A stretch of DNA of 64,000 bases from Thermotoga caldifontis AZM44c09. Lineage in GTDB: Bacteria; Thermotogota; Thermotogae; Thermotogales; DSM-5069. The notes under the pieces were generated by a model, which saw only the letters and a list, made by a program, of their open reading frames with translations, did not search any database and was not told the DNA's origin. The DNA lies in NCBI RefSeq assembly GCF_000828655.1, contig NZ_AP014509.1:496001-560000 (forward strand), given 5' to 3'. Every line of letters begins with the position of its first letter. Within the stretch, counting starts at the first letter, position 1. The position numbers and the translations under genes were made by a program. Below are positions 1 to 64,000 of this stretch, one piece after another.

Positions 1-450
1 CATTTTTCTGTTCAGCAGAGATCTGACCACATCCGCGTTCACGTTCCCCGTCGCGTTGATTATGGGAACGATTCCGGCGGAGATGAAACCTTCTATCATG
101 TAGGAGAGCACCTGCGCGGTTATGAAGGGTGAGCGCGAGATCTTGTGCAGAGGGTCTGGATCGTTTTCAACGAGCACGCCCAAGGTTCCGAAAACGACGT
201 ACTCGAAACCGTAAGAGCGTGCGACCATTCCCGCGGCGTAGGCAACATCCCTCGCGATCTCGATGTTCTGGTTGCAGCCGAGCGCCAGCAAGGAAACGTC
301 TTTCAGAATGCTCTGCAGAGGAACGTTGAGAACACAGTCTTTCTCGCACGTCGCGAGCTGGTTGCGGAGCTCAATCGATGAGGCCTCGAGCGAGCAGATC
401 GAGAATAAAATTGCCAGGACCGCCCAGAAAGTTCTCCTCGACAACGACAT
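1..450 (-). CDS. GH3-like exported glycosidase, N-terminal part (cut by window edge)
   Basis: Open minus-strand frame running off the left edge; 150 codons are visible. I chose ATG 448-450 because GAGGTGG lies just upstream (454-460) and the protein then starts with a basic MSLSRR segment and a hydrophobic stretch ending near EASS, a plausible signal peptide. After it come a segment starting ALGCNQNIEIAR, then GMVARSYGFEYVVFGTLGVL and an ITAQVLSYMIEG segment, which resemble the N-terminal barrel of GH3 family proteins (beta-N-acetylglucosaminidase/beta-glucosidase type). The catalytic residues are outside the window, so substrate and activity are open. Its first 80 bp overlap the end of the HAD gene in another frame, implying translational coupling. 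Family assignment is moderate; coding status is good. Confidence 0.6.
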   Translation of the reverse strand, partial: MSLSRRTFWAVLAILFSICSLEASSIELRNQLATCEKDCVLNVPLQSILKDVSLLALGCNQNIEIARDVAYAAGMVARSYGFEYVVFGTLGVLVENDPDPLHKISRSPFITAQVLSYMIEGFISAGIVPIINATGNVNADVVRSLLNRKM

Positions 451-1174
451 CTGCCACCTCCTTCAAACCCTTCGTACCGTTCCGCACGGCCACTCCCAGT
501 CCCACGCTCTGCAGCAGCGCCACATCGTTGTCGTTGTCACCGAAAGCGACGGCGTCGGAAAGATCGAAGCCGAGTTTTTCGGCGAGCACTCTCAGGGCAC
601 GACCCTTGTCCGTTTGCGATGGAACAAAATCGAGGTAGTTGCTGAACGATTTGAATATGAGCACATCGTTGAATCTCTCCCTGAGCTTTGGAACGATCGC
701 ATCGAGTCGTTCAGGCTCCGCTATGGCGAGCAGTTTCGTCGCGCCGTGTTCCGCTACCAGCTTTGCGAGGTCGTCCACGAACGTCAACTCGATCTGCGAA
801 TGTTCACTGTAAGATCTCGCGTACTCGTTGTCCTCTTCCACCACGAGCTTGTCGTCCACGTAGGCCTGTCTGTGGATCTTGAGATCTCTGAGCGTTTCAA
901 CGATCTCGGCGGCGCGCTTCGGTTCTATCCTCAGCTCCATGATCTTGCCGTGCTCCGGTGTCCACACGACGGAACCGTTGTAGGCGATGATGGGAAACTC
1001 CATGGAGAAGTAGCGCTTCAATAACTTTCTGACGGACGGTAACATCCTTCCACTCGCGAAGATGATCCTCTTGTTCTTTTCGATCAGCATGTTTATGGCC
1101 CTCAGATTCGAGGGGTGTATGTTGTGGGAATCGATGAGTATCGTCCCATCGAGGTCAAAAACGAACACCTTCAA
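371..1174 (-). CDS. Cof-type HAD-IIB family sugar phosphatase
   Basis: 267 residues, the normal length for Cof/YidA-type HAD-IIB phosphatases, which are cytosolic Mg-dependent enzymes removing phosphate from sugar phosphates or nucleotides. Motif I is DLDGT at residues 7-11 (nucleophile Asp7), motif II is FASGR near residue 40, and the metal-binding motif GDNDNDVALL lies near residue 215; the C2B cap sits between them. The start codon overlaps the stop of the upstream PLD gene (ATGA), and its 3' end overlaps the GH3-like gene, so the three minus-strand genes form one operon. The exact substrate cannot be told from the motifs. Confidence 0.9.
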   Translation of the reverse strand: MKVFVFDLDGTILIDSHNIHPSNLRAINMLIEKNKRIIFASGRMLPSVRKLLKRYFSMEFPIIAYNGSVVWTPEHGKIMELRIEPKRAAEIVETLRDLKIHRQAYVDDKLVVEEDNEYARSYSEHSQIELTFVDDLAKLVAEHGATKLLAIAEPERLDAIVPKLRERFNDVLIFKSFSNYLDFVPSQTDKGRALRVLAEKLGFDLSDAVAFGDNDNDVALLQSVGLGVAVRNGTKGLKEVADVVVEENFLGGPGNFILDLLARGLID

Positions 1175-2049
1175 GGCTCAGCTCCCTCCCGCCAGAGTGT
1201 TTCGAAGAGCTCTTCGTACTCACACACCAGTTCCCTGCGCCGGATGACCATCATCAGCTCCGCGTTCTTTTCGTAGGCGCTCTTCGTGACGTTCGCAGAG
1301 CCGCTGATGACCGTTCGCCCGTCGATTATAAACAATTTCGTGTGGAGTGTGAAGGGCTCAAAGACTCTCACCTGAACGCCAGATTCTGGAAGTTCTTTCA
1401 ATTTGGAGTTGCTCAGAAACCATCGATCGACGAGCAGTCTGATCCTCACGTTCCTGCTGGACAAAATTTTCAACATGGACCAGACCTTCGGATGTGTCAG
1501 CGCGAACATGGCGACATCGAGGGTGCGTTTTGTCTTCGAAAGCTCTTTGAGAAGCAGATCTTCCAGATCGTAATTTTTCAGGATGAAACCATCGCGCTGC
1601 AGTTGAAAACGTTTCAGCTCCCCGTTCCAGAGAGATTCGAAAAAATCTGCCAGCACTGTTGCGATCTCGCGATCTTCGAAGTAAAGAACGTCGTTGATGG
1701 ACTTCTTCAAGCTGTTTTCGGTGAAGTTCGCAGAACCAAGGATAACCTTCGCTTCATCGATGACGATGAATTTCAAATGCAGCAGGGAACTTTCCGCGTC
1801 CATCCTGGCCCTTGCCCCATCCGGAACGGTCCCCGTTTCGAAGAGTATCTTCACGTCAACGCCTCGTTTCGTCAGATCGTTCAGAGTCTGCAGGAACTTT
1901 CTCTCATCCAGAGAGTAGGTGCACACGTACAGCGTATGTGACGCCTGAGCCACGAGCTCGCAGAGCCAGTCCGTGGACGGCAAAGGAGTGAAGAAGAGTT
2001 CAACAGCGAACGATAAGCTCGCGAGAAAACATAGAAGGAGCGTTCTCAT
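1171..2049 (-). CDS. Exported phospholipase D-like protein (two HKD motifs)
   Basis: 292 residues. The first 16 form a short basic then hydrophobic segment, probably a signal peptide. Two complete HKD motifs are present: His91-Lys93-Asp98 (HLKFIVID) followed by GSANFTENS, and HTKLFIID near residue 235 followed by GSANVTKSA. Two HKD copies are what one PLD-superfamily active site needs; members cleave phosphodiester bonds in lipids or nucleic acids. The exported location suggests an envelope or extracellular substrate, either lipid or DNA (Nuc-type). It is first in a three-gene minus operon and divergent from the MBL hydrolase gene; TATAAT-like sequence lies in the shared spacer (2053-2063). 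Confidence 0.85.
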   Translation of the reverse strand: MRTLLLCFLASLSFAVELFFTPLPSTDWLCELVAQASHTLYVCTYSLDERKFLQTLNDLTKRGVDVKILFETGTVPDGARARMDAESSLLHLKFIVIDEAKVILGSANFTENSLKKSINDVLYFEDREIATVLADFFESLWNGELKRFQLQRDGFILKNYDLEDLLLKELSKTKRTLDVAMFALTHPKVWSMLKILSSRNVRIRLLVDRWFLSNSKLKELPESGVQVRVFEPFTLHTKLFIIDGRTVISGSANVTKSAYEKNAELMMVIRRRELVCEYEELFETLWREGAEP

Positions 2050-2077
2050 GCTCTATATTATAGCTGAGGTGAGAAAC

Positions 2078-2698
2078 GTGCAGATTTTCCAGGTCAATGA
2101 CACAATTCAGTGCGTCGTCACCGGCCCGATAGGAACGAACAGCTACATCATCTGGACGCATCCTGTGCTCGTGATCGATCCGGGATACGGAACAGGTTCG
2201 ATCGTTCGGGAACCATGCGTCGTGTTGCTCACCCACGGCCATTTCGACCACGTGTGCGGACTGAAGGAGCTCGAATGCGAGAGGGTGTACGTTTCAGAGC
2301 CGGATTCGAAATGGCTTAAAGATCCTCACCTCAACCTTTCCGTGTACTTCGATGAGGATTTCGTGTTCGACTCGCAGGTGGAGCTTTTGAAGGAAGGATC
2401 CTTCGAGATCGCGGGACTGAAATTTCAAATCCATCTCACCCCGGGTCACACTCCAGGCTCCATGATGCTGAGAACAGATGGGGTCATCTTCAGCGGTGAT
2501 ACAATCTTTCTGGACAGCGTTGGCAGAACCGATCTTCCCGGTGGCGACGAGAAAACGATGCGAAGAACATTGAGACAGATCAGGGAACTCTTGAAGAATC
2601 TTGAACCGAACACGCTGTTGCTACCGGGCCACGGTGAGTTCGGGACTGTGGAAGAAGTCCTGAAACAGAACATCTTTCTCAGGGAGGAAGGGTCGTGA
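2078..2698 (+). CDS. Metallo-beta-lactamase fold hydrolase (glyoxalase II-like)
   Basis: The open frame extends upstream, but I chose GTG 2078 because GAGGTGAG at 2066-2073 is well spaced and the fold starts directly after it; this gives 206 residues. The zinc motif THGHFDH (His53, His55, Asp57, His58) is intact, followed by a TPGHTPGS histidine, FSGDT with the bridging Asp and LLPGHG with the last His. This is the compact YcbL/glyoxalase II-like group of cytosolic hydrolases acting on thioesters. First gene of the plus-strand run; its stop overlaps the next gene's GTG. A precise substrate cannot be assigned. Confidence 0.88.
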   Translation: MQIFQVNDTIQCVVTGPIGTNSYIIWTHPVLVIDPGYGTGSIVREPCVVLLTHGHFDHVCGLKELECERVYVSEPDSKWLKDPHLNLSVYFDEDFVFDSQVELLKEGSFEIAGLKFQIHLTPGHTPGSMMLRTDGVIFSGDTIFLDSVGRTDLPGGDEKTMRRTLRQIRELLKNLEPNTLLLPGHGEFGTVEEVLKQNIFLREEGS

Positions 2699-3174
2699 GG
2701 AAAATCTCTGTGGCGTTTTTGATCTTGGTCCTTCTCGGTGGATGCACCGTAAGGATCGCAGAAGTTCCACCACAGGTTTACTCGCTCGAGTCCGCGATGC
2801 AGGTGCTTCGAGGTAAATACAGGCTGATCCAGCTCGAAACCGTTTCCGGTTACGAAGACATCGAGCTGAAAGGCATGGTTGCAGTTTATGTTGATGCGGA
2901 AGGAACGATGTATTTGCTGTACGGCTTCAAAAATTTTGAAATTTCTTTGAGGAGCGTGTGGAAATCCATAGTGAAGAAGTACGGTGTCTGGAATCTGGGA
3001 GTTTACATCGATCTTCCCACGGTTGGTTATTACAGCACCAGCAAGAAAGGTAAGTACATCGTCACGTGGTGGAAAGATTCGTGGCTGTTCGTGGTCGAAT
3101 CGAACCGCAATCCCAAACGTTTCGTTAATGACATCATGGATGCCTTTGCGAGGCTGGGAGGTATGCTGAGATGA
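2695..3174 (+). CDS. Putative lipoprotein of unknown function
   Basis: 159 residues starting at a GTG that overlaps the preceding stop (GTGA). A lipoprotein signal is visible: basic MRK, a hydrophobic stretch, then LLGGC, with Cys16 as the likely lipidated residue. The mature part, about 140 residues, has no motif I recognise; a GLY-TYR-rich strand-like section is followed by a C-terminal helix. It sits between the MBL hydrolase and the GDPD gene, overlapping both, so it is co-expressed with them and probably anchored on the outer face of the cytoplasmic membrane or in the toga-side envelope. Confidence 0.75.
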   Translation: MRKISVAFLILVLLGGCTVRIAEVPPQVYSLESAMQVLRGKYRLIQLETVSGYEDIELKGMVAVYVDAEGTMYLLYGFKNFEISLRSVWKSIVKKYGVWNLGVYIDLPTVGYYSTSKKGKYIVTWWKDSWLFVVESNRNPKRFVNDIMDAFARLGGMLR

Positions 3175-3875
3175 TCGTGCTCGGTCACAGGGGCTATTCG
3201 GCGCAGTATCCTGAGAACACCCTGATAGCCTTCAGAAAGGCGCTCGAACTCGGTGCGGACGGCGTCGAGCTCGATCTGAGGGGAACGAAGGATGGTAAGG
3301 TGGTCGTGATTCACGATGAAGATCTGAAGAGGCTCTGCGGTGCGGACGTCAAAGTTTCCGAGGTCAGTTTCGAGGAACTGAGGAATTACAGGGTGCAATC
3401 TGAAAGCATACCGAGCTTCGAAGAGGTGCTTTCCATACTGGGTCCGGACCATGTTTTGAACGCGGAGATAAAAGAAGCCCGCGTTGCCGAGAAGGCGCTC
3501 CAGCTCATCGACGAATTTGGACTGACCAGGAACACCGTCGTTTCATCCTTCGACCACCAGCTCATAGCATCCCTGATGAAGAAGAGGCCGGACGTGAAAT
3601 TCGGTTTTCTCGTTGGCGAGGAGTTGAAGAACGATCCGATCGGCCTCATCGAAAGATTGCTGCAACACAAACCCTACTCGATGCACCTGCCACACCAGCT
3701 GTTCGACTATCCCATCGTTGCTGAAAAGATAGTGAAGCTCGTGAGGAACGCCGGATCGAAGATTTACGTTTGGACTTTGGACGATCCCGACAAATACGAA
3801 CGCATCAAGCAACATCTCGACTGCGTCATAACGAACCAGGTTGAACTGTTCGTGAGGTTGAAGAAGGGCGCATGA
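3171..3875 (+). CDS. Glycerophosphodiester phosphodiesterase (GDPD)
   Basis: 234 residues, cytosolic, no signal peptide. It begins with the GDPD hallmark GHRGYSAQYPENT, where His and Arg are catalytic, followed by GADGVELDLRGTKDGKVVVIHDE, which carries the metal-binding Glu/Asp and the second catalytic His. Known members hydrolyse glycerophosphodiesters to glycerol 3-phosphate and an alcohol. Overlaps the lipoprotein gene by four bases and murB by four bases (ATGA), so it is part of the same operon. Function is clear at the family level; UgpQ or GlpQ type is not distinguishable here, though the lack of a signal peptide favours the cytosolic UgpQ type. Confidence 0.92.
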   Translation: MIVLGHRGYSAQYPENTLIAFRKALELGADGVELDLRGTKDGKVVVIHDEDLKRLCGADVKVSEVSFEELRNYRVQSESIPSFEEVLSILGPDHVLNAEIKEARVAEKALQLIDEFGLTRNTVVSSFDHQLIASLMKKRPDVKFGFLVGEELKNDPIGLIERLLQHKPYSMHLPHQLFDYPIVAEKIVKLVRNAGSKIYVWTLDDPDKYERIKQHLDCVITNQVELFVRLKKGA

Positions 3876-4732
3876 ACGAGAGAAAAAACATGTGTCGTCA
3901 ATTGATCGACGAGCCACTGAAGCTGCACACGAGTTTCAAGATAGGCGGTCCGGCGAAGCTGTTCCTCGTTCCAGAAACAGTCGAGCAACTCGTGTGCGCT
4001 GTGAGATCGTTTCCAAGCGCAAAGCTTCTGGGCAAGGGCACCAACGTGCTCGCACCGGACGAAGGTGTCGACGTGGTGATAAGCACGCTGGGTCTGGACG
4101 GTTTCTACTTCGATGGGAATTTCCTGATCAGCGAAGCCGGTGCCTTGCTCAACAGACTGTGCGTTGAAGCGGCGCAGCGCGGACTTTCTGGACTCGAATT
4201 CGCTTACGGGATACCTGGCACGGTGGGCGGAGCGGTTTTCATGAACGCGGGCGCGTACGGAGGTCAGATGGCAGACGTGGTGGAATGGGTGGAGTACTTC
4301 GATGGAGAATCCGTGAAGATCTCGAACAGGGACGAACTCGAGTTTTCCTACAGAGACAGCGTTTTCAAGAGAAAAAACTGGGTGATACTGCGCGTCTGTT
4401 TGAGACTGGTCGAATCGGAGAGTGAAAAGGTCCGCTCGAAGATGGAAGAGATGATGAGAAGAAGGATGGAAACACAGCCTCTCGATGTGCCGAGTGCGGG
4501 CAGTTTCTTCAAACGGCCGCGGCCCGATTTCTACGTGGGAAAAGCCATAGAACAGCTCGGACTGAAAGGTTTCAGGGTGGGGGACGCCCAGGTTTCGGTC
4601 AAACACGCAGGTTTCATAGTCAACGTTGGTTCCGCCACAGCGAAGGACGTGCTCACGCTTGCGCAGATTGTGAAGAACATGGTTGAGAAGCACTTCAACG
4701 TGGTTCTCGAACCCGAAGTCGACATATGGTAG
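3872..4732 (+). CDS. murB: UDP-N-acetylenolpyruvoylglucosamine reductase MurB
   Basis: 286 residues. MurB uses FAD and NADPH to reduce UDP-GlcNAc-enolpyruvate to UDP-MurNAc, the second committed step of peptidoglycan synthesis in the cytosol. Visible signatures: HTSFKIGGPA and LGKGTNVL in the FAD domain, GIPGTVGGAVFMNAGAYGG, the PSAGSFFKRP segment with the catalytic Ser, and a C-terminal LEPEVDIW with the catalytic Glu. The size and the absence of the long insertion fit the shorter type II MurB. Followed closely by a TPR protein and glmM, giving a cell-wall precursor operon. Confidence 0.97.
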   Translation: MNERKNMCRQLIDEPLKLHTSFKIGGPAKLFLVPETVEQLVCAVRSFPSAKLLGKGTNVLAPDEGVDVVISTLGLDGFYFDGNFLISEAGALLNRLCVEAAQRGLSGLEFAYGIPGTVGGAVFMNAGAYGGQMADVVEWVEYFDGESVKISNRDELEFSYRDSVFKRKNWVILRVCLRLVESESEKVRSKMEEMMRRRMETQPLDVPSAGSFFKRPRPDFYVGKAIEQLGLKGFRVGDAQVSVKHAGFIVNVGSATAKDVLTLAQIVKNMVEKHFNVVLEPEVDIW

Positions 4733-4741
4733 GTGCTGGGT

Positions 4742-5299
4742 GTGAAGATGCGTCTTGAGAAATTCTTTCTGGTTTTGCTCACCGTCTTTGCCCTCCTCTT
4801 TCTGTTGAGTTTTCAGGCGTTCGTATCGATGAGGACTCAGTTGAAGAGGAATGAAAGGATCATTGAAGCGTACAAACTGTACGTGAACGAAGATTACGAC
4901 AGGTTCGAACAGTACGTCAAAGTACACGGTTTGAAAGAACTGGAAAGCTTGAACAGCACGTTGAAAGAGAAAGTCTTCGAGAAATATTACAGTCTGGGTG
5001 TTGTGAAACTGAACCTCGGAGATTTTTCAACCGCGTACGAGTATTTCAAGAAGGCTTTCGAACAGCTCCCGGAGGGCGATGAAAGGAGAGCCGAGCTCGT
5101 CTACCTCATGGGACAGAGTCTGGCGAAGGCTGGTCGCAGCTTGGAAGCCAAGCTTCAGCTGAACATGGTTTTGCAAATGCCAGATTCGCTGTACAGATCT
5201 CAGGCGATCAGGCTTCTGATAGATCTCTACAGACAAACGGGCGAGAAAGAGAAAGCGGACGAACTCGAAAAAACTTACAGGGAGGTCCTGAGGCGATGA
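4742..5299 (+). CDS. Membrane-anchored TPR protein
   Basis: About 185 residues. The frame is open from GTG 4733, but GTG 4742 is better placed after the GGTG-containing sequence at the murB stop; ATG 4748 is also possible. One transmembrane helix (FFLVLLTVFALLFLLSF) anchors the N-terminus; the rest is helical and contains at least two TPR-like units, best seen in YSLGVVKLNLGDFSTAYEYF and YLMGQSLAKAGRSLEAKLQL. Such proteins usually hold other proteins together. Lying between murB and glmM with overlaps, it may work at the membrane in envelope assembly; that is inference. Confidence 0.75.
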   Translation: MKMRLEKFFLVLLTVFALLFLLSFQAFVSMRTQLKRNERIIEAYKLYVNEDYDRFEQYVKVHGLKELESLNSTLKEKVFEKYYSLGVVKLNLGDFSTAYEYFKKAFEQLPEGDERRAELVYLMGQSLAKAGRSLEAKLQLNMVLQMPDSLYRSQAIRLLIDLYRQTGEKEKADELEKTYREVLRR

Positions 5300-6585
5300 A
5301 ACAGCTCTTCGGAACCGATGGACTGAGAGGTATTTACGGGGACGATCTGACGGACGAGCTTGCCTACAAACTCGGCCTGGCGCTCGGAGAACTCTACGGT
5401 TCGTCCCTCTTCGTGATCGGACACGACACGAGGGAGTCCGCCGGGGCACTTCAACAGGCCCTGGTGAAAGGATTGTCGCGGAAGGGTGCGAAGGTGAAGC
5501 TCGCCGGCGTTCTACCAACCCCTGCGGTGGCGATGATCAGCAAACTCTTGGACTGTTTTGGAATCGTGATCTCTGCTTCTCACAATCCGTACCAGTACAA
5601 CGGGATAAAGGTGCTCAGGTCTGGCTTCAAGCTCCCGGACGAGGAAGAGAGGAGGATCGAATCGCTCATGCAGAACGTCTCGGCAGGTGTGGAAGAAGGA
5701 TCCGTTGAGACAGATCCGAGCCTTCGAGAGATCTATCTGAAAACGATCCTCGAATCCTTCAAGAAGCTCGATCTTTCCGGTCTCAGGGTGGCCGTGGATC
5801 TGGCGAACGGGGCAGCGATCACCACGACACCAGAGGTTCTGAAGGCCCTCGGTGCCAGCGTGACGTGCTTCTCGTACGAACCGGATGGAAAGAACATAAA
5901 CGAAAACTGCGGTTCTCAGCATCCGCAGTTCCTCGCGGGGCAGATGGAAGGTTTCGACATCGGTGTGCTGCACGATGGCGATGCGGACAGATGCATTCTG
6001 CTCAGTCGAAAGGGTGAAGAGATCCACGGAGACAAGATCATGGGGGTTCTCGCGGTCCAGCTGAAGAGCGAAGGAAGACTCCGCAACGACACCGTCGTGG
6101 CGACAATAATGAGTAACAAAGCTTTAGAGGATTATTTACTCAACAGGGGTATAAAACTTGCGAGGGTGAAGGTGGGGGACAAGTACGTGCTCGAAGGCAT
6201 GCTGCAGCTTGACGCAACGCTCGGTGGGGAAAGGTCGGGTCACATAATATTTCTGGACAGATCGACGACGGGAGACGGCCTCATAACGGCACTGGAGTTT
6301 TTGAGGTTGATGGTTCTGACCGGCAGAACGGCGGACGATCTTTCCAAAGAGGTGCAGGATTATCCTCAGGTCCTGATCAACGTACCCGTCACGAACAGAT
6401 CCGTGGCTGAGCATCCTTTGTTGAAGAAAGAGCTGGAAAAATACGACGAGCGTTTCAGAATCGTTGTCAGGGCTTCCGGTACGGAGAGGCTGGTGCGCGT
6501 GATGGTCGAGGGGAAGGATGAAGCTGATGTCAGGAGGATCGCCGAGGAGCTGAGCGAACTGGTGCGCGAGCTGGATCGGGGGTGA
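5296..6585 (+). CDS. glmM: Phosphoglucosamine mutase GlmM
   Basis: 429 residues, the usual GlmM length. It interconverts glucosamine 6-phosphate and glucosamine 1-phosphate for UDP-GlcNAc synthesis. Signatures in order: FGTDGLRG at residues 5-12, the phosphoserine loop SASHNP with Ser95, the Mg-binding DGDADR near residue 227, the sugar-binding GERSGH loop, and the phosphate-binding RASGTERLVRVM near the C-terminus. Compared with general phosphomannomutases, the FGTDGLRG start and GERSGH loop favour GlmM. It overlaps the preceding TPR gene and the following activator gene by four bases each. Confidence 0.95.
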   Translation: MKQLFGTDGLRGIYGDDLTDELAYKLGLALGELYGSSLFVIGHDTRESAGALQQALVKGLSRKGAKVKLAGVLPTPAVAMISKLLDCFGIVISASHNPYQYNGIKVLRSGFKLPDEEERRIESLMQNVSAGVEEGSVETDPSLREIYLKTILESFKKLDLSGLRVAVDLANGAAITTTPEVLKALGASVTCFSYEPDGKNINENCGSQHPQFLAGQMEGFDIGVLHDGDADRCILLSRKGEEIHGDKIMGVLAVQLKSEGRLRNDTVVATIMSNKALEDYLLNRGIKLARVKVGDKYVLEGMLQLDATLGGERSGHIIFLDRSTTGDGLITALEFLRLMVLTGRTADDLSKEVQDYPQVLINVPVTNRSVAEHPLLKKELEKYDERFRIVVRASGTERLVRVMVEGKDEADVRRIAEELSELVRELDRG

Positions 6586-9500
6586 CAGAACAGATGCGGC
6601 TGGCGATCTGCGTGGGTTCTTCGAGTGTGTCCACCTTCACAGAACAGGGACCCGCGTGGATTCCACACAACGGTGACCCCATAGGTACCGTTGAGAGAAT
6701 CCTTCAAGATTCACCCGAAGAACTCGAACTCGTCTTCACCGGAAGGAAACTGAGAAGGATCTTCAAAGCTCCGAACATCCCGGAGTCTCTCGCCGTGCAG
6801 TACGCGTACAGAAAGCTGAAAGAGAAGTACGGCCCGTGTGACGGCATCGTGAGCGCCGGTGGGGAAAACTTCGTGCTGTACCAGCTCGACTCTAACGGCG
6901 AGGTCAGCGCGATACACGTCGGCAGCAAGTGTGCCTCCGGTACCGGAGAGTTCTTTCTGCAACAGCTCAAGAGGATGGGACTGGATCTTTCGTCCATAGA
7001 TTCGGTGAACGTGGATGGCTTTTACAGACTCTCTTCGCGGTGCACGGTTTTCTGCAAGAGTGACTGCACGCACGCGCTGAACAAAGGCATTCCCAAAGAC
7101 CTCGTTCTCAGTGGACTCGGAAAGGTCATGGCGGACAAGATCTTGCAGCTTTCGAGCAACGCGAACGTGAAGAGGGTGCTTTTGATAGGTGGCACCACGA
7201 GGAACAAACTCATGCTGAGACATCTCGACGGTCGCATAGAGTTCGTCGTGCCCGAAGAGGCAACTTACTTCGAGGCTCTCGGTGCCTATCTGTGGTTGCT
7301 GGAAAATCCTTCTGGGAAGGTCAAGAAATACCACGTGATACCCAGAGAGATACCTTCCGCCTTTCTCAGACTGCCTCCCCTCTCGAACTATCTGTCCATG
7401 GTGGAGTTCAAGCACATGGAGAGGGGAAAGGCTGAGCCGAACGACGCGTGCGTACTCGGTGTGGATGTGGGTTCGACCACGACCAAGGCCGTGCTGGTGA
7501 GGATCAAGGACAAGAAGATACTCGCCAGCAGTTATCTCAGAACGCTCGGTGATCCCATAGGTGCCGCGAAGAAGTGTTACAGCGAAATTCTCTCACAGCT
7601 CGACGTGCCTGTGAAGATCGTCGCGGTGGGCGTGACGGGTTCCGGAAGGAAGATCGTGGGACTGCACGCACAGACCAAATCGATCCACAACGAGATCATG
7701 GCGCACGCGAAGGCTGCGGCGTATTTCGATCCCGAGGTCGACACGATCTTCGAGATCGGCGGTCAGGACGCCAAATACACCTATCTGAACGAAGGTGTAC
7801 CCTACGACTACGCCATGAACGAGGCGTGTTCCGCAGGGACGGGGTCTTTCCTGGAAGAAGCGGCGCGAGAGTCTTTGAACATAGATTACAGACAGATCGC
7901 AGATTACGCCCTCAAGGCGAAAAACCCACCGAACTTCAGCGACCAGTGTGCGGCGTTCATAAACAGCGACATAAAGACCGCGATACAGGAAGGCATATCC
8001 GCCGAGGACATATGCGCTGGGTTGGTCTACTCTGTCTGCATGAACTATCTGAACAGGGTGAAGGGTAACAGGCCCGTCGGGAACAAGGTTTTCGCGCAGG
8101 GAGGTACCTGTTACAACAGGGCCGTACCGCTCGCGATGGCGGCACTCACGGGTAAGAAGATCGTCGTGCCACCGGAACCGGGTCTCATGGGCGCCTACGG
8201 GATCGCGCTCATGGCACTCGAAGACATGGAAAAGGGTGTGATAGAAAAAGGTTCTTACGATCTTCAGGAACTCGCGAACCGCGAGGTGAAGTATCTGAAA
8301 CCTTTCGTCTGCACGGGTGGAAGGACCGGTTGCGACAGGAAGTGTACCATCAGCGTGATAGAGGTCAACGGCAAAAGGATACCCTACGGAGGGGCGTGCA
8401 ACCGTTACGAAGCGTTCAGGGAACACAGTTTCGATGCCTCAGAGTACGATTTCGTCGCGAGAAGAGAGAAGATGGTTTTCGAACTGAAGCAAAACGGTGG
8501 CGGAAAGAAGGTCGGAGTGAGCAAATCCTTCGCGATGAACGTCTTCTTCCCATTCTTCTCGACACTTTTCATAAAGCTCGGCTTCGAGGTCGTCCTTCCG
8601 GACGAACCTGATGAAAGTGGGAAAGATCGCATGGGATCAGAGTTCTGTTTTCCCGTCGAGCTTTCCCACGGTTTCGTGCTGAACCTTTTGAAGAAAAACG
8701 TTGATTATGTCTTCATTCCGAGGATTCGAGGGGCCAGACCGGCCGGTTCAGAAAAGAACGGCGTCTACTGTCCTTTCGTTCAGAGCGAGGCAGACTGGCT
8801 GAGGGCCGATATCTCTGAACTCGAGAAGGTTCAGCTCCTTTCCTGCAGCATCGATTTCAACGATCCTGAAGAACTCGTCTTCGAAAACATCTTCCGGATG
8901 TTCAAACCCCTCGGCTTCGACAGAGAAAGGGTCAGAGCAGCTTTCGAAGAAGCGAAGAAAGCGCAGAGGACCTTCGAAGAGGGCGTGAAGAGGCTCGGTG
9001 AAGAATTTCTGAAGAAAGTAGAAGAAGCCGGTATGGGTATCGTCATCTTCGGGAGGGCGTACAACGCTTTCCAGTCCCACGCGAACCTCGGAGTTCCGAG
9101 GAAGATCGCCAGTTACGGCTATCCCGTGGCGAGTTTCGACGTTCTTCCGTTCGAACCGCTGCCCGGTTACGAGAGGATGTACTGGACCTGGGGAGAGATG
9201 ATGCTGAAGGCCGCGAGGTACGTGAAAGACCATCCCAAGCTGTATCCTGTTTTCATAACGAATTTCAGCTGCGGCCCTGACTCGTTCATCCTCTCTTACT
9301 TCAAAGCGGTCATGGGTGAAAAACCGGCGCTCGTTCTGGAACTGGACAGCCACACCGCTGACGCCGGTCTGGAAACCCGTATAGAAGCGTTCTTGGACAT
9401 CATCAAATGCAGGAGAGAAAAGAAAAAGCAACCCTCGCCTTCCAAACCTCTCGAAGTTCAGATCGACAAATCCGGCGTCTTCGTCCTCAAAGACGGCGAG

Positions 9501-10757
9501 AAGATTCCCTGGACCGACCCGAGAGTGAGACTCGTCTTCCCGACGATGGGCGCGTTCGGAGCCAGGTGCCTGGCGGCGGCGATCTCTCGCTTCGGGGTTC
9601 GAACGCACGTGTGCCCCGCTCCCGGGGAGATCGAGTTCAGACTGGGCAGGGGCAACTCTCTCTCCAAGGAATGCCTGCCTTTGCACCTGACGCTCGGCTC
9701 GCTCATAAGATACCTTCAGGAAAGGCCCGAAGGTGAGATCACCCTGTACTTCATGCCGACCACGTCGGGCCCGTGCAGGTTCGGCCAGTACAGCATTTAC
9801 ATGAAGTTGTGGCTCGAACAGAACGCGGTGAAGGATGTCGGCCTGGTCTCGCTGAACTCTGAGAACGCGTACGGAGGCCTGGGAGTAAGCTTCACCCTGC
9901 GTGCGTGGCTGGCCGTGCTGGTTTCGGATCTGTACTCCAACGTGGAGAAATCTCTCAGAGCCCTCATGAAAGACCAGACGCTTGTAGAATCCTTGATCGA
10001 GAAGCATCAGGAAATGATCCTGGAAAGTTTGAGGAAGGATTCTCTGTCTGGTTTCTTCACAACGGTGAAAAAGGTGTGTCAGGAGCTCGAATCTCTGAAA
10101 CTGCACGAAGCGTACATGAAATCACCCAAGGTGATGATGACGGGAGAAATATACGTGCGCTGGGACGAATTCAGCAGGAAGAAGATGGAAGATCTGTTCG
10201 CGAGGGAAGGCATCGTGCTGCACATCTCACCGATACACGAATGGCTCTACTACACCTATTACATCTTCATCGAAAGATTGGTGAGCAAGGATTCGACGCG
10301 TTTCCAGAGGATGAAAAAGTGGCTGGAAATGCAGGTGCTCCGGTACTTCGAGTGGAGGATCAAGCGTTTGTTCGCGCGGACTGGCCTGTGCGACGCGCGC
10401 ATGCTCGACGTCTCACACGTGGTGGAAACGGCAAAGCCTTATCTTTCACCGAACCTGACTGGGGAAGCCATTCTGACGATCGGAAGCACGCTCGCCGAGA
10501 TAGGCGAATTCTACGACGGAGTGATAGCGGTCGGGCCGTTCGCGTGCATGCCGAGCCGCATAGCGGAATCCATACTCAAGAAGGCCATCGAAGATAAAAA
10601 GAGAAAACTTGGAAAGTCGTTGCCGTTCATCTCGATCGAGCTGGATGGTAATCCGTTCACGCCATCGATAGAGGCCAGGTTGGACGCGTTCATCGCCCAG
10701 ATCAAACAGCTCAGGAAGGGAAGTGAAGCTCTTGCCGGTGATCTTTCTCGCCGGTGA
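6582..10757 (+). CDS. Giant 2-hydroxyacyl-CoA dehydratase activator-type protein (double ASKHA + DUF2229 + HgdB-like)
   Basis: 1391 residues from GTG 6582 (ATG 6594 is an alternative). Domains in order: an ASKHA/BcrAD domain at about 5-230 with HVGSKCASGTGEF; a second at about 290-550 with VLGVDVGSTTTKA, IFEIGGQDAKY and NEACSAGTGSF; a DUF2229 domain at about 640-870; and a C-terminal region at about 990-1380 like the dehydratase HgdB fold, with several Cys. In known systems the activase uses ATP and a [4Fe-4S] cluster to drive one electron into a 2-hydroxyacyl-CoA dehydratase. Such long proteins are widespread in anaerobes, but their reaction is not established. No dehydratase subunits lie nearby; it sits between glmM and holA with overlaps on both sides. 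Confidence 0.88.
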   Translation: MTEQMRLAICVGSSSVSTFTEQGPAWIPHNGDPIGTVERILQDSPEELELVFTGRKLRRIFKAPNIPESLAVQYAYRKLKEKYGPCDGIVSAGGENFVLYQLDSNGEVSAIHVGSKCASGTGEFFLQQLKRMGLDLSSIDSVNVDGFYRLSSRCTVFCKSDCTHALNKGIPKDLVLSGLGKVMADKILQLSSNANVKRVLLIGGTTRNKLMLRHLDGRIEFVVPEEATYFEALGAYLWLLENPSGKVKKYHVIPREIPSAFLRLPPLSNYLSMVEFKHMERGKAEPNDACVLGVDVGSTTTKAVLVRIKDKKILASSYLRTLGDPIGAAKKCYSEILSQLDVPVKIVAVGVTGSGRKIVGLHAQTKSIHNEIMAHAKAAAYFDPEVDTIFEIGGQDAKYTYLNEGVPYDYAMNEACSAGTGSFLEEAARESLNIDYRQIADYALKAKNPPNFSDQCAAFINSDIKTAIQEGISAEDICAGLVYSVCMNYLNRVKGNRPVGNKVFAQGGTCYNRAVPLAMAALTGKKIVVPPEPGLMGAYGIALMALEDMEKGVIEKGSYDLQELANREVKYLKPFVCTGGRTGCDRKCTISVIEVNGKRIPYGGACNRYEAFREHSFDASEYDFVARREKMVFELKQNGGGKKVGVSKSFAMNVFFPFFSTLFIKLGFEVVLPDEPDESGKDRMGSEFCFPVELSHGFVLNLLKKNVDYVFIPRIRGARPAGSEKNGVYCPFVQSEADWLRADISELEKVQLLSCSIDFNDPEELVFENIFRMFKPLGFDRERVRAAFEEAKKAQRTFEEGVKRLGEEFLKKVEEAGMGIVIFGRAYNAFQSHANLGVPRKIASYGYPVASFDVLPFEPLPGYERMYWTWGEMMLKAARYVKDHPKLYPVFITNFSCGPDSFILSYFKAVMGEKPALVLELDSHTADAGLETRIEAFLDIIKCRREKKKQPSPSKPLEVQIDKSGVFVLKDGEKIPWTDPRVRLVFPTMGAFGARCLAAAISRFGVRTHVCPAPGEIEFRLGRGNSLSKECLPLHLTLGSLIRYLQERPEGEITLYFMPTTSGPCRFGQYSIYMKLWLEQNAVKDVGLVSLNSENAYGGLGVSFTLRAWLAVLVSDLYSNVEKSLRALMKDQTLVESLIEKHQEMILESLRKDSLSGFFTTVKKVCQELESLKLHEAYMKSPKVMMTGEIYVRWDEFSRKKMEDLFAREGIVLHISPIHEWLYYTYYIFIERLVSKDSTRFQRMKKWLEMQVLRYFEWRIKRLFARTGLCDARMLDVSHVVETAKPYLSPNLTGEAILTIGSTLAEIGEFYDGVIAVGPFACMPSRIAESILKKAIEDKKRKLGKSLPFISIELDGNPFTPSIEARLDAFIAQIKQLRKGSEALAGDLSRR

Positions 10758-11676
10758 TGCGAGAGTTTTGAAGGACGAATACGTGGAAAATTTCTGTCAA
10801 AAAAGACGGCTCAAAAGGATCAAGGTGAACGCAGAGGAAAAGGATGGGGCGTTCAATCTGCTCTCGCAGGCAGGTCTTTTCTTCGACGAGGTGCTCCTGG
10901 ACGTGGTCGATTTCGACGAATGGAAAAAGGACGATCAGAAAAAACTTTTGGAGATGGCCGAACCTTCAAGGATCAGCGTGATCGTCAGAACCGAAGAGGG
11001 TGTGAAGGCTAAGGAAGTCGTGCAGCTGTCGCTACCAAAACCGTGGGAACAGGAAAAGTGGATCGATTACGTTTCAGAAAGGCTCAGAAAGCACAAAATA
11101 TCTGCTTCGCAGAAGATAGCTGAATTGATCTTCGAAAGGGTCGGACCGAACGACGAACTTTTAGAAAGAGAGATCGAAAAACTCGCCTGCGTGACGGATC
11201 GACCGACCGAAGAGACCATCCAGCAGGTGATTTCTCAATACGTCAGAAGCGACATAGACGAATTCTGTTTCAGAGTTTCGATGGGCGATTTCGAAAAGGC
11301 ACACGTGCTGCTGGGATCGATCCTGAAAACCACCGAGCCCATCGTCGTGGTCGCGTCCCTCGCCAGACACTTCCTCGATCTCTACAAGATCGTGCTCTTC
11401 GTCGAGAAGAGAGAAAATTACCCCTGGCCCGTGATAAAAGAAGTCTCTGAAAAACTCGGTGTGGGACTCGGAAAGACGGCCAGGTTTCTGGGTTTCTCTT
11501 TCAAGGGTGCCGGCAAGTCCGTGAACCACGTGAGCCTGTACGACGCCGAAAAGCTGGAAAAGATCCTTGAAAGACTGTACTGGCTCGATCTCGCAGTGAA
11601 GAGCTCTCCCACTCCCAATTTAGCGATCCACAGTTTCCTCGATCAGGTTCGAAAGATCATGGGTGAAAAACCGTGA
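10723..11676 (+). CDS. holA: DNA polymerase III delta subunit (clamp loader)
   Basis: 317 residues starting at GTG 10723, which lies inside the last 35 bp of the activator gene. The delta subunit opens the sliding clamp ring as part of the clamp-loader complex. Sequence conservation in this family is low; the recognisable features are the N-terminal IFLAGDARVLKDEY start, the central REIEKLACVTD helix, and the C-terminal collar-like domain ending in SPTPNLAIHSFLDQVRKI. Its length and gene position next to a radical SAM gene are consistent. Confidence is good though not certain because there is no strict active-site motif. Confidence 0.8.
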   Translation: MKLLPVIFLAGDARVLKDEYVENFCQKRRLKRIKVNAEEKDGAFNLLSQAGLFFDEVLLDVVDFDEWKKDDQKKLLEMAEPSRISVIVRTEEGVKAKEVVQLSLPKPWEQEKWIDYVSERLRKHKISASQKIAELIFERVGPNDELLEREIEKLACVTDRPTEETIQQVISQYVRSDIDEFCFRVSMGDFEKAHVLLGSILKTTEPIVVVASLARHFLDLYKIVLFVEKRENYPWPVIKEVSEKLGVGLGKTARFLGFSFKGAGKSVNHVSLYDAEKLEKILERLYWLDLAVKSSPTPNLAIHSFLDQVRKIMGEKP

Positions 11677-12833
11677 GGTTGATCTTCAGACAGACGAAGT
11701 TCAACCGTTACAGCGTCGTGGCGTTGCTGAGCGCGGTGGTGAGCAGACTCGACTCCGTCGAAATCGTCATCGCCAGAAGACTTGAGGACATCTTATCTTA
11801 CCCCACCGACAGCTTCGTGGCGTACTCCTTCATGAGCTTCGACCTCGGACAGGTTCAGGAAGAAGTGAAGTTGCTCAAGTCGAAAGGTTACACTCTGCTG
11901 GCCGGTGGGCCCCACCCGACGGCGCGGCCTGAGGAATGCCTCGCGATGGGGTTCGATCACGTTTTCATCGGTGATGGGGAGGAGAACCTGATCGAGTTTT
12001 TGAAGGGCGAAAGGCGATCCATCTTCGATGGGGTGAGCAGGAGAGTCGATCTCAACGACTATCCTCCCTTCTGCGTGGAACTTTCACAGTTCATGCCGAT
12101 CGAGATCACGAGGGGCTGCCCGTTCGGCTGTGCGTACTGTCAGACATCGTCGATCGCTGGAAAGATCGTTCGACACAGGAGCGTTGAACAGATCGTTCAT
12201 TACTGCCAGCTCGGTCTGAAAAAGCACAAGTACGTCGCGAGATTCATAGCGCCGAACGCCTTCGGTTACGGCTCGAAGGATGGTGTTACACCGAACGTGG
12301 ACGCCATAGAATCGTTGCTTTTCAATCTCCGGAAAATAGGCATGAGAGAGATCTACTTCGGAACCTTCCCCTCGGACGTGAGACCAGAATCTGTGAACGA
12401 CGAGGTCCTGAGCGTGGTCAAAAAGTACGTGAACAACAGAAGCATTATCGTGGGCGCTCAGAGTGGCAGTGAAAGGGTCCTCAAAATTTTGAGAAGGAAT
12501 CACAGCACAGAGGACGTTCTGAAGGCCGTGGACACGATAAAGCGTCACGGGTTCGTACCGCACGTGGACTTCATTTTCGGTTTTCCTTTCGAAACCCAAG
12601 AGGACCAGCACGAGACCCTGCAGTTCGTTGAGAAACTGGTTGAAATGGGTTGCAAGATACACGCACACAGCTTCTTGCCACTGCCCGGAACGAGTTTGGA
12701 AAGAGCGGGAAGCGCACGCTTGCCGCACTGGCTCAAAAAGAGGCTGTCTCAACTTTCCGCGCAGGGAAAGCTCGACGGGTACTGGCAGAAGCAGGAACAC
12801 ATGTCCTGGGAACTCCACTCGCAGACACGCTGA
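11673..12833 (+). CDS. B12-binding-like radical SAM protein
   Basis: 386 residues, GTG start overlapping the holA stop. The first 110 residues look like a shortened cobalamin-binding-type fold, with LLAGGPHPTARPEE and the GDGEENL turn typical of this family. The radical SAM site is Cys149-x3-Cys153-x2-Cys156 (CPFGCAYC), binding the [4Fe-4S] cluster that cleaves S-adenosylmethionine. GAQSGSERVLKILRR and HVDFIFGFPFET follow, as in Elp3/MiaB-like barrels. The group occurs mainly in archaea and thermophilic bacteria; the substrate is unknown and the canonical DxHxxG cobalamin motif is not seen. Confidence 0.88.
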   Translation: MRLIFRQTKFNRYSVVALLSAVVSRLDSVEIVIARRLEDILSYPTDSFVAYSFMSFDLGQVQEEVKLLKSKGYTLLAGGPHPTARPEECLAMGFDHVFIGDGEENLIEFLKGERRSIFDGVSRRVDLNDYPPFCVELSQFMPIEITRGCPFGCAYCQTSSIAGKIVRHRSVEQIVHYCQLGLKKHKYVARFIAPNAFGYGSKDGVTPNVDAIESLLFNLRKIGMREIYFGTFPSDVRPESVNDEVLSVVKKYVNNRSIIVGAQSGSERVLKILRRNHSTEDVLKAVDTIKRHGFVPHVDFIFGFPFETQEDQHETLQFVEKLVEMGCKIHAHSFLPLPGTSLERAGSARLPHWLKKRLSQLSAQGKLDGYWQKQEHMSWELHSQTR

Positions 12834-12922
12834 TACGCTCATTTGTGTTATAGCTTTCGTGAAATTGTGTTAAAGTAACGAGGCGGAGACTGTGCTAAAA
12901 TGTTCGCACGGAGGGAACTACG
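12834..12922. promoter_or_regulatory. Intergenic leader of clpX
   Basis: 89 bp between the radical SAM gene and clpX. TAAAAT at 12896-12901 and TAAAGT at 12871-12876 are possible -10 elements, and TTGTGT occurs at 12843 and 12865, but no pair has good spacing. GGAGGG at 12911-12916 is the ribosome binding site for the TTG start of clpX. Confidence 0.3.
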
Positions 12923-14137
12923 TTGCCTGAGAAGTTCTGTTCTTTCTGCGGAAGGCCCGCGAGTCAGGTTGGAAAGTTAATAGCTGGTCCGAGCGCATAC
13001 ATATGCGACGAGTGTGTCGAGCTCTTCCACGATCTTTTGACGACGGACAAGCGAGTGAAGAGAGAGCGCAGGAAGCCTCTCCCAAAACCGGCTGAGATAA
13101 AGGCCGAGCTCGACAAGTACGTGATCGGACAAGAGAGGGCCAAGAGGATCATCTCCGTGGCGGTCTACAACCACTACAAGAGGGTCTTCTACGGCGGCAG
13201 TTTCGACGACGTCGAGATGGAAAAGTCCAACATCATGATGATCGGGCCGACGGGAAGCGGGAAGACGTTGATCGCGCGCGTGCTGGCCAAGATACTGGAC
13301 GTGCCGTTCGCCATAGCGGACGCCACACCGCTCACGGAAGCGGGTTACGTGGGAGAGGATGTGGAGAACGTCGTGCTCCGCTTGCTGGAAGTTGCCAACT
13401 TCGATATAGAGAGAGCCCAGTACGGGATCATCTACATAGATGAGATAGACAAGATCGCCAGGAAGTCTCCGAACCCGTCGATAACGAGAGACGTTTCGGG
13501 TGAAGGTGTGCAGCAAGGTTTGCTGAAGATCGTCGAGGGTACGATCGCGAACGTACCGCCTCAGGGTGGGAGGAAACATCCCTACCAGGAATTCATCAAG
13601 GTTGACACGACGAACATACTGTTCATCGTCGGTGGTGCCTTCGACGGGCTGGAGGAGATCATCAAGAGAAGGATCCAGAGTTCATCGATGGGCTTTGGGG
13701 CAGACGTGAAGAGCAAGAAACAGATGAGACTGGGTGAGATCCTCGCGCAGGTCACACCGGACGATTTAGTCCAGTACGGCATGATCCCCGAGTTCGTTGG
13801 TCGATTCCCCGTGATCGCGACGCTGGACGATCTCACGGAGGAGGATCTGGTCAGGATACTCAACGAACCGAAGAACGCCTTGATAAAGCAGTACAAAAAA
13901 CTGTTCGAGCTCGACAACGTACAGCTCGAGATAGAACCGGACGCTCTGGTCGCGATCGCCAGAAAGGCGTTGAAGCGCGGAACGGGTGCTCGTGCCTTGA
14001 GAAGCGTCTTCGAAGAGGTCATGATGGATGCGATGTTCGAGTTACCTTCCTCGCACAACGTTGAGAAAGTGATCATCACCGCTGCGGCAGTTGAAGGCAA
14101 AGAGAAACCGAGGCTCGTGATGCGAGAGATCGCGTGA
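12923..14137 (+). CDS. clpX: ClpX, ATP-dependent unfoldase subunit of ClpXP
   Basis: 404 residues from a TTG start with GGAGGG seven bases upstream. ClpX unfolds tagged proteins and feeds them to the ClpP peptidase. Visible: the N-terminal zinc domain with Cys6, Cys9, Cys28, Cys31; Walker A GPTGSGKT; pore loop GYVGED; Walker [11 protein letters not shown]; the RKHPYQ loop and the [12 protein letters not shown] region that docks ClpP; and the C-terminal sensor 2 [10 protein letters not shown]. No clpP or tig is adjacent, unlike in many bacteria. The stop overlaps the start of tsaD (TGATG). Confidence 0.98.
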
Positions 14138-15126
14138 TGAAAGTCCTTGGAATAGAAACTTCCTGCGACGAAACCTCGGTCGCGATAGTCGACGAAGAGA
14201 GAATACTCTCCAACGTCGTTTCGTCACAGGTGAAGGTCCACGAACCTTTCGGTGGTGTCGTTCCGGAGGTCGCAGCGAGGCACCATTTGAAGAACCTCCC
14301 GCAGATCTTCCGAAAAGCCGTCGAGGACGCGAGAATAGACTTGAGAGACGTAGACGTTGTTGCCGTCACGCACGGGCCAGGTCTCATCGGTGCGCTGATG
14401 GTCGGAGTCTCGTTCGCGAAAGGCTTGAGCCTCGCGCTCAAAAAACCGCTCGTCGGTGTGAACCACCTTCTGGGCCACGTCTACGCGGTCAAGTTGAACT
14501 TTCCACAGCTTGAACCACCTTACCTCGCCCTGCTCGTGAGTGGTGGACACACAGAACTACTTCTGTTCAAAGAGGATCCGACCCAGGCAGAAGTCGTTGG
14601 AAGAACCGTCGACGATGCGGCCGGTGAAGCCTTCGACAAGGTCGCACGCCTGCTCGGGCTCGGTTATCCCGGCGGACCTGCGATAGAGAGAGCGGCCAGG
14701 TCTGGAGATCCCCACAGGTATCACTTTCCAAGGGCGATGCTCGAAAGGGGCAATCTGAACTTCAGCTTTTCCGGTCTGAAGACGGCGGTTCTTTATCTGG
14801 TCAGAAGTGAACCGGATGCGAACAGATCGGACGTGGCGGCTTCTTTTCAGGAAGCCGTGGTGGACGTACTGGTCTGGAAGACGATGCACGCCGCAGAATT
14901 GATGGGAATGAAAAAAGTGCTTCTGGTCGGCGGCGTCGCGGCAAATTCACGGTTGAGAGAGAAGCTCGCAGAGGAATGCTCAAAGAGGAACCTGGAACTT
15001 TACGTTCCACCCGTGGAGCTGTGCATGGACAACGCAGCCATGATCGCGCGGGCAGGTTTGGACCTCGCGCGCAGGGGAAAGTTCTCTGACCTCAGCTTGA
15101 ACGCTGTCCCGTACCTCTCTTTTTGA
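14137..15126 (+). CDS. tsaD: tRNA N6-threonylcarbamoyladenosine synthase subunit TsaD
   Basis: About 329 residues from ATG 14137 (GTG 14134 is in frame one codon earlier). TsaD, with TsaB and TsaE, puts threonylcarbamoyl on A37 of ANN-decoding tRNAs. Signatures: GIETSCDETS at the N-terminus, VPEVAARHHLKN and VNHLLGH, which hold the metal-binding His residues, LLVSGGHTEL, FSFSGLKTAV, and LVGGVAANSRLR. The 3' end overlaps the convergent remA-like gene by 35 bp, so no terminator can fit between them. Confidence 0.97.
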   Translation: MKVLGIETSCDETSVAIVDEERILSNVVSSQVKVHEPFGGVVPEVAARHHLKNLPQIFRKAVEDARIDLRDVDVVAVTHGPGLIGALMVGVSFAKGLSLALKKPLVGVNHLLGHVYAVKLNFPQLEPPYLALLVSGGHTELLLFKEDPTQAEVVGRTVDDAAGEAFDKVARLLGLGYPGGPAIERAARSGDPHRYHFPRAMLERGNLNFSFSGLKTAVLYLVRSEPDANRSDVAASFQEAVVDVLVWKTMHAAELMGMKKVLLVGGVAANSRLREKLAEECSKRNLELYVPPVELCMDNAAMIARAGLDLARRGKFSDLSLNAVPYLSF

Positions 15127-15358
15127 GCAGTTTCTGCCTCACCTTTGTCGCCTTCTCCGCAAGGATCAGCACGTGACCACTGTCGATGTAAATCGCGCTT
15201 CTTGCTTGTGCACCGTAGGTGAGGTTCACCATTTTGTTTGAAAAACTTGCAGTGTCCCTGAGCTGTTTCGCCATCGTGTTGTTCACCGGGACTACGGCTT
15301 TGATCCTGTCCGCGTTGACGAACACACCTTTCACGATCTGTACAAGCATGGTGCTCAC
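15092..15358 (-). CDS. RemA/DUF370 family DNA-binding regulator
   Basis: 88 residues. The family core is visible: NADRIKAVVPV, LRDTASFSNKMVNLTYGAQARSAIYIDSGHVIL-like sequence (here IDSGHVLIL). RemA of Bacillus subtilis forms ring-shaped DNA-binding oligomers that activate matrix and other genes; homologues are widespread but mostly unstudied. ATG 15350-ish (the fourth residue, also Met) is an alternative start. Its last codons overlap the 3' end of tsaD on the other strand. It follows the flavin reductase gene after four bases, so they are probably co-transcribed. Confidence 0.8.
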   Translation of the reverse strand: MSTMLVQIVKGVFVNADRIKAVVPVNNTMAKQLRDTASFSNKMVNLTYGAQARSAIYIDSGHVLILAEKATKVRQKLLKKRGTGQRSS

Positions 15359-15362
15359 ATCC

Positions 15363-15824
15363 TCAGAACCAGTCTCTCATGGAGAAGATCATGGGTTCTC
15401 CCTGAGGGTTCAGAAGCTTGTGGTTCACGACCAGACCATTGTAGATCACGTGATCGCCGCTTTCGAGCTTACCGACCAGCTCGCATTCGAAGTAGGCTAT
15501 CACACCTTCAACGATGGGCAGTTTGAGCTTCTCGCTCTCGAACCAGCGAACCTTGGAAAACTTGTCCACGTTCCTGCTCGAATAATAACCGAACAGTTCA
15601 CCTATCTCTTTCTGTTTTTTGTCCAGGACCTGAACAGCGAACTTCTTGCTCTTCTCTATGACCTCCGCCGTTTTTCGTGTCGGTCCGAGCGCGACGGCCA
15701 GCATGGCGGGCTTGAAGGAAGATTGCATCAACCATGCTGCCGCGAGGCCAGCCTTCTCATCTTCAATGCAGCTCGAAACTATGTAAACCCCCTGAACCAA
15801 ACAGTCGAACGCGCTCTTGAACAT
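15363..15824 (-). CDS. Flavin reductase-like FMN-binding protein (flavoredoxin type)
   Basis: 153 residues, matching flavin reductase-like split-barrel domains. Features seen: an N-terminal VQGVYIVSS strand, FKPAMLAVALGPTRKTAEVIEKSKKFAVQVL (the FMN-binding region), and a late DHVIYNGLVVNHKLLNPQGEPMIF segment. Relatives bind FMN and reduce flavin or pass electrons, as in flavoredoxin or with rubredoxin-type partners. The N-terminus is slightly shorter than usual. A TATAAT at 15859-15864 on this strand is a likely -10, so the flavin reductase-remA pair may have its own promoter inside the end of the GH4 gene. Confidence 0.8.
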   Translation of the reverse strand: MFKSAFDCLVQGVYIVSSCIEDEKAGLAAAWLMQSSFKPAMLAVALGPTRKTAEVIEKSKKFAVQVLDKKQKEIGELFGYYSSRNVDKFSKVRWFESEKLKLPIVEGVIAYFECELVGKLESGDHVIYNGLVVNHKLLNPQGEPMIFSMRDWF

Positions 15825-15858
15825 CGTCCCTCACCCCGTCATGCAAGCCTTCGAGAAA

Positions 15859-15864
15859 ATTATA
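15859..15864 (-). promoter_or_regulatory. Putative -10 element of the flavin reductase-remA pair
   Basis: Perfect TATAAT on the minus strand, 35 bp before the flavin reductase start and overlapping the GH4 stop. The -35 region is poor (TCGTTT at 17 bp), so this is tentative. Confidence 0.35.
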
Positions 15865-17287
15865 CCCTCTTTTCACGAGAGAAACGATAATGTTCCCTCA
15901 GCTCTTCGTTGAACGGCAGGTTCAGTATCGCGTCGATGACCGCGACGACTTGCTCGTAAGATTTCGTCCTGGGATCTCTGAGGAGGATCTCTTCGAGCAC
16001 TCTGACATCTCTTGAAAAGAACGCCTCCAGGTTCCACTCCATCCTCAGTATCCTGGGCCAGAGGTAGAACTTCTTGATCCTGTCGGTCAAATCGGGCTCG
16101 ATCTTCTCCCTGTGTACACCGCTTTTGTCCACCCACACGGGCAGTTCCATGACGAGATCGTCCGGAAAGTCCTTCAGAGCCCCCTGGTTCTCGACGTTCA
16201 AGAAGAGTCTCACCCGTTTATCGTTCGCGATGGCGTTGATGAACGGAACGTGCTGTTCTCCGCTCATCCGACCCTTTCTGAAGATCTCGGGAAACTCTTC
16301 CGTCAGCTTCACGTTCTCGTGGAGCTGGACGCGTTGAGCGAGCTCTATCAGTCTCTTTCTCGCCATTCTGAGCATCTCATGAAGTTTCGGCCTCTCCACC
16401 TCGTTGTCTATTCCTCCAAATTCACCGAACCACTTTTTCTTCGTTTCAAGATCGTAGTGATACTTCCACGTTCCGTTGCGCACAGTATCGCCTATCGGAA
16501 GCATGCCGTAGAATCTGTACATGTCCATCGCGGCGGGAGACATCTGGATGTCCCACGGACTTCTCGATTTCCAGTTTGCAAGCTCTTTCTCTATCCATTC
16601 GTCCAGGAGTGGGTAAGCGTCCTTTCCTTTGTATCTGAACCTGTTCAACCAGATGCCGTGGTTCACCCCCGCCACCTGCCAGTCCACATCCTTCGGATCG
16701 AGCTTCAACCGCTCAAAGACTTCATAAACTCCAGCAACTCCGTGACAGAAACCGATGATCTTGGCCTTGCTGACCCTCTTGACCGCCTGAGTGATCTCGA
16801 AAACGGGATTCGCTGTTTGAAGCAGATAAGCGTCTGGAGCCAGTCTTTCCATTCTCCTTGCGATCTCGAGCGCCAGTTTCACATCGGGATACGATGCCAG
16901 AACGTAGCTGTACGTCGAGACCATGCTCAATTCCTGGCTGTCTATGCCCCTGTAATAACCGTACTTCTCTGCGAGCTCCGTGACGCTGTCCCACCTCTGA
17001 AATCCATCTTCGTGATACCTTTGATCGTAAGGGTACGCCGTGTTTATGATGAAATCGGCTCCTTCGATGGCTTCGTCGAGCTGTGAGGTTTTCACAATCT
17101 TCACCGGCGAGCCGAGTTCCTGAACGTACTTCTGGGCGAGCACGTGGGAAGCGTTCAATCTTTCTTCGTTGATGTCCATCAGGTAGATGAAGGTGTCTGA
17201 TTTTGAGAGCTCTTCCGTCTGCGCCACGTCACCGATGATCTGCTGGGCGAACCTCACGCTTCCCGCACCTATCATCGCGATCTTCAC
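15860..17287 (-). CDS. GH4 family glycosidase (alpha-glucuronidase-like)
   Basis: 475 residues using GTG 17285-17287, eight bases after AAAGGAG; the in-frame GTG at 17294 overlaps that site and is less likely. GH4 enzymes use NAD and a divalent metal for redox-assisted glycoside cleavage. Visible: the Rossmann start IAMIGAGSVRF, the QTANPVFE segment, the metal-binding Cys in GFCHGVAGV and His in GVNHGIWL, and SGEQHVPF. The VDWQVAGVNHGIWLNRFRY and GDTVRN stretches resemble Thermotoga alpha-glucuronidases (Agu4 group) as I remember them, rather than AglA or MelA. Downstream of GH36 and GH130 genes. The glucuronidase call is inference. Confidence 0.85.
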   Translation of the reverse strand: MKIAMIGAGSVRFAQQIIGDVAQTEELSKSDTFIYLMDINEERLNASHVLAQKYVQELGSPVKIVKTSQLDEAIEGADFIINTAYPYDQRYHEDGFQRWDSVTELAEKYGYYRGIDSQELSMVSTYSYVLASYPDVKLALEIARRMERLAPDAYLLQTANPVFEITQAVKRVSKAKIIGFCHGVAGVYEVFERLKLDPKDVDWQVAGVNHGIWLNRFRYKGKDAYPLLDEWIEKELANWKSRSPWDIQMSPAAMDMYRFYGMLPIGDTVRNGTWKYHYDLETKKKWFGEFGGIDNEVERPKLHEMLRMARKRLIELAQRVQLHENVKLTEEFPEIFRKGRMSGEQHVPFINAIANDKRVRLFLNVENQGALKDFPDDLVMELPVWVDKSGVHREKIEPDLTDRIKKFYLWPRILRMEWNLEAFFSRDVRVLEEILLRDPRTKSYEQVVAVIDAILNLPFNEELREHYRFSREKRV

Positions 17288-17307
17288 GGTGATCACTCCT
17301 TTTGAAA

Positions 17308-18882
17308 TCAGAAACGTTTCAGCTCGAAAGTTCTGTTCGTCAGATCGACATCGAGCCTGACGTTACCCATCTTCGTGTTGAAAGATTCGATACTGTAGGC
17401 CGGTTCTTCGTCGAAGATGTTGGACACTTTCACTTTTCCACCGAGCAGCTGGAGAGTGGTTTGCAGAATCTCGTTCGAAGAATCTTCGTAGAGTGAAAGA
17501 TCGTCGCTCAAAATTATCATGTTGTCCAGAACGCCACAGGTGTACGCGTAGAGCTTTCTTTCGTTCTCACTCAGCTCGGTTTTCTGCGTTCTCAAGAGTA
17601 AACAATCTGGATCGTTCTGCCAGAGTCTTCTGTTCATGAAAGATCTCGTGATGGCGTTTCTGAGCGCCCATTTCGCCGCCGGAATGCCCCGATCCGCCAA
17701 TCGCTCTCCCCAGTAAGGCGCGGTGTCCGGTCCTATCCTCATGCCATCGACGAGTCCGACCGCCGGAATGAGTGGAGAACCGCAACCCAGAACGAAGCCA
17801 TCCTTCACAGCTTCGCGTACGATCTTCAAACCTTCCCTCAGGGCCTGGATCGGGCTGATGGATCTCTGTCTTTCTCCAGGAAGGGCTCCCGCGAAGAGAA
17901 AATCGATCTTGAAATAGGAGAAACCCATTCGGCGGAGCGAGCTGAACAGTTCGTACAGCCACTGTTTCACATCTTCCCTGCTCAGATCCAGCGCGTAGAT
18001 GTTCTTCTTCCAGTTCCTGTAAGCGAGCTTCGGTTTTCCGTTTTCTTTCACCACCCAGTCTGGATGCCGCGCGAACAGCTTCGAAGTTTCAGAGACGCTG
18101 AACGGCGCGGTCCATATGCCTGGTTCAAAACCACTTTGAAGGATCGTTCTGGCCATCTCATCCAGGTTTGGAAAGCCATCCTTGCTGTCCAGCCAGTCGC
18201 CGATGTCCGCTTCGTAGCCATCGTCGATCTGGAAGATCTTTATGGGATATCTTTTCGCAAGGTCTAAATTCTTCAACACGTCCGGCCAGGTCAGATCCAG
18301 AAAATAGTGATACCAGCTGCACCATCCGACGAAGCGGTCTTTCTTGAACTGCGCGTTGTTTTCCTGCGCGACGAGTTCTGCGTACTCTGTTAACAGATCG
18401 TAGTCGTCAGAATTTTCTATGAAGACGAAGCTTTCGAGCGGGACGTAGTCTTCGAAATCTGTGTCGAAATATTCCAGGTACGCCACAAGCTCATTCTTCT
18501 CGAACGTGAAGAAAGGATGTGCGAACTTCGAAGTGAGGAAACCGTACAGTCTCCCGTGTCCCGCGACGAAGTAATCGCTTACGAGCCTGCTCGCGAGCAA
18601 CTCGGGAACAGGAGACGCTGAGTACTGCCAGTCCCTGTCCGGGCTGATGGGCTGAAACTCTTCCGTATCGATCGGTTTGCACGGCCCCCAGGATTGCCAG
18701 TTGTTCACGAAGGCTTTCTTGAAAGATTCTGTTCTGAAGATCTCTATCCTTCCAACCTTTCCTTTGATCTTTCCTTTCAGCATCCAGCCGAAGCTGGTCT
18801 TCACAAGCTCTGCCTTCACACAGTACTCGTTCGTTTCTACCGTGAACTCCCCTTCTTTCAAACTCCTTCCCATCACCTGCAT
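17308..18882 (-). CDS. galA: GH36 alpha-galactosidase
   Basis: 524 residues; ATG preceded by GAGGAGGG. No signal peptide, so cytosolic. Close to Thermotoga GalA in length and motifs: GWCSWYHYF, QIDDGYE, GIWTAPFSV, the nucleophile Asp in YFKIDFL (about residue 318), CGSPL, and the acid/base Asp in DGMRIGPDTAPYW. GH36 enzymes remove terminal alpha-1,6-galactose from raffinose-type sugars and galactomannan fragments. It lies between GH130 and GH4 genes with gaps of 13 and 20 bp, which suggests combined breakdown of galactosylated oligosaccharides. Confidence 0.93.
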   Translation of the reverse strand: MQVMGRSLKEGEFTVETNEYCVKAELVKTSFGWMLKGKIKGKVGRIEIFRTESFKKAFVNNWQSWGPCKPIDTEEFQPISPDRDWQYSASPVPELLASRLVSDYFVAGHGRLYGFLTSKFAHPFFTFEKNELVAYLEYFDTDFEDYVPLESFVFIENSDDYDLLTEYAELVAQENNAQFKKDRFVGWCSWYHYFLDLTWPDVLKNLDLAKRYPIKIFQIDDGYEADIGDWLDSKDGFPNLDEMARTILQSGFEPGIWTAPFSVSETSKLFARHPDWVVKENGKPKLAYRNWKKNIYALDLSREDVKQWLYELFSSLRRMGFSYFKIDFLFAGALPGERQRSISPIQALREGLKIVREAVKDGFVLGCGSPLIPAVGLVDGMRIGPDTAPYWGERLADRGIPAAKWALRNAITRSFMNRRLWQNDPDCLLLRTQKTELSENERKLYAYTCGVLDNMIILSDDLSLYEDSSNEILQTTLQLLGGKVKVSNIFDEEPAYSIESFNTKMGNVRLDVDLTNRTFELKRF

Positions 18883-18895
18883 GGTTCTTCCCTCC

Positions 18896-19882
18896 TCAGT
18901 CCGAATCCGAATTCTCTTTCACGAACTCAACTATCTCCTGTACGTAACCGAAGGCGACGGCCACGTAAGTGTCTGCCGCCCCGTAATAGATGGCGATCCT
19001 GCCGGTCTTTCCGTCACACAGCGCGGCACACGGAAAGACCACGTTCGGTACGAAACCGCACACCTCGTACTCTTCCTCGGGCGTGAGCAGGTAGTACTTG
19101 CTCCTGTGCAGCACTTTCGACGGATCCTCGAGATCCAGCAGGGCGGCACCGAAGCTGTAGACGTACCCGTTGCACGTCAGTGTCACGCCGTGGTATATCA
19201 AAAGCCATCCTTCGCTCGTTTCTATGGGTGCTGGTCCGGCGCCGATCTTCAGATTCTCCCACCAGTTCTTGCTGCTCCTTCCCATCACCCATCTGTGGTT
19301 GCCCCAGTGGATCATGTCGAAGCTCTCGCTCAGGAAGATGTCTCCGAAGGGCGTATGGCCCATGTCACTGGGCCTGTTGAGCATGACGTACTTACCGTTG
19401 ATCTTCCTCGGGAACAGCACACCGTTCCTGTTGCACGGAACGAAGGCGTTCGGCAGCCTGATGAAGTGTTTGAAATCCTTCGTCACGCCGACACCTATGG
19501 TTGGACCATGATCGTCGGTGCAGAAGGTTATGTAGTAACTGTCCTCTATCCTGACCACCCTCGGATCGTAGGCGTAGCCAACTGGAAACGGATTGCCGTA
19601 TTGATCGAACCACTGGATGGGTTCTTCCTCTATCTGCCAGTTTATTCCGTCTTTGCTGTGTCCAACGTGCAGGAAGGGTCTGGTGTTTTTGTGGTCCACT
19701 CTGAACACGCCGACAAAACCGTTTGAAAACGGTACGACTGCAGAGTTGAAAACGCGCGCACCTTTCTTGATGGGATTCCGTTTCGTGATGGGATTCTTGC
19801 TGTAACGCCACAGCACCCCATCGTGGCCCTTCGGTCTGTCCTCCCACGGCATGTTGGAAAGTTCTTCACAGTAGATTTTCAA
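18896..19882 (-). CDS. GH130 family glycoside phosphorylase
   Basis: 328 residues from TTG 19880-19882; AGGGGGG at 19887-19893 sets this start rather than the open frame's upstream codon at 19900. GH130 enzymes cleave beta-mannosidic bonds with phosphate, giving mannose 1-phosphate. Visible: FNSAVVPF, VGYAYDPRVVRIEDSYYITFC with the catalytic Asp, NRNGVLFPRKINGKYVMLNRPSD, WWENLKIGAGPAPI, WLLIYHGV and YYGAADT near the end. It resembles the Thermotoga GH130 protein of the mannan gene cluster. Next to alpha-galactosidase, a galactomannan-oligosaccharide role is reasonable; exact specificity is not readable. Confidence 0.92.
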   Translation of the reverse strand: MKIYCEELSNMPWEDRPKGHDGVLWRYSKNPITKRNPIKKGARVFNSAVVPFSNGFVGVFRVDHKNTRPFLHVGHSKDGINWQIEEEPIQWFDQYGNPFPVGYAYDPRVVRIEDSYYITFCTDDHGPTIGVGVTKDFKHFIRLPNAFVPCNRNGVLFPRKINGKYVMLNRPSDMGHTPFGDIFLSESFDMIHWGNHRWVMGRSSKNWWENLKIGAGPAPIETSEGWLLIYHGVTLTCNGYVYSFGAALLDLEDPSKVLHRSKYYLLTPEEEYEVCGFVPNVVFPCAALCDGKTGRIAIYYGAADTYVAVAFGYVQEIVEFVKENSDSD

Positions 19883-19910
19883 AACGGTCCCCCCTATCAA
19901 TATCTGACTT

Positions 19911-20477
19911 TCAAAAGCTCGGCGGGCTGACCACCCAGATACCTATCGCCGTGACGTTCCCAACGTTTCTCCACCTGTGTGGCACAGTGGAAGGATAGGT
20001 TATGCTGTCACCTTCGTTCAGGACGACTTTCCTGTCCCCAAGAGTTATTTCGACACTGCCCTGAACGATGATACCGGATTCGATCCCTTCGTGCGCGTAA
20101 AAGGAGTCGCCACTGTCACAACCCGGTTCAAGATAAGATATGAACATTGAGTAAGCCTTGTTCTTCGTCGAGATGAGTTCGTACGTCAAACCAGGGCACA
20201 CGATCACCTTGCGCCGTTCGTTTTTCCTCACCACACCTTTGAGCGCCTGCTCGCCTATCTCTTGTTCGACGAGCGAGATGATCGTCTCACCGAGGGCGGA
20301 CAGGATTCTCTTGAGCGTGCTCAAAGATGGCGATACTTTTCCATGTTCTATCTGGCTGATCAGGCCGGGAGTGACACCCGCAAGCTTCGCGAGTTCCCTC
20401 ACCGTCATGTGTTTGGCCTGCCTGAGGGTTCTTATCTTCTGACCTATGTTGTCGAGTTCACCATCCATTTCGTTCAT
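19911..20477 (-). CDS. XRE-cupin transcriptional regulator
   Basis: 188 residues. An XRE helix-turn-helix occupies about residues 10-65 (RTLRQAKHMTVRELAKLAGVTPGLISQIEHG), and a small-molecule-binding cupin barrel about 105-185 (GIESGIIVQGSVEITLGDRKVVLNEGD, YPSTVPHRWRNVG). Such PuuR/YdcN-type regulators control local catabolic operons. The start overlaps the DUF1177 stop (ATGA); a second ATG at 20466-20468 is slightly better spaced from GGGGG. As the last gene of the aroM-Dpp operon, it probably regulates that operon, the ligand being its substrate or a product. Confidence 0.93.
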   Translation of the reverse strand: MNEMDGELDNIGQKIRTLRQAKHMTVRELAKLAGVTPGLISQIEHGKVSPSLSTLKRILSALGETIISLVEQEIGEQALKGVVRKNERRKVIVCPGLTYELISTKNKAYSMFISYLEPGCDSGDSFYAHEGIESGIIVQGSVEITLGDRKVVLNEGDSITYPSTVPHRWRNVGNVTAIGIWVVSPPSF

Positions 20478-21388
20478 CCCCCAGTCACGAGGTGAGTGAA
20501 GTCACCGTACAGTCTCACCAGTTTTTCGAACTCGGCTTCATCGTAAAACCTGATCTGCCTGCGGCCGAAGTATTTGGCAACCTCCACACAGAACCTCGCC
20601 GCAAGTTCAATATCGACCTCGTGCGATGCCCCGGTCGCACAGCCAGCCACAGGAACTTCAGTCGTTATGGCCACTCCAACGACCGGGACGTTAGGAACAA
20701 CGGTGCAGGGCTGCATGATGCTGTTTATGTGATACACCCCGTTGTCGTAGGGCGTTATGTCCTGCATCGTTATCGGTAGCACGAAGGGCACAGTGCCACA
20801 CACGTTTTCATAGATGTTCAACAGATCTTCCGACACCTTGAGTATATATCCCTTGACGACCGTTGGCGAAATCGCAAAGCCTCTCTTTTTCACAATTCTG
20901 TTGCCCTTCGTGGTATCGATGGAAAGAACCGCATCAACGTGTCTGTTGAGCATCAGCTGCAACACTTCTCTCACACCGATCGGTGAATCCATGAACGGTA
21001 CTGGTTTGTGCTCTTTGGTTGGAGCGTTTGGGCAAACGTGCGTCGCCACGAACACCGTACCTGCAAGCTCTTCTCCTTTCTGCCTCATCTGTGCCAGTTT
21101 CAGCGCACACGCGAGCGCGGCAACAGCACCATCCGCATCGCTCACCAGTCCGATCATTTCTGGCCTGGCTCCCACTCCTCCCAGCTGGCCAACTATGCCC
21201 AGAACGGGCGCCGAGCCATCGTCACCGTGGATCGTTATTCTGACGACGTCTGTCTTGCCGCGGGGTGTTGTCACAGTTTCGAACTCGGCGTGCACGCCTT
21301 CAAAACCGTTGAAAAGCTCACAGACTCTTTGACCGTTCGCATTAGGATCATCCAGAACCTCGATCGCAGTCATTACCTGCGATAGCAT
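20474..21388 (-). CDS. DUF1177 family protein
   Basis: 304 residues from ATG 21386-21388, preceded by GGAGGTG; the longer open frame starts inside that site. The sequence fits the uncharacterised DUF1177 family: MTAIEVLDDPNANGQRV near the start, GIVGQLGGVGARPEMIGLVSDADGA, THVCPNAPTKEHKPVPFMDSPIG, DAVLSIDTTKGN, and PVAGCATGASHEVDIELA near the end. Conserved His, Cys and acidic residues make an enzyme plausible, possibly metal-dependent. No transmembrane or signal segment. Located between oppF and the XRE-cupin gene in the operon; the reaction is unknown. Confidence 0.85.
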   Translation of the reverse strand: MLSQVMTAIEVLDDPNANGQRVCELFNGFEGVHAEFETVTTPRGKTDVVRITIHGDDGSAPVLGIVGQLGGVGARPEMIGLVSDADGAVAALACALKLAQMRQKGEELAGTVFVATHVCPNAPTKEHKPVPFMDSPIGVREVLQLMLNRHVDAVLSIDTTKGNRIVKKRGFAISPTVVKGYILKVSEDLLNIYENVCGTVPFVLPITMQDITPYDNGVYHINSIMQPCTVVPNVPVVGVAITTEVPVAGCATGASHEVDIELAARFCVEVAKYFGRRQIRFYDEAEFEKLVRLYGDFTHLVTGG

Positions 21389-21390
21389 GC

Positions 21391-22320
21391 TCACACCTCC
21401 GTGTAAAGATGGCATCTCACTTTTCGACCTCTGAAATCTATCAGCGGTGGTTTCTCACTGCATTTGCTGAAGGCAAAATCACACCTCGTTCTGAAGGGAC
21501 ACCCTTCAGGTGGGTTCAGTGGGCTGGGTATCTCACCTTTGAGAGAAAAATCCTTCAGCTTGTTTGCTTCGAGGGTCGGAATAGCGGCAACGAGGGCCTT
21601 GGTGTACGGATGCAATGGTTCCTCCAAGATTTTCTGCGTCTCTCCCATCTCCATGATTTGGCCAAGGTACATCACCATGGTTTGATCCGATATATGGTAC
21701 GCAATTTTCAAATCGTGCGTGATGAGGATGTAAGTTAGCGAATACGACTGTTTGAGATCTATCAAAAGATTCAGTATTTGCGCCTGAACTGAAACGTCCA
21801 GTGCCGACGTGGGTTCGTCCAGGATGAGCAATTTCGGCTTCAAGACGAGACATCTTGCTATCGCCACTCTCTGCTTTTGTCCACCGCTCAGCTGGTGAGG
21901 ATACTTCCATAGCACATCTTCAGTCAATCCCACAGCTCTGAGTGTTTCGTAAACGAGTTTCTTTCTCTCTTCTCTGTTGGCTACCCTGTGTATCCTCAGT
22001 CCTTCTTCTATACTGAACAAAATGGTTTTGCGCGGATCGAGAGAACTCTCTGGATCCTGGAAAACCATCTGTATCTGACCGGATCTTTTCAAAGGTGATC
22101 CCATGAAGTGTATCGAACCGGTTGTAGGTTTGTATATACCGCAGAGTATGCGAGCAATAGTAGATTTGCCGGACCCACTCTCACCAACGATGCTGAACAC
22201 ACTCTTTTCTTTCACAGTGAACGACACGTCCTGAACAGCTCTAAGAAACTTAACAGGCCTACCAAGAATATCAAATTCGATAGCGAACTCTTTTGAGAGA
22301 TTTTCAACTCTCAGAATCAT
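21391..22320 (-). CDS. Oligopeptide-type ABC transporter ATP-binding protein (OppF/DppF)
   Basis: 309 residues. Complete ATPase: Walker A GESGSGKST, Q-loop QMVFQDPESSLDPR, signature LSGGQKQR, Walker B LLILDEPTSALD, switch His in ITHDL. The C-terminal oligopeptide/dipeptide domain with HPYTKALVAAIP and four cysteines near CPFRTRCDFAFSKC is typical of the OppF/DppF half. ATG follows directly after the oppD-type stop. It partners with the genes at 22321, 24456 and 25265. Confidence 0.95.
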   Translation of the reverse strand: MILRVENLSKEFAIEFDILGRPVKFLRAVQDVSFTVKEKSVFSIVGESGSGKSTIARILCGIYKPTTGSIHFMGSPLKRSGQIQMVFQDPESSLDPRKTILFSIEEGLRIHRVANREERKKLVYETLRAVGLTEDVLWKYPHQLSGGQKQRVAIARCLVLKPKLLILDEPTSALDVSVQAQILNLLIDLKQSYSLTYILITHDLKIAYHISDQTMVMYLGQIMEMGETQKILEEPLHPYTKALVAAIPTLEANKLKDFSLKGEIPSPLNPPEGCPFRTRCDFAFSKCSEKPPLIDFRGRKVRCHLYTEV

Positions 22321-23280
22321 TCAGACCCCCGCTTTCTCGTACAGCCAGCATTTTACGAACCGTTCCTGCGTCCAAATTTCAGGGGGATCTTGTCGAGTGC
22401 AAATTTCAAGTCTTTTGTCACAGCGAGGATGAAACCGACACCCTGACGGTGGACTCAATGGGCTTGGGACATTGCCTTCAATGGAGTGTAGTTTCGATTC
22501 TCTCTTCTTCAAATCTGGAATGGAACTGATCAATCCCTGAGTGTAAGGATGAAGGGGAGCCGTGAAAAGCTTTCTCGTTGGTGATATCTCGCAAATTTTT
22601 CCAGCGTACATCACGATGACTTTGTCTGCTATCTGAGCTACCAGGCTTAAATCGTGGCTTATGAAAAGTATCGAAGTTTTCGAGCTGCATTTCAACTGCC
22701 TGAACAGTTGCATGATCTGTGCCTGTATCGTGACGTCCAACGCGGTGGTTGGCTCGTCAGCGATGAGCAGCTTTGGTTCACATAACATGGCCATCGCGAT
22801 CATTGCCCTTTGCCTCATGCCACCACTGTATTCGAACGGATATCTCTCGAGCATTTCCTCTGCTTCGAAAATGCCCAGCTTTGTCATTGTTTCTATGACT
22901 TTCTTTCTTGCTTCTTCTTTGCTCATTTTGAAGTTTTCAATCAGCACTTCGCACAGTTGCTGGCCTATTTTCATGTTGGGGTTCAGGGAATTGAGAGGAT
23001 TCTGAAACACCATGCTCATCTTTCTTCCTCGTGGATGATCTTCAGTGCTGGTTATATCGATTCCATCGAAAACGATTCTCCCGGTGGTAATTCTTGCATT
23101 TTTAGGTAGAAGCCCCATAATTGCCAAAGCTGTGACGCTCTTTCCAGAACCGCTCTCTCCAACAAGACCGACGCACTCACCTTCAAACACAGTGAAAGAA
23201 ACGCCGTCGGGAACACGAAATCTTGCAAATCTGCTTTTGAATTCAATTGCGAGGTTCTCAACGAGAAGGAGGGACTTCAA
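22321..23280 (-). CDS. Oligopeptide-type ABC transporter ATP-binding protein (OppD/DppD)
   Basis: 319 residues. Walker A GESGSGKSV, Q-loop MVFQNPLNSLNP, signature YSGGMRQR, Walker B LLIADEPTTALD and ISHDL switch are all intact; the C-terminal HPYTQGLISSIPDL and GCRFHPRCDKRLEIC segments match the OppD/DppD subfamily, where an iron-sulfur-type cysteine cluster is often found. Overlaps the M20 gene by four bases and abuts the oppF-type gene, so all transporter subunits come from one transcript. Confidence 0.95.
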   Translation of the reverse strand: MKSLLLVENLAIEFKSRFARFRVPDGVSFTVFEGECVGLVGESGSGKSVTALAIMGLLPKNARITTGRIVFDGIDITSTEDHPRGRKMSMVFQNPLNSLNPNMKIGQQLCEVLIENFKMSKEEARKKVIETMTKLGIFEAEEMLERYPFEYSGGMRQRAMIAMAMLCEPKLLIADEPTTALDVTIQAQIMQLFRQLKCSSKTSILFISHDLSLVAQIADKVIVMYAGKICEISPTRKLFTAPLHPYTQGLISSIPDLKKRESKLHSIEGNVPSPLSPPSGCRFHPRCDKRLEICTRQDPPEIWTQERFVKCWLYEKAGV

Positions 23281-24443
23281 AACTCCCTCCTCCTTTCTTG
23301 AAAGTACTGCTTCACTTCCTGGAGAAATCTTTCGTCCGTCATGAGATCATACACGGTGAAAGCGAGAGCCTTAGTGGCTCGTATCATGGCTCTGTAACCA
23401 TACTGCGAGTTTGCTGCCTTCGCGAATTCTCTTGTGTGGGTGGGTATGGTCTTCTCACCCGTGATGTTTATGTATGCATGGATCGTTGGTACTACATGAC
23501 TCACAGCACCTGTGTCTGTTGAGCCGACCCCTTGTTCGTACGTTCTTGGACTCACTCTTTCTCCAACCAATCTATAGTTCTCTTCGAGTTTTCTGGCTAA
23601 TGGTACGTTCACGTACACTTCCGGCATTTCTTCAGCAAGGCTTATCCGTCCATCGCAACCAGTCATCCTTGCCGCGCTTAAAACAATCTCGCGGAACCTT
23701 TCTTCGAGCTCTTCAACCTGTTCCATCCTCAAGGCCCTGATCGCAAGTTCTGCACTGGTATACTCAGGGATCGTGTTGAAAGATTGACCACCATTTGTTA
23801 TAATTCCGTGTATCCTGACCTTCTCTGGAAGCTGTTGCCTCCAGAGTCCTATCGCGTTGAACATAAGAATGAGAGCATCTAAAGCGTTCCTCCCACTCGC
23901 TGGATCTGCTGCTGCGTGTGCGGATTTTCCAAAAAACTCCACCACGTACCGGCGGATCGCGTAGGCTATATCAAAGCCAGTACTCATCGACGCGGGATGT
24001 ATCATCATCGCAACGTCTACATCGTCGAAAATCCCGGCATTGATCAGTTGCTTTTTTCCCGCCCCTCTCTCCTCTGCCGGACAACCCACAACTACCACGC
24101 TACAAGGCAACTCACCCAGTGCCTTCTTGACAGCAACAGCAGCTCCACAACTCATAACGCCTATCATATTGTGCCCACATGCATGGCCTATCTCCGGGAG
24201 AGCGTCATATTCTGCGAGCAAGGCGATCCTTGGCCTTCCTCCTCCTGTTTCTGCCAGGAAAGCGGTCTTCAAACCCGCAATGTTCTTTTTGACCATGAAA
24301 CCGTTTTGCTTCAGAAAATCGACGAGCAGCTTTGAAGATTCTTTCTCCTCATAAGAGAGCTCTGCAATTTTGAATATCTTTTTCGCCAGATCGATTAATT
24401 CTTCTTTCATTGAGTCCACAACCTGTGCGATCTTTTCCTTCAT
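23277..24443 (-). CDS. M20D-type amidohydrolase/peptidase
   Basis: 388 residues, cytosolic. Metal ligands of the M20 family are visible: GHACGHN (His, Cys, His), PAEERGAGK with the catalytic Glu pair, MIHPASMS with a His, and a C-terminal PTHTREF-type His. The dimerisation domain begins near SAHAAADPASGRNALDA. The HACGHN form points to the M20D/AbgB-like group, which cleaves N-acyl or p-aminobenzoyl amino acids and dipeptides. Sitting inside the Dpp operon between dppC and oppD, it most likely hydrolyses the imported compound. Confidence 0.92.
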   Translation of the reverse strand: MKEKIAQVVDSMKEELIDLAKKIFKIAELSYEEKESSKLLVDFLKQNGFMVKKNIAGLKTAFLAETGGGRPRIALLAEYDALPEIGHACGHNMIGVMSCGAAVAVKKALGELPCSVVVVGCPAEERGAGKKQLINAGIFDDVDVAMMIHPASMSTGFDIAYAIRRYVVEFFGKSAHAAADPASGRNALDALILMFNAIGLWRQQLPEKVRIHGIITNGGQSFNTIPEYTSAELAIRALRMEQVEELEERFREIVLSAARMTGCDGRISLAEEMPEVYVNVPLARKLEENYRLVGERVSPRTYEQGVGSTDTGAVSHVVPTIHAYINITGEKTIPTHTREFAKAANSQYGYRAMIRATKALAFTVYDLMTDERFLQEVKQYFQERRREF

Positions 24444-24455
24444 TTTTTCTCCCCC

Positions 24456-25268
24456 TCAGCTCTTCAGTCTTGGATCCAGAAGATCTCTCAAACCGTCACC
24501 AAGTACATTGAACCCAAGGCAGGTTAGTAAGATTGCGAATCCGGGAAATATTGCCATGTGTGGCGCTGTCTGCAAGTAGTTTCTGGCCTCCGCGAGCATG
24601 CTTCCCCACGAGGGCGTAGGAGGTTGAATACCTAAACCTAAAAAACTCAGTGTCGCTTCGCTTATTACCGCCCCGGAGAAGTTGAGGGAACTGTACACGA
24701 TCAAAACTGGTACGATGTTGGGTATGACGTGGTGGAAAATGATCCACAAATGTGATGCTCCGAGTGCCCGTGCAGCCAGCACAAATTCTTCGCTTTTGAT
24801 GTTTAAAACGGCGCTTCTGACAATTCTTGAAAAGCTCGGTACCATGACTATTCCTATCGCCAGCATCGCATTGAACAAACCCGCCCCAAGAACAGCCATC
24901 ATAGCAATGGCCAACAGCACATAAGGGAAAGATAAGAGGGCATCCATGAACCTCATGAGAACGGCATCGAAAAGACCCCCGAAGTAACCTGCGATGATCC
25001 CCAGAACTGTTCCAACCAAAGCACCTATGCCTACCGCGATGACACCGACAATCAGTGAGATGCGACTACCGTATATGAGTCTCGAGAATATGTCCCTACC
25101 GTAGTCGTCGGTGCCCAGAATGTGTCCCCCTTCTCCAGGTTTCGCGAAAATGTACAAAAAATCCATCTCGTCGACTTCATGAGTCGCTATGAGTGGAGCA
25201 AAAACGGCGAGAAGAACATTCAGAACAACTATTGAAAGGCCGAACACGATCTGTTTGTTCATCCTCAA
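24456..25268 (-). CDS. Dipeptide-type ABC transporter permease (DppC)
   Basis: 270 residues with about six membrane helices. The N-terminal helix is followed by a short external loop with GTDDYGRDIFSRLIYGSR, the family hallmark, then the BPD_transp_1 core with the EAA loop AARALGASHLWIIFHHVIPN that contacts the ATPases, and ATLSFLGLGIQPPTPSWG near the end. Start overlaps the dppB stop by four bases. Confidence 0.94.
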   Translation of the reverse strand: MRMNKQIVFGLSIVVLNVLLAVFAPLIATHEVDEMDFLYIFAKPGEGGHILGTDDYGRDIFSRLIYGSRISLIVGVIAVGIGALVGTVLGIIAGYFGGLFDAVLMRFMDALLSFPYVLLAIAMMAVLGAGLFNAMLAIGIVMVPSFSRIVRSAVLNIKSEEFVLAARALGASHLWIIFHHVIPNIVPVLIVYSSLNFSGAVISEATLSFLGLGIQPPTPSWGSMLAEARNYLQTAPHMAIFPGFAILLTCLGFNVLGDGLRDLLDPRLKS

Positions 25269-26224
25269 AGACCACCCCTGTAACTCTGCCTGATCTTGGG
25301 ATTTATGAACGCATAAGCTATGTCTACAGCTAAATTCACAAAGATGTACATGATTGCCGTGAAGAGAACCTCACCTTGTACGAGCATATAGTCACGCCTG
25401 AAGATCCCATCAACCATGAGTTTTCCAAGTCCAGGGAGTGCAAACACTGTTTCTGTCAGAACAGCCCCCGCGAGCAGATTTCCCAGCTGCAAACCTATGA
25501 CTGTTATGACGGGAACAAGAGCATTTCTCAGAGCATGTCTGTAGAGGATAAGACTCTTTCGGAGTCCTTTTGCGTAAGCGGTCCTTATGTAGTCCTGATT
25601 CAGTACCTCGAGCATGCTTGAGCGTGTGAAGCGAGCGATCGTTCCAGTGGAGAGAATTCCAAGTGCGAGTGATGGGAGAACGAAGTGACTCACGACATCC
25701 CAGAGCCCTTTGTTTGGATCACCGAGCCCAACAGCGGGAAGCCATCCGAGTTTGAGGGAGAAGATTATGATGAGGATCATCCCGAACCAGAAGATTGGTA
25801 TAGAAAGCCCCATCAGAGCCAGAATAGTCACGAGTAGATCGACTAAGGAGTTGTGCTTTATCGCTGCCAAGACCCCAGCAGGTATACCTATGCTCACGGC
25901 GATTGTCAGGGCGCACAGACTCAGCATGATCGTGACGGGTAGTCTTTCCAGGATCAATGAGAGTACGCTCTGCCTGTAGATGAGTGATACCCCAAGATCA
26001 CCCGTAATCACTCTCTTCACATAAACCAAGAACTGAATCAACAGAGGCTTGTCCAGGCCAAGCTCCCGTCTGAATCTGGCTATATCTTCAGCACGCGCCT
26101 GCGGACCCAGTAAGACCATCGCCGGATCGCCCGGGATAAGTTTCATCAAAAGAAAGGCCGTCAGAATGACGAAGAAGAGCGTGGGTATGATCTGAATGAT
26201 TCTTTTGGAAATGTATTTCCCCAT
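25265..26224 (-). CDS. Dipeptide-type ABC transporter permease (DppB)
   Basis: 319 residues with about six membrane helices. DppB features: N-terminal MGKYISKRIIQIIPTL-type helix, the periplasmic DPAMVLLGPQA loop, GDLGVSLIYRQSV, and the cytoplasmic EAA loop with TAYAKGLRKSLILYRHALRNAL. Forms the membrane channel together with the DppC-type permease at 24456-25268. Separated from the binding-protein gene by a 42-bp spacer with a strong stem-loop. Confidence 0.94.
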   Translation of the reverse strand: MGKYISKRIIQIIPTLFFVILTAFLLMKLIPGDPAMVLLGPQARAEDIARFRRELGLDKPLLIQFLVYVKRVITGDLGVSLIYRQSVLSLILERLPVTIMLSLCALTIAVSIGIPAGVLAAIKHNSLVDLLVTILALMGLSIPIFWFGMILIIIFSLKLGWLPAVGLGDPNKGLWDVVSHFVLPSLALGILSTGTIARFTRSSMLEVLNQDYIRTAYAKGLRKSLILYRHALRNALVPVITVIGLQLGNLLAGAVLTETVFALPGLGKLMVDGIFRRDYMLVQGEVLFTAIMYIFVNLAVDIAYAFINPKIRQSYRGGL

Positions 26225-26244
26225 TCAACCACTCCAAAGAGAAA

Positions 26245-26264
26245 GGAGGCGCTTGCGCGCCTCC
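26245..26264 (-). terminator. Stem-loop between binding protein and permease genes
   Basis: On the minus strand GGAGGCGC and GCGCCTCC form a perfect 8-bp stem with a 4-base loop, followed by TTTCTCTTT. It probably acts as a partial terminator or 3' stabiliser, letting the binding protein be made in excess over the membrane subunits. Confidence 0.65.
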
Positions 26265-26266
26265 CA

Positions 26267-27805
26267 TCACTTTTCGACCCACACGTTTGTGCCCGGTGCG
26301 TACAGTCTGATCATCATGTCAGGCGAGGGTTTGTAACCTCTTACCTTCTTGTTAACACCGTTCACCACCAGCTTGTGCCACAGGGGGAAGTAGTACAAAT
26401 CTTTCATGATGAGTTCTTCTGCTTTTCTGTAGTATTCTACTCTCTTTTCCTGTTCCACACTGGATTCACCCAATTCTATCAATCTGTCAACCTCGGGATT
26501 GTTGTATCCACCACCGTTACCGTAGGTTCCTTTCCTCGAAGAATGGAACATGTAGAAAATGAAGAATTCAGGATCTGGATACCATGTCCACCCTATCGTG
26601 TAAGCATCTGCCTCGCCCTTCGACGTGACAGCAGTGAAAGTGCCCCATTCCAGTGACTGAACTTCGATTTCAAAACCCACTTTCTTCAACATCGACTGAA
26701 TGATGACGGCAGCCTTTCTTCGGTTCGGATCCTCAGGCGTATAAATGGTCATCTTCACTGGTTTGCCGTCGTAGCCTGCCTCCTTAAGCAACTGTTTAGC
26801 CTTCTCTGGATCGTATCCTGTATAGAAAGATTTCACATCCGGATTGTACGCCCAGGATCCCGGTGGTATGGGGCCATAAGCCGCAACGCCTGTCCCATTG
26901 GGGAATATGACCTTGACAAGCTGTTCGATATCAATACCCCTGAAAAACGCTTCTCTGACTCTCTTATCCGTGGTAGGACCCTTCATAGAGTTCATGTAGA
27001 CTGCGTAGACGTTGCAACCGCCAACCATCATTGCCTCGACGTTCGGATTAGACTTCAATTTTGGAATATCCTGATCGAGGACATCGCTGGTTATATCCAC
27101 TTCTCCGCTGAGTAACGCCATCGTCAGGACAGACTTATCTGGTATGAACTTGTACACGATCTGCTTCAGATAGGGCTTTTCACCCCAGTAATCCTCGTTC
27201 CTTTCGAAGACCATGTGACTGTCTTTGACCCATTCCACCATTCTGAAAGGCCCAGTTCCCACAGGATGTAGTGTGAATTGGTCCTTCCAACCCTCGCACT
27301 CTTCTTTTGGTACAATGGCGGCTCCGATGTCGGTGAGTACTGTCAGAAATGGCGCGTACGGGTACTTGAGTACGATCTTCACAGTGTAGCGATCGATGAC
27401 TTCCACGTGATCCACCATGTACAGCCTCACCATAGGTGAGATGGCTATTTCTCTATCGAAACTGTACTTCACGTCTTCTGCTGTGACCTCTCTACCGTCT
27501 TGGAACTTGCCTTTCTGGAAATGGACCCCTTTCCTTAGCTTGAAAGTCCATTCCTTGAGATCTGGACTGACTTCCCAAGACTCCGCAAGCAATGGATGAA
27601 TTTGTTTGACTTCTGCGTCATAAGCCACGAGCGTTTCAAAGACATTTCTCATGACCTGTGCCGAGGCGAGATCCTGATACATTGCTGGATCCATCGTCGT
27701 CGGGTTCTGATCTGAACCTACGCGGATCACTGAGTCGTAGTTCGGTGCAGAAATCACGGTAGCGAAAAATGCCACTACGGCGACCAACACTGCCAGCCTT
27801 TTCAC
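26267..27805 (-). CDS. Family 5 extracellular solute-binding protein (Dpp/Opp type)
   Basis: 512 residues from GTG 27803-27805, set by AAGGGGGT just upstream (ATG 27812 overlaps it). Signal peptide: VKRLAVLVAVVAFFATVISA. SBP_bac_5 features: QNPTTMDPAMYQD, LAESWEVSPDLKEWTFKLRKGVHFQ, DVKYSFDRE, GTGPFRMVEW and TDKRVREAFFRGIDIEQLV. It captures the substrate outside the membrane for the DppBC/OppDF complex. In Thermotogae proteins of this family bind sugars as well as peptides; the neighbouring amidohydrolase favours an amide or peptide-like ligand here. Confidence 0.95.
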   Translation of the reverse strand: MKRLAVLVAVVAFFATVISAPNYDSVIRVGSDQNPTTMDPAMYQDLASAQVMRNVFETLVAYDAEVKQIHPLLAESWEVSPDLKEWTFKLRKGVHFQKGKFQDGREVTAEDVKYSFDREIAISPMVRLYMVDHVEVIDRYTVKIVLKYPYAPFLTVLTDIGAAIVPKEECEGWKDQFTLHPVGTGPFRMVEWVKDSHMVFERNEDYWGEKPYLKQIVYKFIPDKSVLTMALLSGEVDITSDVLDQDIPKLKSNPNVEAMMVGGCNVYAVYMNSMKGPTTDKRVREAFFRGIDIEQLVKVIFPNGTGVAAYGPIPPGSWAYNPDVKSFYTGYDPEKAKQLLKEAGYDGKPVKMTIYTPEDPNRRKAAVIIQSMLKKVGFEIEVQSLEWGTFTAVTSKGEADAYTIGWTWYPDPEFFIFYMFHSSRKGTYGNGGGYNNPEVDRLIELGESSVEQEKRVEYYRKAEELIMKDLYYFPLWHKLVVNGVNKKVRGYKPSPDMMIRLYAPGTNVWVEK

Positions 27806-27821
27806 CGCATACACCCCCTTT

Positions 27822-28439
27822 TTAAGTTAGAAGGTTCCTCAAATAGTTTGCGAGTATTCTTCGCGCACTCACCACGAAACCGTTGGTTTTGCGCTTAAAA
27901 AACTCCTCGTGTTTCAGTGCGAAACCTATGCAATCGAGGTAAACCAGTTGTTCCTGTGACAGATCAACGCTTAATGTCGATTCTCGATATGGCGAAAAAC
28001 TGGTACAATTCACTCTCTTGGCGATTTTCGCCCATCGTTTCAGAGCATTGGAGCACTGTTCTTTTTCTGGCACGATGACTGTGGCGCGATTCAGCTTTGG
28101 CATGGCAGAGAAGAAGGAGTCTACCACCTTATAGGGTAAAATGAAACGATCGCTATCGAATTCACCAGTGCAAAGAAAGACACATAGTCCCTCGCATTCT
28201 AGCTGAGAAAGTTTCTGAACGATCCAGCGATGGGAAATTCGAACGATGGATCCGTCGCGTTTTCTGCTCACAAGCACGTCGTTCTCATCACGGGGTTTAT
28301 AGATTTCTTCTTCCACGTTTTCTATGAGACCTATTTCGTTGTAAGCCAGGTTTGTATTACCAACGATGTTCAGAAGTTCCGGTATCACGTCATCTCTCGG
28401 AGTCTCACCAATGGTTATGAAAGTTATAGGACCAATCAG
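27822..28439 (-). CDS. AroM family protein, probable CTG (or ATT) start
   Basis: 205 residues if started at CTG 28437-28439. Matches the AroM family: N-terminal TIGETPRDDVIPELL, LVSRKRDGSIVRI, VFLCTGEF, the NRATVIVPEKEQ segment, SPY and the YLDCIGFA motif. The first in-frame ATG/GTG/TTG is GTG 28388, which would remove the conserved TIGxTPR start; GGAGGG at 28448-28453 is instead well placed for CTG 28437 or ATT 28434, with an in-frame TAA just upstream. AroM itself has no known reaction; the Cys in CTGEF and LDCIG recall the paired cysteines of Asp/Glu racemases, an inference. First gene of the Dpp operon. Confidence 0.8.
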   Translation of the reverse strand: MIGPITFITIGETPRDDVIPELLNIVGNTNLAYNEIGLIENVEEEIYKPRDENDVLVSRKRDGSIVRISHRWIVQKLSQLECEGLCVFLCTGEFDSDRFILPYKVVDSFFSAMPKLNRATVIVPEKEQCSNALKRWAKIAKRVNCTSFSPYRESTLSVDLSQEQLVYLDCIGFALKHEEFFKRKTNGFVVSARRILANYLRNLLT

Positions 28440-28463
28440 GCAGGAACCCTCCTTTTTTGTTTA

Positions 28464-28493
28464 ATTATAATAAACGCCGTATAGAAATGTCAA
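28464..28493 (-). promoter_or_regulatory. Consensus sigma-A promoter of the aroM-Dpp operon
   Basis: Minus strand TTGACA (28488-28493), an 18-bp spacer and TATAAT (28464-28469), both hexamers perfect. Transcription would start near 28457, close before the GGAGGG ribosome binding site, leaving almost no leader. Confidence 0.8.
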
Positions 28494-28550
28494 TAGGGCT
28501 TCACGACAGATGGAGACTTAACACCCTACTGGAAGGACATGGGGTATCGG

Positions 28551-29774
28551 TCAGATTTCGAACACTCTGTGAGAGAAATCCTTCAGCAGGCACAGAGAAT
28601 CGAGCAGATCGAGGATGGTGTATCTTTCTCTTATGGTGTTGGAGATCAGGATCAATTTCTCAATGAACTCAGGTTCATAACGTGCAAGCAGTTCATCGAC
28701 CCGTACGGTCTTAAGGGCGTTTTCGACCTTCTCGGAAAATTGCTCGTGGGTGTGCTTTAAAGCTTCCCTCACCCGGCTCAATTGCACACGACCGGGCAGT
28801 TTTTTTCTTTCGTGAACACGCATGAATTTTCCAGCCTTTTCTTCGCCGAAAAATTCGGACAGAATGGAGAATCTTTCTTCGTTCGTGAGGCACTTCTCCT
28901 TCAATTTCAGTTCCTCGAAGATCACCCTGTACGCCTTCAGCGTGATGTACGTTCCCATCGCCACCGAAAGGCCGTGAAACATGGGAATTTCGTTTCTGTT
29001 TTCGTGGTACATCTCCAGAGAATGGGAGATCATGTGTTCCGCACCCGAAGCGGGTCTGGAATTGCCAACGATCGTGATGTTCAGACCGGAGACCAGAAGG
29101 GCCTTCATCAAGGAAAGGATCACGCTTCTGTCCCTGTTCAGTACTTTTTCTGAGTTCTCAAGAACATCGTTCAGCAGGTCTCTCAATTCTTCCCATGCGA
29201 ACTCGCAGATGGGTTCTTCGGTTAGAAGGTTGCTCAGCATCCAGTCCAGTCTGGCGGTCACCTTCGCCGCGATGTCACCGACACCGGCCCTCAGCAAATC
29301 GAACGGAGCTTCGCTCACAACGTTCATGTCCACAACGACCTTCTGTGGAACAACAGCCTGCACAGTTGTTTTCTCATTCTTTATGAGTATCGCCGCTACG
29401 GAGGAGGTGTAGCCATCCACGGAAGGGGCCGTGGGAAAGCAGGAAAAATTTTTATTGGTCAGACGGGCCGCGTACTTCGCGATGTCTGTGAGACTGCCCG
29501 AGCCGATGGAGACGATATGATCTGTCAAAACTTGCGAAGCCACTTTCTCGATGTTTTCCATCGTGGCAAGAACTCTTCCTTCAGCTTCGAGCCTGATCGT
29601 TCTGCGTTCCGGTGTTTCGACCAGCTTAGCTGTGTTTTCGTCCACAACGTACGTGGCGTTTTCAAAAAACGCTTCGATGTTCCTGGTAGCGTTCTCTTCG
29701 AAAACGATTTCAATAGGCGGCACAGTGTGGGTTTTGCCACAGGTGCACTGGAATTGACCCTTCGCTTTCAGCAT
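28551..29774 (-). CDS. sn-glycerol-1-phosphate dehydrogenase (EgsA/AraM family)
   Basis: 407 residues from ATG 29772-29774, which follows GAGTGGTGA; the open frame reaches 29822 but lacks a site there. Family members reduce dihydroxyacetone phosphate to glycerol 1-phosphate with NAD(P)H, the stereo-isomer used in archaeal lipids. Visible: the NAD loop SIGSGSLTDIAKY, SCFPTAPSVDGYTSSVAA, the metal site GVGDIAAKVTARLDW, and the His-rich SGAEHMISHSLEM and PMFHGLSVAMGT. An N-terminal CTCGKTH motif is present, as in bacterial AraM-type proteins. Divergent from the pilin-like genes; own promoter. Confidence 0.9.
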   Translation of the reverse strand: MLKAKGQFQCTCGKTHTVPPIEIVFEENATRNIEAFFENATYVVDENTAKLVETPERRTIRLEAEGRVLATMENIEKVASQVLTDHIVSIGSGSLTDIAKYAARLTNKNFSCFPTAPSVDGYTSSVAAILIKNEKTTVQAVVPQKVVVDMNVVSEAPFDLLRAGVGDIAAKVTARLDWMLSNLLTEEPICEFAWEELRDLLNDVLENSEKVLNRDRSVILSLMKALLVSGLNITIVGNSRPASGAEHMISHSLEMYHENRNEIPMFHGLSVAMGTYITLKAYRVIFEELKLKEKCLTNEERFSILSEFFGEEKAGKFMRVHERKKLPGRVQLSRVREALKHTHEQFSEKVENALKTVRVDELLARYEPEFIEKLILISNTIRERYTILDLLDSLCLLKDFSHRVFEI

Positions 29775-29788
29775 GCGATCACCACTCG

Positions 29789-29818
29789 AGTATATGCCAT
29801 CTTTCGAACTGGAGGCAA
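29789..29818 (-). promoter_or_regulatory. Putative promoter of the glycerol-1-phosphate dehydrogenase gene
   Basis: Minus strand TTGCCT (29813-29818), 18-bp spacer, TATACT (29789-29794), 15 bp before the start codon. Confidence 0.55.
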
Positions 29819-29848
29819 GCACTTCTCTTCAACGAGACCGTCGCGCTG

Positions 29849-29878
29849 TTGAGAAAAATTCGCGTAACGGCGTATTCT
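29849..29878 (+). promoter_or_regulatory. Putative promoter of the first pilin-like gene set
   Basis: Plus strand TTGAGA (29849-29854), 18-bp spacer, TATTCT (29873-29878), 30 bp before the TTG start at 29908. GAGGAGG at 29894-29900 is the ribosome binding site. Confidence 0.4.
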
Positions 29879-29907
29879 GTGATAAAATGAATCGAGGAGG
29901 AAACGCT

Positions 29908-30396
29908 TTGAAACGCAAAGGCTTGACCCTGATCGAGCTCCTCATAACCCTCGCGGTCCTCTCAATTTTCACAGCCCTGGTCCTTCTGCTCATGAGCAAT
30001 TACTTCGAAAAGACCGAGAAGAATATAAAACTTCTCGATGCCCTCAGAAGACTCAACGACGCCGGCGATAAAATGGTCGAGCTCCTCAACAGGGCTGCAG
30101 GTCCTGCCAACAGTGTGGAACTCGTCTCAGCCACAGAGGTGAGGTTCGACATCATCCTGGCCGGTCAGAAAATAAACGCGAGGGTGAAGGTTCTCAGCGA
30201 AACCGAGGTACAGTATTTCGAGGATGATAGAAGCGTGCTGATACCGATCGAAAACGTGCAGATCACGTTCCAATCTGGTAGTCAGAATCCCGAAACGGTG
30301 CTGCCGTTGAAGTTGATAGTCAAAACGCCGAATCCTTTCAATCCCTCGTCGCTCTTGAGTCTGGAGTACTCCATCTATCCACCAGGGGTGAGGTGA
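29908..30396 (+). CDS. Type IV prepilin-like protein
   Basis: 162 residues from TTG 29908, six bases after GAGGAGG; this start places a short basic leader before the prepilin peptidase site KRKG^LTLIELLITLAV, with Glu at +5 of the mature protein. The next 20 residues are the hydrophobic helix used for membrane storage and pilus packing. The C-terminal globular part has no known motif. It is most like a minor pilin or pseudopilin (PulG/PilW type). Followed by a PilX/DUF4900-type gene and another small prepilin. Confidence 0.85.
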   Translation: MKRKGLTLIELLITLAVLSIFTALVLLLMSNYFEKTEKNIKLLDALRRLNDAGDKMVELLNRAAGPANSVELVSATEVRFDIILAGQKINARVKVLSETEVQYFEDDRSVLIPIENVQITFQSGSQNPETVLPLKLIVKTPNPFNPSSLLSLEYSIYPPGVR

Positions 30397-30406
30397 GATC
30401 ACGAGA

Positions 30407-32371
30407 TTGAGAAAGGCTTACGTGATGGTTCTGAGCATATTTTTGATCCTCATCTGTTCCCTTCTGGCGACCGCGATACTGATCCAGGTCGATACCACGA
30501 ACAAAAAAGTTGGTATGTCCATCAGCAGGACGGTCGAACGTGCCGATGCTTTGAAGATCATCGCGACGGCCGCCGCCTACCTTCGCAGCAAGTACGGCGT
30601 GGTGTCGGGATTCTACCTGGCCGAGCACATGGACAGTCAGTCCGAATTCGAAAAGATAAAATCTGTGATCGTCAATTCCTCTGGACCAGTTGAGAAGGAT
30701 ATCTGGCAGGACCTGCTCGGTGAAGGGACGCTGGCTGGGATCCGCTTCACTTCTGTGAAGGACCTCTTGCGTCTCACGTCTGGCTTAGATTCTCCTTTAA
30801 AAAAGGCTCTGGTCGATAGCAACGCGAAAGGGTTGATAGAAAACAATCCGTCCAGGGTCAGAGTGTACGCCCTTTCTGAGGATGCCGACCGATCCTGGGT
30901 AATCCTGCTGTGCGTCAACGTTGGTTCTTCATGGACCTGGGCTCTGATAGAACCACAGGGGTTCTTCAACTACGCAATTTTCCTGCCAAACGGACTCCCC
31001 GTGGGAACCTATTACGGTGACGGTGAGGTCATAGACGGTCCTGCCTGGTTCGGTGATAGACAGGGTCAGGGCGGATTGGGTATAGGAGGCAATCAGGGGC
31101 CGAGGTTTTACGGAAGAACTTTCTACAGGATCTTGCACAACTACCTCAGAGGACAGGTGCAGGAAAGCGACGTTTTCGTTGGCGGAAGGAGTATTCTGAC
31201 CCCAGAAGAAGTTGAGACGATGAGGAATGCGTATCAGGGGAAAGTTTACTGGGAAACACAGCTTTCAACGCTCAACAAGGTTGATATCATCGACGTCGTT
31301 ACCGGTGCGGCTTCCATAACCAGCGATCCGGTTGGCTTGATCTTGACTTATTCGAAGCTCCCGGGTGTTGCGACAGAGGATCTGATCATCACGTCAGAGA
31401 TCAGAAATCTGAACGGTCAGGACGTTCAAATCGTGAAGTTTTTCGGCCCAGATGGTTTCTTCAAAAGGGACAACAAACGCTACCAGGTGGAAATGGTGGT
31501 TCCTCATCCGGGTCCACCGAACGTTCCTGTCACGATATCTGTCAAAGAAGTTCTCCCAAACGGAACCGAGAACACTTACACGCAGCAGGTTCCACTCTTC
31601 AACGGTTTTCTTGGTCTGTTCTGTGATACGACCAACTCTTCGATCGCCATGGGCGTGAAAGATCAGTGGACTACGAACGTGTTCATGGGTGACTGGGCGA
31701 TACTGGTGATGGGAAACAGGGGAAGGCAGGAAGAGCAGACCCCATGGGACTCTGTAAAGATCTACGGTGATGTCGAATATTACAGCGCGAGGAAGAGTTC
31801 AACGATGACGATCAACTACGCAGGAACCTCGTACGAGGTCTACATGGATCCGTTCTTCGCGGATGGAACCCCCATTCCGAACAACAGGAATGTGAAGGGA
31901 TTCTTGAGGCTCACCAACGGTGCGACGACACCTGTCGAAATCGATGGAAAAACGTTCTGGGACACATGGTACAAAAAGATGGCTCAATCTTCAACGAAAG
32001 ACCACATCAGCTTGATAACCACGGGAGACATCGAGATCCCATGGCACGAAGGTTACAAACTCGGTCAGGGAAAGATAAGGAACCTGCGTTTAGACATGAG
32101 TATCTTCACGATGTACTGGGACAGAAACAGGGCACCCGGCCAGGGTAACAGAGTGCTCGTGCCCACGCTGAAAGTGGATTATGGAAACTTTAAGGGCTTG
32201 AGTTACAGAATCATCTTCGGTTCTTTAGCTTCGGAAGCCGTGACGGCCACGTGGGATGGGACGAAGGGTCTGAAGGAATTCAACATTTTCGATAACAGGC
32301 TCTATTCTGCGAAGCGTGGGTTTTCACCGATGACGGGTGGGATCATCCTGGAAGGGCTGAGATTGAGATGA
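30407..32371 (+). CDS. DUF4900-type pilus-associated protein
   Basis: 654 residues from TTG 30407. An N-terminal hydrophobic helix (VMVLSIFLILICSLLATAILIQV) without a clear prepilin cleavage site is followed by a large, mostly beta-type domain. The GFFNYAIFLPNGLPVGTYYGDGEVIDGP region and the GPRFYGRTF stretch resemble the DUF4900 proteins of Thermotogae, which occur next to minor pilins, in the place PilX takes in other bacteria. Ends four bases into the next prepilin gene. The role, surface adhesin or pilus assembly, is inferred from context. Confidence 0.65.
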   Translation: MRKAYVMVLSIFLILICSLLATAILIQVDTTNKKVGMSISRTVERADALKIIATAAAYLRSKYGVVSGFYLAEHMDSQSEFEKIKSVIVNSSGPVEKDIWQDLLGEGTLAGIRFTSVKDLLRLTSGLDSPLKKALVDSNAKGLIENNPSRVRVYALSEDADRSWVILLCVNVGSSWTWALIEPQGFFNYAIFLPNGLPVGTYYGDGEVIDGPAWFGDRQGQGGLGIGGNQGPRFYGRTFYRILHNYLRGQVQESDVFVGGRSILTPEEVETMRNAYQGKVYWETQLSTLNKVDIIDVVTGAASITSDPVGLILTYSKLPGVATEDLIITSEIRNLNGQDVQIVKFFGPDGFFKRDNKRYQVEMVVPHPGPPNVPVTISVKEVLPNGTENTYTQQVPLFNGFLGLFCDTTNSSIAMGVKDQWTTNVFMGDWAILVMGNRGRQEEQTPWDSVKIYGDVEYYSARKSSTMTINYAGTSYEVYMDPFFADGTPIPNNRNVKGFLRLTNGATTPVEIDGKTFWDTWYKKMAQSSTKDHISLITTGDIEIPWHEGYKLGQGKIRNLRLDMSIFTMYWDRNRAPGQGNRVLVPTLKVDYGNFKGLSYRIIFGSLASEAVTATWDGTKGLKEFNIFDNRLYSAKRGFSPMTGGIILEGLRLR

Positions 32372-32679
32372 GGGGCTTTTCCGTGGTTGAACTGATCATA
32401 GGGATCGCGATGGTCTCCATAGCGATCGTCATACTGATTCTTTCGGTCAACCAAGCGATCCTCAGTTTTGCAAAATCCAGTGAGGCCCTGCAGGACTGGA
32501 GTGCATTTTTCTGCCAGGTCTCGCTGAACTTCTCCGGGAAAGAAACTGGCACTTTCGTCAACACACTCGACAAGGTCCTTGGTTACAGTGCGACGGGTCA
32601 TTACGCTTTTTTCAAGTTCATCGACGTACGTTCCGTGGAAGGCGGATACGTGTACACACTCAAGGATCAAAGCTTTTGA
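32368..32679 (+). CDS. Small prepilin-like protein
   Basis: 103 residues; ATG overlaps the preceding stop (GATGAG). Short leader MRG^ followed by FSVVELIIGIAMVSIAIVILIL, a prepilin N-terminus with Glu at +5. The short C-terminal part has no recognised motif. Third gene of the plus-strand pilin-like set, which ends here; 165 bp follow before marR. Confidence 0.78.
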   Translation: MRGFSVVELIIGIAMVSIAIVILILSVNQAILSFAKSSEALQDWSAFFCQVSLNFSGKETGTFVNTLDKVLGYSATGHYAFFKFIDVRSVEGGYVYTLKDQSF

Positions 32680-32792
32680 ATGACTTAACTCGCTTCTCGT
32701 TTTCATGAAGAAGCCAACTGGGTCGATCCTTCGCACGGCACACGAAAATTTCGAAGCACAGCTGATGTACTTTCATCGTCTTTTTTGTTGGT

Positions 32793-32837
32793 TATATAGT
32801 TTAATATCTTGACAGTTTAAAGATTTAACTATATCAT
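32793..32837 (+). promoter_or_regulatory. marR promoter inside an inverted repeat
   Basis: TTGACA (32809-32814), 17-bp spacer, TATCAT (32832-32837). Two arms, ATATAGTT at 32794-32801 and AACTATAT at 32827-32834, form an inverted repeat 25 bp apart, extended with one mismatch to 11 bp each. This is a good autoregulatory operator for the MarR protein. Confidence 0.6.
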
Positions 32838-32853
32838 ATCCCTGGTGAGGCGT

Positions 32854-33282
32854 ATGGAAGCGAGGAAGATCATTGAGTCGATAGTCGAACTGAGCCTGAG
32901 TTTTTCACGAACGATAAAGTTCCACCCTGAACTTGAAAGACTGCGGGCCGTGGAACTGTACACTTTGTTCTATCTGATCAGGCACGGGCCGTGCAAGATG
33001 AAGGACCTCGCGGAGGCACTCTCGATGACCAAGGCGAACGTGACGCACCTGATCGATTCTCTGGAAGAGAAAGGCTTCGTGAAGAGGACGAAGGACGAAT
33101 CGGACAGGCGTGCCACGTTGCTCCGCGTCACCGAACACGGTGAGAAGGTCTACAACGAACTGCTGGACGAGTTATCCAAGCTGGTGGAAGAGGTCACGGC
33201 GAGGCTGAGTCAGGAAGATCTGAGCTTGATATCCAGAGGCTTCGAAAGGTTCGTCGCCTTGTTCGCGAACTCCAGGGGGTGA
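32854..33282 (+). CDS. MarR family transcriptional regulator
   Basis: 142 residues from ATG 32854 (GTG 32845 also possible; GGTGAGG precedes the ATG). MarR winged helix: LFYLIRHGPCKMKDLAEALSMTKANVTHLIDSLEEKGFVKRTKDESDRRATLLRVTEHG holds the recognition helix and the wing. N- and C-terminal helices form the dimer. MarR proteins usually repress their own operon and release DNA on binding a phenolic or other ligand. Co-transcribed with the SDR gene four bases downstream; see the inverted repeat upstream. Confidence 0.92.
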   Translation: MEARKIIESIVELSLSFSRTIKFHPELERLRAVELYTLFYLIRHGPCKMKDLAEALSMTKANVTHLIDSLEEKGFVKRTKDESDRRATLLRVTEHGEKVYNELLDELSKLVEEVTARLSQEDLSLISRGFERFVALFANSRG

Positions 33283-33286
33283 AATC

Positions 33287-34324
33287 ATGATAGTGGTTAC
33301 TGGGGCTACGGGGCATCTTGGAAACGTGCTCGTCAGAAGGTTGCTCCAGATGAACGAGAAGGTGCGTGTGCTGGTCGCTCCTTCCGAGGACGTCAAGCCC
33401 ATAGAGGGATTGAACGTTGAGATCTTCAGGGCCGACGTGAGAGATTCAAAAGCCGTTGAAAGACTGTGTGAAGGTGCACAGACGGTTTTTCACCTCGCGG
33501 CGGTCATTTCCATCTTCGGAAAGAAGAGGCTGGTCTACGACGTGAACGTGAACGGAACGAAGAACATCGTTGAAGCTTGCTTGAAGAACAGCACGAGGCT
33601 CGTTTATGTGAGCTCGGTCCACGCCTTCGCCGAGCTTTCTAAGGGTTCGCTCATCGATGAATCTGTTCCGATAGATCCTTCAAGGGTCACAGGGTGCTAC
33701 GCCAAATCCAAGGCCATCGCCACGAACCTGGTCCTCGATGCAGCAAAACGCGGTCTCGATGCGGTGGTGGTCTGTCCGACAGGCATAATAGGTCCGTACG
33801 ATTGGCGCGTTTCAGAGATGGGAAACCTTTTCTTGTTGCACCTGAAAGGAAGGCTCAAGGTCGCCGTTGAAGGTGGCTTCGATTTTGTGGATGTCAGGGA
33901 CGTGGTGGAGGCACTCGTGCTTGCCTGGAAGAAAGCGAAGAGCGGGGAAATCTTCATCGTTGGTGGCACGCACGTAACCGTGAAGGCGCTGATTCAGATG
34001 CTTCAGAAGATAGAACCAAAGCGATCGGTGAAGATTTTCCTTCCGATCTGGCTCGCCTACGTTGTTTCTGCCTTCACATCGCTTGGACACCTGTTCGGCA
34101 GGAAAGTCATCTTCACCCCTTACGCCGTTTACACTCTTAGCAGAAACTACGTTTACTCACACACGAAGGCTTCAAAAGAACTCGGTTACACCCCAAGACC
34201 CATCGAGGATTCTCTGAAAGACACCATAGAGTGGCTCAAATCGTCCTCGAGTACACAGAGTAAGACCATACCCCCATGGAAAGAGACGACCTTTCTATTT
34301 CTGCTTCAAACTCTTTCAAGGTGA
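33287..34324 (+). CDS. NAD(P)-dependent epimerase/reductase (extended SDR)
   Basis: 345 residues. Extended short-chain dehydrogenase/reductase: NAD(P) loop TGATGHLGN near residues 5-13, DVRD, VFHLAAV, and the catalytic YAKSK near residue 145 with a Ser in YVSSVHA. The overall pattern is like dihydroflavonol 4-reductase or 3-beta-hydroxysteroid dehydrogenase-type enzymes acting on alcohols or ketones, not sugar-nucleotide epimerases. Presumably controlled by the MarR protein encoded upstream. Substrate unknown. Confidence 0.88.
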   Translation: MIVVTGATGHLGNVLVRRLLQMNEKVRVLVAPSEDVKPIEGLNVEIFRADVRDSKAVERLCEGAQTVFHLAAVISIFGKKRLVYDVNVNGTKNIVEACLKNSTRLVYVSSVHAFAELSKGSLIDESVPIDPSRVTGCYAKSKAIATNLVLDAAKRGLDAVVVCPTGIIGPYDWRVSEMGNLFLLHLKGRLKVAVEGGFDFVDVRDVVEALVLAWKKAKSGEIFIVGGTHVTVKALIQMLQKIEPKRSVKIFLPIWLAYVVSAFTSLGHLFGRKVIFTPYAVYTLSRNYVYSHTKASKELGYTPRPIEDSLKDTIEWLKSSSSTQSKTIPPWKETTFLFLLQTLSR

Positions 34325-34567
34325 AGATGTTGTTCCGACTTACCAGTACAAAAGAAAGAGCAGGAACAACTCTTCGTTTTTCTTTATTGAATCGATTGAA
34401 TCGATAATGAAGCTCGCTCGTAGTCTTCCCAAAGCAAGAATTTTTTGAACATTGACTTGACTCTTTTCTTTCCCTTATCATACAATATTATCGCGGTTTT
34501 CAGCCTTCACTCAAATCGCTTTCGGTGACTTCAGATACCTGCAAAGCGTTACACGCAAGCAGAAAAA
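34325..34567. other. Intergenic region between convergent operons
   Basis: 243 bp with no gene. TTGTTCC and GGAACAA (34329 and 34361 areas) could form a large-loop hairpin followed by CTTCGTTTTT, a weak terminator for the marR-SDR transcript. A tandem promoter-like sequence lies at 34452-34486 pointing right, with no plus-strand gene downstream. Confidence 0.4.
34452..34486 (+). promoter_or_regulatory. Orphan tandem promoter-like sequence
   Basis: Two overlapping pairs, each with 18-bp spacing: TTGACT 34452-34457 with TATCAT 34476-34481, and TTGACT 34457-34462 with TACAAT 34481-34486. The only gene to the right is on the opposite strand, so a transcript would be a small or antisense RNA. Confidence 0.4.
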
Positions 34568-35104
34568 TCACTTCGTAACGATCAGGACGTTTCCCACCGT
34601 TGTGGTACCAGGTTCGGTGAGCTGGAAGGAGTTCAAAAGTCCTATCGATGTTTCAAGTTTGAAGGAAGGATTGCTGTGCACCAGGTACACCTTCACGTAC
34701 TTCTTTGGGAGGGGTGGGGAAGAGGAAGTCACCACGACCCTGAACAGAGGTGCGCTGAGGGAAAGGCTCACCTCGGCGAGCTTGGATTCGACCTTGGAAG
34801 TTTTTACGTAGAACGCTCCATCTTTGTAGTAGAAAACGATCTGGCTGGCTGAAGGTGTTATCTGCTCGAAGGATGTGTTCGTTGCCTCGGCGTTTCTTGC
34901 CAGCGCCAGTTCTTTTCTGAGTATCTCGAGCATCTTCCTCGCTTCCTCGAATGCCCTGAACTGTTCCTGAGTGAAATGTGCGTTTCTCATCGGAAGGTAG
35001 AACAGCGATGCCAGAATGGCGAAGATCACGCCCAAGACGATCAAAACGATCAAGAGTTCTACCAGTGTGAAGCCATCTTTCCGTTTGGAAAAAAGCTTCA
35101 GCAT
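34568..35104 (-). CDS. Type IV prepilin-like protein (second set)
   Basis: 178 residues from ATG 35102-35104, seven bases after TTGGAGG. Leader MLKLFSKRKDG^ then FTLVELLIVLIVLGVIFAILASLF, a prepilin peptidase site with Glu at +5. A helix with acidic and basic residues follows, then a beta-type C-terminal domain of unknown class. Last gene of the minus-strand set. Confidence 0.85.
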   Translation of the reverse strand: MLKLFSKRKDGFTLVELLIVLIVLGVIFAILASLFYLPMRNAHFTQEQFRAFEEARKMLEILRKELALARNAEATNTSFEQITPSASQIVFYYKDGAFYVKTSKVESKLAEVSLSLSAPLFRVVVTSSSPPLPKKYVKVYLVHSNPSFKLETSIGLLNSFQLTEPGTTTVGNVLIVTK

Positions 35105-35127
35105 TCTACTGCCTCCAAGTGAAACGT

Positions 35128-35445
35128 TCACTGGGTTGAAGGTTCAAAAATGAACAGTGGCATGTTTCCAAACCGATTCTGGTCAGGTTTTACGATCCTG
35201 ATCTGTACAGATGTTGCGAGGGGAGTTATGAGCAGAGTGGACGATTGTGTGGCAACACTCGCACTCGTATCACCGCAGAAATATCTCTCCAGTTGCTCGT
35301 TCGCTTCGAAGGTTTTTTTAGATTCGTACGCAACTTTGTTCATGCCTGCCAGAACGTTGCCCAACACTTCGAAAAGTGCGAGTGCAGCGATCGCTATGAT
35401 GACCAGAGCTTCCACAACTTCGATGAGTGTGTAGGCAGACTTCAT
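35128..35445 (-). CDS. Prepilin-like protein with Ala at -1
   Basis: 105 residues. The N-terminus MKSA^YTLIEVVEALVIIAIAALALF is a prepilin-like helix with Glu at +5, but Ala replaces the usual Gly at -1; prepilin peptidases tolerate this in some minor pseudopilins (PulI/PilV type). The rest is short and unrecognised. Start overlaps the stop of the upstream gene by four bases. Confidence 0.75.
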   Translation of the reverse strand: MKSAYTLIEVVEALVIIAIAALALFEVLGNVLAGMNKVAYESKKTFEANEQLERYFCGDTSASVATQSSTLLITPLATSVQIRIVKPDQNRFGNMPLFIFEPSTQ

Positions 35446-36806
35446 TGACCCCAGCTCCCGTAGCGAACGTACAAACCGTAATAGGGAGTGTTAGTGGTCG
35501 TGGTATCGAATTCAATGGATTCTATAGGCAACGGCTTTGGCACGACAAATTTAATATTGTTGTTAAAGTTCACGTTTCTCGCGACTATGGCACCTATTAC
35601 GTTCGAAGTGTTTTTGATGCTCACATCTTTTTTGGGTGTGTATATGTACAATCCGCCTTCAGATACAGTGAGACCGTTCTTGAAGGAAATATCTTCTTCC
35701 CCATCGTTTATCTTCTCGTCAGTGTTCGAATAAATGAGCAAACGAGTATCTTTGTTCATCTTTATCGTTAAGTGATTCTTGACGTCGACTTCATCTCTCA
35801 CGTAGATCATGACGACACCTGTGCCCTCGATTTTTATGGTAGTGTTGTTGCCAAGATCCAGTTTGGTCACGGCTATCGAGAGCAATCCAGTACTTGGGAT
35901 CTTCAGGGTGAGGGTGGTGTTCGAGACAGACAGACCATCTTCCACAGAGCGACCGTTATAGTAAGTTTTCCCACCTTCTGAGATCGAGATCACGTTTCCT
36001 TGAAGTTGAACAGCAGGTTCTGGAAAGAAAGTGGGTGTCGCAGGCAGGGGAGGTTCAGTTGTGTTCACGCGTCTGCTGATTTCAGCGCGAACCGCCTCTA
36101 CTGAAGTCGCAGTCACAGTACCCTTCACGGTGATGTTTTTGTCAAGACTACCTGCCAGGATCACGTCGCCCTCTATGGTAACCCGGTTCTTAGGCGATTC
36201 AACATTGCCAACGGCTAAAACGTCCCCTTCAATTACACCCCCCTGTTCCAGGATGAGATTTCCGCCCGTTGGATCGCCCATCAGGTACACGCTGCCCTTT
36301 ATTGTCCCATGCTGACCGATGCGCAGGTCTCCCTTTCTCACTAATACATCACCGTCGATTGTAAGGTTGTTTTTTCCAAGAACCTTGCCATTGGCATCGA
36401 TGGCGTATGGAAGAGTCAAATCACTTGCGAGTTGGATCAGGATCAGTGTCAGGGTGTAACTGTCCTCCACCCCGTCGAGGCTCGCTTTGCACTTTATCGT
36501 GTATTCCTCGGCAGATCGATCGATTTCACACTCCACAGTACCGCGAAACTCAGGCAAAGAGAGCTGGAAGGTCCCAGAATTGGCCAAATTGTCCACAAGA
36601 TCACGCTTACCGTTCCTGAACCAGTCCTCACAGAGTTTGGCCAAACTGTAGGCGCCACTTCTGGCCACGTTCGAGACGAGAAACTTTTTCTGTTGCAACA
36701 CGTAGTTGCTGGTCATCTGACCGTAAATGGCCAGCATGAGCAACACTGTCAGGGCCAGAAAAACCACCACTACGAGGCTCACAACAAGAACCGAACCACT
36801 CTTCAT
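35442..36806 (-). CDS. PilX-like protein with bactofilin-like beta-repeat domain
   Basis: 454 residues. A PilX-type N-terminal membrane helix (VLVVSLVVVVFLALTVLLMLAIYG) is followed by a 100-residue region and then a series of hydrophobic/Gly beta turns: NLTIDGDVLVRKGDLRIG, GTIKGSVYLMGD, GGVIEGDVLAVGN, RVTIEGDVILAGS, NITVKGTVTA. These resemble the right-handed beta-helix of bactofilins and DUF7305-type domains. A further beta-rich C-terminal part follows. First gene of the minus-strand pilin set; no strong ribosome binding site is seen. Confidence 0.7.
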   Translation of the reverse strand: MKSGSVLVVSLVVVVFLALTVLLMLAIYGQMTSNYVLQQKKFLVSNVARSGAYSLAKLCEDWFRNGKRDLVDNLANSGTFQLSLPEFRGTVECEIDRSAEEYTIKCKASLDGVEDSYTLTLILIQLASDLTLPYAIDANGKVLGKNNLTIDGDVLVRKGDLRIGQHGTIKGSVYLMGDPTGGNLILEQGGVIEGDVLAVGNVESPKNRVTIEGDVILAGSLDKNITVKGTVTATSVEAVRAEISRRVNTTEPPLPATPTFFPEPAVQLQGNVISISEGGKTYYNGRSVEDGLSVSNTTLTLKIPSTGLLSIAVTKLDLGNNTTIKIEGTGVVMIYVRDEVDVKNHLTIKMNKDTRLLIYSNTDEKINDGEEDISFKNGLTVSEGGLYIYTPKKDVSIKNTSNVIGAIVARNVNFNNNIKFVVPKPLPIESIEFDTTTTNTPYYGLYVRYGSWGQ

Positions 36807-36822
36807 GTCTACATCAGTAATT

Positions 36823-36850
36823 AGTATAACACACTTTGCACAAAGTTAAA
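36823..36850 (-). promoter_or_regulatory. Putative promoter of the second pilin-like set
   Basis: Minus strand TTTAAC (36845-36850), 16-bp spacer, TATACT (36823-36828), about 17 bp before the ATG, so the leader would be very short. Confidence 0.4.
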
Positions 36851-36933
36851 ACGTGTACCGACGCAGAAATTTGTACAACACCAATTCAGTGACCTTCTCG
36901 TGTTTCACATCTTGCGTTCGAATTTCAAAGCTT

Positions 36934-37422
36934 TCAATCGGTTTTTGTCGTTTCTCTGACCACCTTCATGATGCGCTCGTGCAACTGGGACGCGTAATCT
37001 GGCTGGATCTTTTCGTATTCCTGTTCGAACAGAGGGGAAGAGATCAAAAAGTCTGCACTCGAGCGATTGATCGCCACTGGTATGTTGTAGACCGTGGCGA
37101 GCCTTATGAGGGCTTTTATGTCCACATCGTGTGCCATCGGCTCGAGCGGATCCCAGAAAAAGATCAGAATGTCTATCTCGCCCTCGGCGATCTTCGCACC
37201 TATCTGTTGATCTCCTCCGAGCGGACCACTCTTGAATTTGTGAACCTTCAGGCCCGTCTTTTCCTCGATCAACGTGCCTGTGGTACCCGTCGCATAGAGC
37301 TCGTGTCTGGACAGAGTACCCTTGTTGAACTCGACCCATTCGATGAGATCTTTCTTCATTCGATCGTGAGCGATCAGAGCGATTCTTTTTCTCTTCGAAA
37401 GCTTCACTCGTTCCAAATTCAT
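36934..37422 (-). CDS. mgsA: Methylglyoxal synthase MgsA
   Basis: About 162 residues; ATG 37420 or TTG 37411 are both compatible with GAGGAGGTG. MgsA converts dihydroxyacetone phosphate to methylglyoxal and phosphate, bypassing lower glycolysis when phosphate is short. Visible: IALIAHD start, the phosphate loop ATGTTG, SGPLGGDQQIG with the catalytic Asp, FFWDPLEPMAHD, and the AINRSSADF end. Length and motifs match the family closely. Divergent from the EamA transporter gene, with TAAAAT in the shared 50-bp spacer on both strands. Confidence 0.95.
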   Translation of the reverse strand: MNLERVKLSKRKRIALIAHDRMKKDLIEWVEFNKGTLSRHELYATGTTGTLIEEKTGLKVHKFKSGPLGGDQQIGAKIAEGEIDILIFFWDPLEPMAHDVDIKALIRLATVYNIPVAINRSSADFLISSPLFEQEYEKIQPDYASQLHERIMKVVRETTKTD

Positions 37423-37479
37423 CACCTCCTCACGTTTATTTTACGGAAGGAGCGTTAAAATCGGCTTGAGGTGAAAAGA

Positions 37480-38352
37480 TTGAGCAGAACCAGAGCCGTG
37501 TTCTACTTGGTTGTGACCTCGGTGCTGTGGAGCCTTGGGGGGTTGCTGATCAAGCTCGTCGACTGGAACCCCATGGCAATCGCCGCAGGCCGTAGTGCCA
37601 TATCCGCGTTGCTCATCCTCGCCTACGTGAGAAGGCCCAAGTTCAACTGGGGCACGGATCAGCTACTCGCAGCGTTTTTCTATTTTGGAACGGTCACGCT
37701 GTTCGTGACGGCGAACAAGCTGACCACCGCCGCCAACGCGATCTTACTTCAATACGGTGCGCCCGTGTACGTGGCCATCTTCGCACCGATAGTCCTGAAA
37801 GAAAAAACGAAGACGGCGGATTGGTTCGCCATAGGGTTTGCACTCTTCGGCATGGTGCTGTTCTTCTTCGATGAGCTCAGGATAGAGAACATGGTCGGTA
37901 TCCTTGTGGCCATTGCGAGTGGGGTCTCCTTCGCGCTCTACATCATCTTCATGAGGAAACAGAAAGACGCTTCTCCGATAGAATCGACCCTTTTAGGAAA
38001 CATCCTGACGGCGCTCGTGGGACTGCCTTTCATCTTCAGTCAGAGCTTCGAATTTCGAAACGTTGCGGGTGTACTGTTGCTCGGAACAGTGCAGCTCGGT
38101 TTTTCCTACATACTCTATTCCATCGCGATCAAGTACGTTGATGCGCTCGAAGCGATACTGATCCCGATCATAGAACCCATACTCAATCCCATCTGGGTCT
38201 ATTTGGCCTACGGCGAAAGACCAGGAAAATGGGCGCTTCTCGGTGGAAGCATAGTGTTGCTGTCCGTGACGCTCAGATACTCGATACCTCTTCTGCTGAA
38301 AAACTTCAAATCGACAGGTGACCGCGGTGTGCGAAAAATTTTAAGAAAATAA
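37480..38352 (+). CDS. EamA/DMT superfamily transporter
   Basis: About 290 residues, ten predicted membrane helices in two EamA repeats (for example SVLWSLGGLLIKLV and LLGTVQLGFSYILYSIAIKYVDALEA). TTG 37480 is preferred because GAGGTGA is seven bases upstream; GTG 37471 overlaps it. Such carriers export amino acids or other metabolites; the direction and substrate are unknown. Next to mgsA but on the opposite strand. Confidence 0.9.
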   Translation: MSRTRAVFYLVVTSVLWSLGGLLIKLVDWNPMAIAAGRSAISALLILAYVRRPKFNWGTDQLLAAFFYFGTVTLFVTANKLTTAANAILLQYGAPVYVAIFAPIVLKEKTKTADWFAIGFALFGMVLFFFDELRIENMVGILVAIASGVSFALYIIFMRKQKDASPIESTLLGNILTALVGLPFIFSQSFEFRNVAGVLLLGTVQLGFSYILYSIAIKYVDALEAILIPIIEPILNPIWVYLAYGERPGKWALLGGSIVLLSVTLRYSIPLLLKNFKSTGDRGVRKILRK

Positions 38353-38411
38353 CCATGGTAGTTTAACTTCAGGATGTTAAGGTACTGGCAACGATTCGAG
38401 GGGGGAGCAGT

Positions 38412-39323
38412 TTGAGGTTGTTAGAAGTTCAGGGGTTGAAGAAATATTATGGAAACGTGAAGGCTGTGGACGGCATCTCTTTCTCACTCGAAGAGGGTCA
38501 GATTCTTGCGTTGCTGGGCCCCAACGGGGCGGGTAAGACCACCACCGTTGAGATCCTCGAAGGTCTGAGAAGGAAAGATGAAGGTCGGATCTTCTACTTT
38601 GGACGAGAAATAGAGGTGGTCGATGAGACCATCAAAAAGCAGATGGGAGTGCAGTTGCAGAAAGGAGCCTTCTTTGAAAACCTGACGGTGAGAGAAACGA
38701 TAGAGCTCTTCGCCGGTCTCTACGGTGTGAAACTGAACAGATCTCGCACGAGAGAGATCGTGGAGATGGTCATGCTCGAAGAAAAGATGAACAGTCGTGT
38801 CAAAACACTCTCGGGTGGGCAGATGCAAAGACTGAGTTTCGCGGTAGCGATCGTGAACGATCCGAAGATCGTTTTCCTCGACGAACCTACGACGGGACTC
38901 GATCCTCAAGCGAGGAGGCACATCTGGGAACTGATCGCAGATTTGAAGCGTAAAGGCAAGGGCGTGTTGCTGACCACGCACTACATGGAAGAAGCCGAGC
39001 GACTCGCCGATCGCATCCTCATCATGGATCACGGAAAGATCATAGCCGAAGGGACTCTGGATCGGTTGGTGAACAGTCTCGATATGGAGGACTACGTAGA
39101 GTTCACGGTGGACAACGCCGATCTGTTCTTACAGCACATGGCGGAAGTGAAACGCGCGAATCACAACAGGCTCGTCTTGGCGACGAAGAATGTGGAAGAG
39201 AGCGTTCAAAAGATCTTCGCCGTGGCGAAGCGTCTGGATCTCAAGATAGACGATCTAATCGTTAGACGTCCGAACCTGGAAGACGTTTTCATCCACCTCA
39301 CGGGCCGAAGCTTGAGAGACTGA
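38412..39323 (+). CDS. ABC-2 type transporter ATP-binding protein
   Basis: 303 residues from a TTG after GGGGGAG. Walker A GPNGAGKTT, Q-loop MGVQLQKGAFFENLTV, signature LSGGQMQR, Walker B IVFLDEPTTGLD, and switch TTHYMEEAERLADR are complete, and the CcmA/DrrA-type C-terminal domain follows. Powers the two ABC-2 membrane proteins encoded next. Systems of this sort export drugs, lipids or antibiotics. Confidence 0.94.
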   Translation: MRLLEVQGLKKYYGNVKAVDGISFSLEEGQILALLGPNGAGKTTTVEILEGLRRKDEGRIFYFGREIEVVDETIKKQMGVQLQKGAFFENLTVRETIELFAGLYGVKLNRSRTREIVEMVMLEEKMNSRVKTLSGGQMQRLSFAVAIVNDPKIVFLDEPTTGLDPQARRHIWELIADLKRKGKGVLLTTHYMEEAERLADRILIMDHGKIIAEGTLDRLVNSLDMEDYVEFTVDNADLFLQHMAEVKRANHNRLVLATKNVEESVQKIFAVAKRLDLKIDDLIVRRPNLEDVFIHLTGRSLRD

Positions 39324-39332
39324 GGTGAAAAC

Positions 39333-40487
39333 ATGTTGAAGCTGACGAAGGGCATCCTCCTCGACACACTCAGAGATTTCGAGGCCGTCTTCTGGCCACT
39401 CGTGTTCCCGATCATACTCTTCTTCATATTAGTTTCGGTCTTCGGAGGTATGGGGACTTCGAATCCGATTTGGTTCAAGCTTGGGATCTTCCAAAGGACA
39501 CAGCTCGCTGGATTTGGAAAGATCCTCGAGAACGTGATCGAGCAGATCCAGCCGGACCCGTTTCACGTGGTGAAGTACGAGGATCTGTCACGGGCTCTGA
39601 AGGATCTTCAATCGGACAAGATACAGCTTCTGCTCGAAATTCCAGACAGTTTCAACGTGGACCTGACGAGGGCGATCCTCACATCGGGTCGGTCCAACGT
39701 TTCACTCAAGGTTCATTTTCTGTCTGGAAAGATGGAGTCCGAAACGGCAGCCACGATCTTGCAAACCATCCTGAGCACTTTGAACGTCGAGATCTTCAAA
39801 AGGGTCCGGCCCGGAAACTTCACAGAGGTCAACTTCCAGCTCAGCATTGTCAGTAAGCCGAACGCGCGCAGTTTTCACTACGCCACCTATTTGTTCCCCG
39901 GGATCTTGCTGATGGCCATCATGTCTTTTGGCTTTTTCCATTTGCCCCTGTGGCTCGTGTTCAACAGAACCTCTGGCTTGAACAAACGATTGTACGCATC
40001 TTCTGTCACACCCTTCGAGGGCCTGTTCTCACTCGTGCTTGCGCAGCTGATCGTCATGTCGATTTCGTGCCTTCTCATCTACACTTTTGGATATTTTGTT
40101 TACAACGTGAGCAGATCCATCTTCAGCTGGAACTTCATCTTCACGCTGTTGCTCTCGATGCTCGTTTCTCTGTCCATGGGTCTGTTGCTCGTGTGTTTCT
40201 TCCCGAAGCCCGCTTCGGCGGTGGTGAGCGGTCAAGTTCTCTATCAGATCATGATGTTCGTGGGTGGTCTGTATTTTCCGGTTCTCAGATACAACGTTCC
40301 ATCTTTCTTGAAGTACTTCGCCTTGGCTCTGCCATCGACGCACCTTGCGGAGCTTCTTCGCGGCGCGCTCGGCCACTCGGTCTACAACTTGCCGATCTGG
40401 CAGATGTGGTCGATACCAATCCTCTGGTTGATCGCTTCCGTTGCGCTGTTCCTGATCAGGTTCAAGTGGGTGATGGGCTATGAATGA
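39333..40487 (+). CDS. ABC-2 type transporter permease 1
   Basis: 384 residues, one N-terminal helix (FWPLVFPIILFFILVSVFGG), a large external loop of about 150 residues, then about five helices with the ABC-2 core (FPGILLMAIMSFGFFHLPLWLV, FVGGLYFPVLRYNVPSFLKYFALALPSTHLAELLRGAL). Overlaps the second permease gene by eight bases. Together they form a heterodimeric exporter with the ATPase above. Confidence 0.9.
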   Translation: MLKLTKGILLDTLRDFEAVFWPLVFPIILFFILVSVFGGMGTSNPIWFKLGIFQRTQLAGFGKILENVIEQIQPDPFHVVKYEDLSRALKDLQSDKIQLLLEIPDSFNVDLTRAILTSGRSNVSLKVHFLSGKMESETAATILQTILSTLNVEIFKRVRPGNFTEVNFQLSIVSKPNARSFHYATYLFPGILLMAIMSFGFFHLPLWLVFNRTSGLNKRLYASSVTPFEGLFSLVLAQLIVMSISCLLIYTFGYFVYNVSRSIFSWNFIFTLLLSMLVSLSMGLLLVCFFPKPASAVVSGQVLYQIMMFVGGLYFPVLRYNVPSFLKYFALALPSTHLAELLRGALGHSVYNLPIWQMWSIPILWLIASVALFLIRFKWVMGYE

Positions 40488-41532
40488 GATCGTTGGTATG
40501 ACGAAACTGATCTTTCTCGATTCGATTCGAAATCGCGTAGAATTCTTCTTCACTGTGATGTTTCCGATCGTTTTTCTGATCATATTCGGTTTCGTCTTCG
40601 CTGGTTCATCTGAATCTGGTAAGTACACCGTGGGACTCGTTTCTGATCTCGAACAGATCGAGCGGGTGATAGAAAGTTCAGGTCCGTGGAAAGTTCAACG
40701 TTACGCATCGGTAGAACAGCTCGAGCAGGACATCAGGGATGGAAAGATCTCTGTAGGTGTGGTCCTCAAGGACACGCAATCGATCCTGTACGCCGAAGGT
40801 GACATCGAGCTGAGCCAGAGGGCGAAGATGCTCGCAGTTTCTTTGAAACCTGCGATCGAGTCTGTGATCAACGACGTGCCAGCGTACTTGGAGGTTGAGA
40901 GGATCGCTCAAAGCCCACTCCAAAAAGAGGTTGCTTCCTTGGAGCACATCCTGACCGGTGTGATGGCGATCTCGATCCTTTCGAATGGGATGTTTTCCAT
41001 GGTGACCATCTTCAGCAGGTACAGAAAACAGGGCGCGTTGAAAAGACTCATCGCCACGGGCGTCAAGCTGAGAAGTTTTCTCATCGCGGTTTCCATCGTG
41101 AGACTGTCGCTCAGTTTCCTATCTCTGGCTTTCATCATCCTCCTGAGCAGGGTGATGTTCAACGCTCAGCTGGCCTTCAACTGGTTCATGCTGGTTCCGA
41201 CCCTCATTTTTTCCACCTTCGGTATGATGGCTGTGGGCTTGCTGATCGCACTCGTTTTCAAACAGCCCAACGCCGCTTCGAACGTCGCCTCGCTTTTGAA
41301 CACCTTCATGATGTTTTTCTCTGGAGTTTACTTCCCGCTGTCCTGGATGCCATCCTACTTCAGATGGATCGGCTACGTCCTTCCGGTGAAGTACGTGGCA
41401 GATCTGGTCCGTGCGAGTGCGAAGCTTCAGCTGATGAGTCCGTCACTCTTCTGGTCGGTCAACTTCGTCATGCTGTTGGCAGGACTGTGCTTGCTGTGGC
41501 TCTCTGGTAAACTCTTTTTGAGAGCCGAGTAG
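40480..41532 (+). CDS. ABC-2 type transporter permease 2
   Basis: 350 residues with the same plan as its neighbour: N-terminal helix (FTVMFPIVFLIIFGFVFAG), an external domain, then five helices ending in the FSGVYFPLSWMPSYFRWIGYVLPVKYVADLVR segment, an ABC-2 signature. The two permeases look like a gene duplication, though they differ in their loops. Confidence 0.9.
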   Translation: MNEIVGMTKLIFLDSIRNRVEFFFTVMFPIVFLIIFGFVFAGSSESGKYTVGLVSDLEQIERVIESSGPWKVQRYASVEQLEQDIRDGKISVGVVLKDTQSILYAEGDIELSQRAKMLAVSLKPAIESVINDVPAYLEVERIAQSPLQKEVASLEHILTGVMAISILSNGMFSMVTIFSRYRKQGALKRLIATGVKLRSFLIAVSIVRLSLSFLSLAFIILLSRVMFNAQLAFNWFMLVPTLIFSTFGMMAVGLLIALVFKQPNAASNVASLLNTFMMFFSGVYFPLSWMPSYFRWIGYVLPVKYVADLVRASAKLQLMSPSLFWSVNFVMLLAGLCLLWLSGKLFLRAE

Positions 41533-41544
41533 GAGGTGTTCACT

Positions 41545-41742
41545 TTGGACTGCGTCAACAGAGAGAAGAACCTCAAAAGGTGCAACTGTTCCTATCCGGG
41601 TTGTCCGCGCAAGGGTATCTGCTGCGAGTGTCTGGCGTACCACAGGAGCCACGGGGAACTTCCCGCGTGTTATTTCTCCAACGAAGCGGAAAGAACCTGG
41701 GATAGATCCATAGAGAATTTCTTGAGAACCAGAAAAGGTTGA
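41545..41742 (+). CDS. Small Cys-rich DUF6485-type protein
   Basis: 65 residues from TTG 41545, with AGGAGGT seven bases upstream. Seven Cys are arranged as [26 protein letters not shown] and a late PACYF, followed by [13 protein letters not shown]. This fits the small uncharacterised DUF6485 family of anaerobes, possibly a zinc- or iron-sulfur-binding protein. Directly after the exporter genes (12-bp gap), so probably on the same transcript. Confidence 0.75.
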
Positions 41743-41791
41743 ACCCGAACCGCCGGTCGAGGAAAATCAACGAAGAAATGCGCAAGTTTGT

Positions 41792-41814
41792 GCACGCGTT
41801 GAAGCGTGCCTTTT
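41792..41814 (+). terminator. Possible terminator after the exporter operon
   Basis: GCACGC (41792-41797) and GCGTGC (41804-41809) form a 6-bp stem with a 6-base loop followed by CTTTT. Short, so moderate. It lies in the 164-bp spacer before the phosphoketolase gene, which otherwise holds only a possible -10 (TAAAAT, 41884-41889). Confidence 0.45.
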
Positions 41815-41906
41815 GATGTTGTTGGTTTTGAACTTGGACCCGGTTTGTACGACCTGGCGGTATACAGCTGCAGACGCACGTGGTAAAATCACATCGAGGT
41901 GAAACT

Positions 41907-44264
41907 ATGGTTGAAAAGTTGAACGATTTCTGGAAAGCCTGCTGCTACATCGCAGCCGGCATGATCTACCTCAAGGACAATCCACTGCTGAGAGTTCCCC
42001 TCAAACCCGAACACGTGAAAAACAGACTGCTCGGGCATTGGGGTGCTTCACCGGCCCTGAGCTTCGCGTACGTTCACGCCAACAGGGTTATAAAGAAATA
42101 CAATCTGAACGCCATCTTCATCGCCGGACCGGGACACGGTGCACCCGGCGTGATAGCACCTGTGTATCTGGAAGGAACGTTGAGCGAGTATTATCCAGAG
42201 TTCACCCAGGACGAAGAGGGTATGAGAAAACTCTTCAAGTACTTTTCTTTCCCGGGTGGATTTGGCAGTCATTGCACGCCCGAATTACCAGGTTCGATAC
42301 AGGAAGGTGGCGAACTCGGTTATTCACTCTCTCACGCTTACGGTGCGGTATTCGATAATCCAAAACTTGTAGCCATAACGGTTATCGGTGACGGCGAAGC
42401 GGAGACTGGACCTCTTGCGGCATCGTGGCATTCCAATAAATTTCTCAATCCAGCAAGAGATGGTGCGGTTCTGCCGATCTTATCTTTGAACGGCTACAAG
42501 ATAAACAACCCGACGATCCTTGCTCGAATAGAAGAAAGCGAGCTGCTGAGTCTGTTCAAAGGCTACGGATACGATCCCATCATCGTGGACGGAACCGACG
42601 ATCATCTCGAATCACATCAGAGAATGATGGAAGCGATGGATAAGTGTGTTGAAAGGATCATCGACATCTGGTCCCGCGCGAAGGAAAAGATCGAAAGGCC
42701 GATCCTGCCAATGATAATCCTGAGAACTCCGAAAGGATGGACCGCACCGAAGATCGTCAGAGACCATTACATCGAAGGGTACTGGAGGTCGCACCAGGTC
42801 CCACTCGCCGATGCCAAAGAGAACGCCGAGAGCTTGAAGATTCTGGAGCAGTGGCTGTTGAGTTACGAACCGGACAGACTCTTCGATCGGTCTGGAAGGT
42901 TGAGGGAAGATCTGCTCGAAGTCGTTCCACCGGACGAACTCAAGATGAGCAAGAACCCGAACGCGAACGGTGGACTCGTCAGGGTTCCGCTGAAACTGCC
43001 TCCTTTGAAGGAATTCTCTATCGATCCAGAACGACAGAGGTACCACGAAAACACCCGTCCACTGGGAGACTATCTCAGGAGAATCATGGATCTCAATTCG
43101 AACAATTTCAGAGTTTTCGGGCCGGACGAAACGAGATCGAACAGGCTCGATGCGACCTTCGCACACGGCAAAGCCTGGAACGCGAAGATCCTGCCTGTAG
43201 ACAGTGATGAGGGCTATCTTTCGGCCTTCGGAAGGGTCATGGAGATCCTGTCTGAGCACACGGTAGAAGGCTGGCTCGAAGGTTATTTGCTCACCGGCAG
43301 ACACGGCCTTCTGAACACTTACGAAGGCTTCGCACCCATCATCTCTTCGATGGTCAACCAGTTTGGAAAATGGATCGATATATCTTCAGATATTCCCTGG
43401 AGGATGCCGATCTCATCTTTGAACCTGCTGCTGACTTCCGTCGTGTGGCGACAGGACCACAACGGCTTCACGCACCAAGATCCCGGTTTCATCACTTCGA
43501 TAGTCGACAAATGGCCCAACGTGGTGAGGGTCTACTTCCCACCCGACGCGAACACGCTCTTAGCGACGGTGTGGCACTGTTTACAGACGACGAACAGGAT
43601 AAACATCATCGTCGCGGACAAACAGAAACATCCACAGTATCTGAGCATCGACGAGGCGATCAAGAACGTGATAAAGGGGATCGCGATCTGGGATTTTGCA
43701 TCGAACCATCCTCAGGAAGAACCCGACGTTGTCGTCGCGAGCTGTGGGGACATCCCGACGAAAGAGGCCGTCGCGGCAGTGAAGATCCTGAAGGAGTTCT
43801 TCCCGGAACTCAGGATAAGGTTTGTGAACGTGATAAACCTCTTCACCCTCACGCCGAACACGGAACATCCCGACGGATTGACCGACAGAGAGTTCGATTC
43901 TTATTTCACCACGGACAAGCCGGTCATATTCAACTTCCACGGTTATCCCTGGCTCATACACAGACTCACCTACAGAAGGACGAACCACAGCAACATACAC
44001 GTGCGAGGCTATCGGGAGAACAGAAAGTATGGAATAGATTCCACAGCGCTCTCACCGTTCTTGAAAGGAAGAGGTGGCATAACCACACCGATGCAGCTGG
44101 CGATCCTGAACCAGATCGACAGGTTCAGCATAGCGATAGACGTGATAGACAGGGTCGAACACATACGCCAGAAAGCCGGTTACGCGAGAGATCTGATAAG
44201 AAACGCCCAGATCGAAGCGCTCCAGTACGCTTACGAACACGGTGTGGACAAGCCGGAGCTTTGA
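41907..44264 (+). CDS. xfp: Phosphoketolase (Xfp/Xpk)
   Basis: 785 residues from ATG 41907, preceded by GAGGTGA; the open frame begins 27 bp earlier. Phosphoketolase cleaves xylulose 5-phosphate (and often fructose 6-phosphate) with phosphate to acetyl phosphate plus glyceraldehyde 3-phosphate or erythrose 4-phosphate, with thiamine diphosphate. Visible: LLGHWGASPALSFAYVH, GPGHGAPG, SFPGGFGSHCTPELPGSIQEGGELGYSLSHAYGA, the TPP/Mg motif GDGEAETGPL, and LNGYKINNPT; length is typical. Monocistronic between two hairpins. Confidence 0.96.
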   Translation: MVEKLNDFWKACCYIAAGMIYLKDNPLLRVPLKPEHVKNRLLGHWGASPALSFAYVHANRVIKKYNLNAIFIAGPGHGAPGVIAPVYLEGTLSEYYPEFTQDEEGMRKLFKYFSFPGGFGSHCTPELPGSIQEGGELGYSLSHAYGAVFDNPKLVAITVIGDGEAETGPLAASWHSNKFLNPARDGAVLPILSLNGYKINNPTILARIEESELLSLFKGYGYDPIIVDGTDDHLESHQRMMEAMDKCVERIIDIWSRAKEKIERPILPMIILRTPKGWTAPKIVRDHYIEGYWRSHQVPLADAKENAESLKILEQWLLSYEPDRLFDRSGRLREDLLEVVPPDELKMSKNPNANGGLVRVPLKLPPLKEFSIDPERQRYHENTRPLGDYLRRIMDLNSNNFRVFGPDETRSNRLDATFAHGKAWNAKILPVDSDEGYLSAFGRVMEILSEHTVEGWLEGYLLTGRHGLLNTYEGFAPIISSMVNQFGKWIDISSDIPWRMPISSLNLLLTSVVWRQDHNGFTHQDPGFITSIVDKWPNVVRVYFPPDANTLLATVWHCLQTTNRINIIVADKQKHPQYLSIDEAIKNVIKGIAIWDFASNHPQEEPDVVVASCGDIPTKEAVAAVKILKEFFPELRIRFVNVINLFTLTPNTEHPDGLTDREFDSYFTTDKPVIFNFHGYPWLIHRLTYRRTNHSNIHVRGYRENRKYGIDSTALSPFLKGRGGITTPMQLAILNQIDRFSIAIDVIDRVEHIRQKAGYARDLIRNAQIEALQYAYEHGVDKPEL

Positions 44265-44402
44265 GCCTTCCAGGTTGAGGGTGGGGGTTTCGTTTCGACT
44301 TGCTCGAGCGATACTGGCTGAAGTGTGGTTCGAAAGCGGTAAGATCGATTTGAATGGGCCAGGCAAGCGCGAAGTTTGCACTGGGTGGGGATCAATTGCC
44401 CA

Positions 44403-44455
44403 AATCGATTTCGTGAGGTTAATGCACTCCTCATGAAATCGAATCTATTTCTTTT
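44403..44455 (+). terminator. Rho-independent terminator after phosphoketolase
   Basis: Arms at 44403-44418 and 44429-44444 pair over about 16 bp with a few mismatches (GATTTC-TGAGG against CCTCA-GAAATC) around a 10-base loop, followed by CTATTTCTTTT. It extends into the stop region of the convergent GGDEF gene. Confidence 0.55.
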
Positions 44456-46094
44456 GAGACTTGTTTTTGTACATCTCTAAATCTGCTTCTTTCAGAGCTT
44501 CTTCGATGCTTATCCCAAAGCCCTGTGACCACTGTGAAAAACCGTGGCTCACCGAGATTCTCAAACCGGGAAAATCTTCGAATTCGACGCTTGCAAGTTT
44601 GTTCTCAATTCTTTGGATGACCTGCTGAGCTTCTTGAATCTGCAAATCCACAAAGAACACCACGAACTCGTCCCCTCCGATCCTGAACGCGAGATCAGTC
44701 TTTCTTATCTCGGTGCGCAACACTTCAGCCAACGCCTTCAGCACCATATCGCCCACGTAGTGACCATAAGTATCGTTGATCATCTTGAAAGAATCTATGT
44801 CCAGAAAACATATCACGATGTTCGAAGTGCTTTTCTGTAGGTCTTCGAGGCACTGCATCAGAAATCTTCTGTTGAAGAGTTTGGTCAGCGGATCTATGAA
44901 TACGTCGAGTTTGTATCTTTCGATATCCTCTCTTAAATTCCGATTGACAAGGTAGAGGGATGTCAACTGATCTCTGATCTGTTTTTTCATATCCTGAATG
45001 GATTCCTGCAACTTGGAGATTTCTTTGATGGATGCTTCGACAGCATGGTCACTACTCTCGGCAAACGGCGATCTCTGGAATTGTTCGATCTCTTGCAGAG
45101 TATCTTTGATCGGTTTTGAAATCCTTCTGAAAACACCGAGGCTGAGCCAGAAACTCAGGATCATACCCGCGGTGACGGCTGAGCTGAGAAGAACGATCAA
45201 TGTCTTCTTCATGGATTCTGCTTCGGAAAAATCCAGGACCGTCAAAACCCTTAAGGTGAAAAAGGCGCTCTTACCGCTCCAGTCGATGCCCGTCTGGGTC
45301 GTTGGGATCCAGTTCTTGTAAATTTTGTATCGGGAACCTCCCAGATTTTGGATCACGAAATCGTTCTCTGCTTCCTGTTTGCTGAAGTATCGTTTCTCTT
45401 CATCGTCGAGGGGTGGGTAATTCCCAAACGGTGCAAAGGAAGCACCGTAAAGGGAGATTCGTTTTACGTATCTGCTGTTGTGAGTTAATTCTTCCACACT
45501 TTCCCACAGATCGGTCACGATCACCGGATCGAGCGCCAGACCGATTTCCAGTATCCACCCGCTGGACAATCTTCTGTATCCATAGATCCTCGGGAGGTTG
45601 GTCCTGTATTCGAAGCTCAGGCCTTCAATGAGAAACTGTCCTGGCTTCAGTGGCTCGAGCCTCGCCGTCCAATACCTTGGAACAGCGCTCGCAATATTTA
45701 AACCGAGGTCTGTAGCGTAATTCGTTCTTTCTATAACACCGCTGGGACTTATCAGGTACCAGTTCACACGTTCGATGTACTGCATCGACAGTGTTTCAAG
45801 CCTTTTTGCCAGTATTTCTGTTATCTGCTCGTCAGAAAGTTCTCCATAAGTTTCCAGTTCGCTTGCCAGGACGTTCAGAAGGTCCCTCACGATGGGATTG
45901 TAAGAAGCATCGAAAGCCTTGACCGTTCTCTGCCACTGGTCTATGTAAGAAGAAACGAAGGTGACGGTATCTTTGAAAAGCGGTTGAAAAACGTATTTGC
46001 GATAGAAATGATCAACCAGCAGGATCACAACCAAAATTGTGCCGACTACGATGAGTGTGGTCGTGAAAAACAGTCTTTCGAAAATGACTTTCAA
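44445..46094 (-). CDS. Membrane-bound diguanylate cyclase with extracellular sensor
   Basis: 549 residues. One membrane helix near 10-30, an external sensor region of about 250 residues (Cache-like, not firmly assigned), a second helix near 285-308, a HAMP-like linker and coiled coil, then a GGDEF domain at about 390-545. The active site is intact (GGDEF), so it should make cyclic di-GMP from two GTP; RKTD five residues before it matches the inhibitory RxxD site. No EAL or HD-GYP domain is fused or adjacent. It links an outside signal to surface behaviour, possibly the pilin-like systems in this window; that link is speculative. Confidence 0.93.
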   Translation of the reverse strand: MKVIFERLFFTTTLIVVGTILVVILLVDHFYRKYVFQPLFKDTVTFVSSYIDQWQRTVKAFDASYNPIVRDLLNVLASELETYGELSDEQITEILAKRLETLSMQYIERVNWYLISPSGVIERTNYATDLGLNIASAVPRYWTARLEPLKPGQFLIEGLSFEYRTNLPRIYGYRRLSSGWILEIGLALDPVIVTDLWESVEELTHNSRYVKRISLYGASFAPFGNYPPLDDEEKRYFSKQEAENDFVIQNLGGSRYKIYKNWIPTTQTGIDWSGKSAFFTLRVLTVLDFSEAESMKKTLIVLLSSAVTAGMILSFWLSLGVFRRISKPIKDTLQEIEQFQRSPFAESSDHAVEASIKEISKLQESIQDMKKQIRDQLTSLYLVNRNLREDIERYKLDVFIDPLTKLFNRRFLMQCLEDLQKSTSNIVICFLDIDSFKMINDTYGHYVGDMVLKALAEVLRTEIRKTDLAFRIGGDEFVVFFVDLQIQEAQQVIQRIENKLASVEFEDFPGLRISVSHGFSQWSQGFGISIEEALKEADLEMYKNKSQKK

Positions 46095-46269
46095 AAAGGA
46101 AGGCTTATAATCTTTATTCCGGATTCTTATTCACCCGCCCTTATTATGTTATCATACCTTGTGTGAATTGACTCACTTTTCTCACGCGCTCGCAGAATTG
46201 CCAAAGAACACGGTTGCCGCTGATCGGGACTGCGTGTCAGCAAAAACACTAAAGCCTTCAACCACCCAC
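46095..46269. other. Intergenic region between GGDEF gene and tRNA promoter
   Basis: AT-rich near 46108-46165 (TTATAATC, TTATTATG, TATCATAC), likely holding the minus-strand promoter of the GGDEF gene, though no clear -35/-10 pair was found. No gene seen. Confidence 0.3.
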
Positions 46270-46299
46270 TTGCAATCTTCCAAGAGTCTGTGGTATACT
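46270..46299 (+). promoter_or_regulatory. tRNA-Asp promoter
   Basis: TTGCAA (46270-46275), 18-bp spacer, TATACT (46294-46299), 18 bp before the mature tRNA start. Good hexamers and position. Confidence 0.75.
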
Positions 46300-46317
46300 A
46301 AATATCGCTGGAAAGTC

Positions 46318-46396
46318 GGGGACGTGGTGCAGCCTGGTTTAGCATGCCGGTCTGTCACACCGGTGGTCGCGGGTTCAAATCCCGTCGTCCCCGCCA
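46318..46396 (+). tRNA. tRNA-Asp (anticodon GTC), CCA encoded
   Basis: 79 bases folding into a full cloverleaf. Acceptor GGGGACG (46318-46324) pairs with CGTCCCC (46386-46392), then discriminator G and genomic CCA (46394-46396). The anticodon stem CCGGT/ACCGG holds the loop CTGTCAC with GTC; the T arm GCGGG-TTCAAAT-CCCGT follows. Own promoter upstream and a terminator close downstream, so it is a single-gene transcript. Confidence 0.96.
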
Positions 46397-46399
46397 AAG

Positions 46400-46424
46400 G
46401 GAGGGCCTTGGAGCCCTCCTTTTG
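46400..46424 (+). terminator. Rho-independent terminator after tRNA-Asp
   Basis: GGAGGGC (46400-46406) and GCCCTCC (46413-46419) form a perfect 7-bp stem, 6-base loop, then TTTTGTGTT. Starts three bases after the CCA end. Confidence 0.85.
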
Positions 46425-46450
46425 TGTTATAATTCTTTCGAGGTGGACGA

Positions 46451-46984
46451 GTGAAGCTGTTCCTTGGGAGACAGATCGTTCTGAGTGAATTCTTCAATGT
46501 GGATCTTGCAGTCTCCTGGGTGGAGCAACCGGTCAGCGGGGCAAACTTCTACCTTCTGGGAAGCGATAAAGGTTACATTCTACTTTCGAACTTCTCTGAG
46601 GAGACCAGCTACGGTTTGGGTTTCCACGTCCTTGAGCTTCCGCACGGACTTTTCGCCGTCGTGACCGGTTCCATGAACTGGAGATACGCAAAGAGGGCCG
46701 CGGAGCTCGGAGCAAATGCACTGTTCGTTTTTCAGGATTTGTCCAAGCCCGAAGAATTGTTGCTCGTCAAAACCATCTGCTGGGGTTCGAGCAGGGAGTT
46801 CAACATTCCGGTGGTGCTGCTGGCGAAACACGCAGGAGCAACTCACCTCTTCTTCTGCGTTCCAGGCCAGGGAATGGATCGATCGGGCATCCTCTTCGAT
46901 GCGACTTCTTCGTGCATCGTGGAACTCGATGTGTCCCGAACCGATTCGGGCAAGTTCTTCATCGTTAAAAGCCTCGCAGGTTGA
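46451..46984 (+). CDS. Nitrilase-fold-like protein lacking a catalytic Cys
   Basis: 177 residues from GTG with GAGGTGG upstream. Not a known family by direct motif. The middle, LFAVVTGSMNWRYAKRAAELGANALFVFQDL, matches the pattern of the nitrilase-superfamily strand and helix that carry the catalytic Cys (CYDxxFPE then RGAxxLLVP), but Thr-Gly-Ser-Met replaces it. The later PVVLLAKHAG, GMDRSGILFDATSSCIVELDVSR resembles the C-terminal half of that fold. The N-terminal half is short. So it is probably a non-catalytic relative; the fold call is inference. Six bases before a second such gene. Confidence 0.6.
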   Translation: MKLFLGRQIVLSEFFNVDLAVSWVEQPVSGANFYLLGSDKGYILLSNFSEETSYGLGFHVLELPHGLFAVVTGSMNWRYAKRAAELGANALFVFQDLSKPEELLLVKTICWGSSREFNIPVVLLAKHAGATHLFFCVPGQGMDRSGILFDATSSCIVELDVSRTDSGKFFIVKSLAG

Positions 46985-46990
46985 TACGTC

Positions 46991-47815
46991 ATGGATTTTC
47001 TCTTTACGAACCTCTGGAGACTTTTCAGAGACTTACCGCCTTCACGAAAACATCTCGGCCCTGATCACGTTGTACGCACCGCAGTTCTGCAGCTCGAGTA
47101 CGACTCCAGTTTCAAAAACAGAAAGATCTTCACAGATTTTTTCATGTCCCTGCTTTCCAAGATCGCCAGCTTTTCTCCCGACGTGGTCGTGTTTCCCGCA
47201 CTGACAGATTTGTTCTTTTTACGCGGCGTATGGTCTTTCCCCTTGCCTGGCAGATTCATAAAGAACAAGCTGAAGGTGCCGGAGACGGTCAGCAAACAGT
47301 GCGAACGGTTCATGCTGGAACTCTCACGGCGATTGAACTGCACCGTGGCTTTCGGTACGACACGCGGTTTAAAACTCTGCAGTGAGGGACGTTCACTCGG
47401 TGAGAAACGCACAAAAGTGAAAGATTATGTTCTGGCGCTCGTGCCGAAACGTTTACTTGTGAGCAGCGAGGCCTTGGCGAAACTGGTCGAGGAGGGCGTC
47501 AGGATCGTTGTGACGCCTACCAGCGGGACGAACATCTACAGCGAGTGGGACGATAAATACTACTTCTGGTCGCACGCGCAGATGGTTGGTTACTACTGTC
47601 TGAAGGCAACGCTCGTTGGAAAACTTCTTCAAAATCGCCTCAAAGATCGAGCCTGCGTTTCCGGACCCATTCCTATCACACAGAATCACGACGGTTACAT
47701 CGTGAGGAACGAATCGCTGGAAGGAAACGCGGTCCTTCTGGCCGAACTGGACATGGAAAGGCTTGAAAAATTCCTTCTGGAGCAGAAGAGTAAGTTCAGT
47801 ACAACGATTTTTTGA
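46991..47815 (+). CDS. Carbon-nitrogen hydrolase-like protein, catalytic triad apparently lost
   Basis: 274 residues. Full-length nitrilase-like order: RTAVLQLEYD, then PDVVVFPALTDL where family members have the catalytic Glu (FPE), CTVAFGTTRG, VLALVPKRLLVSSEALAKLVEEGVRIVVTPTSG where the Cys motif would be, and an ending NESLEGNAVLLAELDMERL. The Glu and Cys positions hold Ala and no Cys, so it is unlikely to be an active amidase. The start is weak (no clear ribosome binding site); translation may be coupled to the gene six bases upstream. Confidence 0.65.
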   Translation: MDFLFTNLWRLFRDLPPSRKHLGPDHVVRTAVLQLEYDSSFKNRKIFTDFFMSLLSKIASFSPDVVVFPALTDLFFLRGVWSFPLPGRFIKNKLKVPETVSKQCERFMLELSRRLNCTVAFGTTRGLKLCSEGRSLGEKRTKVKDYVLALVPKRLLVSSEALAKLVEEGVRIVVTPTSGTNIYSEWDDKYYFWSHAQMVGYYCLKATLVGKLLQNRLKDRACVSGPIPITQNHDGYIVRNESLEGNAVLLAELDMERLEKFLLEQKSKFSTTIF

Positions 47816-47838
47816 ACGAGCAGATGTCTCAATTTATT

Positions 47839-48480
47839 TCAATTTATTTCACTCACCACCCATTTTCCGCTGACCAGTTTGACGCCGAGATAGACGAAAG
47901 GTGTGTCTATGAGCGCGATGATGAACTTGACGATGTACTGGGAGAATATCATGCGCAGCAGAACATCACCGGGTACGGTGTTGACAAACGCCACCACGAT
48001 GAACAAGCACGTATCGATGAACTGAGAAACGATGGTGGAGAAATTGTTCCTCACCCACAAATGCTTTCCCTTCGTGAGCCTTTTCCACACGTGAAACGCC
48101 CAAACATCGTGAGTTTGGGAGGCTACGTAGGCGATCATGCTCGCAACAACGATCCTCGGTGTGGAGGAGAAAACCTTTATGAAGGCTTCGTTGTCTTTGA
48201 AAAAGCTCGCCGGTGGATAAACGACCACGATCCTGCTGTAGAGCATCAACAGAAGGGAAACGAAAAACCCGCTCCAGACGATCCTCTGAGCAATTTTCCT
48301 GCCGTAGACTTCGCTCACGATGTCGGTGATGGCGAAGGTCACAGGATAGCATATCACGGCCACAGGAACGATGAACGGTCCCAGATTGACCAGTTTCGAT
48401 GCGGTCACGTTCGAAGCAACTATGGCAAATATGAAGATGCTCGTGAGCGTGATGAGTTTCTCATTCAACCTTTCTGTCAT
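47839..48480 (-). CDS. yhhQ: Queuosine precursor transporter (YhhQ/VUT family)
   Basis: 213 residues with about six membrane helices. Family pattern: [40 protein letters not shown] near the start, the [44 protein letters not shown] core, and TVPGDVLL. E. coli YhhQ takes up preQ0/preQ1. The start overlaps the end of queF by 20 bp on the same strand, which supports this function. Tail to tail with the nitrilase-like gene, 23 bp apart. Confidence 0.9.
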
Positions 48481-48871
48481 GACCCTCCAGGCCTCCCATC
48501 TGTGTCGTCACTTTGATACCACCGCGGATGTTGTAAATAACGGTCACCCTGAGCCTGTTGGTGTTGAGAAGTTTCTTGAGATCTTCGTAAATTCTTTTCG
48601 TGGCCTCTTCCTGGTAGATTCCGACGTTTCTGAAGCTGACAAAGTAGTACTTCAACGATTTCAGCTCGACGATCTTTCCACCGTCCGGATAGTACTCGAT
48701 GATCACCTTTCCGATGTCGGGCAGCCCGGAGAACGGGCAGACGGCGGAGAATTCTTCCGTCTCGATCCTGATGTATTCATCCTTACCATCGAAATCGATG
48801 GTTTCAAGAAAATCCGTTCTTATAGCTTCGTGCCCTTCGAAGTGAAAAATCCTTCCTTCTGCCTTCGGCAT
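48461..48871 (-). CDS. queF: NADPH-dependent 7-cyano-7-deazaguanine reductase QueF
   Basis: 136 residues from ATG 48869-48871, five bases after GGAGGTG. QueF reduces preQ0 to preQ1 in the queuosine pathway. The catalytic Cys45 lies in [11 protein letters not shown] with Asp52, and [14 protein letters not shown] is the substrate-binding stretch; this is the short unimodular (YkvM) form. Followed by the yhhQ transporter in an overlapping arrangement; other queuosine genes (queC, queD, queE, tgt) are not in the window, so the cell may import preQ0. Confidence 0.95.
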
Positions 48872-49043
48872 GGGTCCACCTCCGATCAAGAATTCTATCC
48901 CACCATATCATACAGTCAAGTCACGAAGAAACGCAGTTCGACGAACTACCCGGGGCCATCTTAACACGTTCGTACCCAGAGTTGTGATATCATACTGGGG
49001 GAATCCGAATATTGTGATAACATTTTTGCAAGGGGGTGTCGGT
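48872..49043. promoter_or_regulatory. Divergent spacer with TTGTGATA repeats before the second Dpp operon
   Basis: 172 bp. TTGTGATA occurs at 48982-48989 and 49012-49019, exactly 30 bp apart, the first within the near-palindrome TGTGATATCATAC; ATATCATAC also occurs at 48904-48912. These may be operator boxes. No single -35/-10 pair is convincing. AGGGGGTG at 49031-49038 is the ribosome binding site. Confidence 0.35.
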
Positions 49044-50816
49044 ATGAAGAGGTTGTTTTTCGTGATCCTCGCGGTCCTGGCATGCGTTGTGTTCGCGACC
49101 GAGTACGCCGTGGAAGACGAACTTTTGACACCGGATCCTTCACCCAAGATCGGGGGCACTTTGAGACTCGCTCTGGCCTCGACTCCGGAATCTTACCTGC
49201 TTTATGGAACACTCGATTCTTCGAGCTACAGCGTCATCATGGGCCCGATGTTCTCAACGATGGTGGAAATGCACCCGGTGACGAACGAGATCAGACCGGC
49301 TCTGGCGAAATCCTGGACCGTCTCGACGGATGGAAAAGAAGTCACCTTCAAGCTGCGTGAGGCGTACTGGTCGGACGGAACACCCATCACAGCAGACGAT
49401 GTGGTCTTCACGTTCCAGTACTTCGTCATGAACAAGTACGCACGTGGCAACTCGATCGACAGGTTCACGATACCGGACGAACAAGGTGTCAACAGGATGA
49501 TCGAGTGGGTCAAGCTGGACGACAAGACCGTCAAAGCGATCCTCCCATCACCGTACGGAGCGTTCTTCACGGTGCTCTCACACGTCTACATCTATCCGAA
49601 GCACAAGCTCGAACCTCTCATCGATAAGAACGATCTTGGCTCGGTCAACAGAGTCTGGCTGTCGAACACGGATCCGAAAGAAATCGTCGTGAACGGTCCG
49701 TTCAAGCCGGTTCAGCTCATCACGGATCAGAAACTCGTGCTCGAAAGAAACCCGTACTTCTGGAAAGTGGACAGATTCGGAAACAAGCTACCTTACTTCG
49801 ACAGGGTGGAGTATCTGATCATCAGGGATGCCGAGATGCGTACTGCAAAGTTCATGGCAGGAGAGATAGACTTCATGGCGATCGCTTCGAGGGACTATCC
49901 CATGCTCAAAGAACAGGAACTCACGGGTAAAACGCCTTACGTCGTCTATGCCACTCAGCCGAACCAGCCAACACCAAGTCCGATACACATCTCCTTCAAC
50001 TTCGATGTGGACGATCCTGATCTGAGAAGTCTGTTCATCAAGCTCGAGTTCAGAGAGGCCATGGAGTACGCGCTGAACAGACAGAGAATAATCGATGAAG
50101 TGTTCGCGGGCCTGGCGATACCGGATGCAGGTTTGATACTCCCATCCAACAAAGCCTTCTACAATCCCAAGGTAGAGCAGCTCCTCAGACCGTACGATCT
50201 GAAGAAAGCGAACGAGTTACTCGACAAGCTCGGCTTGACGAAGAGGGACAAAGAAGGCTACAGACTCTTCCCGAACGGCAAGCGTGTTGAGTTCAACTTG
50301 CTGGTTCAGAACTCACCGAAGGAGTATCAGGACGTCGCGCTCATATTCGCAGAAGATCTCAAGAAACTGGGAATAAAGGTTAACCTGCAGATCCTCGATT
50401 CTTCCTTAGTCGGTCAGATGTTCGGTGCCGGCAACTTCCAGGCTGGGATAAGGGCGTTCGGGAACCAGCCAGACTTGCAGCTGAGAAAGGCCATATGGCA
50501 ACCCGGTACACAGCTTTACTACTGGCATTATTCGACGATGGACAAGACGAAGACACCACCACAACCAGTCCTTGAGAACATGCTCGATTGGGAAAAGAGA
50601 ATATGGGAGCTGTTCGAAAAAGCACAGATAGAAATGGATCCGGCAAAGAGAAAGGCATACTACGACGAGGTTCAGGAACTGTACCACATCTATCTGCCGG
50701 TCATCTTCGTGTGCAAAGGTATGAACATCTGGGGCTTCAACAAGACGCTGGGTAACGCCGGTTTAACTGACGACAGTATGCTGCGCTTCACAGTCTGGAC
50801 CAGCTACAGGAAATGA
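49044..50816 (+). CDS. Family 5 extracellular solute-binding protein (second Dpp system)
   Basis: 590 residues from ATG 49044 after AGGGGGTG. Signal peptide MKRLFFVILAVLACVVFATE. SBP_bac_5 features: IGGTLRLALASTPES, LAKSWTVSTDGKEVTFKLREAYWSDGTPITADDVVFTFQY, NGPFKPVQ, VLERNPYFWKVD. It is larger than the first system's binding protein, like the group in which Thermotogae proteins for oligosaccharides are found. The ligand is unknown; the serine hydrolase at the operon end is the best clue. A strong stem-loop follows the stop. Confidence 0.95.
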   Translation: MKRLFFVILAVLACVVFATEYAVEDELLTPDPSPKIGGTLRLALASTPESYLLYGTLDSSSYSVIMGPMFSTMVEMHPVTNEIRPALAKSWTVSTDGKEVTFKLREAYWSDGTPITADDVVFTFQYFVMNKYARGNSIDRFTIPDEQGVNRMIEWVKLDDKTVKAILPSPYGAFFTVLSHVYIYPKHKLEPLIDKNDLGSVNRVWLSNTDPKEIVVNGPFKPVQLITDQKLVLERNPYFWKVDRFGNKLPYFDRVEYLIIRDAEMRTAKFMAGEIDFMAIASRDYPMLKEQELTGKTPYVVYATQPNQPTPSPIHISFNFDVDDPDLRSLFIKLEFREAMEYALNRQRIIDEVFAGLAIPDAGLILPSNKAFYNPKVEQLLRPYDLKKANELLDKLGLTKRDKEGYRLFPNGKRVEFNLLVQNSPKEYQDVALIFAEDLKKLGIKVNLQILDSSLVGQMFGAGNFQAGIRAFGNQPDLQLRKAIWQPGTQLYYWHYSTMDKTKTPPQPVLENMLDWEKRIWELFEKAQIEMDPAKRKAYYDEVQELYHIYLPVIFVCKGMNIWGFNKTLGNAGLTDDSMLRFTVWTSYRK

Positions 50817-50821
50817 ACCCT

Positions 50822-50844
50822 GGGCTCCCCACTCAGGGGAGCCC
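50822..50844 (+). terminator. Stem-loop between binding protein and permease genes
   Basis: GGGCTCCCC (50822-50830) and GGGGAGCCC (50836-50844) pair perfectly around ACTCA. No long T-run follows, so it more likely stabilises the upstream mRNA or attenuates read-through, as at 26245-26264. Confidence 0.6.
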
Positions 50845-50864
50845 TTCATCAAAGGTGATTTGGA

Positions 50865-51833
50865 ATGTGGAGTTTCATCGTTCGAAGGATTCTCATCATG
50901 ATACCGATGATGTTTTTCGTTTCCATCATTTGTTTTGTGGTGACAGAACTTCAACCTGGAGATTTTCTTTCGCAATATCTGGAAAATCCCCGCATCTCAC
51001 CTGAACAGATCGAATCGCTCAGAAGAGAGCTCGCTCTGGACAAACCCGCCTACCAGAGGTACTTCATGTGGATAAAGAACATCGTCACGAAAGGCGACTT
51101 CGGTTACTCTTTCTCTTACCAAAGACCCGTTGTCGAGCTGATATGGGAACGGCTCGGCTGGACGGTGGCCATCTCCATCCTGACGATAGGTTTTCAGTGG
51201 CTCTTTGCGACTCTGATGGGAATCTATTCTGCGTTGCATCCATACACACCGATCGATTACACGCTCACGGTCTTAGGCTTCGTGGGTCTTTCGATTCCAG
51301 AATTCTTTCTCGCCTTAGTGCTCGTCTATCTGGTGTTGAGAGTCGGGGGCACGGCGGTGGGTGGACTGTTTTCACCCCAGTTCATAGGAGCCCCCATGAG
51401 CTGGGCGAAATTTGTCGATCTGCTGAAACATCTGTGGCTTCCCATAGTGGTTGTGGGTGTGAGCGGTCTTGCAGGATTGATGAGGATCATGCGGAGCAAC
51501 ATGCTGGACGTGCTCGGTTCTCCGTTCGTGACGGCCCTGAGGGCCCGAGGGCTGGATGAGAAAACAGTCAGAAAGCACGTGATAAAGAACGCGCTGAACC
51601 CACTGGTGAGCATAGCGGGCATGGAGCTGCCCAACGTGTTCAGCGGAACGATCATCGCGTCCATAGTGCTGAACCTGCCAACGATAGGACCGTTCTTTTA
51701 CAACGCCCTTTTGAACCACGATCAGTACCTGGTGATGGCCTTCCTGCTGTTCATAGCCTTGATAACACAGATCGGAAACCTGCTCGCAGACATCGCGCTG
51801 GCCCTGCTCGATCCGAGGATAAGGATCAGCTGA
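50865..51833 (+). CDS. Dipeptide-type ABC transporter permease (DppB, second system)
   Basis: 322 residues, six membrane helices. DppB features: N-terminal MWSFIVRRILIMIPMMFFVSIICFVV-type helix, ELQPGDFLSQYLENPRISPEQI, GDFGYSFSYQRPV, and the EAA loop TALRARGLDEKTVRKHVIKNALNPLV. Forms the channel with the gene nine bases downstream. Confidence 0.95.
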   Translation: MWSFIVRRILIMIPMMFFVSIICFVVTELQPGDFLSQYLENPRISPEQIESLRRELALDKPAYQRYFMWIKNIVTKGDFGYSFSYQRPVVELIWERLGWTVAISILTIGFQWLFATLMGIYSALHPYTPIDYTLTVLGFVGLSIPEFFLALVLVYLVLRVGGTAVGGLFSPQFIGAPMSWAKFVDLLKHLWLPIVVVGVSGLAGLMRIMRSNMLDVLGSPFVTALRARGLDEKTVRKHVIKNALNPLVSIAGMELPNVFSGTIIASIVLNLPTIGPFFYNALLNHDQYLVMAFLLFIALITQIGNLLADIALALLDPRIRIS

Positions 51834-51842
51834 GGTGAGAAG

Positions 51843-52928
51843 ATGAACACGTGGCAGAGAGTTTTCTACCAGTTCAGGAGGCACAGGCTTGGTCTGATAG
51901 GTTTCTGGATCCTCGTGGTGCTGTACACGCTCATCATTTTTGCAGACTTCATCTCGCCTTACAGCTTCACCGAGACGCACAGTCGATTCACCTACGCACC
52001 GCCAACGAAGATCAGGTTCTTCCACGAAGGAAAGTTCAGAGGTCCCTTCGTGTACGGTTTGAAAAGAACGAGAGATCCTGTGACGTTCAGGATGAAGTAC
52101 GAGGAGGATAGATCGAAAATATATCCAATCAAGATGCTTGTAAAAGGAGAAGAGTACAAATTCTGGGGAATGTTCAAAACGAACGTTCATCTCTTCGGCA
52201 TAGAAGCTGATGCGAACGAGATGATGTTGCTTTTATTCGGAGCCGACAGGTTCGGTAGGGACCTCTTCTCGAGAGTCCTTCACGGTGGTAGAGTGTCTCT
52301 CACCGTCGGACTGGTGGGCACGCTCATCAGCGTGATCATAGGCTCTGTGATCGGATCGATTTCAGGTTACTACGGAGGATGGGTGGATGTCCTCATCCAG
52401 AGGTTCATAGAGCTGCTCCGGTCTTTCCCGAGGATTCCCCTGTGGCTCGCGCTCTCCGTCATACTGCCTCCAAGCTGGCCGAGCACGTGGGTGTACTTCG
52501 GTATCGTGGTCGTGCTGTCACTCATCGGGTGGATGGGCGTGGCACGGGTTGTCAGAGGGATGGTACTGAGTCTGAGGGAAAAAGAGTTCATCCTCGCCGC
52601 AAAGGTGGCGGGCGTGTCGGATTTCAAGATAATCACGAGGCACTTGATACCTAACATCATGAGCTATCTCATGGTTGTCTCCACACTCTCGATACCCGGC
52701 ATGATCCTCGGAGAGAGCGCGATAAGCTTTTTGGGACTGGGAATAAAGGAACCCATGACGAGCTGGGGATTGCTCTTGAACCAGGCTCAATCGCTCTCCG
52801 CGCTGTCCACGAGCCCCTGGCTCCTGATTCCTGGATTCTTCATAATGATCTCGGTGCTCGCCTTCAACTTCGTCGGTGATGCGTTGAGGGATGCCCTTGA
52901 TCCTTACAGGACGGTTGAGAAAGTATGA
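51843..52928 (+). CDS. Dipeptide-type ABC transporter permease (DppC, second system)
   Basis: 361 residues, about 80 more than usual: an external loop after the first helix (about residues 40-125) holds FHEGKFRGPFVYGLKRTRDP and similar segments, as in a DppC subgroup seen with oligosaccharide systems. The GADRFGRDLFSRVLHGGR hallmark, the EAA loop AAKVAGVSDFKIITRHLIPN and the SAISFLGLGIKEPMTSWG end are normal. Confidence 0.95.
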   Translation: MNTWQRVFYQFRRHRLGLIGFWILVVLYTLIIFADFISPYSFTETHSRFTYAPPTKIRFFHEGKFRGPFVYGLKRTRDPVTFRMKYEEDRSKIYPIKMLVKGEEYKFWGMFKTNVHLFGIEADANEMMLLLFGADRFGRDLFSRVLHGGRVSLTVGLVGTLISVIIGSVIGSISGYYGGWVDVLIQRFIELLRSFPRIPLWLALSVILPPSWPSTWVYFGIVVVLSLIGWMGVARVVRGMVLSLREKEFILAAKVAGVSDFKIITRHLIPNIMSYLMVVSTLSIPGMILGESAISFLGLGIKEPMTSWGLLLNQAQSLSALSTSPWLLIPGFFIMISVLAFNFVGDALRDALDPYRTVEKV

Positions 52929-53890
52929 GCCTGCTGAGAGTAGAGGACCTGAAAGTTTCCTTCAACACGCTGGACGGTCTCGTGAGAGCGGTCGATGGGG
53001 TTTCTTTCACGCTCGAAGAACAGGAAACACTCGCGATCGTTGGAGAATCTGGCTGTGGTAAAACCGTCACAGCGCTCACCATACTCAGACTTGTGAAGAG
53101 GGCGATCGTGAGCGGGAGTATCTGGTATCGTGATATCGAGCTGACGAAGTTGTCAGAAAGAGAGCTTGAGGAGATACGCGGTAAGAAGATATCCATGATC
53201 TTTCAAGAACCCATGTCTTCGTTCGACCCACTCTACACGATTGGAAAACAGATGATGGAGGTTGCCATGAAGCATCTGAAGGTGGACGAGCGGCGGGCGA
53301 AAAGTCTGTGCGTAGACATGTTGAAGAAAGTCCAGATACCTTCCGCAGAACAACGTTTCAACGAGTATCCCCACCAGATGAGCGGTGGGATGTTGCAGAG
53401 GATCATGATCGCGATGGCCTTACTCACCAACCCGGACATCGTTATAGCGGACGAGCCAACCACGGCGCTGGACGTCACGATACAGGCACAGGTGCTGAAC
53501 CTGTTCAAAGAACTTCAGAGGCAGTACAGAACATCGGTGATCTTCATCACCCACGATCTCGGTGTCGTGGCTGAAGTTGCGGACAGGGTCCACGTTATGT
53601 ACGCAGGAAAGATCGTTGAGAGGGCGAACGTTTTGAAACTCTTCGAACAACCTCTTCATCCGTACACCAAGGGTTTGCTCGAATCGAGGATCAGAAGAGA
53701 GTACAGAAATAAGAAACTTCCCTTCATCGAGGGCAACGTTCCTGCGGCGACGAACTGGCCGGCTGGTTGCAGGTTCCATCCGAGATGTCCGAAAGCTATG
53801 AAGATCTGCCGTGAACAGGAACCAACGGAAGTGCACGTGGACGGTTCGAGTGTCGCCTGCTGGCTGTACCGTGAAGGTGATGCACGGTGA
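52925..53890 (+). CDS. Oligopeptide-type ABC transporter ATP-binding protein (DppD, second system)
   Basis: 321 residues, overlapping the permease stop (ATGA). Walker A GESGCGKTV, Q-loop MIFQEPMSSFDP, signature MSGGMLQR, Walker B IVIADEPTTALD, ITHDLG switch, and the C-terminal CRFHPRCPKAMKIC segment are intact. Confidence 0.95.
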   Translation: MSLLRVEDLKVSFNTLDGLVRAVDGVSFTLEEQETLAIVGESGCGKTVTALTILRLVKRAIVSGSIWYRDIELTKLSERELEEIRGKKISMIFQEPMSSFDPLYTIGKQMMEVAMKHLKVDERRAKSLCVDMLKKVQIPSAEQRFNEYPHQMSGGMLQRIMIAMALLTNPDIVIADEPTTALDVTIQAQVLNLFKELQRQYRTSVIFITHDLGVVAEVADRVHVMYAGKIVERANVLKLFEQPLHPYTKGLLESRIRREYRNKKLPFIEGNVPAATNWPAGCRFHPRCPKAMKICREQEPTEVHVDGSSVACWLYREGDAR

Positions 53891-54855
53891 TAGTCTCGCT
53901 GAGAAAGGTCAAAAAATACTTTCCCGTGAGGGCCGGAGTCTTTTTGCAGATCGTCGGCTGGGTGAGGGCACTCGAGGAGCTGGACCTGGACATCGCGGAG
54001 AACGAGGTCGTCGGTGTGGTCGGAGAATCCGGTTGTGGCAAGACCACGCTTGGAAGGATCGTTGCCAGGATCCTTCAACCCACTTCCGGAACGATTGAAT
54101 TTCAAGGAATCGATGTGACCAAGAAGGTTCCGAAAGACGTTGAAAGACTCTTTCGAAGGACAGTCCAGATGGTCTTTCAGGATCCTTTCAATTCGCTCGA
54201 TCCGAGGATGACGATCCTGGACGTGGTGAAAGAACCCCTCGAGGCACACAGAATTTTCGAATCGAAGAGAGAGATGGAAGAGTACGTGACCGAGCTCCTA
54301 ATCAGAGTGGGACTTCACAGAGAACATTTATCACGTTATCCGCACGAATTTTCTGGCGGACAGAGACAGAGGATAGCCATAGCCAGAGCCGTAGCGCTCA
54401 AACCGAAACTCATCGTCTGTGACGAGCCAACGTCTGCGCTGGACGTTTCCGTGCAGAGTCAGATCGTGAACTTGCTTCAGGAGTTGAGAGAGGAATACGG
54501 AATGTCTTATCTTTTCATATCGCACAATCTGGATCTCGTCTACCACATGAGCGATAGGTTGATCGTGATGTACCTCGGCAACGTCGTGGAAGAAGGAGAC
54601 GCAGTCGAGGTGTTCGAAAACCCGCTGCATCCTTACACGAAAGCCCTCATGTCTGCCGTCCCGGATTGGGATCCAAGACAGAGAAAGCTCTCTCAGCTGA
54701 AACTTTACGGAGAACCCCCAAGCCCGGTGAATCCGCCAGAGGGGTGCGTTTTTTCAACGAGGTGCCATTACAGGTTCGAAAGGTGTGAAAGAGAAAGGCC
54801 GCAGCTCAAAGGTGATGAGAAGCATAGAGTCGCCTGTTTTTTGTACGAGAGGTGA
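53887..54855 (+). CDS. Oligopeptide-type ABC transporter ATP-binding protein (DppF, second system)
   Basis: 322 residues from GTG overlapping the preceding stop. Walker A GESGCGKTT, Q-loop MVFQDPFNSLDPR, signature FSGGQRQR, Walker B LIVCDEPTSALD, ISHNLD switch, and the C-terminal HPYTKALMSAVPDWDP and GCVFSTRCHYRFERC segments mark the DppF half. Confidence 0.95.
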   Translation: MIVSLRKVKKYFPVRAGVFLQIVGWVRALEELDLDIAENEVVGVVGESGCGKTTLGRIVARILQPTSGTIEFQGIDVTKKVPKDVERLFRRTVQMVFQDPFNSLDPRMTILDVVKEPLEAHRIFESKREMEEYVTELLIRVGLHREHLSRYPHEFSGGQRQRIAIARAVALKPKLIVCDEPTSALDVSVQSQIVNLLQELREEYGMSYLFISHNLDLVYHMSDRLIVMYLGNVVEEGDAVEVFENPLHPYTKALMSAVPDWDPRQRKLSQLKLYGEPPSPVNPPEGCVFSTRCHYRFERCERERPQLKGDEKHRVACFLYER

Positions 54856-54860
54856 GAAAA

Positions 54861-55889
54861 TTGAGAGAAAAACTGTTCAGATCGATCGATCGGATCGTCG
54901 AGGAAGGCTTGAACAGGATCTATCCTGGAGCCACACTGTTGATCGCCTGGCCCGACGAGATCGTCTACGAGAAAGCTTACGGAACGCTGGATTTTGAAAG
55001 AAAAACGAACCTCGAAACGGTGTACGATCTCGCCAGCCTAACGAAGGTTGTCGCCACAACTACCGCCGTGATGAAGCTGTTCGCCGAAGGTTATCTCCAC
55101 CTGCACGACAGGGTGGGAAGGTTCATAAACGTTGAAAAACCCAAAGGAGATATCACCATCCTGCAACTTCTGTCGCACACGTCCGGTATGCAACCGTACT
55201 CGGAACTGTGGAAGTACCTGAGGGGGAAAGAACTGCTCGAAGAGATTTTGAAGATACAACCCATCGAAGAGGCGGGGAAGAAGATCGTCTATTCGTGCCT
55301 GAACTTCATCACGCTCATGGCTGTAGTCGAGAGAATAACCGATCAACGCTTCGACGAGTTCGTTTATTCCATCTTCGAGCCGTTGCAGATGAAACACACG
55401 AGATTCTCACCTGGTCACGGCGAGAACATCGCCCCGACGTCGGAGAGGGAAGGTAAAAGGTTGGTGGGTCTTCCGGACGACGAACTCGCCTATTACCTCG
55501 GTGGTGTGAGCGGGAATGCGGGCCTGTTTTCGAACGTGAAAGACCTTTACAGATTCATGAGCGCGTTGCTGAAAGGCGAGATCGTTCCAAAGCCCGTGGT
55601 GAAACTGTTCACGCAGACCGTGATCGAAGCGAGCAATGGAAAGAGGCACCTCGGGTGGATGTGCCCGGCGAGCGGAACGAGCAGCGGTGATATGCTCACA
55701 GACAAGGCTTTCGGTCACAGTGGTTTCACCGGTACGACGATTTGGTGCCGCCAGGACGGTCTGTTCGTGATCTTCTTGACGAACAAAGGTTTCATAAAGA
55801 GGTTCGAAGAGGAGATCATGAGGATCAGGGCGTTGCTCCACAACGTCGTGTTTTCCAGCATCGAGGAGAAAAGATCTATTTTCGAGTGA
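54861..55889 (+). CDS. Serine beta-lactamase-like hydrolase (class C/esterase type)
   Basis: About 342 residues from TTG 54861, placed by GAGGTGA; GTG 54852 is an alternative start overlapping the dppF stop. Penicillin-binding/beta-lactamase fold: SxxK as SLTK near residue 59 (YDLASLTKVVATTTAV), the YSCLN Tyr motif near residue 145, and a late HSGFTGT triad motif. No signal peptide, so cytosolic; it acts as an esterase, amidase or D-aminopeptidase rather than a resistance enzyme. Last gene of the Dpp operon, so it probably hydrolyses the imported compound, for example a muropeptide or acylated sugar. Confidence 0.88.
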   Translation: MREKLFRSIDRIVEEGLNRIYPGATLLIAWPDEIVYEKAYGTLDFERKTNLETVYDLASLTKVVATTTAVMKLFAEGYLHLHDRVGRFINVEKPKGDITILQLLSHTSGMQPYSELWKYLRGKELLEEILKIQPIEEAGKKIVYSCLNFITLMAVVERITDQRFDEFVYSIFEPLQMKHTRFSPGHGENIAPTSEREGKRLVGLPDDELAYYLGGVSGNAGLFSNVKDLYRFMSALLKGEIVPKPVVKLFTQTVIEASNGKRHLGWMCPASGTSSGDMLTDKAFGHSGFTGTTIWCRQDGLFVIFLTNKGFIKRFEEEIMRIRALLHNVVFSSIEEKRSIFE

Positions 55890-55926
55890 TGAAAAAAGCC
55901 CAAACGGGTGACGGAAAACCAAAACG

Positions 55927-57201
55927 TCAGGTGATGTCCTGCTGCTTTGTCTCAACTGCGAACAGGCTCACGATCACAGCTGCGAACATTGAAAGCAGAG
56001 CCAGCCAGAAGAAGATTTCCAGAAAAGAAGCGTTCCTCTGCAGCATGAAGCCGCCGTATTGAGGAGCCAGGATGCCCGCGATCCGTGCCACAACGCCCGC
56101 CATCCCGTTACCGGTCGCGCGCATCGTTGTGGGATAGATCTCCGGCGTGTACGCGTACACCAGACCCCACACGCCGAGCGTGAAGAAAGAGAGCAACAGC
56201 GCCACAGAAACCAGCTGAAACGTGCTGGAAACGAAAGCCCAGAGTATGGAGCTGACGGCCATACCGGCCAGATAGACCTGCAACGATCTCTTTCTACCTA
56301 TCTTCTCGATGAAGTACGCTGCGGACAGATATCCCGGCAGTTGGGCGACCATCATGAAGAAAGTGAACCAGAGCGATCTGGTGACCGTGAGGCCGTGCTG
56401 CGCGAAGATCTTCGGAGCCCAGGAGAAGAGCACGTAATAGACGAAGCTGACGGTGAACCACACCGTCCAGATCATCAAAGTTTTCCGCGCCTGAGGTCCC
56501 TTCAGAATCTCAACAACTGTGACTTTCGCTTCGCGGAGCGGTTGGATCTCTTCTTCAATTTTTGTCTTCAGGATTTTCTCCAGAGAAGGTTTTCCACCCT
56601 TCTTGAACGCGAACCTGGGTGATTCTGGAAGTTTCAGCAACACCAGTACGAGCAGTGCGCCGCTCAGAAAGACCAGATACGATATTCTCCAAGAATAGGA
56701 AATCGTCAGCACCGAGACCAGTCCTATGGCGATGCTTCCTACCGCCCAGCTCGCCTCGAGCAGCACGAGGAAGGCACCTCTCAGAGACTTTCCCATGAAC
56801 TCTGCGAGGTACGCGTTCACCGAAGGCATCAAGCCGCCGTAGCCGATCCCGGAAATCAACCTCAGAAGGAAGAAAGATCCAAAACCACGGGTCAAACCGA
56901 GCATAGCCGTTGGAAAGAATGTGAGGAAGAAGTACAGAAGGTTTGACAATCTTCTACCGAAAGCGTCGGACAAACTCCCCACACTCAGTGCGCCGAGGAG
57001 CATGCCAATGAACGTTGCGCTCAGCAGGTTCGCCGACTGAGCGATCGAAAGTTTCCATACCTGACTGATCGACGGAAGCGTGAACGAGAGTACCAGAACG
57101 CCCGCCGCATCGTACATCCACAGGATGGACGTCAGAAGAAGCATTTTCCTTTTGTATTCCATCGGAACGTACGTTTCGATGACATCGTCCAGACTCCGCA
57201 T
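55927..57201 (-). CDS. Major facilitator superfamily transporter
   Basis: 424 residues, twelve membrane helices. MFS motif A is GSLSDAFGRRLSN in the first cytoplasmic loop and its repeat IEKIGRKRSLQ in the second half; RLISGIGYGGLMPSVNAYLAEF is typical of the sugar porter/NiaP-like group. Carboxylates, sugars or nicotinate are possible substrates. AGGTGAT precedes the ATG by nine bases. Convergent with the serine hydrolase gene, 37 bp apart. Confidence 0.9.
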   Translation of the reverse strand: MRSLDDVIETYVPMEYKRKMLLLTSILWMYDAAGVLVLSFTLPSISQVWKLSIAQSANLLSATFIGMLLGALSVGSLSDAFGRRLSNLLYFFLTFFPTAMLGLTRGFGSFFLLRLISGIGYGGLMPSVNAYLAEFMGKSLRGAFLVLLEASWAVGSIAIGLVSVLTISYSWRISYLVFLSGALLVLVLLKLPESPRFAFKKGGKPSLEKILKTKIEEEIQPLREAKVTVVEILKGPQARKTLMIWTVWFTVSFVYYVLFSWAPKIFAQHGLTVTRSLWFTFFMMVAQLPGYLSAAYFIEKIGRKRSLQVYLAGMAVSSILWAFVSSTFQLVSVALLLSFFTLGVWGLVYAYTPEIYPTTMRATGNGMAGVVARIAGILAPQYGGFMLQRNASFLEIFFWLALLSMFAAVIVSLFAVETKQQDIT

Positions 57202-57532
57202 CGCACATCACCTGCGCTCATGTTCTTTGTTGTGTGCTGATCCATTTAATATTGTATCCATTAGTATTGCCACAGGCTAAAGAACATGTGTCCGGAAAAG
57301 GTTCTTAAAAGACCCAATCTTTTTGAAATCTCGCGCGAAGAACTTTTAAAGCTGCGTCGATCGCGGTGACAACTCTGCAAGCGTTGGTGGTTCGCGGGGC
57401 TGGAAGTTGAAACTCACCTCGAAACAGCTCGTAGTAAAGCCTGATGAAATCCATGAACCCGGAGAGTGGTAAGGTAAAATACTACCAGGGGCCCGAATAG
57501 TTTGGTCAACAAGCATCAAAGGAGGAGTGAAT
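57202..57532. promoter_or_regulatory. Divergent spacer with a perfect inverted repeat around the MFS promoter
   Basis: 331 bp without a gene. CATGTTCTTT (57219-57228) and AAAGAACATG (57279-57288) are a perfect 10-bp inverted repeat, 50 bp apart; between them lies TACAAT on the minus strand (57251-57256), a probable -10 of the MFS gene with a poor -35. The part from 57300 to 57520 shows no clear motif; GGAGGAG at 57521-57527 serves the lipoprotein gene. Confidence 0.5.
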
Positions 57533-58033
57533 ATGAAAAAAGCTGTTTGGATTATCGCGTTGGCCCTGTTGTTATTCGCCTGCGCAGAACCACAGGTACA
57601 AAAGCCGACGATCGAAAAACTTGCGAGTGATCTTGCGGTTGCTTTGGAAAATCTTATTACAAACCCAAGAGCGATCGACAACTACGTAAAGACTCTTGCC
57701 CCAGGTACTGATGTTGCTCAGTTAAAGGAAGAGTTCATTTCCAATCTGCGCAACACGATAAGCACGCTCGGCAAGAAAGTCCAATATCTCGGCATTTACG
57801 AGACTAAAGCCGCAACGGTCATTTATTCTTTCGACCTCGGCATGAAACCAGACGATGTGGAAAAGGTCTATCTTCTTCACCTTCTGCTGATAAACCCGGA
57901 AAGTCAGCAAAGAAGCAACTATACTGTACCGTTCTTAACGTTGAAGAACGAGCCTGACAAAATCTACATCGCGGTCGTCTTCAAGAGAGATAATACGGCT
58001 ATCATCTATCCAAAACCCATTGTTTCTCAATGA
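57533..58033 (+). CDS. Putative lipoprotein of unknown function
   Basis: 166 residues from ATG 57533 (GTG 57527 overlaps the GGAGGAG site). Lipoprotein signal: MKKAVWIIALALLLFAC with the Cys at about residue 17. The mature part has a helical first half (EKLASDLAVALENLITNPRAIDNYVKTL) and a beta-type second half, in a size range of small NTF2-like lipoproteins, but no motif is firm. Stands alone. Confidence 0.7.
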   Translation: MKKAVWIIALALLLFACAEPQVQKPTIEKLASDLAVALENLITNPRAIDNYVKTLAPGTDVAQLKEEFISNLRNTISTLGKKVQYLGIYETKAATVIYSFDLGMKPDDVEKVYLLHLLLINPESQQRSNYTVPFLTLKNEPDKIYIAVVFKRDNTAIIYPKPIVSQ

Positions 58034-58129
58034 GAGTGAGATTGTGGTTTGACTCTTCATGGTTGGGGCTTGAGTTTTTTCAGTGTTTTACTTCCAAAAA
58101 AGGACACCAGCCGAAGAAAATTTCCCAAG

Positions 58130-58303
58130 TTACAGCGAACTTGCGATGGCCTGAGCGTTGAGAACGGTCTTCATTTGACCCGTTGACCCGTGAAGACGAG
58201 GAGCGAATTCTTTGGAAAGCTTCCTTGACACGATGTTGTATACGGCACCAGAAAGCACTGCGAGGATCATCAGGAGCCTTCCAAGAAGACTCCCCACGAC
58301 AAA
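58130..58303 (-). pseudogene. Remnant of an EamA/DMT transporter gene
   Basis: A short minus-strand frame reads FVVGSLLGRLLMILAVLSG followed by AVYNIVSRKLSKEFAP, the typical start of the second EamA repeat, then loses similarity and ends at TAA 58130-58132. No start codon, no ribosome binding site and no flanking repeat in frame. Best read as a decayed fragment of a DMT carrier; the region from 58034 to 58411 has no other gene. Confidence 0.5.
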
Positions 58304-58411
58304 TTGGATCTGACAGGGCTACTTCCACAAAGCCGCAGGTGATAGGAAGATAGTGTGCGAAATCCGCCTTTTCTTTCAAAGAGAACACCTTTTCGGGTCG
58401 ATCGACTCCTT

Positions 58412-58723
58412 GTGACAACCGAGAAGATCGAAGGTTACGAGATCACCGAGACGTTGGACCTTGTGATGGGCAACACCGTTCACTCAAAACACCTGAATAA
58501 AGACATTGCGGCTGCCTTCAAAACTCATACAGGCGGCGAAATAAAGTCATACACTGAACTCTTGATTGAAGCGAGGAACATAGCAATGCAAAGAATGATC
58601 GCAGAAGCCGAGAAACTCGCAGCCGATGCCACTCTCGGCGTTAGATTTGGTACCTCTTCGATCATGCAGTCTGTGGTTGAAGTTCTTGCCTATGGCACGG
58701 CAGAGAAACTCAAGAGGATCTAA
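58412..58723 (+). CDS. YbjQ/UPF0145-type heavy-metal-binding domain protein
   Basis: 104 residues from GTG 58412, matching the normal family length and start (VTTEKIEGYEI, family IITTTxxIEGxxI). Continues with LDLVMGNTVHSKHLNKDIAAAFKTHTGGEIKSYTELLIEARNIAMQRM and DATLGVRFGTSSI. Members form pentamers and have an unknown role. The frame is open 57 bp further up, and there is no good ribosome binding site before the GTG, so expression is doubtful next to decayed sequence. Confidence 0.7.
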   Translation: MTTEKIEGYEITETLDLVMGNTVHSKHLNKDIAAAFKTHTGGEIKSYTELLIEARNIAMQRMIAEAEKLAADATLGVRFGTSSIMQSVVEVLAYGTAEKLKRI

Positions 58724-58797
58724 ACAGTTTCTTGCCGTCCCAAATGACTTCTTTGGGTCTTGCTACCAAGTTGTGGGCATATGTCATGGCCATATCC

Positions 58798-58827
58798 TTG
58801 ACAAATCCGTCGAAAAACGTGTAAACT
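58798..58827 (+). promoter_or_regulatory. Putative promoter of the alpha/beta hydrolase gene
   Basis: Plus strand TTGACA (58798-58803), 18-bp spacer, TAAACT (58822-58827). About 100 bp before the hydrolase start, leaving a leader with a hairpin. Confidence 0.5.
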
Positions 58828-58874
58828 TGTTGTGGAAAATCTCAACTTCTGCCGGTATGGTGGAGAATGGGAGA

Positions 58875-58903
58875 TGGCCATACCTCTTGATGGGGTATGG
58901 CCA
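58875..58903 (+). terminator. Hairpin in the leader of the hydrolase gene
   Basis: TGGCCATACC (58875-58884) and GGTATGGCCA (58894-58903) form a perfect 10-bp stem with a 9-base loop, followed by ATTTCTTT. Could be an attenuator, a weak terminator or an operator. Confidence 0.5.
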
Positions 58904-58928
58904 ATTTCTTTGAGTGGGGGTGTGTTCT

Positions 58929-60725
58929 GTGAAAAGGGGTATCTTCTGGGTCCTCCTGTCGCTGGTGCTGGTCTTCGTGGGTTCCCTCATCGCCTACCTG
59001 GTCCAGACGGATTTTGGAAGGGTTCAAGTCAAAGACGTGCGTTTCGTCAGCAGTGACGGTAAGATTTTGAGTGCGTTACTGTTCATTCCCAAGGGCGTTT
59101 CACCGGAAAAGCCCGCGCCGGCAGTCCTGACCATGCACGGTTACATCAACTCACGCGAGACTCAGAGCGGTTTCAACATCGAATTCGCGAGGCGCGGTTA
59201 CGTGGTCTTCGCTATGGACATGGCCGGGCACGGCTATTCTGAACAGATCAAAGGTGGACTCGCCAATCCTGCGCGCGGTGCGGCCGATGGATTGCTGTAC
59301 CTTGCGGGTCTGCCGTTCGTTGACAAGAACAACATCGCGGTCGAAGGTCATTCCATGGGTGGATGGTCCGTGCTCAGCGCGGCTGGGAAATATCCACAGC
59401 TCGTTCGAACCGTGATCCTCGTGGGGTCTTCCTCGGAAACCTACGGTGCCCCAAAGGTGACTGCGGAAACACCATTCAATTTCGCCGTTATATTCAGCAA
59501 GTACGACGAGTTCAGTCGATTGATGTGGGGTGTCGAAAAGGCTTCGGACATCGTTAAGACTCAAAAGCTGAAGGTCGCTTTCGGTACCGATGAAGATGTG
59601 ATCCCGGGAAAACTTTACGGTTCGTTCGAGAACAAATCCGCGAGGAAATTGTACATACCGAACTGCACGCATCCGGGTGATCATCTCTCAACTGAAGCGA
59701 TCGGATACGCCATCGAATTCTTGCAGGACTCTATAAGGCCACCGAAGTACATCGATCCGAAGAACCAGATATGGCCATGGAAAGAGTTCGGAACGCTGCT
59801 CGGTTTGATAGGTGGTATCATGTTCCTGCTCAGCTACGGTTACTGCATGTTGCAGACCGCTTATTTCTCGTCTCTGAGAAACCAGCCTGTCGATTTCCAG
59901 GTGAAGAACAAACTGGTGAACACGATCGCGTGGCTCGTGGGTTTCTTCCTGGTTACGGCGATCCCGGCGTTCACGTTCTTCAAATTCCAGCAACCTGGTG
60001 GGAAAACTCCGACTCCGAACGCGTTCTGGCCGCAGAGTTTGACGATCGGTTTCGCACGCTGGGCAACGTTCAACGCGCTGATCGCCATCGGTCTGTTCGT
60101 CGTCTGGCACTTCGTTTATCATCGCAGGATCGGTGGCAACCTGCTGACCTACGGTCTGGCAACGAATCCCGAAAAGCCGAGGTTCCGCTTGAAACAGTTG
60201 TGGAAAGCCTTCGCTCTGAGTGTCTGCACGGTCTTCGCAACGCACATAGTCCTGTCCATAGTCCAGTGGGCGTTCAAAGTGGATTTCCGCTGGTGGGTGA
60301 TAGCGCTCAAGCCTATGAGTTTTGAAAGGTTCTGGATATTCATCAAATTCTTGCCGCCGTTTGCGCTGTTCGCGTTCGTGAACTCGCTGGTGCTGAACGG
60401 TCAGCTGAAGGCGAGAGCCTTCAAGAATGAGGTGACATCGACGGCCGTGTGGATGGTGTCTTCAGCGCTCGCGAACTGTCTCGGAATACTGATCCTCGTG
60501 CTGCTTCAGGTGGGTAAATTGTTTGCCACACAGACATTGTTCTTCCCAACACAGCCGTTGCTTGGAATCGTTGCATACCAGTTCGTCTTTCTAACCGCGG
60601 TTGCCGGGGCTGTGTCGGCGTTCTTCTACAGAAGAACTGGGAGCATCTACACCGGTGCGTTCGTGAACGCCCTGTTCGTCACCTGGTACATCGTGGCAGG
60701 ACAGGCCATACAGTTTGCAGGATGA
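58929..60725 (+). CDS. Membrane alpha/beta hydrolase with multi-helix C-terminal domain
   Basis: 598 residues from GTG 58929, four bases after GGGGGTG. An N-terminal anchor helix is followed by an alpha/beta-hydrolase domain (about 30-270): LTMHGYINSRETQS, MDMAGHGYS, the nucleophile elbow GHSMGG, and a late His in PNCTHPGDH. The C-terminal 330 residues contain about seven to eight membrane helices (for example LLGLIGGIMFLLSYGYCM, WLVGFFLVTAIPAFTFF). Topology suggests the enzyme faces outside, acting on acyl esters or peptides. Found 42 bp before the laminarinase gene. Confidence 0.85.
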   Translation: MKRGIFWVLLSLVLVFVGSLIAYLVQTDFGRVQVKDVRFVSSDGKILSALLFIPKGVSPEKPAPAVLTMHGYINSRETQSGFNIEFARRGYVVFAMDMAGHGYSEQIKGGLANPARGAADGLLYLAGLPFVDKNNIAVEGHSMGGWSVLSAAGKYPQLVRTVILVGSSSETYGAPKVTAETPFNFAVIFSKYDEFSRLMWGVEKASDIVKTQKLKVAFGTDEDVIPGKLYGSFENKSARKLYIPNCTHPGDHLSTEAIGYAIEFLQDSIRPPKYIDPKNQIWPWKEFGTLLGLIGGIMFLLSYGYCMLQTAYFSSLRNQPVDFQVKNKLVNTIAWLVGFFLVTAIPAFTFFKFQQPGGKTPTPNAFWPQSLTIGFARWATFNALIAIGLFVVWHFVYHRRIGGNLLTYGLATNPEKPRFRLKQLWKAFALSVCTVFATHIVLSIVQWAFKVDFRWWVIALKPMSFERFWIFIKFLPPFALFAFVNSLVLNGQLKARAFKNEVTSTAVWMVSSALANCLGILILVLLQVGKLFATQTLFFPTQPLLGIVAYQFVFLTAVAGAVSAFFYRRTGSIYTGAFVNALFVTWYIVAGQAIQFAG

Positions 60726-60743
60726 TAAAAGGTGAATTAAAAT
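60714..60743 (+). promoter_or_regulatory. Putative promoter of the laminarinase gene
   Basis: TTTGCA (60714-60719), 18-bp spacer, TAAAAT (60738-60743), overlapping the end of the hydrolase gene. GGGGGG at 60755-60760 precedes the TTG start. Confidence 0.4.
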
Positions 60744-60767
60744 TGGAATAGAAAGGGGGGATGCATA

Positions 60768-62642
60768 TTGTTAAGGAGAGTTTTCCTGGCGCTGGCGCTG
60801 ACGTGCTTTCTTATGAGTTTCGGACTTGGACAGCCCCAACAAACACTTGATGGCAACATTCTCCGCAACGGGGATTTCTCACAGAACATTCTGTACATAA
60901 GCGAATCGTATCCTGAGATTCCCACGGGGGACTTCGACACCAAAAGAACGTGGTTGTTCAGGACTGGAGATGGGGCACAGGCTGTTGGGGTCGTGGAGAA
61001 CGGAGTTTTGAAAGTTTCCATCACCTACGGTGGACCGAATTCGTGGTCGGTGCAGGTGCTACAATCTCCAATCACGGTGGAGTATCTGGGAATCTACAGG
61101 GTGGAGTTCGAAGCCTGGGCGAGCAAGAGCAGAAGAATCGGAGTGAAGATCGGTGCGACCGCCTCAAGAGGATGGATACCCTACAACCCACCGCCGAGCG
61201 GACGGCCGGTGGATCAATCTGGAGGGTACGCCATCGATATCACCACCGAAAGGAGGACTTACAGTTTCGAGTTCACTATGAGGAACGAGACCGACATGAG
61301 GGCAAGGTTTGAATTTCAGCTTGGTCAGGATGACGGAACCGTGTACATAGACAACGTGAAGTTGATCAAAGTGGGACAGGCGGAACCACCCGCGCCACCA
61401 CCGGCCCTCGGAGAGAAGTACTGGTACGAACTGGTGTGGGAGGAGAACTTCGACGGAGACACCATAAACGAGAGTGTGTGGAGTTTCGAAATCGGTAACG
61501 GTCACGCCCAGGGGATTCCGGGCTGGGGCAACGCCGAGCTGGAATATTACAAGAAGGAGAACGCTTACATAGAGAACGGAGTTCTGGTCATCGAAGCGAA
61601 GAAAGAGACCGCGCAGGATCAGTACGGAACGTACAACTACACTTCCGCGAGGATGAAAACGCAGGGAAAGTTCAGCGTGAAGTACGGAAGAATAGAGTTC
61701 AGAGCCAAACTTCCATGGGGTAAAGGCGTATGGCCGGCCCTCTGGATGCTCGGAGAGAACATAACAGAAGTGGGATGGCCCGCGTGCGGAGAAATCGATG
61801 TGATGGAATACCTTGGTCATGAAACGAACAAAGTCTACGGTACGATACATGGACCAGGTTATTCGGGAGCCGGTGGAAAAGGTGGAAGTTACACCCTTCC
61901 GACTGGTAATTTCACCGAAGACTTCCACATCTTCGCGGTCGAATGGGACCCTCTTGGGATCAAATGGTACGTGGACGGTGTGAAGTTCTTCCAGATAACC
62001 AGAACGGAGGTCCCCGGAGATTGGGTGTTCGATCATCCGTTCTTCATCATAATGAACGTCGCGGTTGGTGGTTACTGGCCCGGATATCCGGATGAGACCA
62101 CGACCTTCCCGCAGAAGATGTACGTGGATTACATCAGAGTGTACAAAGGCGTGGGTATGGAGACCATCGACAACGGTAGCTTCGACTATCCGCTGACCAA
62201 CGATCAGCAGAACTGGCCCGACGATTGGTTCCTGTGGTACGGTTCGCCGTACGGTATGGGAGGAAGAGCTTCGGTGAGCATCGAAACGGAAGGAAAGAAC
62301 AGATTCGCCGTCGTAGAAGTGATGGACACAGGTTGGGAAAGCTGGCACGTGCAGTTCAACCAGTGGGTGGGTCTTTCCAAGGGAAAAACGTACAGGTTCA
62401 CCTTCAAGGCCAGAGCGGAAAACCCGAGAGATATAAACGTGAAATTCCTGCACCCGACAAACTACACACTCTACGCGGTTCAGAACTACAATCTGACCAC
62501 GGATTGGCAGAGCTTCGAACTCGTGTTCACGTTCAACGCGGACTATCCCGTGGCCAACCTCTCGATCGAGCTTGGAAAGACGAACAGTCCAAGGACTGGA
62601 AAGGTGTATTTTGACGATTTCGCTTTAGAAGAAGTCAGATGA
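60768..62642 (+). CDS. Laminarinase (endo-beta-1,3-glucanase), CBM4-GH16-CBM4
   Basis: 624 residues from TTG 60768. Signal peptide MLRRVFLALALTCFLMSFGLG, so secreted. Domains: CBM4-type jelly roll at about 25-205, GH16 barrel at about 220-460 and a second CBM4-type domain at about 465-624. The catalytic motif GEIDVMEYLG near residue 346 has both Glu; GVWPALWMLGE and WYVDGVKFF are also family marks. It cleaves beta-1,3-glucans such as laminarin, and the architecture is that of Thermotoga LamA. A strong terminator follows. Confidence 0.95.
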   Translation: MLRRVFLALALTCFLMSFGLGQPQQTLDGNILRNGDFSQNILYISESYPEIPTGDFDTKRTWLFRTGDGAQAVGVVENGVLKVSITYGGPNSWSVQVLQSPITVEYLGIYRVEFEAWASKSRRIGVKIGATASRGWIPYNPPPSGRPVDQSGGYAIDITTERRTYSFEFTMRNETDMRARFEFQLGQDDGTVYIDNVKLIKVGQAEPPAPPPALGEKYWYELVWEENFDGDTINESVWSFEIGNGHAQGIPGWGNAELEYYKKENAYIENGVLVIEAKKETAQDQYGTYNYTSARMKTQGKFSVKYGRIEFRAKLPWGKGVWPALWMLGENITEVGWPACGEIDVMEYLGHETNKVYGTIHGPGYSGAGGKGGSYTLPTGNFTEDFHIFAVEWDPLGIKWYVDGVKFFQITRTEVPGDWVFDHPFFIIMNVAVGGYWPGYPDETTTFPQKMYVDYIRVYKGVGMETIDNGSFDYPLTNDQQNWPDDWFLWYGSPYGMGGRASVSIETEGKNRFAVVEVMDTGWESWHVQFNQWVGLSKGKTYRFTFKARAENPRDINVKFLHPTNYTLYAVQNYNLTTDWQSFELVFTFNADYPVANLSIELGKTNSPRTGKVYFDDFALEEVR

Positions 62643-62665
62643 GCTTTGAGGTCGCTGAAGATGAG

Positions 62666-62692
62666 GCCGGCGCCGTGGCGCCGGCTTTTTTA
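62666..62692 (+). terminator. Strong rho-independent terminator after laminarinase
   Basis: GCCGGCGC and GCGCCGGC form an 8 to 9-bp GC-rich perfect stem around CGTG, followed by TTTTTTATTT. Also lies at the end of the convergent kamB-like gene. Confidence 0.9.
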
Positions 62693-63580
62693 TTTCAGGC
62701 CACGAATTTTCTCTTCAAGGATCCTGCACAGCCTTTCTTCTTCTTTCATCACGTCCAGACACGGTACGTTCAACTCCTGTTCTATGGTCCTTGAGAGTTC
62801 TGTCAGATCCATGTGATCGAGGACGAAACCTTCCATGCGTCTCGCTGGATAGTACGGATTGATCGTCACACAGATCAATTCCGGCCTTCTCAGCACGGCG
62901 ATGTCGAGCTCGTCCAGCGAACGTTCAAGGTCTGCAAGATCTTCAGCGAGCAAAAGGTGCATGGGAGACTCTACCGAGATGCGTTCGTTTCGAAGAGACT
63001 TCATTTTGTCCTGACTGACCAGGCCTTCGATCACATTTCTGTCGTCTTCACTTAAGGGTAGTCTCAGGGCTTTCACGATGACTCTCGCTTCGGTGAGTAG
63101 AACATCGATGCTGGTGGATCTGGAAGCACCGAGTGCGAGGATGACGAACTCCACGTGCTGGAACGGTACGACACGGTTTATCGCCCCATCTACCAGGAAA
63201 ATTTCTGTCTGTTCACTCTTCAAAACATCCTTGAGCATGAGGAGATCTTCGCTGTTGTTTGGACCGACGAGCACCACGGTGCCGGACTGTCTAACTTTGT
63301 AAAGGCAGATCGGTCCAAAGGCCGTTGTGATGTTGAGCTTTCTCAGCAGCTGCAGCTTCGCCGTTGAATGTTTCGCAGCTTGCTCGCTCGTGGCCACCAC
63401 GGTCCCTTCTTCCACCACGACTTTGGGTTTTGGAAGGCCCGTGATGTGGTCGAGATCTTCGCCATCGAAACCGATGCTCGTGATGGCCAGAGACTTTCCA
63501 GCGAGACATTTCAGCAACGCGTTCACCGTGGTGGTTTTTCCCGTGTTCTTCGCGGTGCCCAGAACGCCGATGCTCAGCAC
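62690..63580 (-). CDS. KamB-like aminomutase reactivase subunit (P-loop protein)
   Basis: 296 residues from a GTG overlapping the preceding stop. Walker A is GTAKNTGKTT at residues 8-17. The order SLAITSIGFDGEDLDHITGLPKPK, VVVEEGTVVATSEQ, LLRKLNITTAFGPI, VVLVGPNNSEDLL, LVDGAINR and ALGASRSTSI-VLLTEA closely follows the KamB subunit of lysine 5,6-aminomutase reactivase as I know it. KamB-KamC restores inactivated B12 aminomutase. The gene directly upstream encodes what looks like the mutase itself, which fits. A kamC is not in the window. Confidence 0.75.
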   Translation of the reverse strand: MLSIGVLGTAKNTGKTTTVNALLKCLAGKSLAITSIGFDGEDLDHITGLPKPKVVVEEGTVVATSEQAAKHSTAKLQLLRKLNITTAFGPICLYKVRQSGTVVLVGPNNSEDLLMLKDVLKSEQTEIFLVDGAINRVVPFQHVEFVILALGASRSTSIDVLLTEARVIVKALRLPLSEDDRNVIEGLVSQDKMKSLRNERISVESPMHLLLAEDLADLERSLDELDIAVLRRPELICVTINPYYPARRMEGFVLDHMDLTELSRTIEQELNVPCLDVMKEEERLCRILEEKIRGLK

Positions 63581-64000
63581 TTTCTCACCGTACCTCTTCC
63601 TGCCCTACCTGGGTTCGCGCCTTCTTCGCGTGTTCCGAAAAGGCCTTCGTACATGGACGCCACGAAATCTTCCCTTTCCGCAACCTTCTTCAGCGTTTCG
63701 TATACACCTTCAACGATCCTTTCTGCGAACTCTTCTGCCTGTTTCGTCGGTTCTATCTTCGCCTGTCCGAAGAATCTGAAAGCTTCCGCGATCGCCCTGA
63801 GGGTGTCGATGCGCGCGCTCACCGTGATCGCACCACGCGCATAAGCCTCGTCGGTGGAAGCGATGGTTATGGCATCGAGCCCGAGGGAACTTGCGAGCGC
63901 GGCGTGCAGGGCCGTCGTCATGGCGGACTGAACCCTGTCCTCGGTGTGCGTCATGAAACCGATGGGCTCGCCTGGCCAGATCGGTGCGTCGATGATGCGT
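63574..64000 (-). CDS. Lysine 5,6-aminomutase/D-ornithine aminomutase alpha-like, C-terminal part (cut by window edge)
   Basis: 142 codons of the C-terminal end; the frame runs off the right edge. Readable sequence includes RIIDAPIWPGEPIGFMTHTEDRVQ..., LGLDAITIASTDEAYARGAITVSARIDTLRAIAEAFRFF and a final MYEGLFG, a pattern of the TIM-barrel subunit (KamD/OraE type) of B12-dependent aminomutases that shift an amino group in lysine or ornithine. The assignment rests on partial sequence and on the adjacent kamB-like gene, so moderate. Confidence 0.6.
   Translation of the reverse strand, partial: RIIDAPIWPGEPIGFMTHTEDRVQSAMTTALHAALASSLGLDAITIASTDEAYARGAITVSARIDTLRAIAEAFRFFGQAKIEPTKQAEEFAERIVEGVYETLKKVAEREDFVASMYEGLFGTREEGANPGRAGRGTVRKC

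Follow-up and report, generated by a model that had tools for sequence, protein, structure and literature searches.

In Escherichia coli, infC has an AUU-type start codon and is subject to feedback by IF3. Here, we examined an aroM gene in a stretch of 64,000 nucleotides from Thermotoga caldifontis AZM44c09 (the window). Like infC, it has a strong Shine-Dalgarno (SD) sequence followed by a codon other than ATG/GTG/TTG, an arrangement that the genome's own infC shows as well. However, AroM is not a translation factor, the proposed start is CTG, and IF3 feedback is a feature of infC. A near-cognate CTG in place of a canonical start, combined with a stronger SD, also links aroM to the start-codon switches of Belinky et al. 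(2017), who found changes to CUG at 1 of 2,468 ancestral UUG starts and 2 of 61,358 AUG starts and reported that stronger SDs tend to accompany weaker start codons (PMC5622118). These switches are very rare, whereas the CTG of aroM is common to two species. In structures of E. coli ribosomes with a tRNA-fMet variant, the initiator pairs with the U and G of CUG and a weak first pair is tolerated; CUG is nevertheless inefficient on these ribosomes, which counts against a CTG start (PMC11497404).

The aroM frame and its N-terminal motif

The start region and coding sequence comprise the following features:

28464..28493, minus strand: promoter-like TTGACA-18 nt-TATAAT, 12/12 matches; predicted mRNA start at ~28457
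28461..28463, minus strand: in-frame TAA, upstream bound of the aroM frame, read from the sequence; identical TAA in the sister genome
28448..28455, minus strand: Shine-Dalgarno AAAGGAGG, 8 nt before CTG; duplex with the 16S 3' end of -12.7 kcal/mol
28437..28439, minus strand: CTG, proposed aroM start codon; same in the sister genome, aligned with TTG of two congeners, modal SD spacing
28434..28436, minus strand: ATT, second-best start candidate, read from the sequence; SD spacing of 11 nt, rare in the genome
28386..28388, minus strand: GTG, first in-frame canonical codon (residue 18), rejected as start; 3' of the invariant TIG..PR.D
27822..28439, minus strand: aroM coding sequence, 205 amino acids plus stop; PF07302

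On the minus strand, positions 28463-28386 read TAA ACA AAA AAG GAG GGT TCC TGC CTG ATT GGT CCT ATA ACT TTC ATA, continuing to 28386 with ACC ATT GGT GAG ACT CCG AGA GAT GAC GTG. No ATG, GTG, or TTG occurs in the aroM frame between TAA 28463-28461 and GTG 28388. This read bears out the first-pass annotation, which had placed TIGETPRDD 5' of the first in-frame canonical codon (GTG 28388) and had named CTG and ATT as initiator candidates after the TAA; its positions 28437 and 28434 mark the lowest-numbered base of each codon. From the -10 box to the motif, ATG and GTG are absent in every frame, and the sole TTG (28435-28433) is out of frame. A short frame, TTG GTC CTA TAA (28424-28435, minus strand), overlaps the aroM start, is identical in the sister genome, and could compete for initiation. 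Entry into aroM by frameshifting from this TTG was rejected on reading the sequence, as TAA is reached after three codons and a slippery site is absent.

The product matches the Pfam AroM family (PF07302) over the full length of the profile (positions 1-219; E=1.6e-31; 110 bits versus a cut-off of 23.8). Compared with this family, the window protein has a non-canonical start, and the N terminus of relatives starting with ATG is four residues shorter. The motif TIG..PR.D is translated from CTG or ATT and lost from GTG 28388. Alignment with AroM homologues, which had been suggested as a check, showed the TIG..PR residues to be invariant across eleven relatives, the invariant positions T9, I10, G11, P14, R15, and D17 all lying before residue 18. 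In 77 of 80 further homologues, a canonical start is found within 15 codons before the motif; the three exceptions comprise a frame that is longer or fused, a homologue whose ATG lies 28 codons upstream, and a possible second CTG case.

Initiation at GTG 28388, the first canonical codon and the choice of a mechanical gene caller, would give a truncated AroM in both species and leave the upstream motif, including the segment IGPITFITIGETPR, untranslated. It is a poor start because the invariant residues and strand beta1 (residues 5-9 in the AlphaFold2 model; mean pLDDT 93) would be lost and an SD is almost absent (-5.2 kcal/mol versus -12.7 kcal/mol at the aroM leader). Moreover, the start lies ahead of the motif in nearly all relatives, and the codons 5' of GTG 28388 diverge synonymously only. 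In the 12 codons FITIGETPRDDV up to this GTG, 8 base differences separate the window from one congener (G004) and 10 from another (G002), all of them synonymous (8:0, p ~8e-6, and 10:0, p ~4e-7, respectively); protein-level selection thus acts 5' of GTG 28388, and we consider a start there scarcely credible. Gene callers limited to ATG/GTG/TTG would trim 17 residues off AroM, and with them strand beta1 and the invariant motif.

Conservation of the start region and ribosome binding site

In the sister genome (G001), the aroM open reading frame is 93% identical, has the same leader, and likewise lacks a canonical start. There, CTGATTGGTCCT is unchanged although the bases just 5' of it differ, CTGATTGGTCC is kept in the two independent genomes behind TTCCTGC versus TTCCCGG, and CTGATTGGTCCTATAACTTTC is identical between the window and the sister genome. 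A sequencing error, which the first-pass annotation had named as an alternative, is contradicted by this assembly, which has the same CTG and no canonical start; since the two assemblies are independent and concur, an error is very unlikely. The same judgment applies to a recent null mutation with aroM dying: loss of the canonical start would be the simplest first step of such decay, but the open reading frame is intact, with 29 synonymous versus 13 nonsynonymous changes between the two genomes. Because of shared ancestry, the agreement of the two genomes on CTG represents one evolutionary event.

Two other species of the genus (G002 and G004) carry GGAGGTCTTCTC-TTG-ATC-TGC-TTC-ATC-ACC, in which TTG ATC aligns with CTG ATT of the window, and in four species of a neighboring genus (G007-G010) aroM starts with ATG. 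In these relatives, the CTG is either kept (sister genome) or replaced by a start codon only, TTG in the two congeners and ATG in the neighboring genus. Spanning two genera, this ATG, TTG, CTG series compactly documents start-codon weakening alongside a strong SD in nature and could be used to test compensation and IF3 proofreading in thermophiles. Both CTG species have an aroM SD energy of -12.7 kcal/mol; those with TTG reach -13.3 and -13.4, and those with ATG range from -9.8 to -11.7. The stronger SDs of the CTG and TTG species fit the reported trend, although the fit across eight related genes is only suggestive.

The 16S 3' end of the genome is CACCTCCTTTCT, with a standard anti-SD, and only 0.45% of random 17-mers from the genome pair with it as strongly as the aroM SD region, which includes GGAGGG at 28452-28447. 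GGAGG lies 8 nt from CTG and would lie 11 nt from ATT. In a 464-kb sample, 122 of 227 starts preceded by an SD have a spacing of 7 or 8 nt and 9 a spacing of 11 nt, so that the ideal GGAGGG spacing noted earlier holds for CTG, at the mode.

These data also bear on ATT (28436-28434), an infC-type AUU start that would shorten the protein by one residue. ATT is known to serve as a start codon under IF3 control, it is conserved in the sister genome, and ATC/ATA/ATT are the apparent infC starts in the window genome and most of the order. However, its 11-nt spacing is rare, the TTG species have ATC at the aligned position, read as the second codon rather than as the start, and infC of the window genome has the 8-nt spacing of the aroM CTG; we therefore regard initiation at ATT as unlikely. 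Of the earlier proposal that aroM starts at CTG or ATT rather than at GTG 28388, the exclusion of GTG draws support from conservation, SD spacing, the pattern of selection, and the predicted fold, and the choice it left between the two codons now falls in favor of CTG, which aligns with the TTG of the congeners and has the modal SD spacing.

We conclude that CTG 28439-28437 is the best start of aroM and is probably used by the fMet initiator tRNA with the aid of the near-perfect SD. The ordinary initiator tRNA would read CTG with its first-position mismatch tolerated, while the SD at its usual distance would keep the 30S subunit bound to the mRNA, and the long SD would presumably offset weak CUG pairing. 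The resulting AroM would have 205 residues and begin with fMet (M-IGPITFITIGETPRDD...). The initiator tRNA gene found in the genome has a normal GGG/CCC anticodon stem and a CAT anticodon, which argues against an unusual initiator tRNA. The CTG likely derived by a single T-to-C change from TTG, still present in two congeners, a step that is rare given 1 CUG switch per 2,468 UUG starts (PMC5622118). The mechanism would be ordinary and the codon rare; such starts are uncommon yet known.

The first-pass annotation had put the mRNA start about 5 nt ahead of GGAGGG, which agrees with the +1 at ~28457 predicted from the 12/12 promoter. The sister genome and one congener (G002) have a comparable -35/-10 arrangement ahead of aroM. 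A leader of ~18 nt is predicted before CTG, in keeping with the consensus promoter and with Thermotoga maritima, for which mapping defined a class of short 5' untranslated regions (11-17 nt) and detected no leaderless mRNAs (PMC3636130). A hairpin masking the aroM SD was not predicted, as RNA folds did not exceed shuffled sequences (z of 0.46 and 1.56). Inverted half-sites, GTTTA-N7-TAAAC, lie over the -10 box (28459-28475, minus strand; GTTTATTATAATTAAAC), and similar half-sites with varying spacing occur ahead of aroM in relatives; they are possibly an operator or merely reflect an AT-rich promoter.

Candidate CTG starts in the genome and infC starts in the order

Genome statistics were obtained from a 400-kb sample plus the window (464 kb, 430 nonoverlapping open reading frames). 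CTG follows a 6-nt SD in 3 of the 430, which equals background, and the two cases besides aroM follow a canonical start. Only aroM has no earlier canonical start and the next one far downstream, and no second convincing CTG start was found in the sample. General use of CTG starts was rejected, since strong SDs are not followed by CTG more often than background and the genome thus lends CTG starts no general support. Outside the genus, aroM of the Spirochaetaceae metagenome-assembled genome UBA6243 (L111:2970-3010, plus strand) has no canonical start and carries a CTG 8 nt after a weak AGG, in frame and at the usual distance from TIGQSPR, possibly an independent CTG start.

In 25 Thermotogales genomes, including that of the window, infC (encoding IF3) mostly shows ATC/ATA/ATT behind a strong SD before the conserved N terminus; a few have GTG within or beside the SD. 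The gene of the window genome is located as follows:

L115:1400-2200, minus strand (G000:C1 ~692100): infC with apparent ATC/ATA/ATT start; those of the other genomes at L118-L142

Starts of the type discriminated by IF3 therefore exist in these bacteria, and IF3-type start-codon feedback may be conserved across the whole order. By analogy, the CTG of aroM could itself be under selection, with AroM subject to IF3-dependent proofreading like infC, held low and raised upon IF3 shortage, with normal translation of the transporter genes downstream; we view this as doubtful.

Operon context and predicted fold of AroM

Genes of a peptide-type ABC transporter lie 3' of aroM on the same strand:

26267..27805, minus strand: family-5 solute-binding protein, first ABC transporter gene; PF00496, E=5.6e-103; likely start GTG 27805
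21391..26224, minus strand: two permeases, M20-type peptidase, and two ABC ATPases, from the open reading frame list; M20 by profile match

The permeases and ATPases were named by reading their translations. The solute-binding protein gene has the SD AGGGGGTG and a signal-like N terminus (MKRLAVL...); the gene immediately 3' of aroM in relatives resembles it in its SD and in having a signal-like start. It is plausible, as first suggested, that the weak start could keep AroM low compared with the transporter; the strong SD may instead compensate for it, which the stronger SDs of the CTG and TTG species would also fit. Relevant to this idea, the first transporter gene likely starts with GTG itself.

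A literature search on AroM found no relevant report on its start codons or on a racemase, and a sequence search of solved structures gave no significant match. The best fold matches in the PDB are Asp/Glu racemase-like (probability 0.99-1.00, E ~1e-3, TM ~0.5, identity 8-15%). The closest predicted fold is that of glutamate racemase, allantoin racemase, and arylmalonate decarboxylase, at an E of only ~1e-3 and a TM of ~0.5. Cys90 and Cys170, invariant in AroM (27825-28439, minus strand), recall a two-cysteine active site; together with the predicted fold, they suggest a possible role for AroM in peptide uptake as a racemase or isomerase that works with two cysteines and no cofactor.
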